From Thiohalobacter thiocyanaticus (GTDB taxonomy: Bacteria; Pseudomonadota; Gammaproteobacteria; Thiohalobacterales; Thiohalobacteraceae): a stretch of 64,000 nt of DNA. The notes beneath the pieces are model-generated. The model worked only from the letters and a program-made list of their open reading frames with translations. It searched no databases and had not been told where the DNA came from. Location: NCBI RefSeq assembly GCF_003932505.1, contig NZ_QZMU01000002.1, positions 62,001 to 126,000 of the forward strand, written 5' to 3'. This document shows, piece after piece, positions 1 to 64,000 of the stretch (position 1 is the first letter of the stretch; the number at the start of each line of letters is the position of its first letter). A program made the position numbers and the translations under genes.

Positions 1-20
1 TAGAAACCTTCGATCAATTA

Positions 21-106
21 CGTCATTGCGAGGAGCGTAGCGACGTGGCAATCTCTAACCGATTGATTCTGCATTACGAGATTGCCACGCTTCGCTCGCA
101 ATGACG
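21..106. repeat. Inverted intergenic repeat (GTCATTGCGAGG class)
   Basis: The left arm starts CGTCATTGCGAGGAGCG and the right arm ends CTTCGCTCGCAATGACG. Both continue inward with GGCAATCTC / GAGATTGCC. The element can fold into a long hairpin. The rest of 1-188 holds only a short GCGCCTCCGCGCCTCTGCG tract like the arms seen near 9.8 kb. A degenerate relative lies at 45899-46055. Confidence 0.75.
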
Positions 107-188
107 ATATAAAATTCATTGGACTTTGCGCCTCCGCGCCTCTGCGCTCTCGGCGTTACCCATTACCGCTGCATGGCATGACACGGAC

Positions 189-1788
<1,600 letters not shown>

Positions 1789-1792
<4 letters not shown>

Positions 1793-2163
1793 AACTGTCT
1801 CCCCAGTGCTATACCGATGGCCGCCGCCCCGATGCAGAGCAGTACGCTCAGCAGGACATTCGCCGCCGCCCGGCCCAGCTCACCGGCCTGCATCAGGTTC
1901 AGGGTCTCCAGCGAGAAGGTGGAAAAGGTGGTGAAGGCCCCCAGCAGCCCGACCAGCCAGAAGGCCCGCAGCGCCGGTGCCACCGCCAGCCGCTCCACCA
2001 GCAGGATGAACAATACCCCCATCAACAGGCTGCCCAGCACATTGACCACCAGAGTGCCGTAGGGGAATTCCCGTCCCCACCACTGATGGACACCGGTGGA
2101 GACCGCATAACGCAGCACCGAGCCCAGCGCGCCGCCCAGGGCGATGGCCAGCCAGTGGATCAT
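1789..2163 (-). CDS. crcB: Fluoride exporter CrcB/Fluc
   Basis: A 124-residue inner-membrane protein with four hydrophobic segments. It shows the family signatures GGALGSVLRY near the N-terminus, GTLVVNVLGSLLMG in TM2 and a GLLGAFTTFSTFSLE stretch in TM3 that carries the Phe-box residues. Fluc proteins are dual-topology fluoride channels that relieve fluoride toxicity. It overlaps the downstream DUF190 gene. I looked upstream (2164-2240) for the crcB fluoride riboswitch core and did not recognise one. Confidence 0.95.
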
Positions 2164-2234
2164 GAGGCGCGGGATCCTGTCAGGGTCGGTTGTGGCATGG
2201 GGCGCTATGTTACACCAGTTAACTGTTTTTTATG

Positions 2235-2450
2235 AAAGAGCGCCACGGAATACACGGAAAGCACGGACAAATTCATTATTGCTTTCGAGGTACCCTCTTC
2301 CTCTGTAACGTCATTCCTGCGCATGCAGGAATCTATCAACCGTAGCAGCATCTGGATTCCGGCATACGCAGGAATGACGGAGAGTTGTCTGATGTTGCCA
2401 ACATCATATTCATTATTTTCCGTGTTTTCCGTGTATTCCGTGGCGCTCTT
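2235..2450. repeat. Composite intergenic repeat (CCACGGAATACACGGA arms)
   Basis: Left arm GAGCGCCACGGAATACACGG and right arm CCGTGTATTCCGTGGCGCTC are inverted copies made of near-tandem ACACGGAA units. Between them lies a second inverted pair, GTCATTCCTGCG / CGCAGGAATGAC. The right arm ends exactly at the rarA stop codon. The frame 2205-2453 encoded by the element is not a gene. Sister copies are at 3795-3963, 12707-12870 and 57763-57930. Confidence 0.85.
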
Positions 2451-3775
2451 CAATCAGATTCATCCTTCGCCCGCCGGTCCAGCTCGCGCAGGTGCGCCAG
2501 CTTGTCGCGGATCTTCAGCTCCAGCCCGCGCGGCACCGGATCATAATAGTGCGGCCGCGGCATGCCCTCGGGGAAATAGTCCTCGCCGGCGGCGTAGGCC
2601 TCGGGCTCGTCATGGGCGTAGCGATACGCCTTCCCGTAACCCAGTTCCTTCATCAGTTTGGTGGGCGCGTTGCGCAGGTGAATGGGCACCTCCAGCGATC
2701 CGTACTTGCCGATCTCGCGCCGGGCGGCATTGTAGGCCATGTAGACGGCGTTGCTCTTGGGCGCACAGGCCAGATACAGCACCGCCTGGGCCAGCGCCAG
2801 CTCGCCCTCCGGGCTGCCCAGACGTTCCTGCACGTCCCAGCAGTTGAGACACAGTTCCAGCGCCCGCGGGTCGGCATTGCCAATGTCCTCCGAGGCCATG
2901 CGCACGATGCGCCGGGCCAGGTACAGCGGATCGCAGCCGCCATCCAGCATCCGCACCAACCAGTAGAGCGCGGCGTCCGGGGCCGAGCCGCGCACCGACT
3001 TGTGCAGAGCCGATATCTGGTCGTAGAAGGCCTCGCCGCCCTTGTCGAACTGGCGCAGGCCGCCCGCGGCCACCTCGTTGACCACTGCCTCGGGGATGAC
3101 CCAGCGCCCGTCGCGCTGTTCGGCCAGATCGGTGGCGATCTCCAGCAGATTCAGCACCCGCCGTGCATCGCCGTCGGCGGCCTGGCACAGGCGGTCACGC
3201 AGCTCGGGCGCGAGTTCGATATGGCGGTCGCCCAGACCGCGCTCCATGTCCTCCAGCGCCTCGTCCAGGATCCGACGTAACGTCTCGGGCTCCAGCCGCT
3301 TGAGCACATAGGTGCGTGCACGCGACAGCAGCGCGTTGTTCAGTTCAAAGGAGGGATTCTCGGTGGTCGCGCCGACGAACAGCACGGTGCCGTCCTCGAC
3401 ATGCGGCAGGAAGGCGTCCTGCTGCGACTTGTTGAAGCGGTGCACCTCGTCGACGAACAGGATGGTCGGCCGGTTATAGGCCTCGCGCAGCTGGCGGGCA
3501 TGTTCGACCGCCTGGCGGATATCCTTCACCCCGGCCAGCACCGCCGACAGGGTCATGAACTCGGCCCCGGCGGTGCGCGCCAGCAACCGTGCCAGGGTGG
3601 TCTTGCCGGTCCCGGGCGGACCCCAGAAGATCATGGAATGCAGGCGGCCGGCCTCGATGGCCGCCCGCAGCGGCTTGCCCGGCCCCAGCAGGTGTTCCTG
3701 GCCGATGAACTCGTCCAGGGTGCGCGGCCGCATGCGGTCGGCCAGGGGGCGGTAGGCGGTGTCGCTATCCTGCAT
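2450..3775 (-). CDS. rarA: Replication-associated recombination protein A (RarA/MgsA)
   Basis: An AAA+ ATPase acting at stalled replication forks with SSB and RecA. The product is 441 residues from the ATG at 3775; a TTG at 3790 in the same frame is less likely. Walker A is GPPGTGKT (about residue 56), Walker B and the following helix are [19 protein letters not shown], and sensor 1 is GATTENPSF. The C-terminal tetramerisation region ends in the usual [10 protein letters not shown]. It sits between lolA and crcB, with composite repeats on both sides, so it may be transcribed separately. Confidence 0.97.
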
Positions 3776-3794
3776 GTGGTGTTGTCCCAAAATT

Positions 3795-3963
3795 CAAGAG
3801 CGCCACGGAAAACACGGACAAATGATTATCGGGGTTTGGCAGCACTGGCCAGCTTTTCACGTCATTCCGGCGTATGCCGGAATGACGTCATGCGAGTGGG
3901 TACGCTGCCTCGATAACAATTATGAATCTGTCCGTGTTTTCCGTGTATTCCGTGGCGCTCTTT
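3795..3963. repeat. Composite intergenic repeat (CCACGGAAAACACGG arms)
   Basis: Inverted arms GAGCGCCACGGAAAACACGG and CCGTGTATTCCGTGGCGCTC flank a palindromic core, CGTCATTCCGGCG-TATG-CCGGAATGACG. The element fills the gap between lolA and rarA and has the same design as the copy at 2235-2450. Confidence 0.85.
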
Positions 3964-3971
3964 AATGCGCT

Positions 3972-4607
3972 TTAATCTTCTCCGCCCAGGACATCCGTGC
4001 CCGGCGGCGGGTCGAAGCGGAACAGCCCGGGGTCGAGTTCGACATTACGCTGCGCGTTGGTGAAGCGGATGTCGGTACGCTGGCCGAAGCTGTCGTGCAG
4101 GATCATGCGCTGCAGCATGCCGTCGACAAAACCCAGGTGAATGGCCTCGAACTGACTGTCGGCATCCCGGGGCACGAGTTCGGCCCATTCGGTCTCGCCC
4201 TCCCCGCCCACGGCGGCGATCACGAACACCTCGGCCGGGTCCTCGACGCTGCTCAGCAGCACCGCCGGGGTACCCATGAGGACTTCCGCCTGGGGCTTGC
4301 GCGTGGCCTGTTCCAGGTCGGCATCGTAGGTCCAGAGGGTGCGGCCGTCGCCCAGGATGACCTGGGTATAGGGTTCGTCATAGTTCCAGCGGAAGCGGCC
4401 GGGGCGCTGGATGAACACCTCGCCCGCCCCCCGCTGCACCCGGTCGCCGTGGCGGTCCAGCACCTCCTGGGTGAAATCGGCCCGGAAGGTGCGCAGGCCG
4501 TCGAAGAAGGCGGTGAACACGGCCGGGGGCTCGGCCTGTGCGGTGCTGAACATAAGACACAGCAGTGCGGCCGGAAGCCAGGCGGATCGGTTTAATGCGA
4601 TAGACAT
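3972..4607 (-). CDS. lolA: Outer-membrane lipoprotein carrier LolA
   Basis: This periplasmic chaperone carries lipoproteins from LolCDE to LolB at the outer membrane. The 211-residue product begins with a Sec signal peptide (hydrophobic WLPAALLCLMFSTAQA, cleavage after AQA near residue 25). It continues with the LolA-type FFDGLRTFRADFTQEV and the GRFRWNYDEPYTQVILGDG strand pattern. It starts 11 bp downstream of ftsK, the usual gammaproteobacterial order. Confidence 0.95.
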   Translation of the reverse strand: MSIALNRSAWLPAALLCLMFSTAQAEPPAVFTAFFDGLRTFRADFTQEVLDRHGDRVQRGAGEVFIQRPGRFRWNYDEPYTQVILGDGRTLWTYDADLEQATRKPQAEVLMGTPAVLLSSVEDPAEVFVIAAVGGEGETEWAELVPRDADSQFEAIHLGFVDGMLQRMILHDSFGQRTDIRFTNAQRNVELDPGLFRFDPPPGTDVLGGED

Positions 4608-4618
4608 GATCGGGCCTC

Positions 4619-6925
4619 TCAGTCCTGGGGCGGTGGCGGAGCCAGCACTTCGCGCGAGCCGTTGGCCTCCAGCGGACCGACGATACCGGCCGCCTCCATG
4701 GCCTCGATCATGCGCGCGGCGCGGTTATAGCCGATCTTCAGCCGCCGCTGCACGCCGGAGATGGAGGCCCGGCGGGTTTCGGTGACGATCTGCACCGCCT
4801 GATCGTAGAGCGGGTCGGACTCGCTGTCCTCGCCGCCGATGGGGGTCTCGCCCGGCAGCTCGCCGCCGGGCAGGTTGTCCTGCAGGATCTCCTCGATATA
4901 GTCCGGCGCGCCGCTGCCCTGCAGGTGATTGACCACCTTGTGCACCTCCTGGTCGGAGACGAAGGCGCCGTGCACGCGCATGGGCAGGCCGGTGCCGGGC
5001 GGCAGGTAGAGCATGTCGCCGTGGCCCAGCAGCTGCTCGGCGCCCATCTGGTCGAGGATGGTGCGTGAGTCCACCTTGCTGGAGACCTGAAAGGCGATGC
5101 GGGTGGGGATGTTGGCCTTGATCAGACCCGTGATGACGTCCACCGACGGCCGCTGCGTGGCCAGGATCAGATGCACGCCGGCGGCGCGTGCCTTCTGCGC
5201 CAGCCGGGCGATCAGCTCCTCCACCTTCTTGCCGACCACCATCATCATGTCGGCCAGCTCGTCGACGATGACGACGATGTAGGGGAGTTTGTCCAGCGTC
5301 GGATGCTCCGTCTCGTCCATGTGCTCTTCCGGCTTCCACAGCGGATCGGGAATCGGCTCGCCGCGGTCGATGGCCTCTTTGACCTTGCGGTTGTAGTTGA
5401 GGATGTTGCGCACCCCGAGCGCGGCCATCAGCTTGTAACGCCGCTCCATCTCGGCCACGCACCAGCGCAGCGCGTTCTGCGCCTCCTTCATGTCGGTCAC
5501 CACCGGCGTGAGCAGGTGCGGAATGCCCTCGTAGATGGACAGCTCCAGCATCTTGGGATCGATCATGATCAGGCGCACATCCTGCGGCAGTGTCTTGTAC
5601 AGGATGCTCAGGATCATGGCATTGATGGCCACCGACTTGCCCGAGCCGGTGGTGCCCGCCACCAACAGGTGCGGCATGCGCGCCAGATCGGCCACGATGG
5701 GCTGGCCGCTGATGTCCTTGCCCAGCGCCAGGGTCAGCGGCGAACTGGAATCATCGTAGGCGCTGGATTTCACGATCTCGCTCAGGGTGACGATCTCGCG
5801 GTACTCGTTGGGTATCTCCAGCCCCACCACCGACTTGCCCGGGATGATCTCCACCACCCGCACGCTGATGGTTGAGAGGGCCCGGGCCAGGTCCTTGGCC
5901 AGATTGGTGATCTGGCTCACCTTCACCCCGGTGCCGGGCTGCAGCTCGAAGCGGGTGATGACCGGCCCGGGGCTGACCGCGACCACCTCGACCTCGATGC
6001 CGAAGTCGGCCAGCTTCATCTCCACCAGCCGCGACATGGCCTGCAGCGCCTCCTCGGAATAGCCGCCGACCTTCTTCTGCGGCTCGTCCAGCAGCGCCAG
6101 CGGCGGCAGCTCGGAATTGGGCGGCGGCTCGAACAGGGGAACCTGGCGCTCCTTCTCCTCGCGCTCGCTGGGCTCGACCGTCTTGATCACGGGCTCGATC
6201 CTGACCGGCTTACGCTTCTCGACCTTCTTCTTCTCGGTCCGGACCACCTCTTCGCGCTGGCGCAGCGCCTTGCGGCTCTCCAGGTAATCCTTCGCCCGGA
6301 GTATCTTCTGCCGGGCCAGGCTCAGCCCCTGCAGCACCAGCCGGCCGGTCTGGTCCATGAGGGAAAACCAGGACAGACCGGTGAACAGGGTCACGCCGGC
6401 CAGGAACAGGGCCAGCAGCAGCAGGGTCGCGCCCAGGAAGCTGAAGGGGGCGGCCAGGCCGCCGCCGATGAAATCGCCCAGGATACCGCCGGCGCTGAGC
6501 GGCAGCTGCCCGGGGGCGATAACGAAATGCAGGCTGGCCAGCCCGCAGCCGGACGCCACGGTGAGCAGAAAGCCGGCCCAGCGGATGCCCAGTACCCGGT
6601 AGTCGATCTCATCCCGGCCGTCGCGGCCGCGGAAGATCAGCCAGCCACTGTAGGCAATCATCACGGGAAACAGGTAGGCCAGATACCCGATCAGGTACAG
6701 CAGGACGTCGGCGAACCAGGCGCCGACCGCGCCCCCCATGTTGCCGACCTCGCCGCGCGGTCCACTGTGCGACCAGCCCGGGTCGTCGTGGCTGTAGGTC
6801 AGCAGGGCGAACAGGAAATAGAGCGCGATCGCGGCCAGCACGATGAGCGCGCCCTCGCGTACCCCGCGGCTGACATGGTGCCGCAGGGGAACGGGATTCG
6901 GTTTCTTGCGTTTTGCCTGTGCCAA
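4619..6925 (-). CDS. ftsK: DNA translocase FtsK
   Basis: This septal DNA pump moves chromosome dimers to dif and activates XerCD. The 768-residue product has four to five N-terminal membrane segments (about residues 25-185), a short charged linker (about 205-290), then the RecA-like motor with Walker A GTTGSGKS at about 424-431 and Walker [13 protein letters not shown]. The C-terminal gamma winged helix ([20 protein letters not shown]) is present. The linker is much shorter than in E. coli FtsK, as in many other bacteria. It heads the leftward ftsK-lolA-rarA series. Confidence 0.98.
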
Positions 6926-7313
6926 GATCGAGAAATCTTTGTAAGTTTATCGGCTAACTATATTGACTTAAAAGGAAATCACCTGCAAGCGGAATCAACC
7001 ATTGCACAATTTCGGCTGACCTACCTGACACCGTCATCCCGGCGAATGCCGGGATCCAGACACCGCAGCGGTCACTGGATTACTCGCTACGCTCGTTCCT
7101 GCCGCTCGCAGAGCTTGCGGCGCTCAGACGGGGCAAGCAAAGCAGTTTGCTTGCCCGGATCCGTCTTCACCCTCCGGGCCGCCCTCTGGGCGTTCAACGC
7201 GCCTGCGCGCTTTTGTCCCGCCTCCGCGGGAATGACGGCGCCTTTCGTAGTTGTTTCCGCCCTTTCGACCGTTGTGTAAATGCGGTTTTCAGAAATTTTC
7301 ATGTCCTGACAAA
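6926..7313. repeat. Intergenic region with GTCATCCCGGCG / GCGGGAATGACGG repeat
   Basis: This 388-base gap between ftsK and ald carries no gene I can support. Positions 7031-7238 hold an inverted pair, CCGTCATCCCGGCGAATGCC and CCGCGGGAATGACGG. It also contains a GC-rich insert with small internal inverted repeats (GCTACGCTCG, GGCAAGCAAAG / CTTTGCTTGCC-like). The ftsK promoter must lie at about 6926-7030, a visibly AT-richer stretch, but I cannot assign boxes with confidence. Confidence 0.6.
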
Positions 7314-8390
7314 TCAATGCTTGCCGCCAAGCGCCGCCTTGACCGCCGGATGAACCACGTCCCCGGCATGGATGTTGATCCCCGCCGCCAGGCCGGAATC
7401 GGTGGTCCAGTTCTGTTCCCCGGCCAGTTGCAACGCATAGGGCAGCACGGCCGCCGACAGGGCCTGGGAGGCGCTACGCGGCACCGCGCCCGGCATGTTG
7501 GTGACACCGAAATGCACAATGCCGTTCCAGTCATAGGTCGGCGCGCTGTAATCGGTCGGGTGGATGGTCTCGATACAGCCGCCCTGGTCGACGGAGATGT
7601 CCACCACCGCGCCGCCGGACGCCATCCGTTCCACCATCGTCGCCGCCACCACGTGCGGGGCGCGGGCACCGGGAATGAGCACCGCCCCGATCAGCAGATC
7701 GCAGGCCGCCACTGCCTCGGCCACCGCGTCCTGGTAGGGATACAGGGCGGTGACATTGGGCCCGAGTCCGCGCATGGCCTCCAGCCGTTCGCGCTGCTTG
7801 TCGAACACCGTCACTTCCGCACCCATGGCGGCCGCAAAGGCCGCAGCATTGCCGCCGGCGAAACCGCCGCCGATGACGGTCACCCGGCCCCGTTCCGCCG
7901 CCGGCAGCCCGCCCAGCAGCAACCCCTTGCCGCCCTGGGGAGTATGCAGCAGGGTGGCGCCGATCTGGACCGCCAGCCGCCCGGCAATGTCGCTCATGGG
8001 GGCAAGCAGGGGCAGCCCTCCGGCGTGGGTCACGGTCTCGAAACCGATGGCGGTCAAACCGATGGCCTGCAGCCGCCGGGCCAGTTCCACTTCGGCGGCC
8101 AGGTGCAGATAGCAGAACAGCAGATGCTCCGCACGCAGGTGCTCGAGATCCCCTTCCACCGGCTCCTTGACCTTGATGATCAGCTCGCCGTGGGCATAGA
8201 CGGCACCCGCATCCGGCAGTACTTCCACGCCCGCGGCGCGGTATTCGTCATCCGTATAGCCGGATTGCAGGCCGGCGCCGGTCTCGACCGCCACTGCGTG
8301 GCCGGCCCTGACCAGATCGGTGCAGGCCGCCGGGATCAGGCCCACCCGACCTTCGAGCGTCTTGATCTCCTTCGGTATCCCGATGCGCAT
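7314..8390 (-). CDS. ald: Alanine dehydrogenase
   Basis: NAD-dependent oxidative deamination of L-alanine to pyruvate and ammonia, reversible. The 358-residue protein is slightly shorter than the usual 370 or so. It begins RIGIPKEIKTLEGRVGLIP, has the substrate-site Lys in IIKVKEP (about 72-77) and His in CYLHLA (about 93-98), and a Rossmann GGGFAG at 174-179. It lies between ftsK and trxB, which are adjacent in many relatives, so this gene looks like a local insertion. An intergenic repeat lies upstream. Confidence 0.93.
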   Translation of the reverse strand: MRIGIPKEIKTLEGRVGLIPAACTDLVRAGHAVAVETGAGLQSGYTDDEYRAAGVEVLPDAGAVYAHGELIIKVKEPVEGDLEHLRAEHLLFCYLHLAAEVELARRLQAIGLTAIGFETVTHAGGLPLLAPMSDIAGRLAVQIGATLLHTPQGGKGLLLGGLPAAERGRVTVIGGGFAGGNAAAFAAAMGAEVTVFDKQRERLEAMRGLGPNVTALYPYQDAVAEAVAACDLLIGAVLIPGARAPHVVAATMVERMASGGAVVDISVDQGGCIETIHPTDYSAPTYDWNGIVHFGVTNMPGAVPRSASQALSAAVLPYALQLAGEQNWTTDSGLAAGINIHAGDVVHPAVKAALGGKH

Positions 8391-8508
8391 GCCCTCTCCT
8401 TTACCGCCCTGAGCAAAGCCCGTAACATAACTGCGCCGTCGTGCATACGGCGAGAATTTCCGGTCTCTGGCTCGAATGGCGCTTACATAAGCCGGCTTTC
8501 AGTCTATC

Positions 8509-8606
8509 CGTCATTCCCGCGAAGGCGGGAATCCAGTGCCTGGCAGAGCCAATAGATGCTGGATCCCCGCCGGAGCCTGCCGGCGCAGGCCGGTACGGGG
8601 ATGGCG
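8509..8606. repeat. GTCATTCCCGCG-type inverted repeat
   Basis: CGTCATTCCCGCG-AAGG-CGGGAATCCAG on the left and a degenerate GGATCCCCGCC...GGCCGGTACGGGGATGGCGA on the right. It lies in the divergent ald-trxB spacer (8391-8665), where both promoters must also sit. Confidence 0.7.
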
Positions 8607-8635
8607 AGGCTGAGGTAACTGCCGTTCGTCTCTAG

Positions 8636-9637
<1,002 letters not shown>

Positions 9638-9953
9638 CCGCTGGATAGCTATTCCCCCGCGACATCAACGCAGAGAACGCAGAGGCACAGAGGCGCGGAG
9701 TTTTCTTAAGAAGCTTCTGATTACGACTATTTCCGTCATTCCCGCGAATGCGGGAACCCAGATGGGTTAGAGGCATGGATGCCCGCCTCCGCGGGCATGA
9801 CGAATAACTCAGAGGTTCTTTGCTTTACACTAATATACTCTTTGCGCCTCTGCGTCTCTGCGTTGATGGCGCGCAGTCACAAGTAGCTGCCGGACATTAA
9901 AGCCCGCCTTTGGTGGGCTTTTTTGCGCCCGTTATCCGGGTACACTCAGCCCA
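9638..9953. repeat. Composite repeat with ACGCAGAG arms in the trxB-downstream gap
   Basis: This 316-base gap without a gene holds an arm ACGCAGAGAACGCAGAGGC (from 9670) and the inverted arm GCGCCTCTGCGTCTCTGCGT (9844-9863). A core GTCATTCCCGCGAATGCGGG (9735-9754) is matched by CCGCGGGCATGACG further right. The plan matches the CACGGAA elements but with a different arm sequence. A related arm pair flanks the gap before purB. Confidence 0.8.
9901..9924 (+). terminator. Rho-independent terminator
   Basis: AGCCCGCC-TTT-GGTGGGCT followed by TTTT. The stem has one G-T pair and a tail of T residues, so it fits rightward transcription. It lies about 260 bp after trxB and directly before the next gene, so it could insulate that gene from trxB read-through. 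Confidence 0.8.
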
Positions 9954-11135
9954 ATGCAGATTCAGGTAACCGACAGCATCGATACCGTCCCGGCCGCCGA
10001 CTGGAACCGGCTCAACCCGGACGGCAACCCTTTCCTGCGCCACGAGTTCCTCGCCGCGCTGGAACATCACGGCTGCGTCGGCGAGACCTTCGGCTGGCTG
10101 GCGCACCACCTGCTGGCCTTCGATGACGAACACCGGCTGGTCGGGGCCGTGCCGTTGTATTTCAAGACCAATTCCTACGGCGAGTTCGTCTTCGACTGGG
10201 CCTGGGCCGACGCCAGCGAGCGCGCCGGCATCCCCTGGTACCCCAAGGCGGTGGTGGCCATACCCTACACACCCGCCACCGGCCGGCGGCTGCTGGTCGA
10301 TCCACAACTGGTTGGCCACGAAGCCGTCCGCCAGGCGCTGATCGAGGCCGCCGGCGAACTGGTCCGCGAGCAGGGCCTGTCCTCGCTGCACTGGCTGTTT
10401 CCGGATACGGCCGACACCGCCAGCCTGGAAGATGCCGGCTTTCTGCTGCGACTGGGCTGCCAGTATCACTGGACCCAGCCGGGCTACCGTGACTTCGACG
10501 ACTTCCTCGACAGCTTCAGCGCCCACAAGCGCAAGAAGCTCAGGCGTGAACGCCGCCGCGTGGTCGAGGCCGGCATCGAGCACCGGATCGTGCACGGCCA
10601 CGAGGCCGGTGATGCGGACTGGCGGACCATGCATCATTTCTATCAATCCACCTTCGACAAAAAATGGGGCACCGCCACCCTCAACCTGCCCTTTTTTCGC
10701 GAGCTCGGCGCCACCATGGGTGAACAGGTGGTCCTGGTCTTTGCCGAATGCGACGGCCGCCCGGTGGCCGGGGCCCTGTGCTTTCGCAGCCCGACCGCGC
10801 TCTACGGTCGCCACTGGGGCTGCGAGGCCGACTACCATAGCCTTCATTTCGAGACCTGCTACTATCAGGGTATCGATTATTGCATCCGGGAAGGCCTGAC
10901 CCTGTTCGAGCCCGGCGCGCAGGGCGAACACAAGGTCAGCCGCGGCTTTCTGCCCACCCCGACCTGGTCGGCCCACTGGGTCGCCGAACCCAGGCTGCGG
11001 GACGCCATCGCGGATTTCCTGTCACGGGAGCAACGGGCCATGCGCGACTATATCCACACCCTGCACGAGGAACATCTGCCCTACAAAGCCGGCCGGTTAC
11101 CGCCGCAGCCCAGTCATGTGCGGCCCATCGATTGA
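9954..11135 (+). CDS. GNAT/FemAB-like protein (DUF482, COG3146 type)
   Basis: A 393-residue cytoplasmic protein of the DUF482 family, annotated elsewhere as a GNAT-fold N-acetyltransferase or 'peptidoglycan biosynthesis' protein. Family features are NPFLRHEFLAALE near the N-terminus, VPLYFKTNSYGEFVFDWAWAD, a YHWTQPGYRDFDDFLDSF box, and the C-terminal LFEPGAQGEHKVSRGFLPT. The substrate is unknown. It ends 6 bp before aat and is very likely co-transcribed with it, but that does not define a shared reaction. Confidence 0.85.
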   Translation: MQIQVTDSIDTVPAADWNRLNPDGNPFLRHEFLAALEHHGCVGETFGWLAHHLLAFDDEHRLVGAVPLYFKTNSYGEFVFDWAWADASERAGIPWYPKAVVAIPYTPATGRRLLVDPQLVGHEAVRQALIEAAGELVREQGLSSLHWLFPDTADTASLEDAGFLLRLGCQYHWTQPGYRDFDDFLDSFSAHKRKKLRRERRRVVEAGIEHRIVHGHEAGDADWRTMHHFYQSTFDKKWGTATLNLPFFRELGATMGEQVVLVFAECDGRPVAGALCFRSPTALYGRHWGCEADYHSLHFETCYYQGIDYCIREGLTLFEPGAQGEHKVSRGFLPTPTWSAHWVAEPRLRDAIADFLSREQRAMRDYIHTLHEEHLPYKAGRLPPQPSHVRPID

Positions 11136-11141
11136 ATCCCA

Positions 11142-11870
11142 ATGACCCGGCGCCAATCCGCCCCCTACTGGCTCAATCCGGCCAACCCGGAGGCCCCCTT
11201 CCCCCCAGTGGAGCTGGCCCTGCGCGAGCCGGACGGGCTGCTGGCCGTCGGCGGCGGGCTGGAGCCCGAGCGCCTGCTCAACGCCTACCGTCACGGCATC
11301 TTCCCCTGGTACAGCGAGGGCCAGCCCATCCTCTGGTGGTCGCCGGACCCGCGCACCCTGCTGTTCCCCTGGCAACTGAAGGTATCCCGCAGCCTGCGCA
11401 AGACCCTGCGCCAGCAGCGCTTCCAGGTCAGTCTGGACACGGATTTCCCCGGCGTGATCCGCGGCTGCGCCGAGCCGCGCCGGGACGAACCCGGCACCTG
11501 GATCACGGTCGAGATCCGTCAGGCCTATGAACGCCTGCATCAACTGGGCCTGGCCCATTCGGTCGAAACCTGGCGGGACGGCCGGCTGGTCGGCGGCCTC
11601 TATGGTGTGGCCCTGGGCCGGGCCTTTTTCGGCGAATCCATGTTCAGCCGGGTCAGCGACGCCTCCAAGGTCGCCTTTGTGCACCTGGTACGTCAGCTCG
11701 CGGCCTGGGATTTCGCCCTGATCGACTGCCAGGTCCACACCCTGCACCTGGCCAGCCTGGGGGCGGTCGAGGTGCCGCGCCGCGAGTTCATCCGGCAGCT
11801 CGAGGCCGCCCTGCGGTTCCCCGACCGGAGCGGGCCCTGGCGGTTTGACAGCCCCGAGCCGCATGCCTAA
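11142..11870 (+). CDS. aat: Leucyl/phenylalanyl-tRNA--protein transferase
   Basis: Transfers Leu or Phe from aminoacyl-tRNA to N-terminal Lys/Arg, creating primary N-degrons read by ClpS. The 242-residue protein has the family's [20 protein letters not shown] (about 35-54) and [11 protein letters not shown], followed by a C-terminal GNAT-like fold with [16 protein letters not shown]. It belongs with bpt, clpA and clpS downstream, so all dedicated parts of the N-degron pathway are within 5 kb. Confidence 0.97.
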
Positions 11871-11905
11871 CCTGCATACGAACGGCCATCATCGGCAACG
11901 TACCG

Positions 11906-11963
11906 CACCCTCCCCCAACCCTTTTATGCCCGAAAGGGTGCTCCCGCTCGCGGGAGAGGGGGC
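11906..11963. repeat. ACCCTCCCCC ... GGGAGAGGGGG intergenic hairpin
   Basis: A pyrimidine-rich ACCCTCCCCCAACCC strand is paired at a distance with GGGAGAGGGGG and contains the tight hairpin CTCCCGCTCGCGGGAG (11941-11956). Similar elements are at 26290-26335, 37565-37632 and 49090-49131. Confidence 0.7.
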
Positions 11964-11993
11964 AACCGTGTCGCTGCGCGAAATTTTCACTCC

Positions 11994-12707
11994 ATGAATC
12001 GTCCCACCAACATCCAGCTCTATGTCACCCCGCCGCAGGAATGCAGCTATCTGCCGGAGCGGGACGCGGTCAGCATCTTTGTCGAACCCGGGACCGCGGA
12101 CAATCCGATCTACAGCCACCTGATCCGGCACGGTTTCCGCCGCAGCGGTGAACACATCTACCGCCCGGCCTGCCCGGGCTGCCAGGCCTGCGTGTCGGTG
12201 CGTATCCCGGCAGCGCGCTTCAAGCCGTCCCGGCGCGAGCGCCGTTGCTGGAGACGCAACCGGGACCTGGCCGCGCACTGGCTCAAGGGCCATTACGCCC
12301 CGGAATATTTCGACCTCTACCAGCGCTACCTGGCGGCCCGTCACCCCGGCGGCGGCATGGACAACCCCTCCCCGGCCCAATTCCGCCAGTTCCTGCTCAG
12401 CCACTGGAGCGAGACCCTGTTCCTGGAACTGCGGCTGGAGGAACAGCTGCTCGGGGTGGCCTGCACCGACCTGGTCGACGACGGCCTGTCGGCGGTCTAC
12501 ACCTTCTTCGCGCCCGAGGCCAGCGACCGTGGCCTGGGTAATTACGCCATCCTGCAGCAGATCGAGCTGGCGAAGCGCCTGCATCTGGACTGGGTGTATC
12601 TGGGATACTGGATTGAAAACTCACCGAAAATGGCCTACAAACGCCGCTTCCGGCCGCTCCAGGGCTACCAGGGCGATCGCTGGCGGGAACTGGCCGAAGA
12701 ACCTTAA
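11994..12707 (+). CDS. bpt: Aspartate/glutamate leucyltransferase (Bpt/Ate family)
   Basis: Adds Leu (bacterial Bpt) to N-terminal Asp/Glu of proteins, a secondary N-degron step; eukaryotic relatives add Arg. The 237-residue product shows the N-terminal Cys cluster (CSYLPERDAVSIF and CPGCQACVSVRIP, about residues 18-65) and the C-terminal GNAT-like YLGYWIENSPKMAYKRRFRP. Bacterial context with aat/clpS supports the Leu-transferring type. It ends in the repeat at 12707. Confidence 0.94.
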   Translation: MNRPTNIQLYVTPPQECSYLPERDAVSIFVEPGTADNPIYSHLIRHGFRRSGEHIYRPACPGCQACVSVRIPAARFKPSRRERRCWRRNRDLAAHWLKGHYAPEYFDLYQRYLAARHPGGGMDNPSPAQFRQFLLSHWSETLFLELRLEEQLLGVACTDLVDDGLSAVYTFFAPEASDRGLGNYAILQQIELAKRLHLDWVYLGYWIENSPKMAYKRRFRPLQGYQGDRWRELAEEP

Positions 12708-12870
12708 AAGCGCCACGGAAAACACGGAAAGCACGGACAATTAAGATTGCAAAGCCCGTTTTCCCATGTCGGGTGCTGGCGCCTCGGCAATGTTATTGGT
12801 TTTTTTTCCGTGCTTTCCGTGTATTCCGTGGCCATTTTTATCATTATCCGTGTTTTCCGTGGCGCACTTA
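12707..12870. repeat. Composite intergenic repeat (CCACGGAAAACACGG arms)
   Basis: Left arm CGCCACGGAAAACACGGAAA starts 3 bases after the bpt stop. The inverted arm CCGTGCTTTCCGTGTATTCC ends near 12834, and a second partial right arm, CCGTGTTTTCCGTGGCGCAC, follows. The central GTCATTCC core of its sister copies is absent here. It sits between bpt and infA. Confidence 0.82.
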
Positions 12871-12908
12871 GCCGCTATAATGCGCCATTCGCCAAGTCAC
12901 TGAATTGA

Positions 12909-13133
<225 letters not shown>

Positions 13134-13185
13134 TCCCGACGGCCGCGGCCGTCGCTCTCCTGCTTTCCGCTAGCCCATAAGAAAA

Positions 13186-13210
13186 CTGCCCAACCGGAAC
13201 GGTCGGGCAG
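13186..13210 (-). terminator. Terminator between infA and clpA
   Basis: CTGCCC-A-ACCG-GAA-CGGT-C-GGGCAG is a strong stem. On the reverse strand it is followed by TTTTCTT, so it fits the end of clpA transcription. It may also stop infA transcripts coming the other way. Confidence 0.8.
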
Positions 13211-13238
13211 CTGTTGGCGTACCGGATTGCCGCAGGCC

Positions 13239-15497
13239 TCAGGCCTCTTCCTCCTCCGGAATCTCGATCTCGAGTTCGCCGTCCCTGAGATGCACATGCA
13301 CCTCGCCGCCCTTGACCAGGCGGCCGAACAGCAGCTCCTCGGCCAGCGGCTTCTTGATGTGCTCCTGCACCACCCGCGCCATCGGCCGGGCACCCATCTT
13401 GGGATCATAGCCCTTCTCGGCCAGCCACAGCCGCGCCTCGTCGTCGACGTGCAGCGACACACCCTTGTCCTGCAACTGCGCCTCCAGCTCGAAGATGAAC
13501 TTGTTGACCACCTGCGCCACCATGGTCGGGCCAGCGACTGGAACTGGATGATACCGTCCAGGCGGTTGCGGAACTCCGGCGTGAAGATGCGCTTGATCGC
13601 CTCCAATGCCGTCGCTGCTGTGATCCTGCTTGGTGAAACCGATGGAGCGCCGGTCCATGTCCTGCGCGCCGGCATTGGTGGTCATGACAATGATCACATT
13701 GCGGAAGTCCACCTTGCGGCCGTTGTTGTCGGTGAGCGTGCCGTGGTCCATCACCTGAAGCAGCAGGTTGAACACCTCCGGATGGGCCTTCTCGATCTCG
13801 TCGAGCAGGACCACCGAGTGCGGATGCTTGAGCACCTCGTCGGTGAGCAGCCCGCCCTGGTCGAAGCCGACATAGCCCGGCGGCGCGCCGATCAGACGAG
13901 AAACCGTGTGGCGCTCCATGTACTCGGACATGTCGAAACGGATCAGCTCGATACCCAGATGCAGCGCCAGCTGCCGGGTGACCTCGGTCTTGCCCACACC
14001 GGTGGGGCCGGCAAACAGGTACGAGCCCACAGGTTTGCTTTCGTCACGCAGCCCGGAGCGCGCCATCTTGATCGAGGCGGCAAGCGACTCCACCGCCTCG
14101 TCCTGGCCGAAGATGACCAGCTTGAGGTCGCGCGCCAGGTTCCTGAGCTTGTCCTTGTCGGTGGTGGACACGCTCTTGGGCGGGATCCGCGCGATCTTGG
14201 AGACGATCATCTCGATATCGTTGATGCCGATGGTCTTCTTGCGCTTCGACGGCGGCTGCATGCGCTGGTTGGCGCCGGCCTCGTCGATGATGTCGATGGC
14301 CTTGTCCGGCAGATGGCGGTCGGTGATGTACCGATCCGACAGCTCCGCGGCCGCATGCAGGGCCTTGGATGAATACTTCACCTTGTGGTGCTCCTCGAAC
14401 ACCTGCTTGAGGCCCTTGAGTATCTGTACCGTCTCGTTGACCGTCGGCTCGCGCACGTCGATCTTCTGGAAACGGCGGGCCAGGGCGCGGTCCTTCTCGA
14501 AAATGCCGCGGTATTCCTGGTAGGTGGTCGAACCGATGCACTTGAGCTCGCCGTTGGCCAGCATCGGCTTGATCAGGTTGGAGGCATCCATCACCCCGCC
14601 GGAGGCCGCGCCCGCGCCGATGATGGTATGGATCTCGTCGATGAACAGAACTGCACCCGGCTCCCTGCGCAGCTGGGCGAGCACGGCCTTGAGGCGCTTT
14701 TCGAAATCGCCGCGGTACTTGGTGCCGGCCACCAGCGCCCCCAGATCCAGCGCATAGATGACACTGTCCCTGAGCACCTCGGGCACCTGGTCGTCAACGA
14801 TCATGCGCGCCAACCCCTCGGCCAGCGCCGTCTTACCCACGCCGGCCTCGCCGACATAGAGAGGGTTGTTCTTGCGCCGCCGGCACAGGATCTGCACCGT
14901 ACGCTCGATTTCCTCCGCACGACCGATCAGCGGATCGATCTTGCCCTGACGGGCCAGATCGTTGAGGTTGGAGGCGAAGGTCTCCAGGGGGTTGCTCTTG
15001 CCGCCCGCCTCGCCGCCGGTCTCGGCCTCCTCGCCGCCCTGGGCGCCCAGTTCCTCCTGGTCGCCGACCTTGGAGATACCGTGGGAGATGTAGTTGACCA
15101 CGTCCAGCCGGGTCACATCCTGCTTGTTGAGGAAGTACACGGCCTGGGATTCCTGCTCACTGAAGATGGCGACCAGGACATTGGCACCGGTGACTTCCTT
15201 GCTGCCCGAGGACTGGACATGGAACACCGCCCGCTGCAGCACCCGCTGGAAACCCAGCGTGGGCTGGGTTTCGCGGTTGTCGTGCTCGGGCAGGCGCGGG
15301 GTGGTCTCCTCGATGAAGCCTTCCAGTTCCTGCTTGAGCTTTTCGGTGTCGGCGGCGCAGGCGCGCAGCACCTCGGCGGCGGCGGGATTGTCCAGCAAGG
15401 CGAGCAGCAGGTGCTCGACCGTCATGAATTCATGCCGTTTCTCCCGGGCCTCCTTGAAGGCCAGGTTCAGGGTGAATTCCAGTTCCTTGCTCAGCAT
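13239..15497 (-). CDS. clpA: ATP-dependent Clp protease ATPase subunit ClpA, with two compensating frameshifts
   Basis: An AAA+ unfoldase that feeds ClpP and works with ClpS on N-degron substrates. About 752 residues from the ATG at 15497, behind a GAGGTG ribosome-binding site. The N-domain is at 1-145, D1 Walker A is GEAGVGKTALAEG and D2 Walker A is GPTGVGKTEVTRQ. One extra base at about 13604-13610 and one missing base at about 13530-13531 leave about 25 codons out of frame. In the +1 frame that stretch reads the conserved ALEAIKRIFTPEFRNRLDG, including the D2 arginine-finger region. The frame is restored afterwards and the C-terminus is normal. As written the protein would be defective; sequence error is likelier than real mutation. 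Confidence 0.93.
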   Translation of the reverse strand: MLSKELEFTLNLAFKEAREKRHEFMTVEHLLLALLDNPAAAEVLRACAADTEKLKQELEGFIEETTPRLPEHDNRETQPTLGFQRVLQRAVFHVQSSGSKEVTGANVLVAIFSEQESQAVYFLNKQDVTRLDVVNYISHGISKVGDQEELGAQGGEEAETGGEAGGKSNPLETFASNLNDLARQGKIDPLIGRAEEIERTVQILCRRRKNNPLYVGEAGVGKTALAEGLARMIVDDQVPEVLRDSVIYALDLGALVAGTKYRGDFEKRLKAVLAQLRREPGAVLFIDEIHTIIGAGAASGGVMDASNLIKPMLANGELKCIGSTTYQEYRGIFEKDRALARRFQKIDVREPTVNETVQILKGLKQVFEEHHKVKYSSKALHAAAELSDRYITDRHLPDKAIDIIDEAGANQRMQPPSKRKKTIGINDIEMIVSKIARIPPKSVSTTDKDKLRNLARDLKLVIFGQDEAVESLAASIKMARSGLRDESKPVGSYLFAGPTGVGKTEVTRQLALHLGIELIRFDMSEYMERHTVSRLIGAPPGYVGFDQGGLLTDEVLKHPHSVVLLDEIEKAHPEVFNLLLQVMDHGTLTDNNGRKVDFRNVIIVMTTNAGAQDMDRRSIGFTKQDHSSDGIGGDQAHLHAGVPQPPGRYHPVPVAGPTMVAQVVNKFIFELEAQLQDKGVSLHVDDEARLWLAEKGYDPKMGARPMARVVQEHIKKPLAEELLFGRLVKGGEVHVHLRDGELEIEIPEEEEA

Positions 15498-15520
15498 AAT
15501 CGCACCTCGTGCTCCGCGCC

Positions 15521-15844
15521 CTACGCCTCTTCGAGAGTGCACAGGAGCGGATGTTGATGTTGCCGGGAGAAATCGTTGACCTGATGCACCTTGGTCTCGG
15601 CAATCTCATGGGTGTAGACCCCGCAGATTCCCTTCCCACGCGTATGCACGTGCAGCATGATCTGGGTGGCCTTTTCACGCGACATGGCAAAGAAGGTCTC
15701 CAGCACCTCGACCACGAACTCCATCGGCGTGTAGTCGTCGTTCAGCAGTACGACCTTGTACAGCGGCGGTTTCTTAACCTTGGGCTTGTCCTCCTGGACA
15801 GCGAGCCCGTCATCCTGGTTCGGTTGCTTCGGTTCCTGACTCAT
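15521..15844 (-). CDS. clpS: ATP-dependent Clp protease adaptor ClpS
   Basis: Recognises N-degrons and delivers them to ClpA. 107 residues from the ATG at 15844, preceded by an unrelated in-frame extension that I reject. After a variable acidic tail come [20 protein letters not shown] and the Asn-Asp-Asp binding pocket, then [16 protein letters not shown] with the conserved His. It ends 23 bp upstream of the clpA start, the standard clpS-clpA order. Confidence 0.97.
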
Positions 15845-16006
15845 GGCGATGATCTTACGCGAAATCCATCGGTCCTGTCGCTGCATCACAGTCATCAATA
15901 TATAGGGATCGGGCAGCGGATTTAAACCCTTTGTTAAGTACTTGAATTCACATTTCACGCCCCGCCCGCGTGCACGACCCCTAAGCGATCCAACCCCATG
16001 CGGCGA

Positions 16007-16031
16007 ATACTTGACTATTTTAGTCAAGTGT
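16007..16031. promoter_or_regulatory. IscR type-1-like (Rrf2 family) operator
   Basis: A 25-bp site with perfect 9-bp arms ACTTGACTA and TAGTCAAGT around TTT, extended by AT on the left and GT on the right. From memory of the E. coli IscR type-1 consensus, 24 of 25 positions agree, the exception being the final TGT instead of TAT. It contains TTGACT (16011-16016), usable as a -35 box, with TATAAA at 16031-16036, though only 14 bases apart. It lies 142 bp upstream of cspA and 162 bp upstream of clpS, so either gene could be the target; no Rrf2 regulator gene is in the window. Confidence 0.6.
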
Positions 16032-16173
16032 ATAAAGTGGGTTGTGTCGGATCAATCGATGCGACAGGAGGAGTCTCCGGTCACCGCCCGTGGCGCGCCG
16101 GAGGTGGAGAGGTGAAACCACCAACAGCAATAAGCGGTCGTCTGAACCGCAGCGGTAAACGAGGTAGGCACGT
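16032..16173 (+). promoter_or_regulatory. Long leader upstream of the cold-shock gene
   Basis: The clpS-cspA gap (15845-16173) has no further gene. Between the Rrf2-type site and the cspA ATG lies a leader of about 130 bases, purine-rich near 16095-16115 (GGAGGTGGAGAGGTGAAACC), and a GAGGTAG ribosome-binding site at about 16161-16167. Long structured 5' leaders are usual for cold-shock mRNAs. I see no transcription start directly. Confidence 0.4.
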
Positions 16174-16383
16174 ATGGCAATCGGTACAGTGAAATGGTTC
16201 AGCAACGCCAAAGGTTATGGCTTTATTGAACCCGAAGGCGGCGGTGAGGATGTGTTCGCCCATTTCACCGTAATTGAGGCGGAAGGTTATCGAACCCTCA
16301 AGGAAGGGCAGAAGGTGGAATACGAATACAAGGAAGGCCCGAAGGGACTGCTGGCAACCCGCATCGACCCCTCGGTCAACTAG
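16174..16383 (+). CDS. CspA-family cold-shock protein
   Basis: A 69-residue single cold-shock domain binding single-stranded RNA/DNA. RNP1 is KGYGFIEP (about 13-20) and RNP2 is DVFAHFT (about 26-32). The stop codon TAG at 16381-16383 overlaps the first bases of a mobile-element terminal repeat, so the natural C-terminus may have been altered by that insertion. An IscR-type operator upstream suggests iron-sulfur, redox or NO-linked control rather than only cold control; this is inference. Confidence 0.93.
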   Translation: MAIGTVKWFSNAKGYGFIEPEGGGEDVFAHFTVIEAEGYRTLKEGQKVEYEYKEGPKGLLATRIDPSVN

Positions 16384-16701
16384 GGCCTGTTAACACTAAT
16401 CCAATCGCCTCTGCTGGGGCTGATTTTTCGTCCAGCAAGGCAGAATGAGCGAAGTGTAGTTATTCTACATGAGCGAATGATAACGCCGCTGGGCGGAACA
16501 TCAGCCCCAGCCCGACGGGTTGTGCCTGAAACAGCGCCACTCAGCGTTGCTCGTACCCACAACACTCGCTGCGCTCGCGGGGCAGGCTCTCGCTTATTTG
16601 GAATCACCAAACTGCGCTCCTCGCGCCTTTATGCCCTATGGGTATCGATTGGCGCTGTTTCTGGCACAACAGAGACGATGGGATTAGTGTTAACAGGCCC
16701 T
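16382..16701. mobile_element. MITE-like element with a nested second inverted repeat
   Basis: Both ends carry AGGGCCTGTTAACACTAATC as perfect inverted terminal repeats of about 21 bp (16382-16402 and 16681-16701). TA-containing dinucleotides flank the ends. The left half also has GCTGGGGCTGA, inverted as TCAGCCCCAGC at 16501-16511. A second inverted pair, GTTGTGCCTGAAACAGCGCC (from 16519) and GGCGCTGTTTCTGGCACAAC (16651-16670), breaks the right half and looks like a later insertion. No transposase is encoded, so it would need one in trans. The small frames in it are not genes. Confidence 0.75.
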
Positions 16702-16750
16702 AAGTGGCAGCGCCCGGCCCGGCAGGTCCGGGCCGCGCGCCCTGAATACG

Positions 16751-18007
16751 TTACATGCGGGCGATCATCGCATCGCCGAAGGCGCTGCAACCCAGTTCCG
16801 TCGCCCCTTCCATTGTGCCGGCCAGATCGCAGGTGACCGTGCCCGCGGCGATGGCGCCGGCAAGCGCACTGACAACGCATTCAGCCGCCTCCTGCCAGCC
16901 CATATGGCGCAGCATCATTTCCGCCGACAGAATCAGCGAACTGGGATTAGCCCGATCCTGCCCGGCGATATCGGGCGCGGTGCCGTGCGTGGCCTCGAAC
17001 AGGGCCACGGTGTCTGACAGATTGGCGCCGGGCGCGATACCGATGCCGCCGACCTGAGCCGCGGCGGCATCGGATATGTAGTCTCCGTTCAGGTTCAGCG
17101 TGGCGATCACATCACACTGTTCGGGTTGCAGCAGCAACTGCTGCAGGAAGGCGTCGGCGATGACGTCGTTGATGATGATCTCCCGGCCCGTCACCGGATT
17201 GATAAAGCTCAGCCAGGGCCCGCCGTCCTTTTCCACCGCACCGAACTCCCGCCGGGCCAGCGCGTAACCCCAGTCCCTGAAGGCGCCCTCGGTGAACTTC
17301 ATGATGTTGCCCTTGTGTACCAGGGTCACCTTGCCCCGGTCCTGGTCGACGGCATACTGGATGGCCTTGCGCACCAGGCGCTCGGTGCCGTCGCGGGAGA
17401 CCGGCTTGATACCGATGCCCGAGCTGTCCGGAAAACGGATCTGGGTCACGCCCAGTTCACTCTGCAGGAAATCCAGCAGCTTCTTCACCTCCGGACTGCC
17501 TTCCTCCCATTCGATGCCGGTATAGATATCTTCGGAATTTTCCCGGAAGATCACCATGTCACTCTTTTCCGGATGCCGTACCGGGCTTGGGGTACCCGGG
17601 TAATAGCGTACGGGGCGCAGGCAGACATACAGATCGAGCTGCTGGCGCAGCGCGACATTGATGGAGCGGATACCACCGCCGACCGGAGTGGTCAGCGGCC
17701 CCTTGATGGCAAGGCCGTAATCGCGGATGACCTCAACCGTCTCCGCCGGCAGCCAGGTGTTCTCACCATAGACGAGGTTGGACTTCTCCCCGGCAAAGAT
17801 TTCCATCCAGACCAGCCGCCGGTTGCCGCCATAGGCCCTGGCCACCGCCGCATCCACCACCCGACGCATGACCGGCGTGATATCCACACCGATGCCGTCG
17901 CCCTCGATAAAGGGAATGACGGGATGATCGGGAACCGTGAGTGAGCTATCCGCATTGACCCGGATGCGTTCACCTTCGGCGGGGACCTCGATCTTCTGAT
18001 ACGCCAT
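16751..18007 (-). CDS. icd: Isocitrate dehydrogenase, E. coli-type fold with NAD-type cofactor residues
   Basis: Oxidative decarboxylation of isocitrate to 2-oxoglutarate in the TCA cycle. 418 residues from the ATG at 18007 (GGAG ribosome-binding site 9 bases upstream). The active-site loop with the phosphorylatable Ser is [13 protein letters not shown], and the catalytic [15 protein letters not shown] is intact. At the coenzyme site the E. coli NADP residues Lys344, Tyr345, Val351, Tyr391 and Arg395 correspond to Asp, Ile, Ala, Cys and Gly here ([15 protein letters not shown] and VTCDLAGTM). Asp-Ile is the known NAD signature, so I predict NAD, not NADP, as coenzyme. Confidence 0.95.
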
Positions 18008-18113
18008 GCTGCTGCACTCCTGCCGCACATTGAAACAGCGTCAGTTTAGCATGGGCTTCCGGGCATTGACTCAACAGGCCCTGACTGCTTCGCTCGCAAT
18101 GACGGTATGACCA

Positions 18114-18142
18114 AACAAAAACCCCCGCACAAGGGCGGGGGT
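18114..18142 (-). terminator. Terminator of the exported protein gene
   Basis: On the reverse strand ACCCCCGCC-CTT-GTGCGGGGGT is followed by TTTTTG. The stem is strong and the T-run is on the reverse-strand side, about 45 bp after the stop codon of the gene at 18187-19101. Confidence 0.85.
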
Positions 18143-18186
18143 CGATGTCTGCACAGGGTTGTGCAGAGGATGTTGCTATTGCTGCT

Positions 18187-19101
18187 TCAGATTTCGCCGC
18201 CGGCGGCCTCGATCAGGGCCTCCTCGATAGCGTTCGGCGCACACATGATGTTGAAGAAGGTGGCGCCGGTCTCGCTGGCGATCATCGGCAGATGCGGCCA
18301 GCTGATGGCGATGCGGAAGCGGGCATACAGGGCATAGACATCACCGCCGGAGACCAGGATCTCATAGGGCAGATGGCCGGTGGAACGCAGCTCGTCCTTG
18401 TCCACTCGGCTCATGATGTACTCGTCACCGGAGCAGCCTTCGCTCAGGCCCACACCGAAGACGGTCTCTTCCTTGCCCGGGATGTCAATGCGATAGACCT
18501 TGGTGGCGCCACCGCGAGCGTTGGCCAGGCCCTCCTCAACAGCCTTGACGGCCTCTTCGTGGCTGTCGTACTCGGCCAGCTCGGAAGGATCGTCGAAGTA
18601 TTCCATGCCGAACATGTAATGATACTTGCGCAGATCCTTGGAGCTGAGCTGCTTGTCGCCGGTACCGAACTCGGTTTCCTTGCCCAGCGCTTCCTTCAGC
18701 TTGTTTGCGGCGCTGGTCATGCTGGATTCATTTTCCAGACGGTAGGCATTGCCGAAGTACTCGGGGTTGGTGTAGGAGACCTGGACCTCGTCACCCACCT
18801 GGGTCAGGGTCACGCGCTGACCGGCGGCATAACCGCCGAACTCGGAGCTGGCCGCGGCCTGCTTGAGCTCATCGTTGGTGATGGCCAGAATGAGGGCACC
18901 CTCGTAAGGGGTATAGGAACCGACGATTTCGAAGCCGGCTGATGTCACCTTGGACTTGACTTCATCGGCGATGGCGTTGATTTCACCGGACGTGGTGTAA
19001 GCCAGGCTGAATGGCTTGAGGGCCTCGGCCGAAACCGCCCCACTCGCCGTGAAGGCGAACACCGCACCTGCGAGACACATTTTTTTGATTGCGTTGATCA
19101 T
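18187..19101 (-). CDS. Exported protein of unknown function
   Basis: 304 residues from the ATG at 19101, with a very good GGAGGAG ribosome-binding site 6 bases before it. A Sec signal peptide (CLAGAVFAFTASGAVSA, cleavage near residue 25) points to the periplasm. The mature part has two similar alpha/beta stretches: KPFSLAYTTSGEINAIADEV with EGALILAITNDELKQAA (about 28-85), and GDVYALYARFRIAISWPHLP near the C-terminus. A conserved-looking YHYMFGMEYFDDPSE lies between them. I do not recognise the family with confidence; a DUF302-like fold was considered. It is monocistronic with its own strong terminator. Confidence 0.85.
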   Translation of the reverse strand: MINAIKKMCLAGAVFAFTASGAVSAEALKPFSLAYTTSGEINAIADEVKSKVTSAGFEIVGSYTPYEGALILAITNDELKQAAASSEFGGYAAGQRVTLTQVGDEVQVSYTNPEYFGNAYRLENESSMTSAANKLKEALGKETEFGTGDKQLSSKDLRKYHYMFGMEYFDDPSELAEYDSHEEAVKAVEEGLANARGGATKVYRIDIPGKEETVFGVGLSEGCSGDEYIMSRVDKDELRSTGHLPYEILVSGGDVYALYARFRIAISWPHLPMIASETGATFFNIMCAPNAIEEALIEAAGGEI

Positions 19102-19398
19102 GTGCAACTCCTCCAGTACATGTTTATTCTAGAAATATCAGGACTCGGCCCGACTCGACTTTTATCTTCCCGCCGTGCGGGCGACTCCCTGGCCCAAATC
19201 CCGGCGGTGATGGACAATAGTAATCCATTGAGCAGGTTTTGATGTCAAGCAAAAAAGACAAAAAATCGACGCCAGTAAAAATCAGCCTTCGCAAGCATCT
19301 GATACAAAAATTTTATTAGTATCCACTAATCTATTAACATTAATGCATTCCCGGCAGGTCGGACCTGCCGGCAGACCCTTTGGAGCCGCATCGAATTC
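19102..19398. other. AT-rich intergenic region
   Basis: A divergent spacer between the exported protein and the NUDIX gene. Positions 19235-19345 are markedly AT-rich, with runs of A and TTATTAGT/ATTAACATTAATGC, fitting promoters for either side. Positions 19350-19378 carry CCCGGCAGGTCGGACCTGCCGG, an inverted repeat (GGCAGGTC / GACCTGCC). No gene is seen. Confidence 0.5.
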
Positions 19399-19857
19399 AT
19401 GACCTGGAAACCGCATGTCACTGTCGCCGCGATCATCGAAAACAGCGGCTATTTCCTCTGCGTGGAAGAGATCATCGAGGGACGGCGCCGGCTCAACCAG
19501 CCCGCCGGTCACCTGGAGCCGGGCGAATCCCTGGTTGATGCGGTAATCCGCGAGGTACGCGAAGAAACCACCCGCGCCTTCACGCCGGAGGCACTGGTGG
19601 GCGTCTATCTCTGGCGCGCCGGCCCCGATCGCACCACCTTTCTGCGGGCCACCTTCACCGGTTATGCCGGGGAAGCCGACCCCGATCTGCAGCCGGATCC
19701 CGAAATCGATGCCACTGTCTGGCTCAGTCCCGACCACATCCGCACCCGCCGCGAGGAGTGGCGCAGTCCGCTGGTGATGGAATGCGTGAATGATTACCTG
19801 GCCGGACAGCGCTATCCCCTGTCCCTTCTGCGCAGCCTGCTGGATCCCCCGGAATGA
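19399..19857 (+). CDS. nudJ: NUDIX hydrolase (NudJ-like)
   Basis: 152 residues with the full NUDIX box [20 protein letters not shown] (about 40-59), which binds Mg and hydrolyses nucleoside di- or triphosphates linked to other moieties. E. coli NudJ releases phosphate from thiamine pyrophosphates and nucleoside triphosphates and also sits beside mnmA. The gene overlaps mnmA by 4 bp (ATGA), the usual nudJ-mnmA-hflD order. The substrate here is inferred from synteny. Confidence 0.9.
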
Positions 19858-20948
19858 AACAGCCTGCAGTCACCCGCGTCATGGTCGGCCTGTCCGGGGG
19901 CGTGGATTCCGCCGTCGCCGCCCTGCAGCTGCTGGAACAGGGGTATCAGGTCGAAGGCCTGTTCATGAAGAACTGGGACGAGGATGACGCCGACGGTTAC
20001 TGCCCGGCGGCCGAGGATCTGGCCGATGCCGAGGCGGTGGCCGCACGTATTGGCATAACATTGCACAAAGTGAACTTCTCTGCCGAATACTGGGACCGGG
20101 TGTTCGAATACTTTCTGGCCGAATACCGTGCCGGGCGTACGCCCAACCCGGACGTGCTGTGCAACCGGGAGATCAAGTTCCGCGCCTTTCTCGATCATGC
20201 CCTGTCACTGGGCGCCGATGCCATTGCCACCGGACACTACGCCCGCATCGCGCATGCACCGGACGGGGTGCGGCTGCTCAAGGGCCTGGATCCGAACAAG
20301 GACCAGTCCTATTTCCTGTATCTGCTGTCACAGTCCCAGCTCAGCCGCAGCCTGTTCCCGCTCGGCGGCCTGGAAAAGACCCGGGTGCGGGAGCGCGCCC
20401 GGGAGGCCGGCTTCACCAATCACGCCAAGAAGGACAGCACCGGTATCTGCTTCATCGGCGAACGCCGCTTCAACGCCTTTCTCAAACAGTACCTGCCGGC
20501 GCGGCCGGGCGAGATCGTGGATCCCGACGGCCGCGTGCTCGGCGAGCACCAGGGACTGATGTACCACACCATCGGCCAGCGCCAGGGCCTGGGCATCGGT
20601 GGCCGCGCCGATGCCAGTGGCGAACCCTGGTATGTCGCCGACAAGGATCTGGAACACAACCGCCTGATCGTGGTCCAGGGCAGCGGGCATCCGCTCCTGC
20701 TGCACCGGGGGCTTACGCTGACCCGCCTGCACTGGATCCAGGGCGAGCCGCCGGCACAGCCGCTGACCTGCAGCGCCAGGATCCGCTACCGCCAGAGCGA
20801 CCAGCCCTGCGTGCTCGAACCGCTCGATGGAAGCAGATGGCAGGTCGGATTCGACACACCCCAGCGCGCCATCACACCGGGCCAGGCGGTGGTCTTCTAC
20901 CAGGGCGAAGTCTGCCTCGGGGGCGGGACGATTGAAGACAGGCTGTAA
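19854..20948 (+). CDS. mnmA: tRNA-specific 2-thiouridylase MnmA
   Basis: Forms 2-thiouridine at the wobble position of tRNA Lys, Glu and Gln. The 364-residue protein has the PP-loop [11 protein letters not shown] (about 10-20). The catalytic cysteines lie in [12 protein letters not shown] (about residue 102) and [12 protein letters not shown] (about 199), and the tRNA-binding C-terminal domain is complete. It overlaps the upstream NUDIX gene and precedes hflD by 132 bp. Confidence 0.98.
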
Positions 20949-21080
20949 TCGGCAGTCGATGTTGTCGCTCAATTCCTGTGATATTCGTGCACAAGCCGTC
21001 TCTCGTGTATTAGTATTACTCCCTGATCATCACGTACCACCATCCGCATACTCAGCGCCGGTCAATCACCAGCAGATGTT

Positions 21081-21722
21081 ATGAGCCAATCCCTTGCCGA
21101 TCGCAGCCTGGCCCTGGGTGGGCTGTTTCAGGCCGCCCTGCTGGTCAGGGAATACGCCCACACCGGCCGCGCCGACAGCGCCGAACGCGAAACCCTGATA
21201 CACAGCCTGCTGGTCACGGAGCCGGACAGCACCGCCGAGGTCTATGGCGGCGTGGCGCCGGTCAGGCGCGGGCTTGAGGCCCTGATCCAGCGTCTCGGCG
21301 GCGGCCGCGGCCCGGCACCGGAACTGGAAGTCACCCGCTATGTCATCGCCCTGCTGCACCTGGCACGCAAGCTTCAGCGCCGGCGGGACCTGATTCAGAT
21401 CCTCACCGACGGCATCAGTCAGGCCCGGCATCAGGCGGAATACTTCTCCCCCACTCACGAGAATGTCATCGCCGCCCTGGCGGACCTGTATCAACAGACC
21501 GTGAGCACCCTCACGCCGCGCATCATGGTGCAGGGCGAGCCCGCCGTCCTTGGCACGCCCGACAACCAGAACTGGATCCGCACCCTGCTGCTGGCCGGCA
21601 TTCGCTCGGCGGTATTGTGGGAACAGTCCGGCGGGCGGCGCTGGCAGCTGCTGTTCAAACGCAGGGCGCTGCTGGGTGCGGCACAGTCGCTGCTGGAAAC
21701 GGTCGGCGAGCCGGCCGGCTGA
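21081..21722 (+). CDS. hflD: High-frequency lysogenization protein HflD homologue
   Basis: 213 residues, all-alpha and membrane-associated, recognised by LFQAALLVREYAHTGRAD near the N-terminus and the YVIALLHLARKLQRR stretch, and by its place after mnmA. In E. coli HflD interacts with lambda CII; its native role is unclear. In most relatives purB follows directly; here acnA is between. Confidence 0.9.
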   Translation: MSQSLADRSLALGGLFQAALLVREYAHTGRADSAERETLIHSLLVTEPDSTAEVYGGVAPVRRGLEALIQRLGGGRGPAPELEVTRYVIALLHLARKLQRRRDLIQILTDGISQARHQAEYFSPTHENVIAALADLYQQTVSTLTPRIMVQGEPAVLGTPDNQNWIRTLLLAGIRSAVLWEQSGGRRWQLLFKRRALLGAAQSLLETVGEPAG

Positions 21723-22010
21723 AGCCACGGCTCAGGGCAGAACCACCGCCTCCAGGTAGCGGCCGGCAAGGGGGGCAGATCCGGGAACCGTTCCACATTT
21801 TACGTGAATTTACATTAGATATATTTATTTATTATTTGTTTTTAAACATAATTTATCTGATATTTCCCGGGCCCTGACAGGCATCTCATTGTTTTGGCTT
21901 CCATTTCCGGGCTACTCAGCCGGCGGCAAATCCGACATAATGGCGCGCTTGCCGGGATGCCGTTCCACGCCCCGGCCAGGCCCCCGAATCAGAACCAGAC
22001 AGGAGTCAGC
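21723..22010. other. hflD-acnA intergenic region with AT-rich promoter-like stretch
   Basis: Positions 21795-21870 form a strikingly AT-rich block (TTAGATATATTTATTTATTA) in an otherwise GC-rich sequence. It probably holds the acnA promoter and regulator sites. I cannot pick individual boxes. No gene is supported. Confidence 0.5.
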
Positions 22011-24680
<2,670 letters not shown>

Positions 24681-24687
24681 CGAAAAA

Positions 24688-24895
24688 CCTTTTAACGCAG
24701 AGGCGTGGAGGCGCAGAGGTCGCAAAGCATAGAAACAGCCTGACTCACCTGGTACGTCATTCCGGCGCAGGCCGGAATCCAGTACCCGCGGCGGTTTCTG
24801 GATCCCGGCCTGCGCCGGGATGACGGGAATGATTAAGGTGTTTATCACATTCCAGGGTTCTTTGCGTTCTCCGCGCCTCCGCGTCGAATAGCTTC
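24688..24895. repeat. Composite intergenic repeat (ACGCAGAGGCG arms)
   Basis: Left arm TTAACGCAGAGGCGTGGAGG and inverted arm CTCCGCGCCTCCGCGTCGAA enclose an internal pair, CGTCATTCCGGCGCAGGCCG and CCGGCCTGCGCCGGGATGAC. Same plan as 9638-9953. It fills the acnA-purB gap. Confidence 0.82.
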
Positions 24896-24904
24896 AATAG
24901 GTAA

Positions 24905-26335
<1,431 letters not shown>

Positions 26336-26380
26336 GTCGCGAACATTCCCAAACACCCGCGATTCCGGCACCATACCCTC

Positions 26381-26854
26381 ATGACCGACGACGCCGCCCA
26401 CGAAACCGGCTTCCTGATCGCCCGCGCCGACTGGGAAACCGACGCCAGCGCCATCCGCGCCATCCGCACCGCGGTGTTCGTCGACGAACAGGGCATCGAC
26501 GCGACGCTGGAATTCGACGGCAGCGACACCGACTGCGTCCACTACCTTGCCTACGCCATCGACGGCCGCCCCATCGCCACCGCGCGCATGAGCGCCGACG
26601 GCAGGATCGGTCGCATGGCCGTGCTGCCCGAATACCGCAACCAGGGCGTGGGCAGCGCCCTGCTGCTGAGCCTGATCGAACTGGCTGGCGAGCACAAACT
26701 GGACGAGGTCTATGTCCATGCCCAGGAAAGCGCCGCCAGCTTCTATCACCAGCACGGCTTCATCGCCACCGGCGAGCCGTTCCAGGAGGCCGGCATCCCG
26801 CACATCAGCATGTCCCGTTTCTGCGAAACCTTCCCGACCCGCGACGTCGAATAA
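26381..26854 (+). CDS. GNAT-family N-acetyltransferase (YjcF/ElaA-like)
   Basis: 157 residues from the ATG at 26381. N-terminal AIRAIRTAVFVDEQGIDATLEFDG is typical of the small ElaA/YjcF-type acetyltransferases. The acetyl-CoA pyrophosphate loop is RMAVLPEYRNQGVGSALL (about 88-105), and YVHAQESAASFYHQHGF ends the fold. The substrate is unknown. It is 10 bp upstream of the next gene and probably co-transcribed with it. Confidence 0.85.
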   Translation: MTDDAAHETGFLIARADWETDASAIRAIRTAVFVDEQGIDATLEFDGSDTDCVHYLAYAIDGRPIATARMSADGRIGRMAVLPEYRNQGVGSALLLSLIELAGEHKLDEVYVHAQESAASFYHQHGFIATGEPFQEAGIPHISMSRFCETFPTRDVE

Positions 26855-26864
26855 GAGCAATGCC

Positions 26865-27395
26865 ATGACCGATTTCGCCGACATCCATACCAGTCTGAAC
26901 CCCGAACTCGGCCGGACCGGGGGCGAATTTGCCCTGAAAACCCGCGATGACAACCGCCTGGCCGTGGACGCCCTGCTCCCGCTGGCCCATCGCCGCATCG
27001 AGATATTCACCAGCGACCTCGATCCCCCGCTCTACGACCGCAGCCCCGTGGTCGAGGCCATGACGCGGTTCGCCCTGCGTCACCGCAACTGCCGCATCCG
27101 CATCCTCACCCATGACGTGGAACCGGCGGTGAAGGGCGGCAACCGGCTGATCGAACTCTGTCGTCGCCTCAGCAGCTACGCCGAGATCCGCCGCACTCAC
27201 GAGGACTACCGCGAGCGCAGCGACACCTTCCTGCTGGTGGATGATTACGGATTACTGGAAAGGAAACTCGCCACCCGCTTCGAGGGCCGGGTCAGCTTCA
27301 AGGCCCCGCTGGAAGTCCGTCGCCTGCGCAGTGAATTCGACGAAGTCTGGGAGCGCAGCAGCACCGATCCGGAGTTGCGGCGGCTGCATCTTTAA
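26865..27395 (+). CDS. Uncharacterised protein paired with the acetyltransferase
   Basis: 176 residues, soluble. It contains LPLAHRRIEIFTSDLDPPLYDR (in two parts around residues 40-60), then a CRIRILTHDVEPAVKGGNRL-like strand and DTFLLVDDYGLLERKLATRF, resembling a phospholipase-D-like or DUF7931-type fold without the HKD catalytic motif. In other proteobacteria such domains occur next to, or fused to, GNAT domains, which matches this pair. The function is unknown. Confidence 0.75.
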   Translation: MTDFADIHTSLNPELGRTGGEFALKTRDDNRLAVDALLPLAHRRIEIFTSDLDPPLYDRSPVVEAMTRFALRHRNCRIRILTHDVEPAVKGGNRLIELCRRLSSYAEIRRTHEDYRERSDTFLLVDDYGLLERKLATRFEGRVSFKAPLEVRRLRSEFDEVWERSSTDPELRRLHL

Positions 27396-27424
27396 TCAGG
27401 GGCAGTCCCGGCTACGGCACGGCC

Positions 27425-28261
27425 TCAGCGGCCCAGGGCGCGGGCGTGGTAGGCGAGGTGCTCGCCGATGAAGCTGGCGATGAAATGGTAGCTGTGGTCA
27501 TAGTCCGGCTGGCGCCGCAGCCTGAGCGGGAAATCCCGCTCGGCACAGGCCTGCTCCAGCGCCTCGGGCAGCAGCTGCTCGGCCAGGAACTCATCGGCCG
27601 TACCCTGATCGATCAGCAGCTCGATCGGCTCGGCCCCGGCCCGGACCAGGCAGGTGGCGTCATAGGCCTCCCAGGCCCGGCGGTCCTCGCCCAGGTAGGC
27701 ACTGAAGCAGCCCTCGCCCCAGCCGCAGCGCACCGGGTGGCAGATGGGGGCGAAGGCGGAGACGGAGCGGTAGAGGCCGGGCTCGCGCAGGGCGCAGACC
27801 AGGGCCCCGTGCCCGCCCATGGAGTGGCCGCTGATGCTGCGCAGCCCCGGCACCAGCGGCAGCGCGCCCTCGACCAGGGCCGGCAGCTCGCGGGTGACAT
27901 AGCGGTACATCTGATAGTGGTGCGACCAGGGTGCGCGGGTGGCGTCGACGTAGAAGCCCGCGCCCTGCCCCAGGTCGTAGCGCTCCGGCGCGTCGGGCAC
28001 CTCCTCGCCACGCGGGCTGGTGTCCGGGATCACCAGGGCGAGGCCCAGCTCGGCAGCATAGCGCTGGGCGCCGGCCTTGACCCGGAAGTTGTCGTCGGTG
28101 CAGGTCAGGCCCGACAGCCAGTACAGACTGGGCACCGGGCCCTGCTGTGCCTGCGGCGGCAGGTAGACCGAGAAGGTCATCGGGCAGTTGCAGCTGGTGG
28201 AGTCGTGGCGATAGCGTTCCAGCCAGCCGCCCGCCTCCTTTACGCGTTCGATGCGTTCCAT
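27425..28261 (-). CDS. fghA: S-formylglutathione hydrolase
   Basis: Hydrolyses S-formylglutathione to glutathione and formate, the second step of formaldehyde detoxification. About 278 residues from the ATG at 28261 (a GTG at 28267 is also in frame). It has an alpha/beta-hydrolase fold with the nucleophile elbow ISGHSMGGHGAL (Ser about residue 146), the family's SCNCPMTFSVYLPP, and the C-terminal YDHSYHFIASFIGEHL with the catalytic His. It lies directly after adhC. Confidence 0.96.
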   Translation of the reverse strand: MERIERVKEAGGWLERYRHDSTSCNCPMTFSVYLPPQAQQGPVPSLYWLSGLTCTDDNFRVKAGAQRYAAELGLALVIPDTSPRGEEVPDAPERYDLGQGAGFYVDATRAPWSHHYQMYRYVTRELPALVEGALPLVPGLRSISGHSMGGHGALVCALREPGLYRSVSAFAPICHPVRCGWGEGCFSAYLGEDRRAWEAYDATCLVRAGAEPIELLIDQGTADEFLAEQLLPEALEQACAERDFPLRLRRQPDYDHSYHFIASFIGEHLAYHARALGR

Positions 28262-28270
28262 GGACACCCC

Positions 28271-29380
28271 TCAGAAGATGATGACCGAGCGGATGCTCTT
28301 GCCGGCGTGCATCAGATCAAACGCAGTGTTGATCTCCTCCAGCGGCAGGGTGTGGGTGACCAGGCGATCGATTTCGATCCGGCCGTTCAGATACTGCTCG
28401 ACATAGTCCGGCAGCTGGCTGCGGCCCTTGACTCCACCGAAGGCCGATCCCTTCCAGGTCCGGCCCGTAACCAGCTGAAACGGCCGGGTATGAATCTCCT
28501 GGCCGGCGCCGGCCACGCCGATGATGGTGGACACGCCCCAGCCCATGTGACAGCACTCCAGGGCCTCGCGCATCACCTCGACATTGCCGATGCACTCGAA
28601 GGAATAGTCCACCCCGCCGCCCGTCATCTCCACGATCGCCTCGGTGACGGTGGTGCCCAGATCGGCCGGGTTGACGCAGTCCGTGGCCCCCAGGGCGCGG
28701 GCCATCTCGAACTTGTCCGGGTTGACGTCGACGGCGATGATGCGGTCGGCCTGGGCCATCACCGCACCCTGGATCACCGACAGGCCGATGCCACCGAGGC
28801 CGAACACGGCCACGCTGGAACCCGGCTCGACCTGCGCGGTATTGCGCACGGCGCCGATGCCGGTGGTGATGCCGCAGCCGAGCAGGCATACCTTGTCCAG
28901 CGGCGCGGCGGGATTGACCTTGGCCAGCGCGATCTCCGGCACCACGGTATATTCCGAGAAGGTGGAGCAGCCCATATAGTGATAGATCGGCTTGCCCTGA
29001 TGCGAGAAGCGCCGGGTGCGGTCGGGCATGTAGCCGGTCCAGACGGTGGCGGCGATGGACTGGCACAGATTGGTCTTGGTCGAACGGCAGTACTCGCACT
29101 CCCCGCATTCAGGGATATACAGCGGTATGACGTGATCACCGGGCTTGAGCCCCTTCACGCCCGGGCCGCATTCAACCACTTCGCAGCCGCCCTCGTGGCC
29201 GAGCACGCAGGGAAAGGCGCCCTCCGGATCCTCGCCCGACAGGGTGAAGGCATCGGTGTGACAGACCCCGGAGGCCACCACCTTGAGCAGGACCTCCCCC
29301 TCCTTCGGCCCTTCGACGTCGATTTCCTCGATGGACAGGGGCTGTCTGGGTGCCCAGGCGACCGCAGCGCGTGCTTTCAT
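28271..29380 (-). CDS. adhC: S-(hydroxymethyl)glutathione dehydrogenase / class III alcohol dehydrogenase
   Basis: Oxidises S-hydroxymethylglutathione, formed spontaneously from formaldehyde and glutathione, to S-formylglutathione with NAD. 369 residues from the ATG at 29380; the upstream in-frame extension is rejected. The catalytic zinc region is [16 protein letters not shown] and [10 protein letters not shown], the structural zinc site is [15 protein letters not shown], and the Rossmann motif is FGLGGIG. It forms a two-gene operon with fghA. Many organisms add an frmR repressor; none is seen here. Confidence 0.97.
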
Positions 29381-29568
29381 GGATTCAACCTCGGATGGTG
29401 GAAAACAAGGATCGGATTGTTGCAGAAAACACCACCGATTTCGACACTGCCGTGGCAAACCTGTGCGGCTCCGACTGCGCAGCAGCGCAGGACCTGCAAC
29501 GCTCCCTGTCCCCGCCCCGGGGAGATCGTGTATCCTGATCCCCTCAGGCAATCCATGCAACAGATACC

Positions 29569-30150
29569 ATGATGACGCGCTGCCCATGTTTCGTGTTCCC
29601 GCTGCTGCTGCTGCTTGGCACCCTGCCCGCCGGCGCCCAGGACGGGCCGCTGGCGCAGCTGCCCGGCCGTGTGGAGCACGATGACAGCAGACTCAATGTC
29701 ATTCTGGTTCCGCGCACGCCGCAGCAGATGGCCGCCTTCTATGAAGGACGGGGCTTTCCCGATGCCATGATCGATCTCACCCGCCGTTACTGTTTCGTCA
29801 CGGTGCTGCTGCAGAACAAGACAGAAGACATCCTGTGGCATGAACTGGAGCGCTGGCGTTTCGTTACCGCCGACGGTACGGCCATCGCCCGCCGCTCGCG
29901 CGACTGGTGGCAGGCGCAATGGGAGACGATGCAGGCCCCGCTGCCCAGCCGCTCGACCTTTCGCTGGACCCTGCTGCCGGAACGGCTGGATTTCCACCCC
30001 GGAGAACGCGAGGGCGGCAACATCACCCTGGAACGCACCGGGAAACCCTTGCGCCTGATCGCGCGCTTCGCCACCGGCACGGATCGCACCGGCGAGGAAA
30101 TCATACTGCGCCTGGATGGGCTGCGCTGCGCCGGAGACCAGGAACCATGA
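29569..30150 (+). CDS. Exported protein of unknown function
   Basis: 193 residues beginning with a Sec signal ([17 protein letters not shown], cleavage near residue 24). The mature part has an [20 protein letters not shown] box and [14 protein letters not shown], then a basic [10 protein letters not shown] segment and beta-rich C-terminus with a single Cys. I do not recognise the family. It overlaps the downstream TlpA-like gene by 4 bp (ATGA), so the two are coupled and act in the same compartment. Confidence 0.8.
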
Positions 30151-30674
30151 GACGAAACCGTACCACCCGGCCCTGGCTGGCGATACTGCTGCTGGTGAGC
30201 CTGCCTGCAGCCGCCACAGCGGCGCCGGAAGGGATTCTCACCCTGGAGCCGCGCCCGGCGCCGGATTTCGAGGTGAGCGATGCCGACGGCAGCCGCTTCA
30301 GTCTCGAAGCAGCGCGCGGGAACTGGGTGTTCGTACATTTCTGGGCCAGCTGGTGCGCCCCCTGTCGCCGGGAGATGCCCAGCATCCAGCGCATGCTGGA
30401 GGCGCTCGACGGACAAGGGCCGCGGGTGGTGCTCATCAACACCGCCGAGGACGCTGATACGATTTTCTTCTTTCTCGCCGAGGTGGCACCGGAACTGCAC
30501 AGCTACTCGGATCGCAACGGCCGCATCACCGAGGCCTGGCAGCCACGCGGCCTGCCGGCCACTTATCTCGTTGACCCGCAGGGATTCATCCGTTATCAGG
30601 CACTGGGCGGCAGGCCCTGGGACGAGCCCCTGTATCTGGAGTTTCTGCGCCGCCCTGGCAACCACAGTGATTGA
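30147..30674 (+). CDS. TlpA/ResA-like periplasmic thioredoxin-fold protein
   Basis: 175 residues from the ATG at 30147, with signal sequence AILLLVSLPAAATA. The thioredoxin fold has VFVHFWASWCAPCRREMPSI, where CAPC is the redox pair (about residues 70-73), and the cis-Pro loop GLPATYLVD. Such proteins reduce cytochrome c apoproteins or other exported substrates. The coupled upstream gene may encode its partner. No ccm genes are nearby. Confidence 0.9.
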   Translation: MRRNRTTRPWLAILLLVSLPAAATAAPEGILTLEPRPAPDFEVSDADGSRFSLEAARGNWVFVHFWASWCAPCRREMPSIQRMLEALDGQGPRVVLINTAEDADTIFFFLAEVAPELHSYSDRNGRITEAWQPRGLPATYLVDPQGFIRYQALGGRPWDEPLYLEFLRRPGNHSD

Positions 30675-30749
30675 AGTACCGGGTAGGCATCCCGCTCGCG
30701 GCGCATCGCGGGTAGAGACCGCCACTCCATCCCCTGACAGCCAGCACCG

Positions 30750-31649
30750 ATGCCAAGCTTACTGACGTCCATCCCCGCCCTTGCCCTCGCCTTCGTCTTC
30801 CTCTGGAATTCCGGCTTCATCGGCGCCGAATACGGCCTGCCCGACGCCGGCACCTTCACCCTGCTGTTCTGGCGCTACACCGCCCTGACCCTGGCGCTGG
30901 CACTGTTCCTGGCCTGGCACCGGCGCCTGGATTGGCCCGGCATGGAGGCCGCGGGCCACGCCGCCCTGGTGGGCGTGCTGGCTCACGGCGTCTGGCTCGC
31001 CTGCGTACTCCTGTCACTGGAACAGGGCGTGCCCGCCGGCATCGTCGCACTGGTGGTGGCCCTGCAGCCGCTGGCCACCGGCGCCTTTTCGGGAAGAATG
31101 ACCGGCGAGACCACGAGTATTCGTCAGTGGGCGGGACTGGTGCTGGGATTCTGCGGCGTGGCGGTCGCCGTCGGCGCCCGGATCGACTGGAACGACAGCG
31201 GCTCCGTGTTCGGCTACCTCATCCCGCTCGGCTCGGTGGCGGCCATTACCCTGGCCAGCCTGCTGCAGCGTCGACGGGAGGTACTGGGTAAAGTGATCAT
31301 GCCGCTGGACCTGACCCTGTTCTACCAGAGCCTGGCAACCGCCCTGGCGCTCGCCCTGCCTGCCGTAACCGTGGAACAACTGACGACCCACTGGACGCCT
31401 CAATTCCTGGCCACAATGGCCTGGCTCATCTTCGCGGTATCCCTGGGCGCCTACGGCCTGATGTGGCTGCTGCTGGCGCGCGTGGATGCGGTGCGCGTCG
31501 CCAGCCTGTTCTATCTGGGACCGCCCGTCACCATGCTGATGGCCTGGATCGCGTTCGGGGATCACCTGCTCGCGACCGATATCGTCGGCCTGGTGATCGC
31601 GGCCGTGGGTGTAGTGCTGGTTCAAGGCATTCGCCAACGTGTCAGCTGA
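30750..31649 (+). CDS. EamA/DMT-family transporter
   Basis: 299 residues, about ten hydrophobic segments in two EamA repeats. Signatures are LWNSGFIGAEYGLPDAG and TLLFWRYTALTLAL in the first half and LGAYGLMWLLLARVDAVRVASLFYLGPP in the second. Inner membrane; substrate not predictable, metabolite export being typical. It stands alone, 75 bp after the TlpA-like gene. Confidence 0.9.
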   Translation: MPSLLTSIPALALAFVFLWNSGFIGAEYGLPDAGTFTLLFWRYTALTLALALFLAWHRRLDWPGMEAAGHAALVGVLAHGVWLACVLLSLEQGVPAGIVALVVALQPLATGAFSGRMTGETTSIRQWAGLVLGFCGVAVAVGARIDWNDSGSVFGYLIPLGSVAAITLASLLQRRREVLGKVIMPLDLTLFYQSLATALALALPAVTVEQLTTHWTPQFLATMAWLIFAVSLGAYGLMWLLLARVDAVRVASLFYLGPPVTMLMAWIAFGDHLLATDIVGLVIAAVGVVLVQGIRQRVS

Positions 31650-31705
31650 CGAATTAATCAGAGTTTCCCTGAGCTGAAGTCAAGCGTATTCCCCTTAGCC
31701 TCAGG

Positions 31706-32443
31706 TTACTCAGGCCGATCCTCCGGTTTCCGGTCCGGCGTCTTGTAGCCGTGGATCATGGCCGAGACCAGACCGCTGCGCTCCCTGATCTCGGAAACCA
31801 CCACGGCAAGGATATGCAGCACCGCCGCGCCGCCGAGCACGAAGAAGCCCCACTCATGCAGCGTGATGTAGGGCTTGCGGAAGGCGCGCATCGCCTCCCA
31901 GGCCGCCGGATCGACCAGCGCCTTATCGCCCGGGACCAGCGTCGCCGGATCCACGCCGGGCGCGGCAACCCAGCCGGCGATCCAGCTGCCGAGCGGCGGA
32001 TAGTAGATGTCGGTACCGGCCAGCACCAGTCCCGTCACGGCCTGCACTGTCAGCAGTATGAACAGCACCAGAACCATCAGGCGGCCGAGCGGATTGTGGC
32101 CCAGATAGCGGCGCGGCTCACCGCCGACCAGACTGCGCAGATACGCGCCCAGCTCACTGAAATAGCCGCGTCCAAAGGGCAGGACCGCACCCCAGCGCGC
32201 ATAACGGCCGCCGACGAATCCCCACAGGTAGCGCCAGGCGAGATTCAGGGCCAGCACGTAGCCGACCCAGACATGGAAGGTTTTGAGAAAGACCTTGGCC
32301 TCGGCGGAAATCCCCAGCGCCTTGCCGTTGTAGATGATCAGGCCGATGGCCAGGAGCAGCAGCACGGCGGAGAAATTGACCCAGTGGAACACGCGCACGG
32401 AGCGGTCCCATACACGGTAAGTCTCGTTTGAAGGTTGCGCCAT
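31706..32443 (-). CDS. Cytochrome b561-type membrane protein
   Basis: 245 residues with four main membrane helices. Candidate heme-ligand histidines are in VRVFHWVNF, FLKTFHVWVGY, TLHEWGFF and AAVLHILAVV, the layout of the cytochrome_b_N family (hydrogenase-type b). It should pass electrons between quinone and a partner, but no cytochrome c or dehydrogenase gene adjoins, so the partner is unknown. Confidence 0.88.
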   Translation of the reverse strand: MAQPSNETYRVWDRSVRVFHWVNFSAVLLLLAIGLIIYNGKALGISAEAKVFLKTFHVWVGYVLALNLAWRYLWGFVGGRYARWGAVLPFGRGYFSELGAYLRSLVGGEPRRYLGHNPLGRLMVLVLFILLTVQAVTGLVLAGTDIYYPPLGSWIAGWVAAPGVDPATLVPGDKALVDPAAWEAMRAFRKPYITLHEWGFFVLGGAAVLHILAVVVSEIRERSGLVSAMIHGYKTPDRKPEDRPE

Positions 32444-32655
32444 TGGTGCTCGCCTCGGTCTACGGATTTGGCTGCCAGGATACCGCCAGCAGCTGAAACC
32501 AAACTGAAAAAAATAGTATCAGTGAGGAATTGATTCCAGGCAAATCCTGATTAACTCCTTTTCGTCATCCCGGCGCAGGCCGGGATCCAGGCAAATCAGG
32601 CACACGGCTGCCGATCTGTGCCTGTGTCGGCGAAGGCCGATAGCGGCATGATGGG
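32444..32655. repeat. GTCATCCCGGCGCAGG repeat in a gene-free gap
   Basis: CGTCATCCCGGCG-CAGG-CCGGGATCCAGG (32563-32590) is a single-unit member of the GTCATTCC family. The rest of the gap is AT-richer and contains no gene I can support. Confidence 0.65.
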
Positions 32656-33702
32656 TCAATCAGCGTTTCCTTGCAGTCTTTTCAGCATACTCTTCAGCGA
32701 TTCGACAAACAATTCACACCTGCCCGCAGGTTTTACCTTATTCACACATCCCAGCGCGAAACGCTCCCTGCGCTCAGACATCCAGTCCTGCTTGTAGGCG
32801 TCGTTGCCGGTCAGGAAATCAACCTCATCAACCCCGTCGATATCGATCACATACTCCATCAGGAAACCGGTGAGTATTGAGCCCGGCGAATACCGCCGCC
32901 AAGCCTCGTCATACGCCAGCCTGAATATGCTCGCCTTGCCATGCGCCACAAACCAGAGCTGTGCCGCGACGGGCCGATCCTTGACATAAAGCACAGCGAG
33001 CCGCGACCAGCCCCGCCGCGAAAACCCCGACACAATGCCATCCAGAAAGTCCGCATACTGTTCATTCGCCTTCCAGCTGGCCCTGTAGACCGCATGGTAA
33101 TCGGACATTGCCTGCGGCACTTCGTCTCCGGCAAAAAGACGGATTACGTAGCCGTTTTCACGTTCGAGCTTGCGTTTCTTGCGGGCAATGGTATTGCGCA
33201 GCCTGGCGGGTCGGGCCGCCATATAGCCCTCAAATGACTGCCCCTGCACGCGAAGGATCCAGTTATACAGCCGGAAACTGCAATCACAGCTGTATCCGGC
33301 CGTTTCCATACTCGATTGCAGGCCGGACATTCTGCCATCATCGCCGGCAACCGGCTCCAACAGCAATGACTGAAGCGGCAACCGACTCAAGCCCTGTGCC
33401 AGGCAATCGAGAGTCCGCTGTTGATCAAAGGCCCCAAGCAGCATGCTGTAATGTGTGGTATATCGATGTCTGAGGGAATGCCAGGCATTTCCGGAACGCT
33501 GCATCAGAGGCAGGATCGCCAGCACCTTGTCCCCTGCCAGCACACAGGCCAGCACCATGACATGATCATCATCAAGTGCGGCGGCAGCCAGATTCTCAAA
33601 CCACGGGCGCGAGAAAAATATATTTTCCTTCTCTCCCTGCGCGAAGAGTGCATCAGCACTCTCAGGTAGTTGGTCCCAGTCGGTGTAGCATACGAACTTC
33701 AT
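32656..33702 (-). CDS. FemAB/CelD-like GNAT protein (Acetyltransf_6)
   Basis: 348 residues from the ATG at 33702. N-terminal NIFFSRPWFENLAAAALDDD, middle EGYMAARPARLRNTIARKKRKLE (basic helix), then PVAAQLWFVAHGKASIFRLAYD and EVDFLTGNDAYKQDWM, the layout of CelD/BcsL and exosortase-associated FemAB proteins, which transfer acyl or aminoacyl groups to polysaccharides or peptidoglycan. The substrate is unknown. Its base composition is lower in GC than the flanks and it borders an integron-cassette region, so acquisition by transfer is plausible. Confidence 0.82.
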   Translation of the reverse strand: MKFVCYTDWDQLPESADALFAQGEKENIFFSRPWFENLAAAALDDDHVMVLACVLAGDKVLAILPLMQRSGNAWHSLRHRYTTHYSMLLGAFDQQRTLDCLAQGLSRLPLQSLLLEPVAGDDGRMSGLQSSMETAGYSCDCSFRLYNWILRVQGQSFEGYMAARPARLRNTIARKKRKLERENGYVIRLFAGDEVPQAMSDYHAVYRASWKANEQYADFLDGIVSGFSRRGWSRLAVLYVKDRPVAAQLWFVAHGKASIFRLAYDEAWRRYSPGSILTGFLMEYVIDIDGVDEVDFLTGNDAYKQDWMSERRERFALGCVNKVKPAGRCELFVESLKSMLKRLQGNAD

Positions 33703-34014
33703 CAATACGTCCAGTCTGAAGCCTCGGCACACCTCAGCAAACCCAGCTCTGTTACCACGGACTGGATATACAGAACGCGCGACCGCAATCCAGCAAGCCA
33801 ATGAGCATAAACGGGGTCAGGTCCATAAAAGCAATAAACGAGGTCAGGTCTTGCAATCAAACATTCGCTTGTAGCATTGCAAGACCTGACCCTTATGCTT
33901 CGTAAGTGATTGCAATAGATTTCCGATTTTCCAGGACCAATCTCGGTCCTCACCTTCGAGCCATGTCCCAGGAGTTACGATCTAAAACACATACATTGCA
34001 AAATACTCCTCGGA
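33703..34014. other. Gene-free region with a REP-like hairpin, left edge of the cassette array
   Basis: No supported gene. It contains GGTCAGGTCTTGCAAT (33842-33857) inverted as ATTGCAAGACCTGACC (33875-33890), a 16-bp stem with a 17-base loop. A third partial copy, ACGGGGTCAGGTCC, is at 33810-33823. The last part before the attC site (33990-34014) begins like a cassette but has no usable frame, so it may be a cassette remnant. Confidence 0.6.
33842..33890. repeat. REP-like inverted repeat (GGTCAGGTCTTGCAAT)
   Basis: Perfect 16-bp arms. GGTCAGGTCTTGCAAT repeats of this kind are common beside REP-associated (Y1) transposase genes; no such transposase is in the window. Confidence 0.75.
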
Positions 34015-34113
34015 GAATAACGTTGGCGCTCAGCCGCGCTTGACGGCGAGCGACCGGAGCGATAGCGAAGGGAGGAAGCAGTCAAGCGTCGGACTGCGGC
34101 GCCCTTGTTATGC
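34015..34113 (-). other. attC site a (99 bp)
   Basis: Read on the reverse strand it opens with GCATAAC and closes with GTTATTC. Inner inverted segments (GGCGCCGCAG / CTGAGCGCC-like and GACTGCTTCCTCC / GGAGCG-like) allow folding. GCGCATAAC is the exact complement of GTTATGCGC at the 5' boundary of the acetyltransferase cassette, as required for one circular cassette. Confidence 0.75.
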
Positions 34114-34545
34114 GCTTGGTGACTCAAAGCGCTCCCAGGGGCCATCGGCGCCAACACCTCTTTCACTTGGTAACCACCCTTTTCGTCGATAGAAGCGTTG
34201 GGCGTGTTCATTGCTTGTATCGCATTTTAACGATAGGGGCAGACCATAGATTTCAGCGCATGTCTCCAACAGGCTACTGCCAATTCCGCAACCCTGATAT
34301 TGCGGCGAGACATATAGATGATGAATAAACCTATCAGCAGCCCACACCGAAGCGAATCCGACAACCGCCCCATCCAGCACAGCGACATGGATCCTCTCGC
34401 CGTCAATTAGTGCCGAGAACCGCTCTATATCCAGCGCCTTTTCAAAGCAGCACCCGGCACTAGCCCTCGACGAATTGTATATCTCAAGCAAGATCGATAG
34501 GTCGATCTCTTTTGCAGGTTCCACTTCCACTGACTTAGTGCGCAT
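34108..34545 (-). CDS. Cassette-borne GNAT acetyltransferase
   Basis: 145 residues. Its acetyl-CoA loop HLYVSPQYQGCGIGSSLLE (about 75-93) and RFYRRKGW near the end identify the GNAT fold. GNATs are frequent integron-cassette cargo, including antibiotic- and toxin-modifying enzymes; the substrate here is unknown. The ATG lies inside the attC core GTTATGC upstream and the stop TAA lies inside the first core base triplet of its own attC, so the gene fills its cassette completely. It is AT-richer than the flanking genome. Confidence 0.88.
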   Translation of the reverse strand: MRTKSVEVEPAKEIDLSILLEIYNSSRASAGCCFEKALDIERFSALIDGERIHVAVLDGAVVGFASVWAADRFIHHLYVSPQYQGCGIGSSLLETCAEIYGLPLSLKCDTSNEHAQRFYRRKGWLPSERGVGADGPWERFESPSA

Positions 34546-34622
34546 AACGTGAAGCTAAGGGGCGCGCCGATAGGCGCGTCCCAGCGTAGCGAAGCGGAGC
34601 GAACTTGAGCGTAGTGTTGGGC
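34542..34622 (-). other. attC site b (81 bp)
   Basis: Reverse-strand cores GCCCAAC and GTTATGC match the attC consensus RYYYAAC / GTTRRRY closely. Inner arms GGGACGCGCC / GGCGCGCCCC form the hairpin top. ACGCCCAAC complements GTTGGGCGT at the 5' edge of its cassette (34956-34962). Confidence 0.82.
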
Positions 34623-34632
34623 GTGATGTTCA

Positions 34633-34947
34633 TTAGGACGCTGCCCACAATAGCCCACCGAGTAGACCTGCAATAAATACGAGGCATATCCAGATTACAG
34701 CAGACTCCCTTGCGTTGCTTTTGAGCGCCAATCCCGAGAGGCCAAACTTACCCTTTAGGATTGGGATTACAAATAGGCCAGTATGGCCTTGGCGCCAAGC
34801 CACCCGATAGGACATAGCAATGCAAACAATGAATGCGGCAATAAGACTTGTAGTAAATAGCCAATCCGCCATGCCTGATGGCACCACGCTGAATCCTGCT
34901 GCGAAGGCAACGGCAATCGCTATCAACCATCTGGATGCGCTACTCAT
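34633..34947 (-). CDS. Cassette-borne small membrane protein
   Basis: 104 residues from the ATG at 34947, with three hydrophobic segments (about residues 7-24, 28-45 and 83-101). No recognised domain. It occupies a single cassette delimited by attC c upstream and attC b downstream. Membrane proteins of unknown function are common in chromosomal integrons. Confidence 0.75.
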   Translation of the reverse strand: MSSASRWLIAIAVAFAAGFSVVPSGMADWLFTTSLIAAFIVCIAMSYRVAWRQGHTGLFVIPILKGKFGLSGLALKSNARESAVIWICLVFIAGLLGGLLWAAS

Positions 34948-34955
34948 TTTCTGAC

Positions 34956-35042
34956 GCCCAACGTTATAAATAAGTGGCGCGGCGTCTTTTGCCGCGTCCA
35001 ATCCCATGCCTTTTATGGGCGAACTTGATTGTCTTGTTATGT
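34956..35042 (-). other. attC site c (87 bp)
   Basis: Reverse-strand cores ACATAAC and GTTGGGC, with inner arms GACGCGGC-AAAA-GACGCCGCG and CATAAAAGGCATGGG. AAACATAAC complements GTTATGTTT at the 5' edge of its cassette (35559-35565). Confidence 0.85.
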
Positions 35043-35043
35043 T

Positions 35044-35544
35044 TCATAGTTGCACAGGCTTGTACCATAGGCTTATAAATGCAGCACCTACACTAAGTGA
35101 GTTTGCAGCCAGCAACCAGATAAACGCCTTGCTCTTAAATTTAAACTCGGGTGCGAACCACTTTTTATAAACAGCGCCTTCTAAGATGGCATTTACTAGG
35201 CACCCTAGAAAGAAAGTTGCAGCCCATGTAATGGGATTAAATGTGCCCCAGCTAAAAGCCCAGTTTATTACTGAGCCTGGAAACAGCTCCCATGCAATGC
35301 CTGCTAAAGGAATTAGGATTATGCCAGCGATAGAGGAAACAGCATTTGCAGATACAGCGGCTAAGGCAGCCTTTTTTTGTGAAAGTGAAAACAGCCATTT
35401 AATAAAGAAAAACTCAATTAAAAGGCCAATGACGATTGCCCACCAAGAAAAAAGGCGGGTTTCCAGATATAGAGCTGGCCACACCACGTTTGCATAAGCG
35501 ACCGCTGGCAAAAAGCAAAGCACAAAAATTATAGGCTTACGCAC
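35044..35544 (-). CDS. Cassette-borne membrane protein
   Basis: 166 residues from a GTG at 35544, preferred because AAGGAGA lies 5-6 bases before it; an ATG at 35562 and the frame start at 35574 lie within the attC core. It begins with a signal-like helix (IIFVLCFLPAVAYA) followed by three or four further membrane segments. No recognised domain. The stop codon abuts the attC c core. Confidence 0.75.
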   Translation of the reverse strand: MRKPIIFVLCFLPAVAYANVVWPALYLETRLFSWWAIVIGLLIEFFFIKWLFSLSQKKAALAAVSANAVSSIAGIILIPLAGIAWELFPGSVINWAFSWGTFNPITWAATFFLGCLVNAILEGAVYKKWFAPEFKFKSKAFIWLLAANSLSVGAAFISLWYKPVQL

Positions 35545-35558
35545 AATCTCTCCTTGAA

Positions 35559-35618
35559 ACATAACGCCACCCATAAGCCGCGCCGGTTTTTGGCGTCGGC
35601 TTGATGGGTTTGTTAGAA
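35559..35618 (-). other. attC site d (60 bp)
   Basis: The clearest attC in the array. Reverse-strand cores are TTCTAAC and GTTATGT, with arms CCCATCAAGCCG / CGGCTTATGGG and CGCC...GGCG around a central TTTTGG/CCAAAAA loop, leaving the expected unpaired base. GTTCTAAC complements GTTAGAAC at 36411-36418. Confidence 0.9.
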
Positions 35619-35621
35619 CTC

Positions 35622-36003
35622 TTAATCACCTTTGAAGCCCTTGATTGCATCTACGGTCTCCTTCGGTGTGATAAAGCCCGCTGCCACTAGCAATACCAAT
35701 AGTGCGCCAACTGCGGCTACAGTGGTTGCCCATCCATTTTTGAACCTGATCTGTAAAGACACTGCTGACCAACACGCACAACCCGCACCGGCCAGAAAAA
35801 AGGAGAATGTGTGTTTTTGGAGTAACGGTATCGAGAAACACCAACAGAAGTGCAGAAACCGCAACTATCGAGCCCGGAATTGCTATCCATTTCCAATGCA
35901 AGGGGCTTTCTGTTTTCTCGAAATAGTCCTCGGGGTTCAGACCATAATTTTCAAAAAAGTCTTTGATTTCTTCCGGCGTCCCTTCCGCCTTACCGATTTT
36001 CAT
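35622..36003 (-). pseudogene. Cassette-borne membrane protein, frameshifted
   Basis: The first part reads KIGKAEGTPEEIKDFFENYG (residues 2-21) and a first helix near KWIAIPGSIVAVSALLLVFL. One extra base in the A6/T6 run at 35796-35801 breaks the frame. The correct continuation, FLAGAGCACWSAVSLQIRF then ATTVAAVGALLVLLVAAGFI, is in the next frame to the TAA at 35622. The repaired protein would be about 126 residues with three membrane segments. The ATG overlaps the stop of the gene before it (ATGA). Unknown function. Confidence 0.7.
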
Positions 36004-36389
36004 CGCTCACCTCCCTTTGCGGGAGGGATTACTCGTTTGACGTCAGATTCGGCACCTTCGTCGCTCCATTCTTCGCGGTCGTCTCCGCCTTTGATCAGGA
36101 TAATTCTATTGTCCTCGGCAATGACATTTGTTCCGCCGAACAAAAATCCGCCCAGATTGCCACCAAAAGCGCGCTGTGGAATTTTGGATAGTGCATCATT
36201 CACAGTCGGTTCTGGTGGCATGAACTCATCATCATTCGCTATGCCTGGACCAATTGTGAATTCTAGAATGGCCCCATTTAACTCAGCCGGATAAGCTTTG
36301 CACGAAAGCCCAATATTCGGCTTGAGGAAGGGAGATAAGTGCCTTCGAAAATTATTTATGTAACTTTGCATTATTTTCGTGTCTTTCAT
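36000..36389 (-). CDS. Cassette-borne hypothetical protein
   Basis: 129 residues, soluble, with a NAKAYPAELNGAILEFTIGPG-like N-terminal half (AYPAELNGAILEFTIGP at about 34-50) and a Gly-rich AFGGNLGGFLFGGTN. No family recognised. It shares one cassette with the following frameshifted membrane protein, overlapping it by 4 bp, which is less common because most cassettes carry one gene; the pair may be a functional unit. Confidence 0.72.
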   Translation of the reverse strand: MKDTKIMQSYINNFRRHLSPFLKPNIGLSCKAYPAELNGAILEFTIGPGIANDDEFMPPEPTVNDALSKIPQRAFGGNLGGFLFGGTNVIAEDNRIILIKGGDDREEWSDEGAESDVKRVIPPAKGGER

Positions 36390-36692
36390 GCACCGATGCT
36401 TCCTTGAAGAGTTCTAACAGTGTGTATCTGGAATTTTACCGTGTTATAACACGGCGATTTGCCGTATATCTCCATCCCGGCCATTCCCTGCCCCTGCCTT
36501 TTCGGCCTGACGCTACCTTTTTTATCCCCATATATCAAGAAAATGGAATACGGCTTTTGGTCGCTTACGGCCGGAACCTGTTTCCACTCGCCGCCTATCA
36601 TGCAGCCGGATTGCCGGGCTATCTGAAAGGCCTTGGCACAGTTCCACCCGAGGGGCTATGCTGGTACGCAATGTAAACCTTGTATTACACAG
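36390..36692. promoter_or_regulatory. Upstream edge of the cassette array with a perfect palindrome
   Basis: GTTAGAAC at 36411-36418 (reverse strand) is the 5' boundary of the first cassette. Above it lies CCGTGTTATAACACGG (36439-36454), a perfect 16-bp palindrome, overlapping the hairpin ACGGC-GATTT-GCCGT (36451-36465). This is where an attI site, cassette promoter or another attC partner would be expected. I see no complete attC and no integrase gene. The rest, to 36692, has no supported gene. Confidence 0.45.
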
Positions 36693-36704
36693 ATGCCTGC
36701 CTGC

Positions 36705-37541
36705 ATGTCGATAGTTCCGAACCGCCGCCTGCTCGATTTCCTGTGCATACTCCTGCCTCTCTGGCTGGCCGGATGCGTTCCTGCATTTGCCGCCGACGAG
36801 CTGGAAGTCATCCAGCTCCACAACCGCCCGGCCGAGCAGATCATCCCGCTGCTGCATCCGCACCTGGAGGCCAACGAGGCGCTGACCGGGCAGGGCTTTC
36901 AGCTCATCCTGCGGGCGCGGACGGAGCGGGTGAAGGAGCTGAAGGGGCTGATCGCGCAGCTGGACGCGGCGCCGGCGCGGCTGCGGATCAGTGTGCGGCG
37001 GGCGTCGGTGGCGGAGATCGAGCGGGACAACCGGCGGTTGAACGGCGGGGTACGCGTGGACGAGGACGGAGCCGGGGTCCGGGGGAAGGTGACCATTCAC
37101 CGCACCGAGGCCAAATCGCACGAGCGGGATACGCATATGGTGAACACCCTGGAGGGCGAGCCGGCCTACATCGCCGAGGGGCTGGCCTTCCCGACCGTGG
37201 GCAGCCAGGTGCACATCGTCAACGGGCGCGAGGTGATCAGCAACACCGTCGAGTACCGGCAGCTGGAATCCGGCTTCTATGCCCTGGCCCGGGTCAATGG
37301 CGATCAGGCCACGGTCACGGCCAGTCCGAAGCGGGAGGCGCTGAGCCCGCGCGGGGGCGGGATGGTGGAGTCCGAGGCGCTGGTGACCACGGTGCGCGGG
37401 CCGGTCGGGCAGTGGCTGGAACTGGGCGGGCGGACGGCGTCGGTCGAACGCCGCAGTTCGGGGGTTGTACATCGCACCGAGAGCAAGGAACATGAGCGCA
37501 ATCCGATCTGGATCAAGGTGGAGGTTCTGGAGGGGGAGTAA
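36705..37541 (+). CDS. Putative lipoprotein with secretin-type short N-terminal domain
   Basis: 278 residues from the ATG at 36705; an ATG at 36693 is an alternative. The N-terminus FLCILLPLWLAGC is a good lipobox (LAG-C), although VPAFAA just after it could also be a signal peptidase I site. Residues about 30-95 (VIQLHNRPAEQIIPLLHPHL, then GFQLILRARTERVKELKGLI) match the short N-domain of type II/III secretins. The remaining beta-rich half has two similar SVxRRxS...HRTExKxHER blocks. No secretin barrel is present. It lies 105 bp upstream of the V/A-ATPase operon; any functional link is inference. Confidence 0.7.
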   Translation: MSIVPNRRLLDFLCILLPLWLAGCVPAFAADELEVIQLHNRPAEQIIPLLHPHLEANEALTGQGFQLILRARTERVKELKGLIAQLDAAPARLRISVRRASVAEIERDNRRLNGGVRVDEDGAGVRGKVTIHRTEAKSHERDTHMVNTLEGEPAYIAEGLAFPTVGSQVHIVNGREVISNTVEYRQLESGFYALARVNGDQATVTASPKREALSPRGGGMVESEALVTTVRGPVGQWLELGGRTASVERRSSGVVHRTESKEHERNPIWIKVEVLEGE

Positions 37542-37564
37542 GGTCTGCAATTGAGGGCTGGTCG

Positions 37565-37632
37565 CTGGATTGCTCCCTCACCCCTGTCCCTTTATGCCCT
37601 ACGGGTACTCTCCCCCAGGGGAGAGGGGAGAT
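37565..37632. repeat. CCCTCACCCCTGTCCC / GGGGAGAGGGGAG repeat
   Basis: A pyrimidine-rich strand ending TCTCCCCC faces GGGGAGAGGGG in a short hairpin (TCTCCCC-CAG-GGGAGA). It separates the lipoprotein gene from the ATPase operon and may attenuate transcription between them. Same family as 11906, 26290 and 49090. Confidence 0.7.
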
Positions 37633-37646
37633 CGAGGTCAGCCGCT

Positions 37647-38006
37647 ATGGAACACGATACCAATAACAACGCCCCTGCCGATCAGGCCATCAATCAGGTG
37701 CTGGCGGCCGAGCGCGAGGCGCAGGCGCAGGTCGAACAGTGCCGCGAGGAGGCAGCGCAGCAGCTCAAGCAGGCCCGCCTGCACGCGTCGCGTATCCGCC
37801 AGCGCACCGATCACCGCATCACCCAGCTCCACCGCCTGTGTCTGGCGGCAAGTCGCCGCGAGCTGGATGCGCTGCGCCGGGAGCGCCATGAAGCGCTGAT
37901 GGAACGGCTGGCCCGGCTGCAGCCGGACGAGGCCCGGCTGGAGCAGGCCGCGCAGCGGCTGGCCCTGGAACTGATCATGGGCGGGGTAAAGGAACCGCCG
38001 CCGTGA
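37647..38006 (+). CDS. V/A-type ATPase subunit G/H (peripheral stalk)
   Basis: 119 residues from the ATG at 37647 (GAGG about 9 bases upstream). It is predicted almost entirely coiled coil: INQVLAAEREAQAQVEQCRE and long heptads rich in Glu, Gln and Arg. In V/A-ATPases this subunit dimerises with subunit E to form the peripheral stalk. Identity rests on its coiled-coil character and first position in the operon, since sequence conservation in this family is low. It overlaps subunit C by 4 bp (GTGA). Confidence 0.75.
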   Translation: MEHDTNNNAPADQAINQVLAAEREAQAQVEQCREEAAQQLKQARLHASRIRQRTDHRITQLHRLCLAASRRELDALRRERHEALMERLARLQPDEARLEQAAQRLALELIMGGVKEPPP

Positions 38007-38755
38007 CCGGCAACCCTTATATCTTTCCCGGCGTGCGGCTGCAGGCCCGGCTCGGCCAGCGGCTGGACGAACGCGACTGGCAGCGCCTCAGCAGCATCCG
38101 TGACGCCCAGCACCTGATCGACAGTCTGCTGCAGACCCCGGCGGTGGGTTGGGTGCGCGGCCTGGACGGCGGCAGCGCCGCCGAGCTGGCCGAGCAGCAG
38201 CTCAGGCTGCGGCTGGGCGAGCAGACCGAGGAGATCGCCCGCTGGTATCCCCGCCCCTGGCGTGCGGCCATCCGCTGGACCCGCACCCTGCCCTGGCTCG
38301 ACAGCCTGCGCCGGCAGCAGACGGCACCCGGCACCGGCGAACTGCTGCGACTCGCCTCAACGCCGCTGCAGTCGCTGACCGACGCGCAGGACGAGGCGGC
38401 GCTGAAGCAGCTGCGTGAAACCGACTTCGCGCCGCTGCTGCCGGCGCTTGGTGCGGGCGAGAATCTCTACCGGGCCTGGTACGATCACTGGCTGACGCGC
38501 TGGCCTGAACCCGACCGCACACTGCAGCGCCACCTCGCCGACGTGGGCCGGCGCCTGCGCCGGGCCCATGCCGCGGTCAGCCGCGGTGAACAGGACCCGG
38601 CCGCGGCCTCCCTGCTGCTGCTCAGACCGCTGCACCAGCATGTGTTCACCCCGGTCGCACCCTTCGCCTTCCTGGCCATCCAGGCGCTGGATCTGACCGG
38701 GCTGCGCCGGCTGCTGGTGGACCGGCTGTTGTTCACGCATGGAGCGGCGGCCTGA
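38003..38755 (+). CDS. V/A-type ATPase subunit C (AC39-like)
   Basis: 250 residues starting at a GTG that overlaps the previous stop. All-alpha, with repeated motifs QHLIDSLLQTPAVGWVRG and LDLTGLRRLLVDRLLF near the C-terminus. In V/A-ATPases this funnel-shaped subunit joins the central shaft to the rotor ring. It is shorter than the roughly 320-residue Thermus subunit and poorly conserved, so the assignment leans on operon position. The stop overlaps the ATG of subunit I (TGATG). Confidence 0.72.
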   Translation: MTGNPYIFPGVRLQARLGQRLDERDWQRLSSIRDAQHLIDSLLQTPAVGWVRGLDGGSAAELAEQQLRLRLGEQTEEIARWYPRPWRAAIRWTRTLPWLDSLRRQQTAPGTGELLRLASTPLQSLTDAQDEAALKQLRETDFAPLLPALGAGENLYRAWYDHWLTRWPEPDRTLQRHLADVGRRLRRAHAAVSRGEQDPAAASLLLLRPLHQHVFTPVAPFAFLAIQALDLTGLRRLLVDRLLFTHGAAA

Positions 38756-40593
38756 TGCGTCCGGTGGCCGCCCGCTGGTTCGAGGCGCTGGTGGCGCGCG
38801 ACGACATGACGCACGCCATGGAGCAGCTCGCCGACACTGGCTTGATCCAGTTGGAACCCGGCGTGCCGACGCGTCCCGAGACCTCGTTGCGCGATCTGCA
38901 GGGGCTGTACCAGGAATACCACGAGCTGCGCCAGCGCGACGGCGGCTACTGGCCGGTCACCGGTATCCGTCCCGGCACCAGCCACGGCCGCCCGGCCACC
39001 ACCTATGCCCGCGCCCTGGAACAGCTGCGCGCCTGGCGCACCGACAACGACGGCCTGATCCAGACCCTGGAGGCGCGCCGACGCGAACGGACCTGGTACC
39101 GTCACGTGCTGACCTGGCTGAAGCATATCCAGGGCGGCGCCGCGCTCGCGCTGGGCGAGCTGCACCGCATCGGCCCCTGGCTGGACTACCGGCTGGTGCT
39201 GTGTCCGCCGGAATGCGATGTCGATTTCGACTGCGACGACCTGCTGCTGCTCAACGCCCCGGTCGAGCCGGACATCTACCGGCTGGTGGTGGGCAACCGC
39301 GACCGCCTGACGCAGCTGGATACCCAGCTGCTGCAGACCGAGGTCATGCAGCTCAGACTGCCCGGCTGGCTGAACGGCCGTCCGCCGCAGGCCATCACCA
39401 CACTGCAGCGCCGGCTGGACGAGGTGGATCAGGAGCTGCGCCGGCTGCAGGCCGCGCTCGAGGCCTCGCACGCCACGACCGGGCTGCAGGCTGCGCTGGG
39501 CGACATCGAACGGCTGAACTGGTTCATGCAGCACATCGAATACCACCTGGAATCCGACCGACTCGCCTGGGTGCGGGGCTGGACCATCGCCGACTCGGCC
39601 GAGGCACTGCAACAGGCGCTGGCACACGAGGGTGCACGTGGGCTGGTGCACTTCGCCCCGCCACCGGAGGGCGTGGAGCCGCCGCTGACCCTGCGCCACT
39701 CCGGTTGGAGCCGGGCCTTCGAGCTGTTCCCGCGCCTGCTGGGCATGCCCGGGCGCGACGAATACGACCCCACCAACCTGCTGGCCTGGGTGGTTCCGCT
39801 ACTGTTCGGTTATATGTTCGGCGATGTGGGCCAGGGCCTGGTAATCCTGCTGGCCGGGGTGCTGTTGCGACGCCGTATCCCTCAGCTCGCCCTCCTGATC
39901 CCGGCCGGCGCCAGCGCCATGATCTTCGGTCTGCTCTATGGCAGCCTGTTCAGCATCGAGGGCCTGATCCCGGCGCTGTGGCTGCACCCCATGCAGCATC
40001 CGCTGCTGCTGCTCGGGATCCCGCTGGCCGGCGGCGCGCTGCTGCTGCTCACCGGGCTGGTGCTGGCCGGGGTACAGGCCGGCTGGGCCGGCCGGCGACG
40101 GCACTGGTGGCTGGGCCAGGCGCCGGTGATCGTGCTGTATCTGGGCCTGCCGCTGCTGTTCGTCGCCCCGCTGCCCGCCCAGGCCCTGCTGCTGGGCGGG
40201 CTGGCCTGGTATCTGGGCGGCCACGCCCGGCTGACGCCGGCACGGCCGCTGCGTGGGGCGCTGATCGCGCTGGCCGAGCTGGTGGAATCGCTGTTCCAGC
40301 TGGTCATCAACACCCTGTCCTTCGCCCGTGTCGGCGCCTTCGCCCTGGCCCACGCAGCCCTGTCGCAGGCGGTTATGGCACTGATGGAGATCAGCACCTC
40401 ACTGCCCGCCACGGCACTGGTGTTCCTGCTGGGCAATCTGCTCATCCTGGTGCTGGAGGGGCTGGTGGTCTCGATCCAGACCACGCGTCTGGTGCTGTTC
40501 GAATTCTTCATCCGTTTCCTGCGCAGTACCGGCCGGGGTTTCGTGCCGCTGCCCGCACCCGGTTATGACCGGCTCAGGCCGGTGGTAGACTGA
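38755..40593 (+). CDS. V/A-type ATPase subunit I (subunit a homologue)
   Basis: 612-residue stator subunit providing the ion half-channels. The N-terminal half (1-330) is soluble and coiled-coil rich. From about 345 seven or eight membrane helices follow, starting LLAWVVPLLFGYMFGDVGQG. The helix with the essential Arg is VINTLSFARVGAFALAHAAL, and the C-terminal signature is LEGLVVSIQTTRLVLFEFF, both typical of the family. A parallel frame on the same strand (38739-40568) is a shadow. Confidence 0.95.
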   Translation: MRPVAARWFEALVARDDMTHAMEQLADTGLIQLEPGVPTRPETSLRDLQGLYQEYHELRQRDGGYWPVTGIRPGTSHGRPATTYARALEQLRAWRTDNDGLIQTLEARRRERTWYRHVLTWLKHIQGGAALALGELHRIGPWLDYRLVLCPPECDVDFDCDDLLLLNAPVEPDIYRLVVGNRDRLTQLDTQLLQTEVMQLRLPGWLNGRPPQAITTLQRRLDEVDQELRRLQAALEASHATTGLQAALGDIERLNWFMQHIEYHLESDRLAWVRGWTIADSAEALQQALAHEGARGLVHFAPPPEGVEPPLTLRHSGWSRAFELFPRLLGMPGRDEYDPTNLLAWVVPLLFGYMFGDVGQGLVILLAGVLLRRRIPQLALLIPAGASAMIFGLLYGSLFSIEGLIPALWLHPMQHPLLLLGIPLAGGALLLLTGLVLAGVQAGWAGRRRHWWLGQAPVIVLYLGLPLLFVAPLPAQALLLGGLAWYLGGHARLTPARPLRGALIALAELVESLFQLVINTLSFARVGAFALAHAALSQAVMALMEISTSLPATALVFLLGNLLILVLEGLVVSIQTTRLVLFEFFIRFLRSTGRGFVPLPAPGYDRLRPVVD

Positions 40594-40615
40594 ACACAAA
40601 CCAAGGAGAACAACC

Positions 40616-40972
40616 ATGCGTCGCTATCGTTTCGCCCTCGGGATGACCGCCGTGACCCTGGTCTGGGCCGTACTGGGTTCGCTGCTGCTGTGGCTGCCGG
40701 GTCTGGGCCTGGCCGAAACGGCTACTGCAGTGGCGGCCGGGATCGATCCGGAGGTCCGCCAGTGGGGCTACATGGCCGCAGCCCTGGCCACCGGCCTGTC
40801 GTCGCTGGGCGCCGGCTTCGCCGTGGCCTCGGTGGGCAGCGCCGCCGTCGGCGCCATCGCCGAGAAACCCGAGGTCTTCGGCCGTACCCTGATCTTCGTC
40901 GGTCTGGCCGAGGGTATCGCCATCTACGGCCTGATCATTTCCATTCTGATCCTCAACGCGCTCACGGGATGA
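40616..40972 (+). CDS. V/A-type ATPase subunit K (rotor ring c subunit)
   Basis: 118 residues preceded by AAGGAGAACAACC. After an extra N-terminal hydrophobic segment (residues 8-32, cleavable signal or third helix) come two rotor helices: YMAAALATGLSSLGAGFAV and TLIFVGLAEGIAIYGLIISI, joined by the polar loop AEKPEVFG. Glu99 in the second helix is the ion-binding carboxylate. The Gln of helix 1 and the Thr/Ser after Glu that mark sodium sites are absent, so proton coupling is more likely. The stop overlaps the ATG of subunit F. Confidence 0.93.
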   Translation: MRRYRFALGMTAVTLVWAVLGSLLLWLPGLGLAETATAVAAGIDPEVRQWGYMAAALATGLSSLGAGFAVASVGSAAVGAIAEKPEVFGRTLIFVGLAEGIAIYGLIISILILNALTG

Positions 40973-41274
40973 GCACACCGCACTACATCGGTGACGCCGA
41001 CACCGCGGCCGCCCTGCGCCTGGCGGGCGTGCAGGTCTATGTCCCCGGTGAGGAAGAAGACCCCGTGGCGCTGTTCGAACAGTACCTGGGCGAGACCGAT
41101 TTCCTGCTGCTGGGCACGGCCTTCGCCCGCCGGCTGCCGCCGGAGACCCTGAAGGCGGCGCTCAAGGCGGGCCAGCCGCTGGTGGCGGTAATCCCGGACG
41201 TGCTGGGCGAAGAGGACTTCGTCGGCGAGTCCGTACGGCTACGCCGGGAGCTGGGCTGGGGCAGCGCGTCATGA
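40969..41274 (+). CDS. V/A-type ATPase subunit F
   Basis: 101 residues starting at the ATG of ATGA, overlapping subunit K; no separate long frame marks it. The Rossmann-like pattern HYIGDADTAAALRLAGVQVY and LFEQYLGETDFLLLGTAFA, then PLVAVIPDVLG, matches subunit F, which sits on the central shaft and modulates ATP hydrolysis. It overlaps subunit E by 4 bp. Confidence 0.88.
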   Translation: MSTPHYIGDADTAAALRLAGVQVYVPGEEEDPVALFEQYLGETDFLLLGTAFARRLPPETLKAALKAGQPLVAVIPDVLGEEDFVGESVRLRRELGWGSAS

Positions 41275-41907
41275 CGCCCGATGTACAGACCAGCACCGAG
41301 GCGCTGCGCCGGTTGATCCGGGAGAGCGCCGAGGCCCAGTGCCGCGACATCGAACAGCAGACCCGGACCGAGGCCCGCGACCTGCTGCGGCGGGCCCGCC
41401 GCGAGGCCCGCGAACGGGTGCATCAGGCCATCGAGCACGAACGCCAGCAGCACACCGAGCGCCTGGACCACGCACGCGCCGCGCTGGAAAGCCACGAACG
41501 TCAGCAGTTGCTGGAAACCACCCGCCGCACCCTTTCCCGCGCCTGGCAGGAACTGGAAGGCATGCTCGCCGCCCTGTGGCAGGCACACGAATGCCGCGGC
41601 GAATGGGTCCGCAGCCTGTTCGAACAGGCCCTGGAACGGCTGCCCGCCGGCCATTGGCGCATCGAGCATCCCGTACCCTTCCCCGAGGAGATCGACAGCG
41701 ACTGGCAGCGCCGCCTGCGTGAACATTGCGGCGAGGAACCGGAATGGATCGCACGCGCGGAGATCAGCGCCGGGCTGCGCATCCGCGTCGGCGGCGTGCA
41801 TCTGGATGCCACCCTGGACGGTCTGCTGGCTGACCGCGCACTGCTGGAGGCGCGGCTGCTGGATCACATCGAACACTGCATCGACAGCGAACAGGGGGAC
41901 ACACCCC

Positions 41908-41915
<8 letters not shown>
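41271..41915 (+). CDS. V/A-type ATPase subunit E (peripheral stalk)
   Basis: 214 residues. The N-terminal helix (about 5-80) is a long coiled coil, EQQTRTEARDLLRRARREAR, which pairs with the G/H subunit. The C-terminal globular part has the family-like AEISAGLRIRVGGVHLDATLDG, the surface that binds the catalytic head. It overlaps subunit A by 8 bp. Confidence 0.88.
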
Positions 41916-43648
<1,733 letters not shown>

Positions 43649-43659
<11 letters not shown>

Positions 43660-45034
43660 CCTGTACGCCGCCGGCAACGCCACCCGCATCGACGGCCCGC
43701 TGCTGTTCCTGGAGCGCAGTCTGGACGTGGGCCTGAACGAGGCCGTGGAGGTCAGCGGTGCCGACGGCCGGCCGCGGTTGGGGCGGGTATCCGCCCTGGA
43801 CGATGACTTCATGACCATCGAGGTGCTGGAGACCACCCAGGGGCTGGCGCTGAACGAGACCCGGGTACGCTTTCGCGGCGCACCTCTGCATTTCAGCCTC
43901 GGGCCGGACCTGCTGGGGCGCGTGTATGACGGCGTCGGCCGGGTCATCGACGGCGGTCCGCCCATCGCCGCCGAACAGCACCTGCGCATCGAGGGCATGG
44001 CGCTGAACCCGGCGCGGCGCGCCAGCCCGGCGGATTTCATCGAGACCGGCATCAGCAGCATCGACATCATGGACAGCCTGGTGCGCGGCCAGAAACTGCC
44101 CATTTTCTCCGGCGGCGGCCTGCCGCACGATGCCCTCGCCATCCAGCTCGCGCGCCAGTCACGGCTGCGCGGCGATGACGCCGGGCGCTTCTCCATCGTC
44201 TTCGCCGGCATCGGCATCCCGCACGACACCGCCGAACAGTTCCGCACCGCCATGGAACGCAGCGGCGCGCTGGGCCACACCGCCCTGTTCCTGAACCTGG
44301 CCTCGGACTCCAGCGTGCAACGCCTGCTCACCCCGCGCTTTGCGCTGACCGCGGCCGAATACCTCGCCTACGAGCTGGGCCACCACGTGCTGGTCATCCT
44401 CACGGATATCACCAACTACTGCGAGGCCCTGCGTGAGGTCTCTGCCAGCCACGGCGAGATCCCCAGCCGCAAGGGCTATCCGGGCTACATGTACTCGGAT
44501 CTCGCCACCCTGTACGAACGCGCCGGCATCATCGAGGGGCGCCCGGGCTCTCTGACCCAGATTCCCATCCTCAGCATGCCCTCGGACGACATCAGCCACC
44601 CCATCCCCGATCTCACCGGCTACATCACCGAGGGCCAGATCGTGCTCGACCGCAATCTGCACCGGCGCGGCCTGTACCCGCCGGTGAAGGTGCTGCCCAG
44701 CCTCTCACGGCTGATGAAGGACGGCACCGGGCGCGGCTTCACCCACGAGGATCACCCTGACCTGGCCAACCAGCTCTATGCGGCCTATGCCCGCGCCGTG
44801 CAGGTGCGGGTACTGGCCAATGTGGTGGGCGAGGACGGCCTGACCGAGACCGACCGCTACTACCTGCGTTTCGGTGACAGCTTCGAACACGAGTTCATCG
44901 CCCAGGAGGAACGCCGCGGCCTGGAGGCCAGCATGGAGATCGGCTGGCGCCTGCTCGCCGCCCTGCCCGCCTCCGAGCTGCACCGCCTCAGCGACGCCCA
45001 GATCGCAAAATACATCGAGCCGCACCATGGTTGA
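43649..45034 (+). CDS. V/A-type ATPase regulatory subunit B
   Basis: 461 residues from the ATG at 43649, overlapping subunit A by 11 bp. It pairs with A in the A3B3 head. The degenerate nucleotide site KLPIFSGGGLPHDALAIQLA lacks a P-loop Lys, as in all B subunits. Other signatures are LTDITNYCEALREVSASHGEIPSRKGYPGYMYSDLA in consecutive pieces and the C-terminal EGQIVLDRNLHRRGLYPPVKVLPSLSRLMK region. Confidence 0.98.
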
Positions 45035-45629
45035 GCAGGCCACCACTCACGCCGACCTGCTGGAGCTGCGCGACGAACGCGGCGTAATGCAGGAGGGTTT
45101 TCATTTCCTGGATGAGAAGCGGTTGATGCTGGCCACGGAATGCCAGCGCGAACTCAATGCACTGGAGGCGCTGGAGATCGATGCCGTGACCGGTCGGGAG
45201 CGGGTACGCGAGGCGCTGCGTGCCCTGGTGCGGGAACAGGGCCTGGCCGGCAGCCGCACCCTGCCGTCGGTACTGAAACTGACGACCGACTTTCACTTTC
45301 TGCACCGCAATTTCCTCGGCACCCGTGTGCTCAGCGGCGATCCGGGCCTGCTGGAGGAGCCGGTCAGGCAACCGGGCCCGGAGGCGCCGGGACGCGACTG
45401 CGCCGAGGCGGTGGTCGAATGGCTGCACCGGCTGGCGCGCATGGCGGTGCTGACGCATAATCTGACCGAACTGGTGGCCGACTACCGCCGCACTGAACGT
45501 CGCGCCCGGGCCATCGAGGACGTGCTGCTGCCCGAAAACAAACAACGCATCCAGGAGCTGGAGGACCGGCTCGAGGACATCGACCAGGAAGAGGCCATCC
45601 GCGTGCGCCTGTCCGGGTCACGTGACTGA
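45027..45629 (+). CDS. V/A-type ATPase central-shaft subunit D
   Basis: 200 residues from the ATG at 45027, overlapping subunit B by 8 bp. Two long helices form the rotor shaft: LLELRDERGVMQEGFHFLDE at the N-terminus and ADYRRTERRARAIEDVLLPE with KQRIQELEDRLEDIDQEEAI at the C-terminus, the canonical subunit D ending. The middle is short. Confidence 0.94.
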   Translation: MVEQATTHADLLELRDERGVMQEGFHFLDEKRLMLATECQRELNALEALEIDAVTGRERVREALRALVREQGLAGSRTLPSVLKLTTDFHFLHRNFLGTRVLSGDPGLLEEPVRQPGPEAPGRDCAEAVVEWLHRLARMAVLTHNLTELVADYRRTERRARAIEDVLLPENKQRIQELEDRLEDIDQEEAIRVRLSGSRD

Positions 45630-45643
45630 ATCCGCAAACCCGC

Positions 45644-45874
45644 ATGAGCAATCAACGCCTGCGCATCCACCTGGCGCTGTCGTCCGAGGAGGTGCTGCGC
45701 TACTACCGCGGCGAAGTCGACAGTGTCATTGCCTGGACGCCGGGCGGGATCTCGGTGCGCTTTCCCGTCGAGGCGCTGCGACCGCATGTGCTGCAGAACG
45801 GCGTACAGGGCTGGTTTGAGCTGGAGTTCGACAGCAACCGGAAATTCGTCGCTCTGCATCGGATATCGGGCTGA
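45644..45874 (+). CDS. DUF2835 family protein
   Basis: 76 residues with the family pattern LRIHLALSSEEVLRYYRGEV, VRFPVEALRPHVLQNGVQGW and FELEFDSNRKFVALHRI. A small conserved gammaproteobacterial protein with no assigned function. It starts 14 bp after subunit D and is probably the last gene of the ATPase transcript, although a mechanistic tie is not established. An IR-type repeat follows. Confidence 0.88.
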   Translation: MSNQRLRIHLALSSEEVLRYYRGEVDSVIAWTPGGISVRFPVEALRPHVLQNGVQGWFELEFDSNRKFVALHRISG

Positions 45875-45898
45875 TGCCGGCAACAGCCTGGGAAGCTT

Positions 45899-46055
45899 CG
45901 TCATTGCGAGTACCCAGAGGGCATAAACGAAGCGAAGCAATCTCATACAGCAGAATCAATCGGCTGGAGATTGCCGCGGCGCTACGCGCCATAGAACCCC
46001 TTCGGGCTTCATCATGGCTACCCCACCCTTCGGGTCAGGGTATCGCAATGACGAA
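45899..46055. repeat. Degenerate GTCATTGCGAG repeat
   Basis: GTCATTGCGAG at the left, GAAGCGAAGCAATCTC and GGAGATTGCCGCGGCGC in the middle, and TATCGCAATGAC at the right. An interrupted, diverged relative of the element at 21-106, placed between two converging genes. Confidence 0.65.
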
Positions 46056-46096
46056 CCGATCAGAGATTCCCTTGCCTCTGCGATCAATACACGCTC

Positions 46097-46657
46097 CTAC
46101 AACACCTCGTTACGCCCTGCATTGATCCCCACCGACAGCCGATTCATGTCGGCAAGGTTCGGTGTCACCCAGTGCAGTGTATCCGGCGCGAAGAAGACCA
46201 TCCGCCCGGCCCGGGGCCGGACCAGCACACGCTGTCCGTCCTCTTCCAGCACCAGGCAGCCCGAATCGGGCGGCACCTCCACATAGTAGACACCGGAGAG
46301 GAGCTCATCATCGTCGTCGTGAGTGTGCTGCAGGGTGCGGCTGCCTGGCGGCATGTCGTTGAACCAGAACCCGGCCCGGTAGTCCCACGGATCGCCATCG
46401 TGCAGTCGGGCGGTCACCGCACAGGCGGCCTCCAGCACCGGTTCGATCGCCGGCAGGCGTTCGCGGCCAATATAGATGTTCTCGTAACGGCCCTCGAAAA
46501 AATGACTGCGTCGCTCCGCACCAACGGCGAGCTGTTCGCGATAGGCGCGAAGCAGATCGCGGTTCAGGGCCCCGGCTTCGGGCAGATCCAGGACCCACAC
46601 AGGCGGACGGTCGCGCAGCTCGGTCGGGGATGGCATCATGCGGAAAACTTCATTCAT
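46097..46657 (-). CDS. Putative 2-oxoglutarate/Fe(II)-dependent oxygenase
   Basis: 186 residues. A double-stranded beta-helix pattern is visible: HTHDDDDELLSGVYYVEVPP (metal-ligand His and Asp candidates about residues 112-114), then GRMVFFAPDTLHWVTPN with the second His and RLSVGIN with the Arg that binds 2-oxoglutarate. It matches the 2OG-FeII_Oxy_5 type. The substrate is unknown. It is divergent from the HIT gene with 41 bp between starts. Confidence 0.8.
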   Translation of the reverse strand: MNEVFRMMPSPTELRDRPPVWVLDLPEAGALNRDLLRAYREQLAVGAERRSHFFEGRYENIYIGRERLPAIEPVLEAACAVTARLHDGDPWDYRAGFWFNDMPPGSRTLQHTHDDDDELLSGVYYVEVPPDSGCLVLEEDGQRVLVRPRAGRMVFFAPDTLHWVTPNLADMNRLSVGINAGRNEVL

Positions 46658-46698
46658 ACAGGGCTCAGGCCCGACGGATCAGGACTGACAATTCTACC

Positions 46699-47118
46699 AT
46701 GACGCAACTCCACCCCCGACTCCAGCAGGACTGTCACTACGTCAGCCGCCTGGACCTGTGCCATCTGCTGCTGATGAACGACTGCAATTACCCCTGGTGC
46801 ATTCTGGTTCCGGACCGGGACGGCATCACCGAGATCCATCAGCTGGAGGAGGCCGACCAGCAGCAGCTGATCCGCGAGTCCTCACGCCTGGCCCGCGGCC
46901 TGACACAGCTGTATCGACCCGACAAGCTCAACATCGCCGCCATCGGCAACCTGGTGCCGCAGCTGCATCTGCATCATGTGGTGCGTTATACCGGCGATCC
47001 GGCCTGGCCGAAGCCGGTCTGGGGCCATGCTCCCGCCCGTCCCTACACAGATGAAGCGGCGCACGAGTCGATTGCACGACTGCAATCGGTCATGGCCCGA
47101 TCCGGGCATGATGGGTGA
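46699..47118 (+). CDS. HIT-domain protein
   Basis: 139 residues from the ATG at 46699. The triad region LVPQLHLHHVVRYTGDPAWP is the short bacterial HIT form (His-Leu-His-His), followed by KPVWG. HIT proteins hydrolyse or transfer nucleotidyl groups. The substrate cannot be told from sequence. Confidence 0.92.
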   Translation: MTQLHPRLQQDCHYVSRLDLCHLLLMNDCNYPWCILVPDRDGITEIHQLEEADQQQLIRESSRLARGLTQLYRPDKLNIAAIGNLVPQLHLHHVVRYTGDPAWPKPVWGHAPARPYTDEAAHESIARLQSVMARSGHDG

Positions 47119-47183
47119 AGGCACATCGTGCCGCGACCCATCACCGGAACAGGCACGATGGGTTCCGCTGCGCCCCACCCATC

Positions 47184-49007
47184 CTACGCCGGCGCTTGCG
47201 CTTCCGGCTCCGGTTGCCCCTTTTCCTCCTCGGCCCTGACCAGACTCAGCAGCGTCCAACCCGGCCCGAACTCCAGCTCCTTGTCCTCGACGATCACCTG
47301 CAGCCTGCCGCGCGGGTCGAGCGCAAACAGCAGGATGCCCTTATCGAAGTATTTTTCATAATAGGCATCGAAGTCGAAGTTCTCGCTCAGCTTGGTTTCG
47401 TGCATCTCGGCACCGAGGCTGATCCACTCGGCCAGATGCTGGTAGGTCAGCTCCTGGCTGAAGGCGATATAGCCCGCTTCGGGCTTGTCCTGTGCCTTCT
47501 CGCCCTCTTCCCTGCTGAGCAGCGTATAGAGATTCCCTTCGCCGAATTCACGCCGATAGCGCACCACCGCCAGTGCATTGACCTCGCGCTGCGGCGACAG
47601 CGCCAGCAGCCGGCCCAGTCCGACCAGGTCCAGTCGCCGGTCGGCATCCTGGGACACCGGGTGACCGTAGAAGGTCTTCAAACCGTGCATGCGTGCAGTG
47701 CGCACATAGGACCAGTTGGTGTCGCACAGCAGACAGTCATAGTCATGCTTGACCAGGCTCTCGGCCAGGGTGCGGGCAACGGGATTCGCGCCGACGATGA
47801 GAAAACCGCGCGGCTCGGGCTCGGCCACCTTCAGTAACCGTGCCAGCAGTCCGGCGGTCGCGCTCTGCAGGACCACGGTGCCGATGATGACAATGAAGGT
47901 CAGGGGCACCAGCATGTCGGCCTCGGGATAGCCCTGCTGCTGCAACTGCAGCGAGAAGATCGCCGCCACGGCCGCCGCCACGATGCCGCGCGGGGCGATC
48001 CAGGACAGCAGCGCGCGCTCGCGCCAGTTGAGGCTGGAACCGAAGGCCGACACCATCACCTTCAGCGGCCGGGCCACGAACTGCAGTACGGCGAGCACCG
48101 CCAGCGCCGGCCAGCCGAGCGCCTGGATCTGGCCCAGGTCGAGCCGGGCCGCCAGCAGGATGAACAGCCCGGAGATCAGCAATACACTCAGGCTTTCCTT
48201 GAAATTGAGGATATGCTCGATGTTCAGGTCCTTCCGGTTGGCCAGCCAGATGCCCATCACGGTCACGCTGAGCAGTCCGGACTCGGCCATCAGGGTATCG
48301 GAGACGGCGAATACCACGAACACCAGCACCAGGGCCGCGACATTGTGCAGGTACTCCGGCATCAGGTGCCGACGCAGGATCTGCTCCAGGGCAATGCCGC
48401 CCCCGCCGCCGACCAGCACCCCGACCAGGATGGTCTTGGCGAACTGTAACAGGGTGTGCTCCAGCGCCTGGCCGCCCTGGCCGGAGATGATGAACTCGAA
48501 CACCAGCACCGCCAGCAGCGCGCCCAGTGGATCGATGACGATGCCCTCCCAGCGCAGGATGTTGCTGATGCGGGCATTGGGCCGCACGGTGCGCAGCATG
48601 GGCACGATCACGGTTGGCCCGGTCACCACCATGATGGCGCCGAACAGAATGGCCAGTTCGAGGGGGAAGGCAAGCAGGTAGTAGGTCGCTGCGCTGACCA
48701 CCGCCCAGGTCACCAGCACACCGCTGCTGACCATGCGCCGCACCACCGTCTCCAGCCCGACGATCTCACGAAAACGCAGGGTCAGCGCTCCTTCGAACAG
48801 GATCACGCCGACCGACAGGGAAATGATAGGGAACAGCAACTCGCCGAACAGGGCGTCCGGGTTCAGCCAGCCGGTCATCGGCCCGGCGACGATGCCGGTG
48901 AGCAGCAGGAACAGAATCGCCGGCAACTTGACCCACCAGGCGAACCACTGGCAGAGAATGGCCAGCAGGCCGATCAGGGCGAGGGTCAGCATGATGTCGG
49001 TGTGCAT
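47184..49007 (-). CDS. Monovalent cation/proton antiporter with cytosolic TrkA-type domain
   Basis: 607 residues from the ATG at 49007. About 12 membrane helices (1-390) carry CPA-family signatures: LLLTGIVAGPMTGWLNPDAL near TM1-2 and GAIMVVTGPTVIVPMLRTV, the TM5 ion-site region with Thr-Gly-Pro, then LLSWIAPRGIVAAAVAAIF. The C-terminal RCK/TrkA-N domain has GFLIVGANPVARTLAESLVKH. It would exchange Na or K for protons. It lies within 2 kb of the V/A-ATPase, suggesting shared duty in cation and pH homeostasis, but on the other strand. Confidence 0.92.
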   Translation of the reverse strand: MHTDIMLTLALIGLLAILCQWFAWWVKLPAILFLLLTGIVAGPMTGWLNPDALFGELLFPIISLSVGVILFEGALTLRFREIVGLETVVRRMVSSGVLVTWAVVSAATYYLLAFPLELAILFGAIMVVTGPTVIVPMLRTVRPNARISNILRWEGIVIDPLGALLAVLVFEFIISGQGGQALEHTLLQFAKTILVGVLVGGGGGIALEQILRRHLMPEYLHNVAALVLVFVVFAVSDTLMAESGLLSVTVMGIWLANRKDLNIEHILNFKESLSVLLISGLFILLAARLDLGQIQALGWPALAVLAVLQFVARPLKVMVSAFGSSLNWRERALLSWIAPRGIVAAAVAAIFSLQLQQQGYPEADMLVPLTFIVIIGTVVLQSATAGLLARLLKVAEPEPRGFLIVGANPVARTLAESLVKHDYDCLLCDTNWSYVRTARMHGLKTFYGHPVSQDADRRLDLVGLGRLLALSPQREVNALAVVRYRREFGEGNLYTLLSREEGEKAQDKPEAGYIAFSQELTYQHLAEWISLGAEMHETKLSENFDFDAYYEKYFDKGILLFALDPRGRLQVIVEDKELEFGPGWTLLSLVRAEEEKGQPEPEAQAPA

Positions 49008-49089
49008 GCAGTGCGACTCGTATGGGTAAAGCCGCAGTCTATGCAATGTTTATGAGGGGAACAACATTCAATGCAGCGGGTGCCAGGGG

Positions 49090-49131
49090 CATGCCCTCAC
49101 CCCTGCCCTCTCCCGGTTACGGGAGAGGGCA
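49090..49131. repeat. CCCTCACCCCTGCCCTCTCCC / GGGAGAGGGCAG hairpin
   Basis: CTGCCCTCTCCCG-GTTA-CGGGAGAGGGCAG is a perfect 13-bp stem with a 4-base loop, fourth member of the CCCTCACCCC family. It lies between the antiporter and the DUF3365 gene. Confidence 0.8.
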
Positions 49132-49149
49132 GCAGAACCGCGCGGAACC

Positions 49150-49752
49150 TCAGCTGCCTTCAGCCTCCACCGGCTGCTTGATGCTCACCGCGCCGCGTAC
49201 CTGGCCGGCGCTGTAGCCGACGGCCCGATCGTGGGGATAGGCCGACTCAATGGCCTGTCTGACCTCGGCCGGCATCTGCTCACGGGCGCCGTGACAGGTC
49301 AGGCACACCGGTTTGGTGCCGATGGCCTTCATATAACGGAAATAGCGCTGGCCATCGGCCTCGGTCACCACTTCGGTGAACTCGAGTTCGGCCGGTTTCC
49401 TGCCCGCCTCGACCTGGTGTTGGAACTCCTCCAGCACCCCGGCTTCCCAGTCATCCGGCATGCCCAGCATGGGGTTGCGCACCCGGTCGCTGACGCGGGT
49501 CACGCGCCAGCCGTTGCGCCGTGACAGTTCACCGGCGATCTGCGGGGCCACGTCGCGGCAGACGGTGATGGCCGCAGCCGGGCCGGCGGTTTTCATCTCC
49601 TGCTGCAGAGTGCCGCCCAGCTTCTGGATCAGTTCCATGGAGGCATTGCGCGCCGCCTCGGTCCGTGCGGCCTCATCCACCTCGGCCAGGGCCGGGCCGG
49701 TGCCGGCCACGAGTGCTGACAGCAGCAGCGTCTTCAGGATGTTTCCGTGCAT
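49150..49752 (-). CDS. DUF3365 (Tll0287-like) heme-binding exported protein
   Basis: 200 residues with a Sec signal (LLLSALVAGTGPALA, cleavage near residue 23). A single c-type heme motif CLTCHG is at about residues 150-155, preceded by RYFRYMKAIGTKPV, the DUF3365 pattern, and the DVAPQIAGELSRRNGWRVTRV block. Such domains sense redox state or gases or act as periplasmic electron carriers. It is a stand-alone domain here. Confidence 0.9.
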   Translation of the reverse strand: MHGNILKTLLLSALVAGTGPALAEVDEAARTEAARNASMELIQKLGGTLQQEMKTAGPAAAITVCRDVAPQIAGELSRRNGWRVTRVSDRVRNPMLGMPDDWEAGVLEEFQHQVEAGRKPAELEFTEVVTEADGQRYFRYMKAIGTKPVCLTCHGAREQMPAEVRQAIESAYPHDRAVGYSAGQVRGAVSIKQPVEAEGS

Positions 49753-49860
49753 GGTGATCTCCTTGATCGTTCAGGCCTGCCGGTAAGTCTAGCCGACAGT
49801 GCCCACGGCCGACTTGGCCTGGATCAAGAATCAACACGATACGGGTGGCGAAGCCGCCTG

Positions 49861-50403
49861 TTACCAGAACCGCACCCGGCCGGTATCCAAGTGGACGAAG
49901 TTGGATTGCGGATAGTAGCCCACGCCGCCGGCCTGCAGGGTCAGCGCCGCCTCGCGCAGCTTCGACAGCTTCACGCCCGGCAGGCGGATGTCGATGGCGC
50001 GGCCCTGCATGTGCAGGCTGCGCTTGGCCACGCCGCTGCTCTGACCGCGCAGCATGGCGTTGGTTGAGGGCGAGCGGTAGCCCGAAATGACCTGATAGGG
50101 CCGCTCCACCCCGACCTGGCGCTGCAGCAGATAGAGCTGATCGAGCAGGGCCGGATCCATGTCCCAGACCTCGCCGCTGCGGTGATCACGCAGCAGATGA
50201 TTCAGATCGGCCAGGGCCGAACCGGCATAATCGCCGTCGCGCCAGTAGACCACTTCGGTGGATTCACCGGTGTGCAGATTGTGCAGGGCCAGTTCGCGCC
50301 GCGTCGGCGTTCCGATGCGTGCCAGTGCTGCCGGGCTGCCCAGAAGCGCGCCCAGGCCAGCAATATTCTTGATAAAACCACGTCGATTCAAATGCTTGGT
50401 CAT
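49861..50403 (-). CDS. DUF882/M15-family peptidase (YcbK-like)
   Basis: 180 residues. The N-terminal RRGFIKNIAGLGALLGSPAA is a twin-arginine-like signal. Zinc ligands of the M15 family are seen in SLHMQGRAIDI (His and Asp, about 136-143) and NFVHLDTGRVRFW (His near the C-terminus). A role in murein peptide trimming is expected. It precedes ldtD (YcbB-type) on the same strand as in E. coli ycbB-ycbK, though the order is reversed (transcription runs ldtD then this gene). Confidence 0.92.
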   Translation of the reverse strand: MTKHLNRRGFIKNIAGLGALLGSPAALARIGTPTRRELALHNLHTGESTEVVYWRDGDYAGSALADLNHLLRDHRSGEVWDMDPALLDQLYLLQRQVGVERPYQVISGYRSPSTNAMLRGQSSGVAKRSLHMQGRAIDIRLPGVKLSKLREAALTLQAGGVGYYPQSNFVHLDTGRVRFW

Positions 50404-50522
50404 GAAAAATCCGTCTCGTTCATTTCCGGGTCAGACACAGTTATGCATTGCCCGTGCCAAGGATCAGGCCCCAGTATACCGCCCTGACAGGGAAATACCG
50501 GGAAGCCGTTCAGAAAATCGGG

Positions 50523-52181
50523 TTATTGCGCGGCCGGCTCCGATTGCGCCTGCGCCTCGCGCCACTGCGCCATGCGCCGATCCCGGCCATAGACGTCGTT
50601 GACGAAATGCGCCCGGCCGTCGTCATCGACCCAGACCGTCCAGTACAGGATGTACACCGGCAGGGGCTCACCCAGCCGGACATCGAGGGTTTCACCACTG
50701 GCGATCAGGTGGCGGATCACCGCGACGTTCCAGTCACCCCCGGTTCCGGCCAGCACTCGCTCAGCCAGTGCGACCGGTTCCTCCACCCGGATACAACCGG
50801 AGCTGAAGGTGCGCACGGTGCGCTCGAACAGATGCCGCGCCGGTGTGTCGTGCAGATAGACATCGAAACGGTTTGGCAGCATGAACTTGAGCCGCCCAAG
50901 ACTGTTCTGCGGGCCCGGGTCCTGGCGCAGGCGATAGGGGAACTGCACCGGACGCACCCGCTGCCAGTCGATCTCGGCGGGATCTATCTCGCGCGCATCC
51001 TCGCCCCAGCCGTCCAGGATACGGTAGCCGTTGGCGGCGAGATAGCCGGGATCAGCGATCTGCTGCGGCAGCAGATCCTCGCGCATGTTGCGTTCGGGGA
51101 CGTTCCAATAGGGATTGAACACCAGGTAGCGCAGCCGGCCGACGAAGGCCGGTGTCGAGCGGTACGGCTTGCCGATGATCACCCGCATGTCCTGCATGAC
51201 CTCATCGTGTTCTACCAGCTGCAGGCGGAAACCGGCAATGTTGACCATGATATAGCGTGGGCCGAGATCGCGCGGCAGCCAGCGCCAGCGCTCCAGGTTG
51301 AGCATGATCTGCTAGATGCGCTCCGTCGCCGTCACGTTCAGCGCCTGCAGGGTAGCCGGGCCGACGATACCGTCGGGCTCGATGCCGCGCAGTTGCTGGA
51401 ACAGCTTCAGCGTCTGTTCCAGATCGGGATCGAACAGGTATTCATCGCCCTCCCAGTTCACCGGAAAGCCTTCCAGCCATAGCCGCTGGCGCAGCGGGGC
51501 CACACGCAGGTCGCGCTCGCCCGGCCGCAGCAGCGGCCCGGATTCCAGTACCGGCCAGCCGCCGCTGGCGGCCAGGCTGCGATAGCGGGCCAGCAGGTCC
51601 TGCAGCAGCCGGTACTCGGGGTGCGGCGGTGTCAGGGCCGCGAGCGTCGCTTCCAGGCGGCCGTTCTCAAGCACCCGGGACAACAGTGCCTCGGCATCAA
51701 GACTGCCCGGTTCGATGTGCCAGGCGGGATCGATCAGCTGCGGGCGGTTGCGGCCACTGTACAGATGTCTGGCATAGGCCAGAAAGGCATCGGTCAGCAG
51801 GACATCGATCTGGGCCAGGTCAGCACCCGGTCCGCTAGGTAGAAGCGCCATCAGTTCGTGCAGATGATAATCGCTGACCGACAGGCCATGTTCGGGACTC
51901 TGCTCAAGGATCGCGAGCAGTTCCTTCGCGGCCGGCACCGGTCGGCGGCCGAACATATCCCACCAGACCGGAAGGTAGCCGCGCTGTGAATAGAAACGCT
52001 GCAGCGCCTCCCAGTCCAGGCCCCGGCAGGTCAGCTGCGCCTCGGCGCGGGTGACGAAACGCTCGATCCCGTTGCGCAGGTCGACGCTGTCGGGACCGAT
52101 GGCGGCCACCGGCCAGACCGTCAGCAGCAGGACGAGCGTGAGCAGACGGCGGACAATATTGGGCAAAAATGATTCAGACAC
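50523..52181 (-). pseudogene. ldtD: L,D-transpeptidase LdtD/YcbB interrupted by an in-frame TAG
   Basis: Makes 3-3 peptidoglycan crosslinks. The two halves are in the same frame, parted by TAG at 51312-51314 between ALNVTATERI and QIMLNLERWRWLP. The full protein would be about 552 residues from the GTG at 52181. Upstream of the stop are a signal peptide (LLTLVLLLTVWPVAA) and the peptidoglycan-binding GLEQTLKLFQ-like domain near the stop. Downstream is the YkuD domain with catalytic SSGCIRVEEP. A single C-to-T change from CAG would explain the stop. The truncated product would lack the catalytic domain. Confidence 0.88.
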
Positions 52182-52243
52182 GATTTTGAACAGTAATGGA
52201 GCGATCCGGATGACCCGGCTGCAGGGCGGATCCGTATGCGGGG

Positions 52244-53990
52244 TCACAGCGGTTCGATGTGTTCCACCACCAATTGTAGACTGCATTGGCCGCGAAAGGC
52301 ATTGCTGTCGGCACGGTAGGCCAGGCGCAGTTCCGCGCCCGGTTCCAGCACATGCTGTGCCGCCGCGTGAAAGGCGATGGCATCCAGGTTCCGGCCGGAG
52401 CGTGGCTCGCGCAGCTGCAGCTTGAGGTGGTGCTCTCCGACCACGCGCTGACCGACCAGCTCGAAATCACCGTCGAACACCGGTTCGGGGAAGGCCTGGC
52501 CCCAGGGGCCGCCGGCCCGCAGCAGTTCGGCCGTCTCCAGGGTCAGTTCCTCGGCTTCGAGCTCGCCGTCACTGTAGACCACACCATGCAGTGCGCTTTC
52601 GTCCAGGTGCCGGCGCACCTCGGCATCGAAGGCGGTCCTGAACGCCTCCAGCGCGGACTCGGCCAGACTCAGGCCGGCGGCCATGGCATGCCCGCCGAAC
52701 TTGTCGACGAGGCCCGGATGCCGGGCCGCGACCGCGTCCAGCACGTCCCGGATATGGAGCCCCGGTACCGAACGGGCCGAGCCCTTGAGTTCATTCCCGC
52801 TGGCCCGGGCAAAGGCGATCACCGGACGGTGCCAGGCCTCCTTGACCCGTGCGGCCAGGATGCCGATCACACCCTGATGCCAGTCCGGGTTGTACAGACA
52901 GACACCCACCGGCAGTTCGGCCGCTTCGTCCAGATGCAGTGTTTCCAGCTCGCGCAGCGCCTCCTCTTTCATCCGTGTCTCGACCTCGCGCCGCTCGCGG
53001 TTCAGCCCGTCCAGGGTGGCGGCCAGCTGCCGCGCCTCGGCCATTGAATCGGCCAGCAGACAGTCAATGCCGATGCGCATGTCCTCCATGCGGCCGGCGG
53101 CATTGAGCCGCGGTCCCGCGGCAAAGCCCAGGTCGGATGCGACACAGCGGCCCGGATCGCGCCCGGCCGCCTGCAGCAGGGCGGTAATGCCCGGCACGCA
53201 CTGACCGGCGCGGATGCGCCGCAGGCCCTGCTCGACCAGGATACGATTGTTGTGATCCAGCGGCACCACGTCGGCCACCGTGCCCAGCGCGACCAGATCC
53301 AGCAACCCGGCCAGGCTGGGTTCCTCGATGCCGCGATGCGCGAACCAGCCGGTCTCGCGCAGCCGGGCGCGCAGGGCCGACATGACATAGAAGGCCACGC
53401 CCACTCCGGCCAGGTGCTTGCTGGGGAAGGGATCCCCCGGCAGGTTGGGATTGACGATGGCCTCGGCCGGGGGGCAGCACCGCGCCCGGCAGGTGGTGAT
53501 CGGTCACCAGCACCTGCACGCCGGCGGCCTGGGCGGCGGCAACGCCCTGGTGGCTGGATACGCCGTTATCCACCGTCATGATCAGGTCGGGCCGGCGTTC
53601 AAGTGCAACGTCGACGATCTCCGGCGTGAGCCCGTAGCCGTATTCGAAGCGGTTGGGCACCAGGAACTCGACCTCGCGCGCCCCCAGGGCGCGCAGCGCC
53701 CGCACACAGAGCGCACTGCTGGTCGCCCCGTCGGCATCGAAATCACCCACGATCAGAATATGCCGGTCGTTGATCAGCGCCTGCTCCAGCAGATCGACCG
53801 CCGTGGTCAGACCGCCCAGCTGCTCCGGCCGGTGCAGGCGGTTCAGTACATGCTCCAGTTCCTCGGGCCGCCGGATCCCGCGCGCGGCATAGACGCGACG
53901 CAGCACGGCCGGCAGGCTGTCCGGCAGTTCGGCGGGATTGACCTGCGGCTCGCGTCGGACGATGCGTTTGTGGTGGGCGGGAAGTGTCAT
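52244..53990 (-). pseudogene. recJ: Single-strand exonuclease RecJ, with a +1 frameshift
   Basis: 5'-3' exonuclease of recombination and mismatch repair. The N-terminal half, with DHH phosphoesterase signatures (ILIVGDFDADGATSSALC, VLVTDHHLPGAVLPP), is open from 53990. An extra base in the six-G run at 53469-53474 shifts the frame. Continuing in the correct frame gives AEAIVNPNLPG and then GVAFYVMSALRARLRETG, running to the stop at 52244-52246 with the DHHA1 domain GGHAMAAGLSL. Repaired length about 581, typical of RecJ. Homopolymer insertion suggests sequencing error. Confidence 0.93.
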
Positions 53991-54096
53991 GGAATTGATA
54001 TTTGTATGCTCTCGTGGCTGTAGGCTGGGATAAGGGCCAGACGGCGCGTTTCCGGCATTCGTCCCGGATTGCCGGGAACGCTACGCTTTACCCGGC

Positions 54097-55137
54097 CTAC
54101 GACTGCATATATGTGGTCAGCGGCCTGGCACGGCGCCAGAACCTCCAGCGATACCGGCGGCGGTAATGAAAAACCGATCCGTTGCAGGGCAGCAGATTGA
54201 CCCGGTTCACCCTGCCTGAATTCACGGCTGCAAACAGCGGCTGGAACCAGGCGGTCTCCAGTTCCATAACGGACTGTCGCCAGTGTTCGAGATCCAGATA
54301 GGCAAGCGGCAGCAGCAGTCCCGGCAGGTGGATCCAGTGGTGTCCCGGACCAACCGAAGCCAGCCAGTGAGCGGGATCGGCAGGCAGTTGCCGGGAATTC
54401 ACCGACAGGTGCCGGCCCATGCCCTGCACCAGCGGGTCATCGGCCCACAGGGTTTTGACCTCCGTGTGGCCATCGACGAGCTCGCCCTCGCCCCAGAGCC
54501 AGACGCCGTTGATCATGGGCCGGCCGGCCTGCTGGCGTTGCTGGTTCGCGGGCTGCTGGAACAGCAGCATCTGCCACTCGTTCAGTAACGCATGCCAGCG
54601 GACGCGCCCGGGTCCCCGCGGCAGCAGGGGATCGATGTCGCGGCCGCGGGCATGCTGCAACGGCGTCGTCTCGATATCGATACCGCCCGGCACATGCAGA
54701 TACCAGTGTTCCGGCGTCACGCACTCCAGGCGCATGCCACTGTCCGCCTCGAAGGCATTGAAGGCTTCGCACAAGGCATGCGCCTCCCCGGCAGTGACAT
54801 TCAAGTCGGCATCGAACAGAAGCACCCGGTCCTGGTCGGCACGCAGATGCACCGGGTCGGCGCAGAGCAGATCCCCCGGTCCACCCATGCCGCCGGTCTC
54901 CGCCAGATAGCGCAGCCGCGCAGCGGGCAGCGCCGCGCGCGGATAACCCCCCAGATCGGCGAGCGCCTCGAACAGTTCCCGCGGCCCCCGACCCCGGTCG
55001 GCGCGCGCCAGCAGCCGGCACAGGGCCGGCAGTGCTGGCAGGTCGAGATCCGTCGGATCGACGCCGGGCAGCGGCCCCAGCAGACCCGGAACGCAGAGAC
55101 TCAGTTCAATTGTCTTCCATCCCCTTGAGGATGGCAT
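54097..55137 (-). CDS. Uncharacterised protein often annotated as cofactor-independent phosphoglycerate mutase or RpfE-like
   Basis: About 340-345 residues; start uncertain, taken at an ATG inside the thrC 3' end, because the family's [18 protein letters not shown] begins only a few codons after the thrC stop. Conserved blocks are [30 protein letters not shown] and [14 protein letters not shown]. It lacks the phosphate-transfer Ser/His metal motifs expected of real alkaline-phosphatase-type mutases, so I do not accept enzyme activity. It sits between thrC and recJ, as in other gammaproteobacteria. Confidence 0.72.
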
Positions 55138-56260
55138 CGCGCACCGCGTCCAGGGTGGCATCGATGGTCAGCATGGTGCCGTCAGCCTGGCACTGGCTGA
55201 TGGCCGTATCCGGATCCTTCAGACCGTTGCCAGTCAGGGTGCAGACGATGGAACTGCCCTCCGGGATCTTGCCGTTCTCCACGTCCCGCAGGGCACCGGC
55301 CAGCGAGGCGGCCGAAGCCGGCTCGCAGAAAACGCCTTCGTTCTGGGCCAGCAGTTTCTGCGCGGCCAGGATCTCCGCGTCGGTGCATTCGTCGAACCAA
55401 CCGCCGGATTCCTCCTTGACCTTCCAGGCCTGATCCCAGGACTGGGGATGGCCGATACGGATGGCCGTGGCCACGGTATCGGGATCATCCACCATGGCGC
55501 CGCGCATGAAGGGCGCGCTGCCCGCGGCCTGATAGCCGACCATTTTCGGCCGATTGCCGACGATCGCCCCGCCGGCGTAAGGACAACGCCCCTTGCAGAA
55601 GGTGCAGGCCTCGGTCACATGATCGCCCGAACCGGAGGAATACTCGCAGTAGCCGATCCAGTGGGCGGTGATGTTGCCGGCGTTGCCCACCGGCAGACAG
55701 TGATAGTCCGGCGCCCGGCCCAGTTCCTCGACGATCTCGAAGGCGGCCGTCTTCTGGCCCTGCAGGCGGTAGGGATTGATGGAATTGACAATGGTCACGG
55801 GCGCGGCCTCGGCCACCTCCTTGACCAGCCTCATGCCGGCGTCGAAGTTGCCGCGGATCTGCAGTACCACCGCGCCGTGCATCATGGCCTGGGCCAGCTT
55901 GCCCATGGCGATCTTGCCCTCCGGGATCAGCACGAAGGCGGTGATGCCGGCGCGCCCGGCATAGGCCGCAGCGGACGCGGAGGTGTTGCCGGTGGAGGCA
56001 CAGATGATGGCCTTGCTGCCCTCCTCCACCGCGCGGGTCACGGCCATGGTCATGCCGCGGTCCTTGAACGACCCGGTCGGGTTCAGGCCCTCGAACTTGA
56101 CGTAGATGTCGACCTCTTTGCCGATCACACGCGGGATGTTGTTCAACCGGATCAGCGGCGTGTTGCCCTCGCCCAGGCTGATGATGCGGGTGTCGTCATG
56201 GACGGGCAGCCGGTCGCGGTACTTGTCGATCAGACCGGTATAGCGGGTACGGAATGGCAT
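55106..56260 (-). CDS. thrC: Threonine synthase, with a cysteine-rich insertion
   Basis: A PLP enzyme that converts O-phosphohomoserine to threonine. 384 residues. PLP Lys is in [15 protein letters not shown] (about residue 62), the phosphate-binding loop is [12 protein letters not shown], and substrate motif [13 protein letters not shown]. Between GYCEY (about 205) and [10 protein letters not shown] there is a stretch with [14 protein letters not shown], giving Cys-x2-Cys-x3-Cys plus the Cys of GYCEY. Ordinary ThrC proteins of this class that I know lack this, so it could bind a metal. Transcribed after hom. Confidence 0.95.
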
Positions 56261-56296
56261 GGTGGGCCCTCGGTTTGTTTATCCTGAATCCATTGT

Positions 56297-56406
56297 TAAC
56301 CGCCAAGGCGCCAAGGACGCCAGGAAAACAAAATTACAATAAATTATGCATGGCGCACTTGGCGCCTTGGCGGTTCAAAAACTTGGCGTCTTGGCGGTTC
56401 AAGAAT
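56297..56406. repeat. Composite repeat (CCGCCAAGGCGCCAAGG arms)
   Basis: Left arm TTAACCGCCAAGGCGCCAAG and inverted arm CTTGGCGCCTTGGCGGTTCA, followed by a third partial arm, CTTGGCGTCTTGGCGGTTCA. Short CCAAGGCG units, same architecture as the CACGGAA and GCAGAGG elements but a different unit. It lies in the hom-thrC gap. Confidence 0.8.
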
Positions 56407-56418
56407 ATTCAAATCAGC

Positions 56419-57735
56419 TCAACTCGCATCCAGGTGTTCGAGCCGGATACGGGTAACCTTGTCCTCGATGTGCTGCAGCGCCTCGATGGCGGCGATGGCC
56501 TCGTTCATCGCGCCCTCGGTGACACGGTGGGTGAGGATGATCACCGGCACCCGGGTCGCGCCTTCCGCCGGTTCCTTCTGCAGGATGGCCTCGATGCTGA
56601 TCTCGCGCTCGGCCAGAATGCGGGTCACGTCACTGAGCACGCCCGGCTTGTCCTGGGCGCACAGGCGCAGATAATAGGCCGTCTCCACCGCCTCCATGGG
56701 CAGAATGGGCGTATCCGACAATGCATCGGGCTGGAAGGCCAGATGCGGCACCCGGTTCTCGGGATCGGCGGTCAACACCCGGGTCACGTCGACGATGTCG
56801 GCCACCACCGCCGAGGCGGTGGGCTCGGAACCGGCACCGGCACCGTAATACAGGGTCGGACCGACGGCATCGCCCTTGACCAGCACGGCGTTCATCACCC
56901 CGTCCACATTGGCGATCAGGCGCCGCTCCGGGATCAGGGTCGGATGCACCCTCAGCTCGATACCCTTCGGGGTGCGGCGCGAGAAGCCAAGATGCTTGAT
57001 GCGGTAGCCCAGCTCCCCGGCATAGGCCACATCGTCGCGGGTGATGTTACTGATGCCCTCGGTGTAGGTCTTGTCGAACTGCAGCGGCACGCCGAAGGCG
57101 ATGGAGGCCAGGATGGTCAGCTTGTGGGCGGCGTCGATGCCCTCCACGTCGAAGGTGGGATCGGCCTCGGCGTAGCCCAGCGCCTGGGCCTCGGCCAGCA
57201 CGTCGGCGAACTCGCGTCCCTTGTCGCGCATCTCGGTGAGAATGAAGTTGCCGGTGCCGTTGATGATACCGGCCAGCCATTCGATCTGATTGGCGGCCAG
57301 ACCCTCGCGCACCGCCTTGATGATGGGTATGCCACCGCCGACCGCGGCCTCGAAGGCCACCATCACGCCCTTGTCCTGGGCCGCCTTGAATATCTCGTTG
57401 CCGTGCAGGGCGATCAATGCCTTGTTGGCGGTGACCACATGCTTGCCGTTCTCGATCGCCCTGAGCACCAGTTCCTTGGCGGGGGAATAACCGCCGATCA
57501 GCTCGACGATGATGTCGATGTCGGGGTCATCGACCACCTTGAAGGCATCGTCGGAGACCTGGATGCCCTCGATGCCAGGCAGACGCGTCGGGTCGTATTC
57601 ACGCGCCGCGGCGTGTACGATCTCGATGCCGCGGCCGGCGCGGCGCGCGATCTCCTCGGCATTGCGCCGCAGCACGTTGAAGGTACCGCCACCGACGGTG
57701 CCCAGGCCCAGCAGGCCGACCTTGACCGGTTTCAC
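56419..57735 (-). CDS. hom: Homoserine dehydrogenase
   Basis: Reduces aspartate semialdehyde to homoserine. 438 residues. N-terminal Rossmann motif GLLGLGTVGGGTFNVL. Catalytic motif ANPIFDVEGIDAAHKL-like (PTFDVEGIDAAHKLTI at about 216-231) with the essential Lys/Asp residues. The C-terminal ACT domain (VLSDVTRILAEREISIEAIL) allows feedback by threonine. A monofunctional enzyme, without an aspartokinase domain. Forms the threonine route with thrC downstream. Confidence 0.97.
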   Translation of the reverse strand: MKPVKVGLLGLGTVGGGTFNVLRRNAEEIARRAGRGIEIVHAAAREYDPTRLPGIEGIQVSDDAFKVVDDPDIDIIVELIGGYSPAKELVLRAIENGKHVVTANKALIALHGNEIFKAAQDKGVMVAFEAAVGGGIPIIKAVREGLAANQIEWLAGIINGTGNFILTEMRDKGREFADVLAEAQALGYAEADPTFDVEGIDAAHKLTILASIAFGVPLQFDKTYTEGISNITRDDVAYAGELGYRIKHLGFSRRTPKGIELRVHPTLIPERRLIANVDGVMNAVLVKGDAVGPTLYYGAGAGSEPTASAVVADIVDVTRVLTADPENRVPHLAFQPDALSDTPILPMEAVETAYYLRLCAQDKPGVLSDVTRILAEREISIEAILQKEPAEGATRVPVIILTHRVTEGAMNEAIAAIEALQHIEDKVTRIRLEHLDAS

Positions 57736-57762
57736 TTCAGTTCACTCCTTGTTTTTCTGAAT

Positions 57763-57930
57763 GGCCACGGAATACACGGAAAGACACGGAAAATAAGCAA
57801 GTCAAAGAGATCAGTGATAGACAAAAATCGTCATCCCGGCATGCGCCGGGATGACGGGAAAACCGTCAGGTATTGATGTATCAATGCGTCGTGCTCTTTC
57901 CGTGTTCTTCCGTGTATTCCGTGGCCATAG
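57763..57930. repeat. Composite intergenic repeat (CCACGGAATACACGGAAAG arms)
   Basis: Left arm ATGGCCACGGAATACACGGA, right arm TCCGTGTATTCCGTGGCCAT, core CGTCATCCCGGC-ATG-CGCCGGGATGACG. It fills the gap between hom and alaC. Fourth copy of the class. Confidence 0.85.
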
Positions 57931-57944
57931 TGTCATGTATAAAT

Positions 57945-59144
57945 TCATCCCGCCGACGCCTTCTTCTGGTCGCGGCGGAACATGTCGCGGATACCGCGCA
58001 CGGCCTGGCGGGTGCGGTGCTCGTTCTCGATCAGACCGAAGCGCACATAATCGTCGCCATAGTCGCCGAAGCCGATACCCGGCGAGACGGCCACCTTGGC
58101 CTCGGCCAGCAGCTTCTTGGAAAACTCCAGCGAGCCCAGATGCTGGTACTGTTCAGGGATGGGCGCCCAGACAAACATGGTCCCCTTCGGCTTTTCCACT
58201 TTCCAGCCCAGGGCGTTGAGGCCGTCGCAGAGCACGTCGCGGCGCTTGCGGTAGAGTTCGCGGATCTCCTCGACACAGTCCTGCGGCCCTTCCAGGGCGC
58301 TGATGGCCGCCACCTGGATGGGCGTGAACATGCCGTAATCGAGATAGGATTTCATCCGCGCCAGCGCGGCGACCAGGGTTTCGTTGCCGCACATGAAGCC
58401 CACGCGCCAGCCGGGCATGTTGTAACTCTTGGACAGGGAGAAGAACTCCACCGCCACCTCGCGCGCGCCCGGCACCTGCAGGATGGACGGTGCCTGGTAG
58501 CCGTCGAACACCAGATCGGCATAGGCCAGATCCTGCACCACCCAGATCTGGTGTTCGCGGGCGATGGCCACCACCCGTTCGAAGAACTCCAGGTCCACGC
58601 ACTGGGTGGTCGGGTTGCCGGGAAAATTCAGCACCAGCATCTTGGGCTTGGGCCAGGAGTCCTTGATCGCCTTTTCCAGCTCTACGAAGAAGTCGATGTG
58701 CGGCACCAGCGGCACATGGCGGATATCGGCACCGGCGATCACAAAGCCGTAGGGATGGATGGGATAGGCCGGGTTGGGCACCAGCACCGCGTCGCCCGGG
58801 CCGACCGTTGCCAGGGCCAGGTGCGCCAGACCCTCCTTGGAGCCGATGGTGACGATGGCCTCGGTCTCGGGATCGAGCTCGACATCGTAGCGCTGCTTGT
58901 ACCAGTTGCAGATGGCGCGGCGCAGCCGCGGGATGCCCTTGGACAGCGAATAGCGGTGGGTATCCCGACGCTGGGCGGCCTCGACCAGCTTGGCGACGAT
59001 GTGATCCGGCGTGGGCTGGTCGGGATTGCCCATGCCGAAGTCGATGATATCCTCGCCCCGCGCTCGCGCCTTTGCCTTCAATTCGTTGACGATATTGAAG
59101 ACATAGGGAGGAAGGCGTTTGATGCGCTGAAATTCGTCCAACAA
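57945..59144 (-). CDS. alaC: Alanine-synthesising aminotransferase AlaC-like
   Basis: A PLP-dependent class I/II aminotransferase converting pyruvate and glutamate to alanine and 2-oxoglutarate. 399 residues. [21 protein letters not shown] at the N-terminus (19-residue core) is typical of AlaC/AlaT. PLP site [17 protein letters not shown] with Lys about residue 235; substrate Arg in the C-terminal part near [18 protein letters not shown]. Divergent from the Mth938-like gene. Next to hom/thrC, again typical. Confidence 0.94.
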
Positions 59145-59481
59145 GGCTGGGTACCCGAATGTGCGTGCTGCCGGTTGATGAAATCGAACGCTGCAATTTA
59201 CTTAAATTGCGCCCAATATACAAGGGAGCGGCCCCGGAAACCCAAAACTAGCTTACTGAAATTTATAGGGTTATCTTGGACAGACTTAAGTGAGCCGGAT
59301 TTCAGCCACTGCGTCATCCCCGCGCAGGCGGGGATCCAGCGTGTGTTTGCCCTCCAGGCACTGGATTCCCGCCTGCGCGGGAATGACGCAGGTATAAATT
59401 AAGTGCCACTCGGGGCCCGTTCAACAGAAGAGACATGGCCGCGGGTTGCACTCGGGCACAACGGACGTCTATCTTGTGCCC
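59145..59481. repeat. Intergenic region with GTCATCCCCGCGCAGG inverted repeat
   Basis: This 337-base gap holds no gene. Positions 59309-59392 carry GCGTCATCCCCGCGCAGGCG and CGCCTGCGCGGGAATGACGC as inverted arms around a short spacer. The part nearest alaC (59145-59230) must hold its promoter. Confidence 0.7.
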
Positions 59482-59853
59482 ATGCACTTCGCCCAGGACA
59501 GGAATACCGGCAGCTACGCCATCCGCGGCTATGGCCCCGGCGAGATCCGGATCAACGAGGAGATCTACCGGGAAAGCCTGGTGATCTCGGCGACCCGGCT
59601 GAGCACGGACTGGCCGCCCGAGTCCATGGCCGAGCTGCGCGCCGAGCACATCGACTCACTGCTGGAGATGCAGCCGGAGATCCTGGTGCTGGGTACCGGC
59701 GCCCAGTTGCGCTTTCCCGAGGCGGCCATCCTGCATCGGGTCCAGAGCGCCGGCGTGGGGCTGGAAGTGATGGATACCGCCGCCGCCTGCCGCACCTTCG
59801 CCGTGCTCGCCTCAGAGGACCGCAATGTGGTGGCGGCGCTGATGATGATCTGA
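59482..59853 (+). CDS. Mth938-like (DUF498) domain protein
   Basis: 123 residues from the ATG at 59482; an in-frame ATG lies at 59446. Features are YAIRGYGPGEIRINEEIYRE, SLLEMQPEILVLGTGAQLRF and GLEVMDTAAACRTFAVLASE, the Mth938-like/NDUFAF3-type fold, seen in many proteobacteria without defined function; the mitochondrial relative helps assemble complex I. Alone here, convergent with rpoS. Confidence 0.88.
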   Translation: MHFAQDRNTGSYAIRGYGPGEIRINEEIYRESLVISATRLSTDWPPESMAELRAEHIDSLLEMQPEILVLGTGAQLRFPEAAILHRVQSAGVGLEVMDTAAACRTFAVLASEDRNVVAALMMI

Positions 59854-59875
59854 GAATGCGGGAGATGAAAAGCGT

Positions 59876-60057
59876 CAAACCGCGAAGGCGAAGACGGCGC
59901 GCGAAGTGTGTAGGTCGGGTTAGCGCAGCGTAACCCGACATGCTCGGGCGGGCCTTGTCGGGTTACGCCCTGCCCGGGCTAAGCCGACCTACACTGAATA
60001 TGGATCTCCCGAAGTAATTTGCCTTCGCGCGCCGTCTTCGCCTTTGCGGTTTTAAGC
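59876..60057. repeat. Composite repeat (ACCGCGAAGGCGAAGACGG arms)
   Basis: Left arm AAACCGCGAAGGCGAAGACG and inverted arm CGTCTTCGCCTTTGCGGTTT enclose GTAGGTCGGGTTAGCGCAGC and GTCGGGTTACGCCCTG...CCGACCTAC, another inverted pair. It converges between the Mth938-like gene and rpoS and could end both transcripts. A fourth arm type with the same plan. Confidence 0.8.
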
Positions 60058-60094
60058 TTCGCAGTAAACCCGATACCACGGTTATGTCGGTCAC

Positions 60095-61084
60095 TCACCG
60101 CAGCAGCGCATCGTGCGAGAAGCCCTCGCTCTCCAGGATCTCGCGCAGTCGCCTGAGCGCATCCATCTGAATCTGGCGCACGCGTTCGCGGGTCACGCCG
60201 ATCTCCCGGCCCACTTCTTCCAGGGTGCAGGTCTTGTGGCCGTGCAGGCCGAAGCGGCGTTCGACCACGTCGCGCTGCTTGGGATTGAGCTGGTCCAGCC
60301 AGAAGTCCAGATTGTCGTGGACGTCGTCATCGGCCAGCAGGTCGGAGGGATCGGGATTGTTCTCGTCCGGCAGGGCGTCGAGCAGCGAGCGGCTGGAGTC
60401 ACCACCGAGCGGTGAATCCATGGAGGCGGTCTTCTCGTTCAGCCCGAGCAGGCGCTCGACATCCTCCAGCGGTTTGTCGAGCAAATCGGCGATTTCTTCG
60501 GGGGAGGGCTCGTGGTCGAGCTGCTGCGCCAGCTTGCGGGCGGCGCGCAGATAGACGTTGATCTCCTTCACGATATGGATCGGCAGACGCACGGTACGGG
60601 TCTGGTTCATCAACGCCCGCTCGATGGTCTGGCGGATCCACCAGGTCGCATAGGTGGAGAAACGGAAACCGCGCTCGGGATCGAACTTCTCCACCGCGCG
60701 GATCAGGCCCAGGTTGCCTTCCTCGATCAGGTCCAGCAGGGCCAGACCGCGGTTCATGTAACGCCGGGCGATCTTGACCACCAGGCGCAGGTTGCTCTCG
60801 ATCATGCGCTTGCGACCGGATTCGTCGCCGCTCTGCGCCAGACGCGAATAGTAGACTTCTTCCTCGGCAGTCAGCAGCGGGGCGAAACCGATTTCATTCA
60901 GATACAGCCGGGTGGCGTCTATCTGATGATCCGGAACCACACCGGCTTCGAACACCACCTCCTCCGGCTCATCCCTGATCTCAGGTTCGTGTGCTTCCGG
61001 TTCTTCCTCTGCGGCACTGGTACTGGTACTGGTACTGGTACCGATGCCGGTGGAAATCATATCGACCTTTGGATTCTTTGCCAT
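60095..61084 (-). CDS. rpoS: RNA polymerase sigma factor RpoS (sigma-S)
   Basis: General stress and stationary-phase sigma factor. About 329 residues from the ATG at 61084, which has GAGGTGA 7 bases upstream; an in-frame ATG 18 bases earlier is possible. Regions 1.2-2.4 ([46 protein letters not shown]), region 3 and region 4 helix-turn-helix [20 protein letters not shown] are intact. Residues about 12-22 are a Thr-Ser repeat coded by four ACTGGT hexamers (61016-61039, sense ACCAGT). nlpD is upstream, the usual arrangement whose promoter drives rpoS. Confidence 0.97.
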
Positions 61085-61127
61085 GGGACTCACCTCGCTC
61101 ATCCCTTGTTATCCCAGCAAGACTGCA

Positions 61128-61920
61128 TCAATTGCGGTGCGGCAGGTATTGCAGCGGATCCACCGGCTTGCCTTTGCGGCGGATCTCGAAGTGCAGCTGG
61201 TTCCGATTGGTTCCGCTGCTGCCCATCAGGGCCAGCACCTGCCCGGCCTTGATCACATCGCCTTCGCTGACCAGCAGCTTGTCGTGTGTGACCATAGGCA
61301 CTGAGATAATCCTCATTGTGCTTGACGATGATAAGCCTCCCATAACCGACAAGTCCACTGCCGCTGTAGACGACTCTGCCCGCGGCGGCCGCGTGGATTT
61401 TCCTGCCCTTTTCCCCACTGATTGTAATGCCTTTCTTGCCCGGCGAACGGGGGTCGAAACGCCGCAGTATCCGACCCTCGACCGGCCAACTCCAGGCACT
61501 GACAGTCGCGGGATAGGCAAAGCTGTCCGGTGCGGAGGCCGGAGTGCGCGGGGCGGGACTGGATTTGACCCGGATGTCACGTTCGGGGGCAGGTGCCGGC
61601 CGTGGTGTCGGGGTCGGCGCCGGGCGGGATTCGGCCCGGGCCGCGGGCGCGGCCGGGCGCAGTCTCAGCTTCTGGTTCACATAGATGGTGTAAGGCGGGC
61701 CGATGTCGTTCCATCCGGCCAGCTGCTGGTAATCCAGGCCGTATTTCCAGGCGATGGAATACAGGCTCTCGCCGCGTTGCACGGTGTGATGGGCCGGCCG
61801 CCCGTCGGTGCCGGGCTCGCCACGCACCCCGACCGGCGCCAGCGCGCGGCCAGCACAGCAACCAGCAGTAAATACTGCCAGCAGCAGGATTCCGGCGAAC
61901 TGCTGCAGCGCCCCGGGCAT
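61128..61920 (-). pseudogene. nlpD: NlpD-type lipoprotein (LysM, M23), with a +1 frameshift
   Basis: Activates the amidase AmiC at the septum. About 263 residues after repair. N-terminal lipoprotein signal LLLAVFTAGC, LysM domain HTVQRGESLYSIAWKYGLDY (residues about 45-64), Pro/Ala-rich linker, M23 domain FDPRSPGKKGITISGEKG. At 61285-61286 one extra base (in GTCGTGTGTGACC) breaks AYGHNDKLL. The rest, EGDVIKAGQVLALMGSSGTN to KPVDPLQYLPH, runs in the next frame to 61128. NlpD lacks the catalytic residues of true M23 enzymes. The rpoS promoter is expected inside it. Confidence 0.92.
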
Positions 61921-61944
61921 ACCCCCTAGCAGCGCATGGACAGC

Positions 61945-62500
61945 ACCCCGGCGCCGATTGGACCAGCCAGCCCTAGGATTCTCGATGTATTTGTGCAGTG
62001 CCGCTCAAGCCGCGGACCGCCCCCCCCCAAGCAGACCGCCCGGCCACAGAAAGAAGCGGGCGCCGCGTCCCACCGCCGAGCACCACGAAGGCGCAGAGGG
62101 CCATGGACAGGGCTCGCCGGCGCACTGGTGAAAGGACTTTATCAGGGAAGGGCGAGAAGCCGCGCTGACCACCGTCCAGAAGGCCCCACCGGCGAACCAC
62201 TCCCGTGCGTGAGGTTATTGTCCCAGTAACGGACCTCGCGGATCAGGGGTTCGACCAGCTCGCAGGCGACAATCCCGATGGCATAGCCCAGGATGGCCGC
62301 CCAGCACCGCGGCGATCGTGTCAGCCCGGGCGTAGTACAAGGCCCGGTCGGCCGGGCCAGGCTCATGGGCGGCGAGACTCACGTTTCCGGCGGGATAGGG
62401 AAAAAACGATGATCGGCAAAACTCAGCCCGCCAGATAACTCGCGCATGCGGAGCGCGACAAGAGCGGCAATCACCCCGGCTGTACAGCGCCGTCGAACAG
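61945..62500 (-). pseudogene. yqaA: YqaA-like SNARE-associated membrane protein, severely frameshifted
   Basis: No open frame covers this stretch, but consecutive fragments in different frames follow the YqaA/DedA family order: LSFADHRFFPIPPE, PADRALYYARADTIAAVLGG, GYAIGIVACELVEPLIREVRYWD, FSPFPDKV, RALSMALCAFVV, and GAALHKYIE-like codons just before 61980. Several indels would be needed to join them. The gene normally sits between pcm and nlpD, as here. Confidence 0.75.
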
Positions 62501-63148
62501 CGCAATCAGTCCGTATCCCAGCAGCGGCACGAAACTGACCAGTTCCAGATACTCCTGCTAGGCACCCCGTTACCGCGGCCGGTGGGGTGATACCGCCAGG
62601 CGTTGTCGCGGGCGCCGCGCTGGGAGCACCCAGGCGTTCACCGTGCGGGCCAGCTTGCTCCAAGCAGAGCGGTCGGGTATCGGTCTCCGCGCGCGGTCAG
62701 CAGGGATGGCCTCGAAGGGACCCTTCGGGCCCAGCCACGTTGCCGTCGGCTGTGCTGAGCTGGAACATTGTGCAGCCCAGATCGCAGGCGCTGACGCACT
62801 GGCGCAGCAGAGGACGATCGCTCGGACCGTGAAAACCTTCTCCACCGCTGGGCCAGCGCGCAGCCTGGTAGCAAGGAACTTGTTGCACACATCCAGCACC
62901 CGTTTTCGGCTTACCCTTGGAGGATCTACCTCGGTCATGACCGTGCATCGATGTAAGGTGGGAGATGGTCTGGCAGTAGATCGAGGGCAGGGCCACGGTC
63001 CTGTAGACGGCTGGGACAGGGCCTCGTACACGAAAAGGCTGGAGAGTGGTCTAGCCGCATCAACTTCAGGCAACAGCCGGGTTGCTGATTGACCTTTGCC
63101 TTGAGCAGCCGCTGCTACCAGCCGGTCTCGAGTACGTTGCGAGGTCAT
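62501..63148 (-). pseudogene. pcm: Protein-L-isoaspartate O-methyltransferase, severely frameshifted
   Basis: Fragments in changing frames recall Pcm: MTSQRTRDRLV at the start (63148), LFVYEAL, ALPSIYCQTISHL (cf. the family's ALPIxYGQTISQP), RLRSGLHNV, HSADGN-like, PFEAI and LELVSFVPLLG at the end. The Pcm SAM-binding segment is not readable. Start lies just after the surE stop, the classic surE-pcm order. It repairs isoaspartyl damage when intact; as written it cannot be translated. Either a decayed gene or very poor sequence. Confidence 0.75.
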
Positions 63149-63184
63149 GCCGATGCGTCGTTTACTGTTTGCGCATCCGGGTTC

Positions 63185-63928
63185 CTACTGCTCCAGCCAG
63201 CCGGAGACCTTTTCCAGAGCGTCGTAGCGGGTCAGGTCCACCTGGATCGGCGTGATCGAGACCGCATGGTTCCGCACGGCATGGAAGTCCGTCCCCTGCC
63301 CCGCGTCCTGCTCGGCCCCGGCCGGGCCGACCCAGTAGATGGGCCGGCCGCGCGGATCCTCCATGCGGATCACCGGCTCGGACTTGTGTCGGTGCCCCAG
63401 CCGGGTTGCCTGGAAGCCGGCGAGATCCTCCCAGGGCACGTCGGGGACATTCACGTTGAGGATGGTATCGGCCGGCAGCGGATCGCGCTGAAGCTTGTCC
63501 ACCAGCCAGCGCGCCACCCGCGCGGCGGTGTCGAAGAACTGCGGCTGGAAGGCCACGCAGGAGACCGCGATCGCCGGCAGGCCGAGGAAGCGCCCCTCCA
63601 TGGCCGCGGCCACGGTACCGGAATAGAGCACGTCGTCGCCGAGGTTGGCGCCGGCGTTGATGCCCGAGACCACGATATCCGGTTCCTCTTCCACCAGGCC
63701 GGTGATGGCCAGGTGCACGCAGTCGGTCGGGGTGCCGTCGACACTGTAGAAGCCATTGTCCTGCAGGGTCATGCGCAGGGGGCTGTCCAGGGTCAGGGAA
63801 TTGGAGGCGCCGCTGCGGTTGCGGTCGGGGGCGACCACAGTGATCTCACCCAGCGAGCGCATGGCCTCGGCCAGGGCCGCCAGTCCCGGCGCATGGTAGC
63901 CGTCATCGTTGCTGAGAAGCAGGTGCAT
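63185..63928 (-). CDS. surE: 5'/3'-nucleotidase SurE
   Basis: A metal-dependent nucleoside monophosphatase important in stationary phase. 247 residues, intact. Metal ligands are in [13 protein letters not shown] (Asp8, Asp9), in [11 protein letters not shown] and [20 protein letters not shown]. Normal length for the family. It marks the upstream end of the surE-pcm-yqaA-nlpD-rpoS group; the remainder of the window to 64000 holds no supported gene. Confidence 0.97.
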
Positions 63929-64000
63929 AGGGTTATTCGAAAAAGTCGTGTTGTACCGGAGTGAAACTATACTGGAAGCCCGGCGACGTGTCTCATGGTC

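Follow-up and report, generated by a model that had tools for sequence, protein, structure and literature searches.

IscR is known as a regulator of Fe-S assembly, respiration and stress genes, and Anr as a regulator that carries an Fe-S cluster. According to excerpts of PMC6599224 and PMC3899308, the E. coli IscR type-1 consensus of the published literature, ATASYYGACTRWWWYAGTCRRSTAT, is the site bound by [2Fe-2S]-IscR. In Pseudomonas aeruginosa, the isc promoter is repressed by the cluster-bearing protein through type-1 sites that overlap it, and mutants altered in the cluster ligands fail to bind such sites (PMC6599224, in excerpt). The CspD protein of E. coli is described as inhibiting replication and, when overexpressed, as stopping growth (PMC3376134, in excerpt), and the cspD gene of Pseudomonas is part of the predicted core Anr regulon (PMC6588701, in excerpt). 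When E. coli O157:H7 is exposed to plant extracts, both isc genes and cspD change, and the excerpt of that study draws no link between them (PMC4940412). Within the open-licence literature naming IscR together with cspD, cold shock or clpS, the excerpts of the matches listed contain no report of IscR control of cspD. Neither csp nor cold shock nor clpS is named in the main text of a Caulobacter IscR regulon study.

Here we describe a site of Thiohalobacter thiocyanaticus, hereafter the host, that resembles the type-1 operators of iscR promoters and lies on the predicted promoter of a cspD gene. Positions given without a locus label are those of the window, i.e., the whole 64 kb stretch of DNA that was analysed.

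The predicted operator and cspD promoter

The predicted IscR type-1-like operator, ATACTTGACTATTTTAGTCAAGTGT, occupies positions 16007..16031 of the forward strand and is recognised by its match to the consensus, its matrix score and the symmetry of its arms. A recount against the published ATASYYGACTRWWWYAGTCRRSTAT gives 24 agreeing positions out of 25, the figure of the original prediction, and the sole miss is a G for A at position 24. A matrix derived from iscR promoters gives the site 25.97 bits, and the arms of the site mirror each other at 10 of 11 positions. Its 21-base palindrome, with at most 3 mismatches allowed, occurs once in the window (0.00 expected); in the whole 3.3 Mb genome it is found at the cspD operator and at one further place with 3 mismatches, and the reversed control pattern has no occurrence there.

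The operator was also said to lie between a cold-shock gene and clpS and to overlap a -35-like hexamer, and both statements hold. The hexamer, TTGACT (16011..16016, forward strand), is inside the first arm and is followed, after a 16-base spacer, by a -10-like hexamer, TAAAGT (16033..16038, forward strand). Downstream, at 16174..16383 on the same strand, lies the likely regulated gene, which encodes a 69-aa protein with a cold-shock domain (PF00313). Among ten models its best match is TIGR02381 (CspD), at 105.5 bits and under the cut-off of 115.4; we use the name cspD, in the sense of cspD-like, on account of this best match and of the location beside clpS-clpA. The divergent neighbour, clpS (15521..15844, reverse strand), encodes the Clp protease adapter and exceeds the cut-offs of three NCBIfam ClpS models; clpA follows downstream of it (13239..15497, reverse strand; TIGR02639 over cut-off). 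Over about 30 codons, at 13523-13613, the frame of this clpA seems to be lost and then restored, which may be an assembly error or a real break.

The scan for the cspD promoter gave a weak signal, with 2 promoter-like pairs in 581 bases where 0.5 were expected, which makes the predicted promoter plausible and no more. If transcription starts about 7 bases beyond the predicted -10 hexamer, the cspD leader would measure about 130 nt. Its folding is no better than that of shuffled sequences (z -0.15). A cspA-type RNA thermoregulator in the leader was considered and rejected: the match to RF01766 reaches 31.1 bits against a gathering score of 78, and the matched stretch includes coding region. We also rejected clpS as the target of the operator. 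Its own promoter-like site (15926-15897, reverse strand) is separate from the operator, at a distance of some 80 bp, and faces away from it, which leaves cspD as the likely target, and the orientation of the operator-borne hexamers likewise favours cspD over clpS.

A MITE-like element (16381-16702) separates cspD from an isocitrate dehydrogenase gene and begins at the cspD stop codon. It has inverted terminal repeats of 43 nt that are 86% complementary. Nearly full-length matches at 73-100% identity occur in at least 8 places of the genome, counting the present one; with 40 of 56 candidates scored, the genome matches total at least 28.

The arms of the operator follow the pattern TTGAC-7-GTCAA. 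An oxygen- or redox-responsive box of the FNR/Anr type would be another way to account for them, and the place of cspD in the predicted Anr regulon of Pseudomonas speaks for it. However, the box given in the excerpt of PMC6588701 is TTGATNNNNATCAA, and the operator departs from it both in spacing and in its inner bases. We consider such a box a very improbable identity for the site.

IscR proteins and similar sites in the host genome

If the site is an IscR operator, the host is expected to encode a cluster-bearing IscR. Five matches to Rrf2 proteins were found in the genome, four of them over cut-off. All are on contig C1 and the window is part of C2, in agreement with the earlier statement that no Rrf2 gene is nearby; none of the profile matches falls in the 64 kb window. 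Two of the proteins are IscR proteins with the Cys-Cys-Cys-His cluster motif, although they score 206.3 and 205.7 bits against TIGR02010, just under its cut-off of 207.55. One of the two genes belongs to a trmJ-cysE-iscR-iscX-ndk-rlmN cluster, in which iscX was tested with a profile and the other neighbours were named by eye. The other has no adjoining isc or suf genes among the open reading frames read there. Among solved structures, the first host IscR comes closest to IscR chains (4hf1 and others), which we take to be E. coli IscR and in which the segment ISERQGISLSYLEQLF is identical. Glu43, within this segment, presumably governs the discrimination of type-1 sites. A fourth Rrf2 protein of the host is nearest to NsrR and below the NsrR cut-off.

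Similar sites are found at the genes where an IscR would be expected to act. Upstream of the two iscR genes lie ATACTTGATTAAAATAGTAGGGTAT (iscR1, 23 of 25 positions in agreement with the type-1 consensus) and ATAGTTGACTGATTTGCTCAGGATT (iscR2, 21 of 25). A third site, AATGTTGACTATTTTGGTCAACAAT, lies between sufB and a divergent gene for an encapsulin-associated ferritin (TIGR04535, 134.8 bits, cut-off 125), on the ferritin side and some 240 bp upstream of sufB, and also holds a TTGACT that is a possible -35 element. This suf site comes from a matrix scan of its region and fails the 3-mismatch genome pattern, which matches at iscR1, iscR2, cspD and one further place. The original prediction was to be abandoned if such sites were absent from all isc/suf promoters; their presence at iscR1, iscR2 and suf supports the reading of the cspD site as an IscR-type operator.

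The host encodes sufB and sufD, and we found no match to IscU in its assembly, which is 92% complete. This suggests that the host assembles its Fe-S clusters by SUF. The SufD-like match runs across two frames (L268, L269), by an assembly error or a real break. The IscR-like palindrome of the suf region (L271, 3875-4400) is common to the suf operon and to the ferritin gene, and its position suggests that one switch may serve both iron storage and Fe-S assembly. The one further place matched by the genome pattern is an IscR-like site (L270, 1313-1841, in the host genome G000) that all three genomes of the genus share; it precedes a gene of 150 aa for which neither Pfam nor NCBIfam gave a match. 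In another genome (G010), a near-palindromic type-1-like site (L121, 1418-1442) follows a gene that resembles hypB by eye and is perhaps a site at a hydrogenase gene.

The host also has an IscR paralogue (L178, 2155-2616) that lacks the three cluster cysteines. A similar protein is encoded in genome G007 (L123, 1617-2069), where the SYLEQLF segment is also kept. The operator could be real and yet be used mainly by another Rrf2 protein such as this paralogue, which might need no cluster to bind type-1 sites; in that case cspD would not be directly controlled by Fe-S status. The host paralogue keeps the SYLEQLF segment and reaches 161.4 bits against TIGR02010; two type-1-like sites in tandem precede its own gene in both G000 and G007. 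But nothing connects it with cspD, and the failure of the cluster-less P. aeruginosa mutants to bind type-1 sites (PMC6599224, in excerpt) favours a cysteine-bearing IscR. We judge it quite unlikely that another Rrf2 protein is the main user of the site, and retain a cysteine-bearing IscR as the candidate regulator.

Conservation and arm symmetry upstream of cspD

The operator upstream of cspD is kept in all 3 genomes of the genus. In the family of the host, 9 of 11 genomes have a ClpS match; the 8 that entered our survey all have the site, with 20 to 24 of the 25 positions in agreement, and the ninth (G001), which was read separately, has it too. The survey covered 190 clpS loci: 30 from 42 genomes with a match, the best 80 matches of a named collection, and 80 loci from the top of the matches listed for a set in which 231 of 276 genomes matched. 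Three loci on short contigs (L089, L109, L111) and one with less than 150 bases upstream (L056) were excluded. This gave 56 regions upstream of a cspD divergent from clpS, 55 of them unique (L023 is identical to L221 and was counted once), and, as controls, 130 regions upstream of clpS genes without cspD.

The regions were scored with a matrix trained solely on the best sites of 30 iscR promoters. L151 was left out of this training set, as it had no start-codon match; L130 and L134 were kept with no site of at least 19/25. A score of at least 10 was reached by 22 of the 56 cspD regions (21 of the 55 unique ones), against a best control score of 9.75 on the same strand; when both strands were read, a single control of the 130 exceeded 10. 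None of the 55 regions reached 10 with the reversed matrix, and shuffled cspD regions did so 0.34 times on average and at most 2 times in 100 rounds, a comparison that ignores kinship. A matrix of 18 iscR promoters from outside the host's family, which omits the 11 own-family promoters and, by choice, L134, gave scores of at least 15 in 17 of 55 cspD regions and in 0 of 130 controls, and of at least 10 in 21 of 55 and 2 of 130, respectively.

The 21 positive regions come from families f1, f36, f44, f46, f56, f64, f74, f75 and f119 and from two contigs without a family code, one of which is a Thiogranum MAG. Two of the positives are doubtful, namely L206 (f36) and L062 (a named contig), as they score over 10 but lack TTGAC; setting them aside leaves 19 positives, spread over eight families plus the Thiogranum MAG. 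In other families, the sites are weaker and more degenerate than the host operator. The other 34 of the 55 unique regions score below 10. E. coli K-12 has no type-1 site upstream of its cspD (best score -1.5), and the single loci analysed in Pseudomonas, Halopseudomonas, Lamprocystis, Imhoffiella, Sedimenticola, Dasania and Microbulbifer all score under 10; the Chromatiaceae loci covered likewise lack the site. Hence, the site is conserved in just part of the class.

A TTGAC is found 85-240 bases before cspD in 48 of the 56 regions, often without a palindrome. This raises the question of whether the conserved core is merely that of the cspD promoter, with TTGACTAT an ancestral -35 element and the palindrome of the genus a chance extension that involves no regulator. 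As TTGACT also occurs in palindrome-less cspD promoters, the first arm by itself proves little. We therefore chose sites by their first arm only, requiring xTACTTGAC within 85-240 bases upstream of the start codon, and scored how well the second arm mirrors it. The 8 sites of the host's own family mirror at a mean of 6.38 of 11 positions, compared with 2.69 for the second arms of control TTGAC places. The corresponding means are 4.56 against 2.73 for the 9 sites outside the family, and 4.87 against 2.72 for the 15 sites outside the genus. None of 4000 control draws, in which kinship is ignored, reached the mean of any of the three sets. When each second arm was instead shuffled, the outside-family mean was reached in 3 of 4000 rounds and the own-family and outside-genus means in none.

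Such mirroring outside the genus makes a plain -35 element an insufficient explanation. The right half points the same way, with a score of at least 0 in 15 of 53 TTGAC places before cspD and in none of 74 control places (the 74 of 87 that were long enough for the comparison), as does the occurrence of the same sequence at suf and iscR. Some observations nonetheless speak for a promoter core or against the IscR reading. The 35 other TTGAC places before cspD, which lack the xTAC start, show little symmetry (3.2 against 2.68); 55 of 4000 control draws and 254 of 4000 arm shuffles did as well. At cspD, the final two positions of the second arm are not conserved (13% and 17%), and a test by column permutation that took in all 53 TTGAC places gave a modest result (50 of 2000, kinship ignored). 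Altogether, we find it unlikely that the conserved core is promoter only. We rejected a chance palindrome on account of the genome-wide rarity of the pattern, its conservation in relatives and the symmetry of its arms.

Different small palindromes were seen at the cspD -35 element of Lamprocystis (L008) and Imhoffiella (L017), with the form TTGAC-7-ATCAA, and at that of L203, with TTGACTATAGTCAG. They hint at other regulators in these loci.

Predicted regulation and comparison with known systems

We consider it probable that the site, placed over the cspD -35 element, serves the host IscR as a type-1 operator, and that cspD is repressed by holo-IscR and derepressed upon loss of the cluster. 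This reading builds on the agreement with the consensus, the promoter-like element that the site overlaps, the presence of IscR genes, the sites at iscR and suf, and the conservation and dyad symmetry in relatives. What weighs on it is that both IscR scores lie just below the TIGR02010 cut-off and that 34 of 55 cspD regions, and E. coli, are without the site. The direction of control is the most likely one by analogy with the repression of isc by holo-IscR in P. aeruginosa. We infer from these elements that [2Fe-2S]-IscR, probably one of the cysteine-bearing paralogues, would bind the operator and block RNA polymerase at cspD, as at iscR promoters. Under a shortage of clusters, caused by iron limitation, oxidants or possibly NO, IscR would lose its cluster and release the operator, and cspD would be derepressed together with iscR and suf. 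The host CspD would then slow replication, if it acts like its E. coli counterpart.

A broader reading is more tentative. It holds cspD to be a conserved IscR target in several gammaproteobacterial families, in which loss of Fe-S clusters would derepress a CspD-type replication brake alongside suf and pause replication until the clusters are rebuilt; we see this as possible, but lean somewhat against it. A conserved site on cspD would link Fe-S and redox status to a relative of the E. coli replication inhibitor (PMC3376134, in excerpt).

The kind of element is known, and what seems new is cspD as its target and the conservation across families. The evidence suggests that a known regulator has a new predicted target, and that only some lineages have it. 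The gene order is that of E. coli K-12, where cspD is also divergent from clpS-clpA, but the type-1 site of the host has no counterpart there. Like the type-1 operators of the iscR promoters of E. coli and P. aeruginosa (PMC6599224, PMC3899308, in excerpt), the host site is a 25-base palindrome with the same consensus that lies on a promoter. It differs from them in that its gene is cspD and not one of Fe-S assembly, and in that the cspD sites of most relatives have a degenerate second arm. The predicted Anr control in Pseudomonas is similar in placing cspD under an oxygen- or redox-sensing regulator, whereas the regulator family and the box of the host differ from Anr and its motif (PMC6588701, in excerpt). 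If the IscR reading is true, then together with the Anr prediction it would make cspD a recurrent target of Fe-S-sensing regulators, reached through different proteins and different sites.
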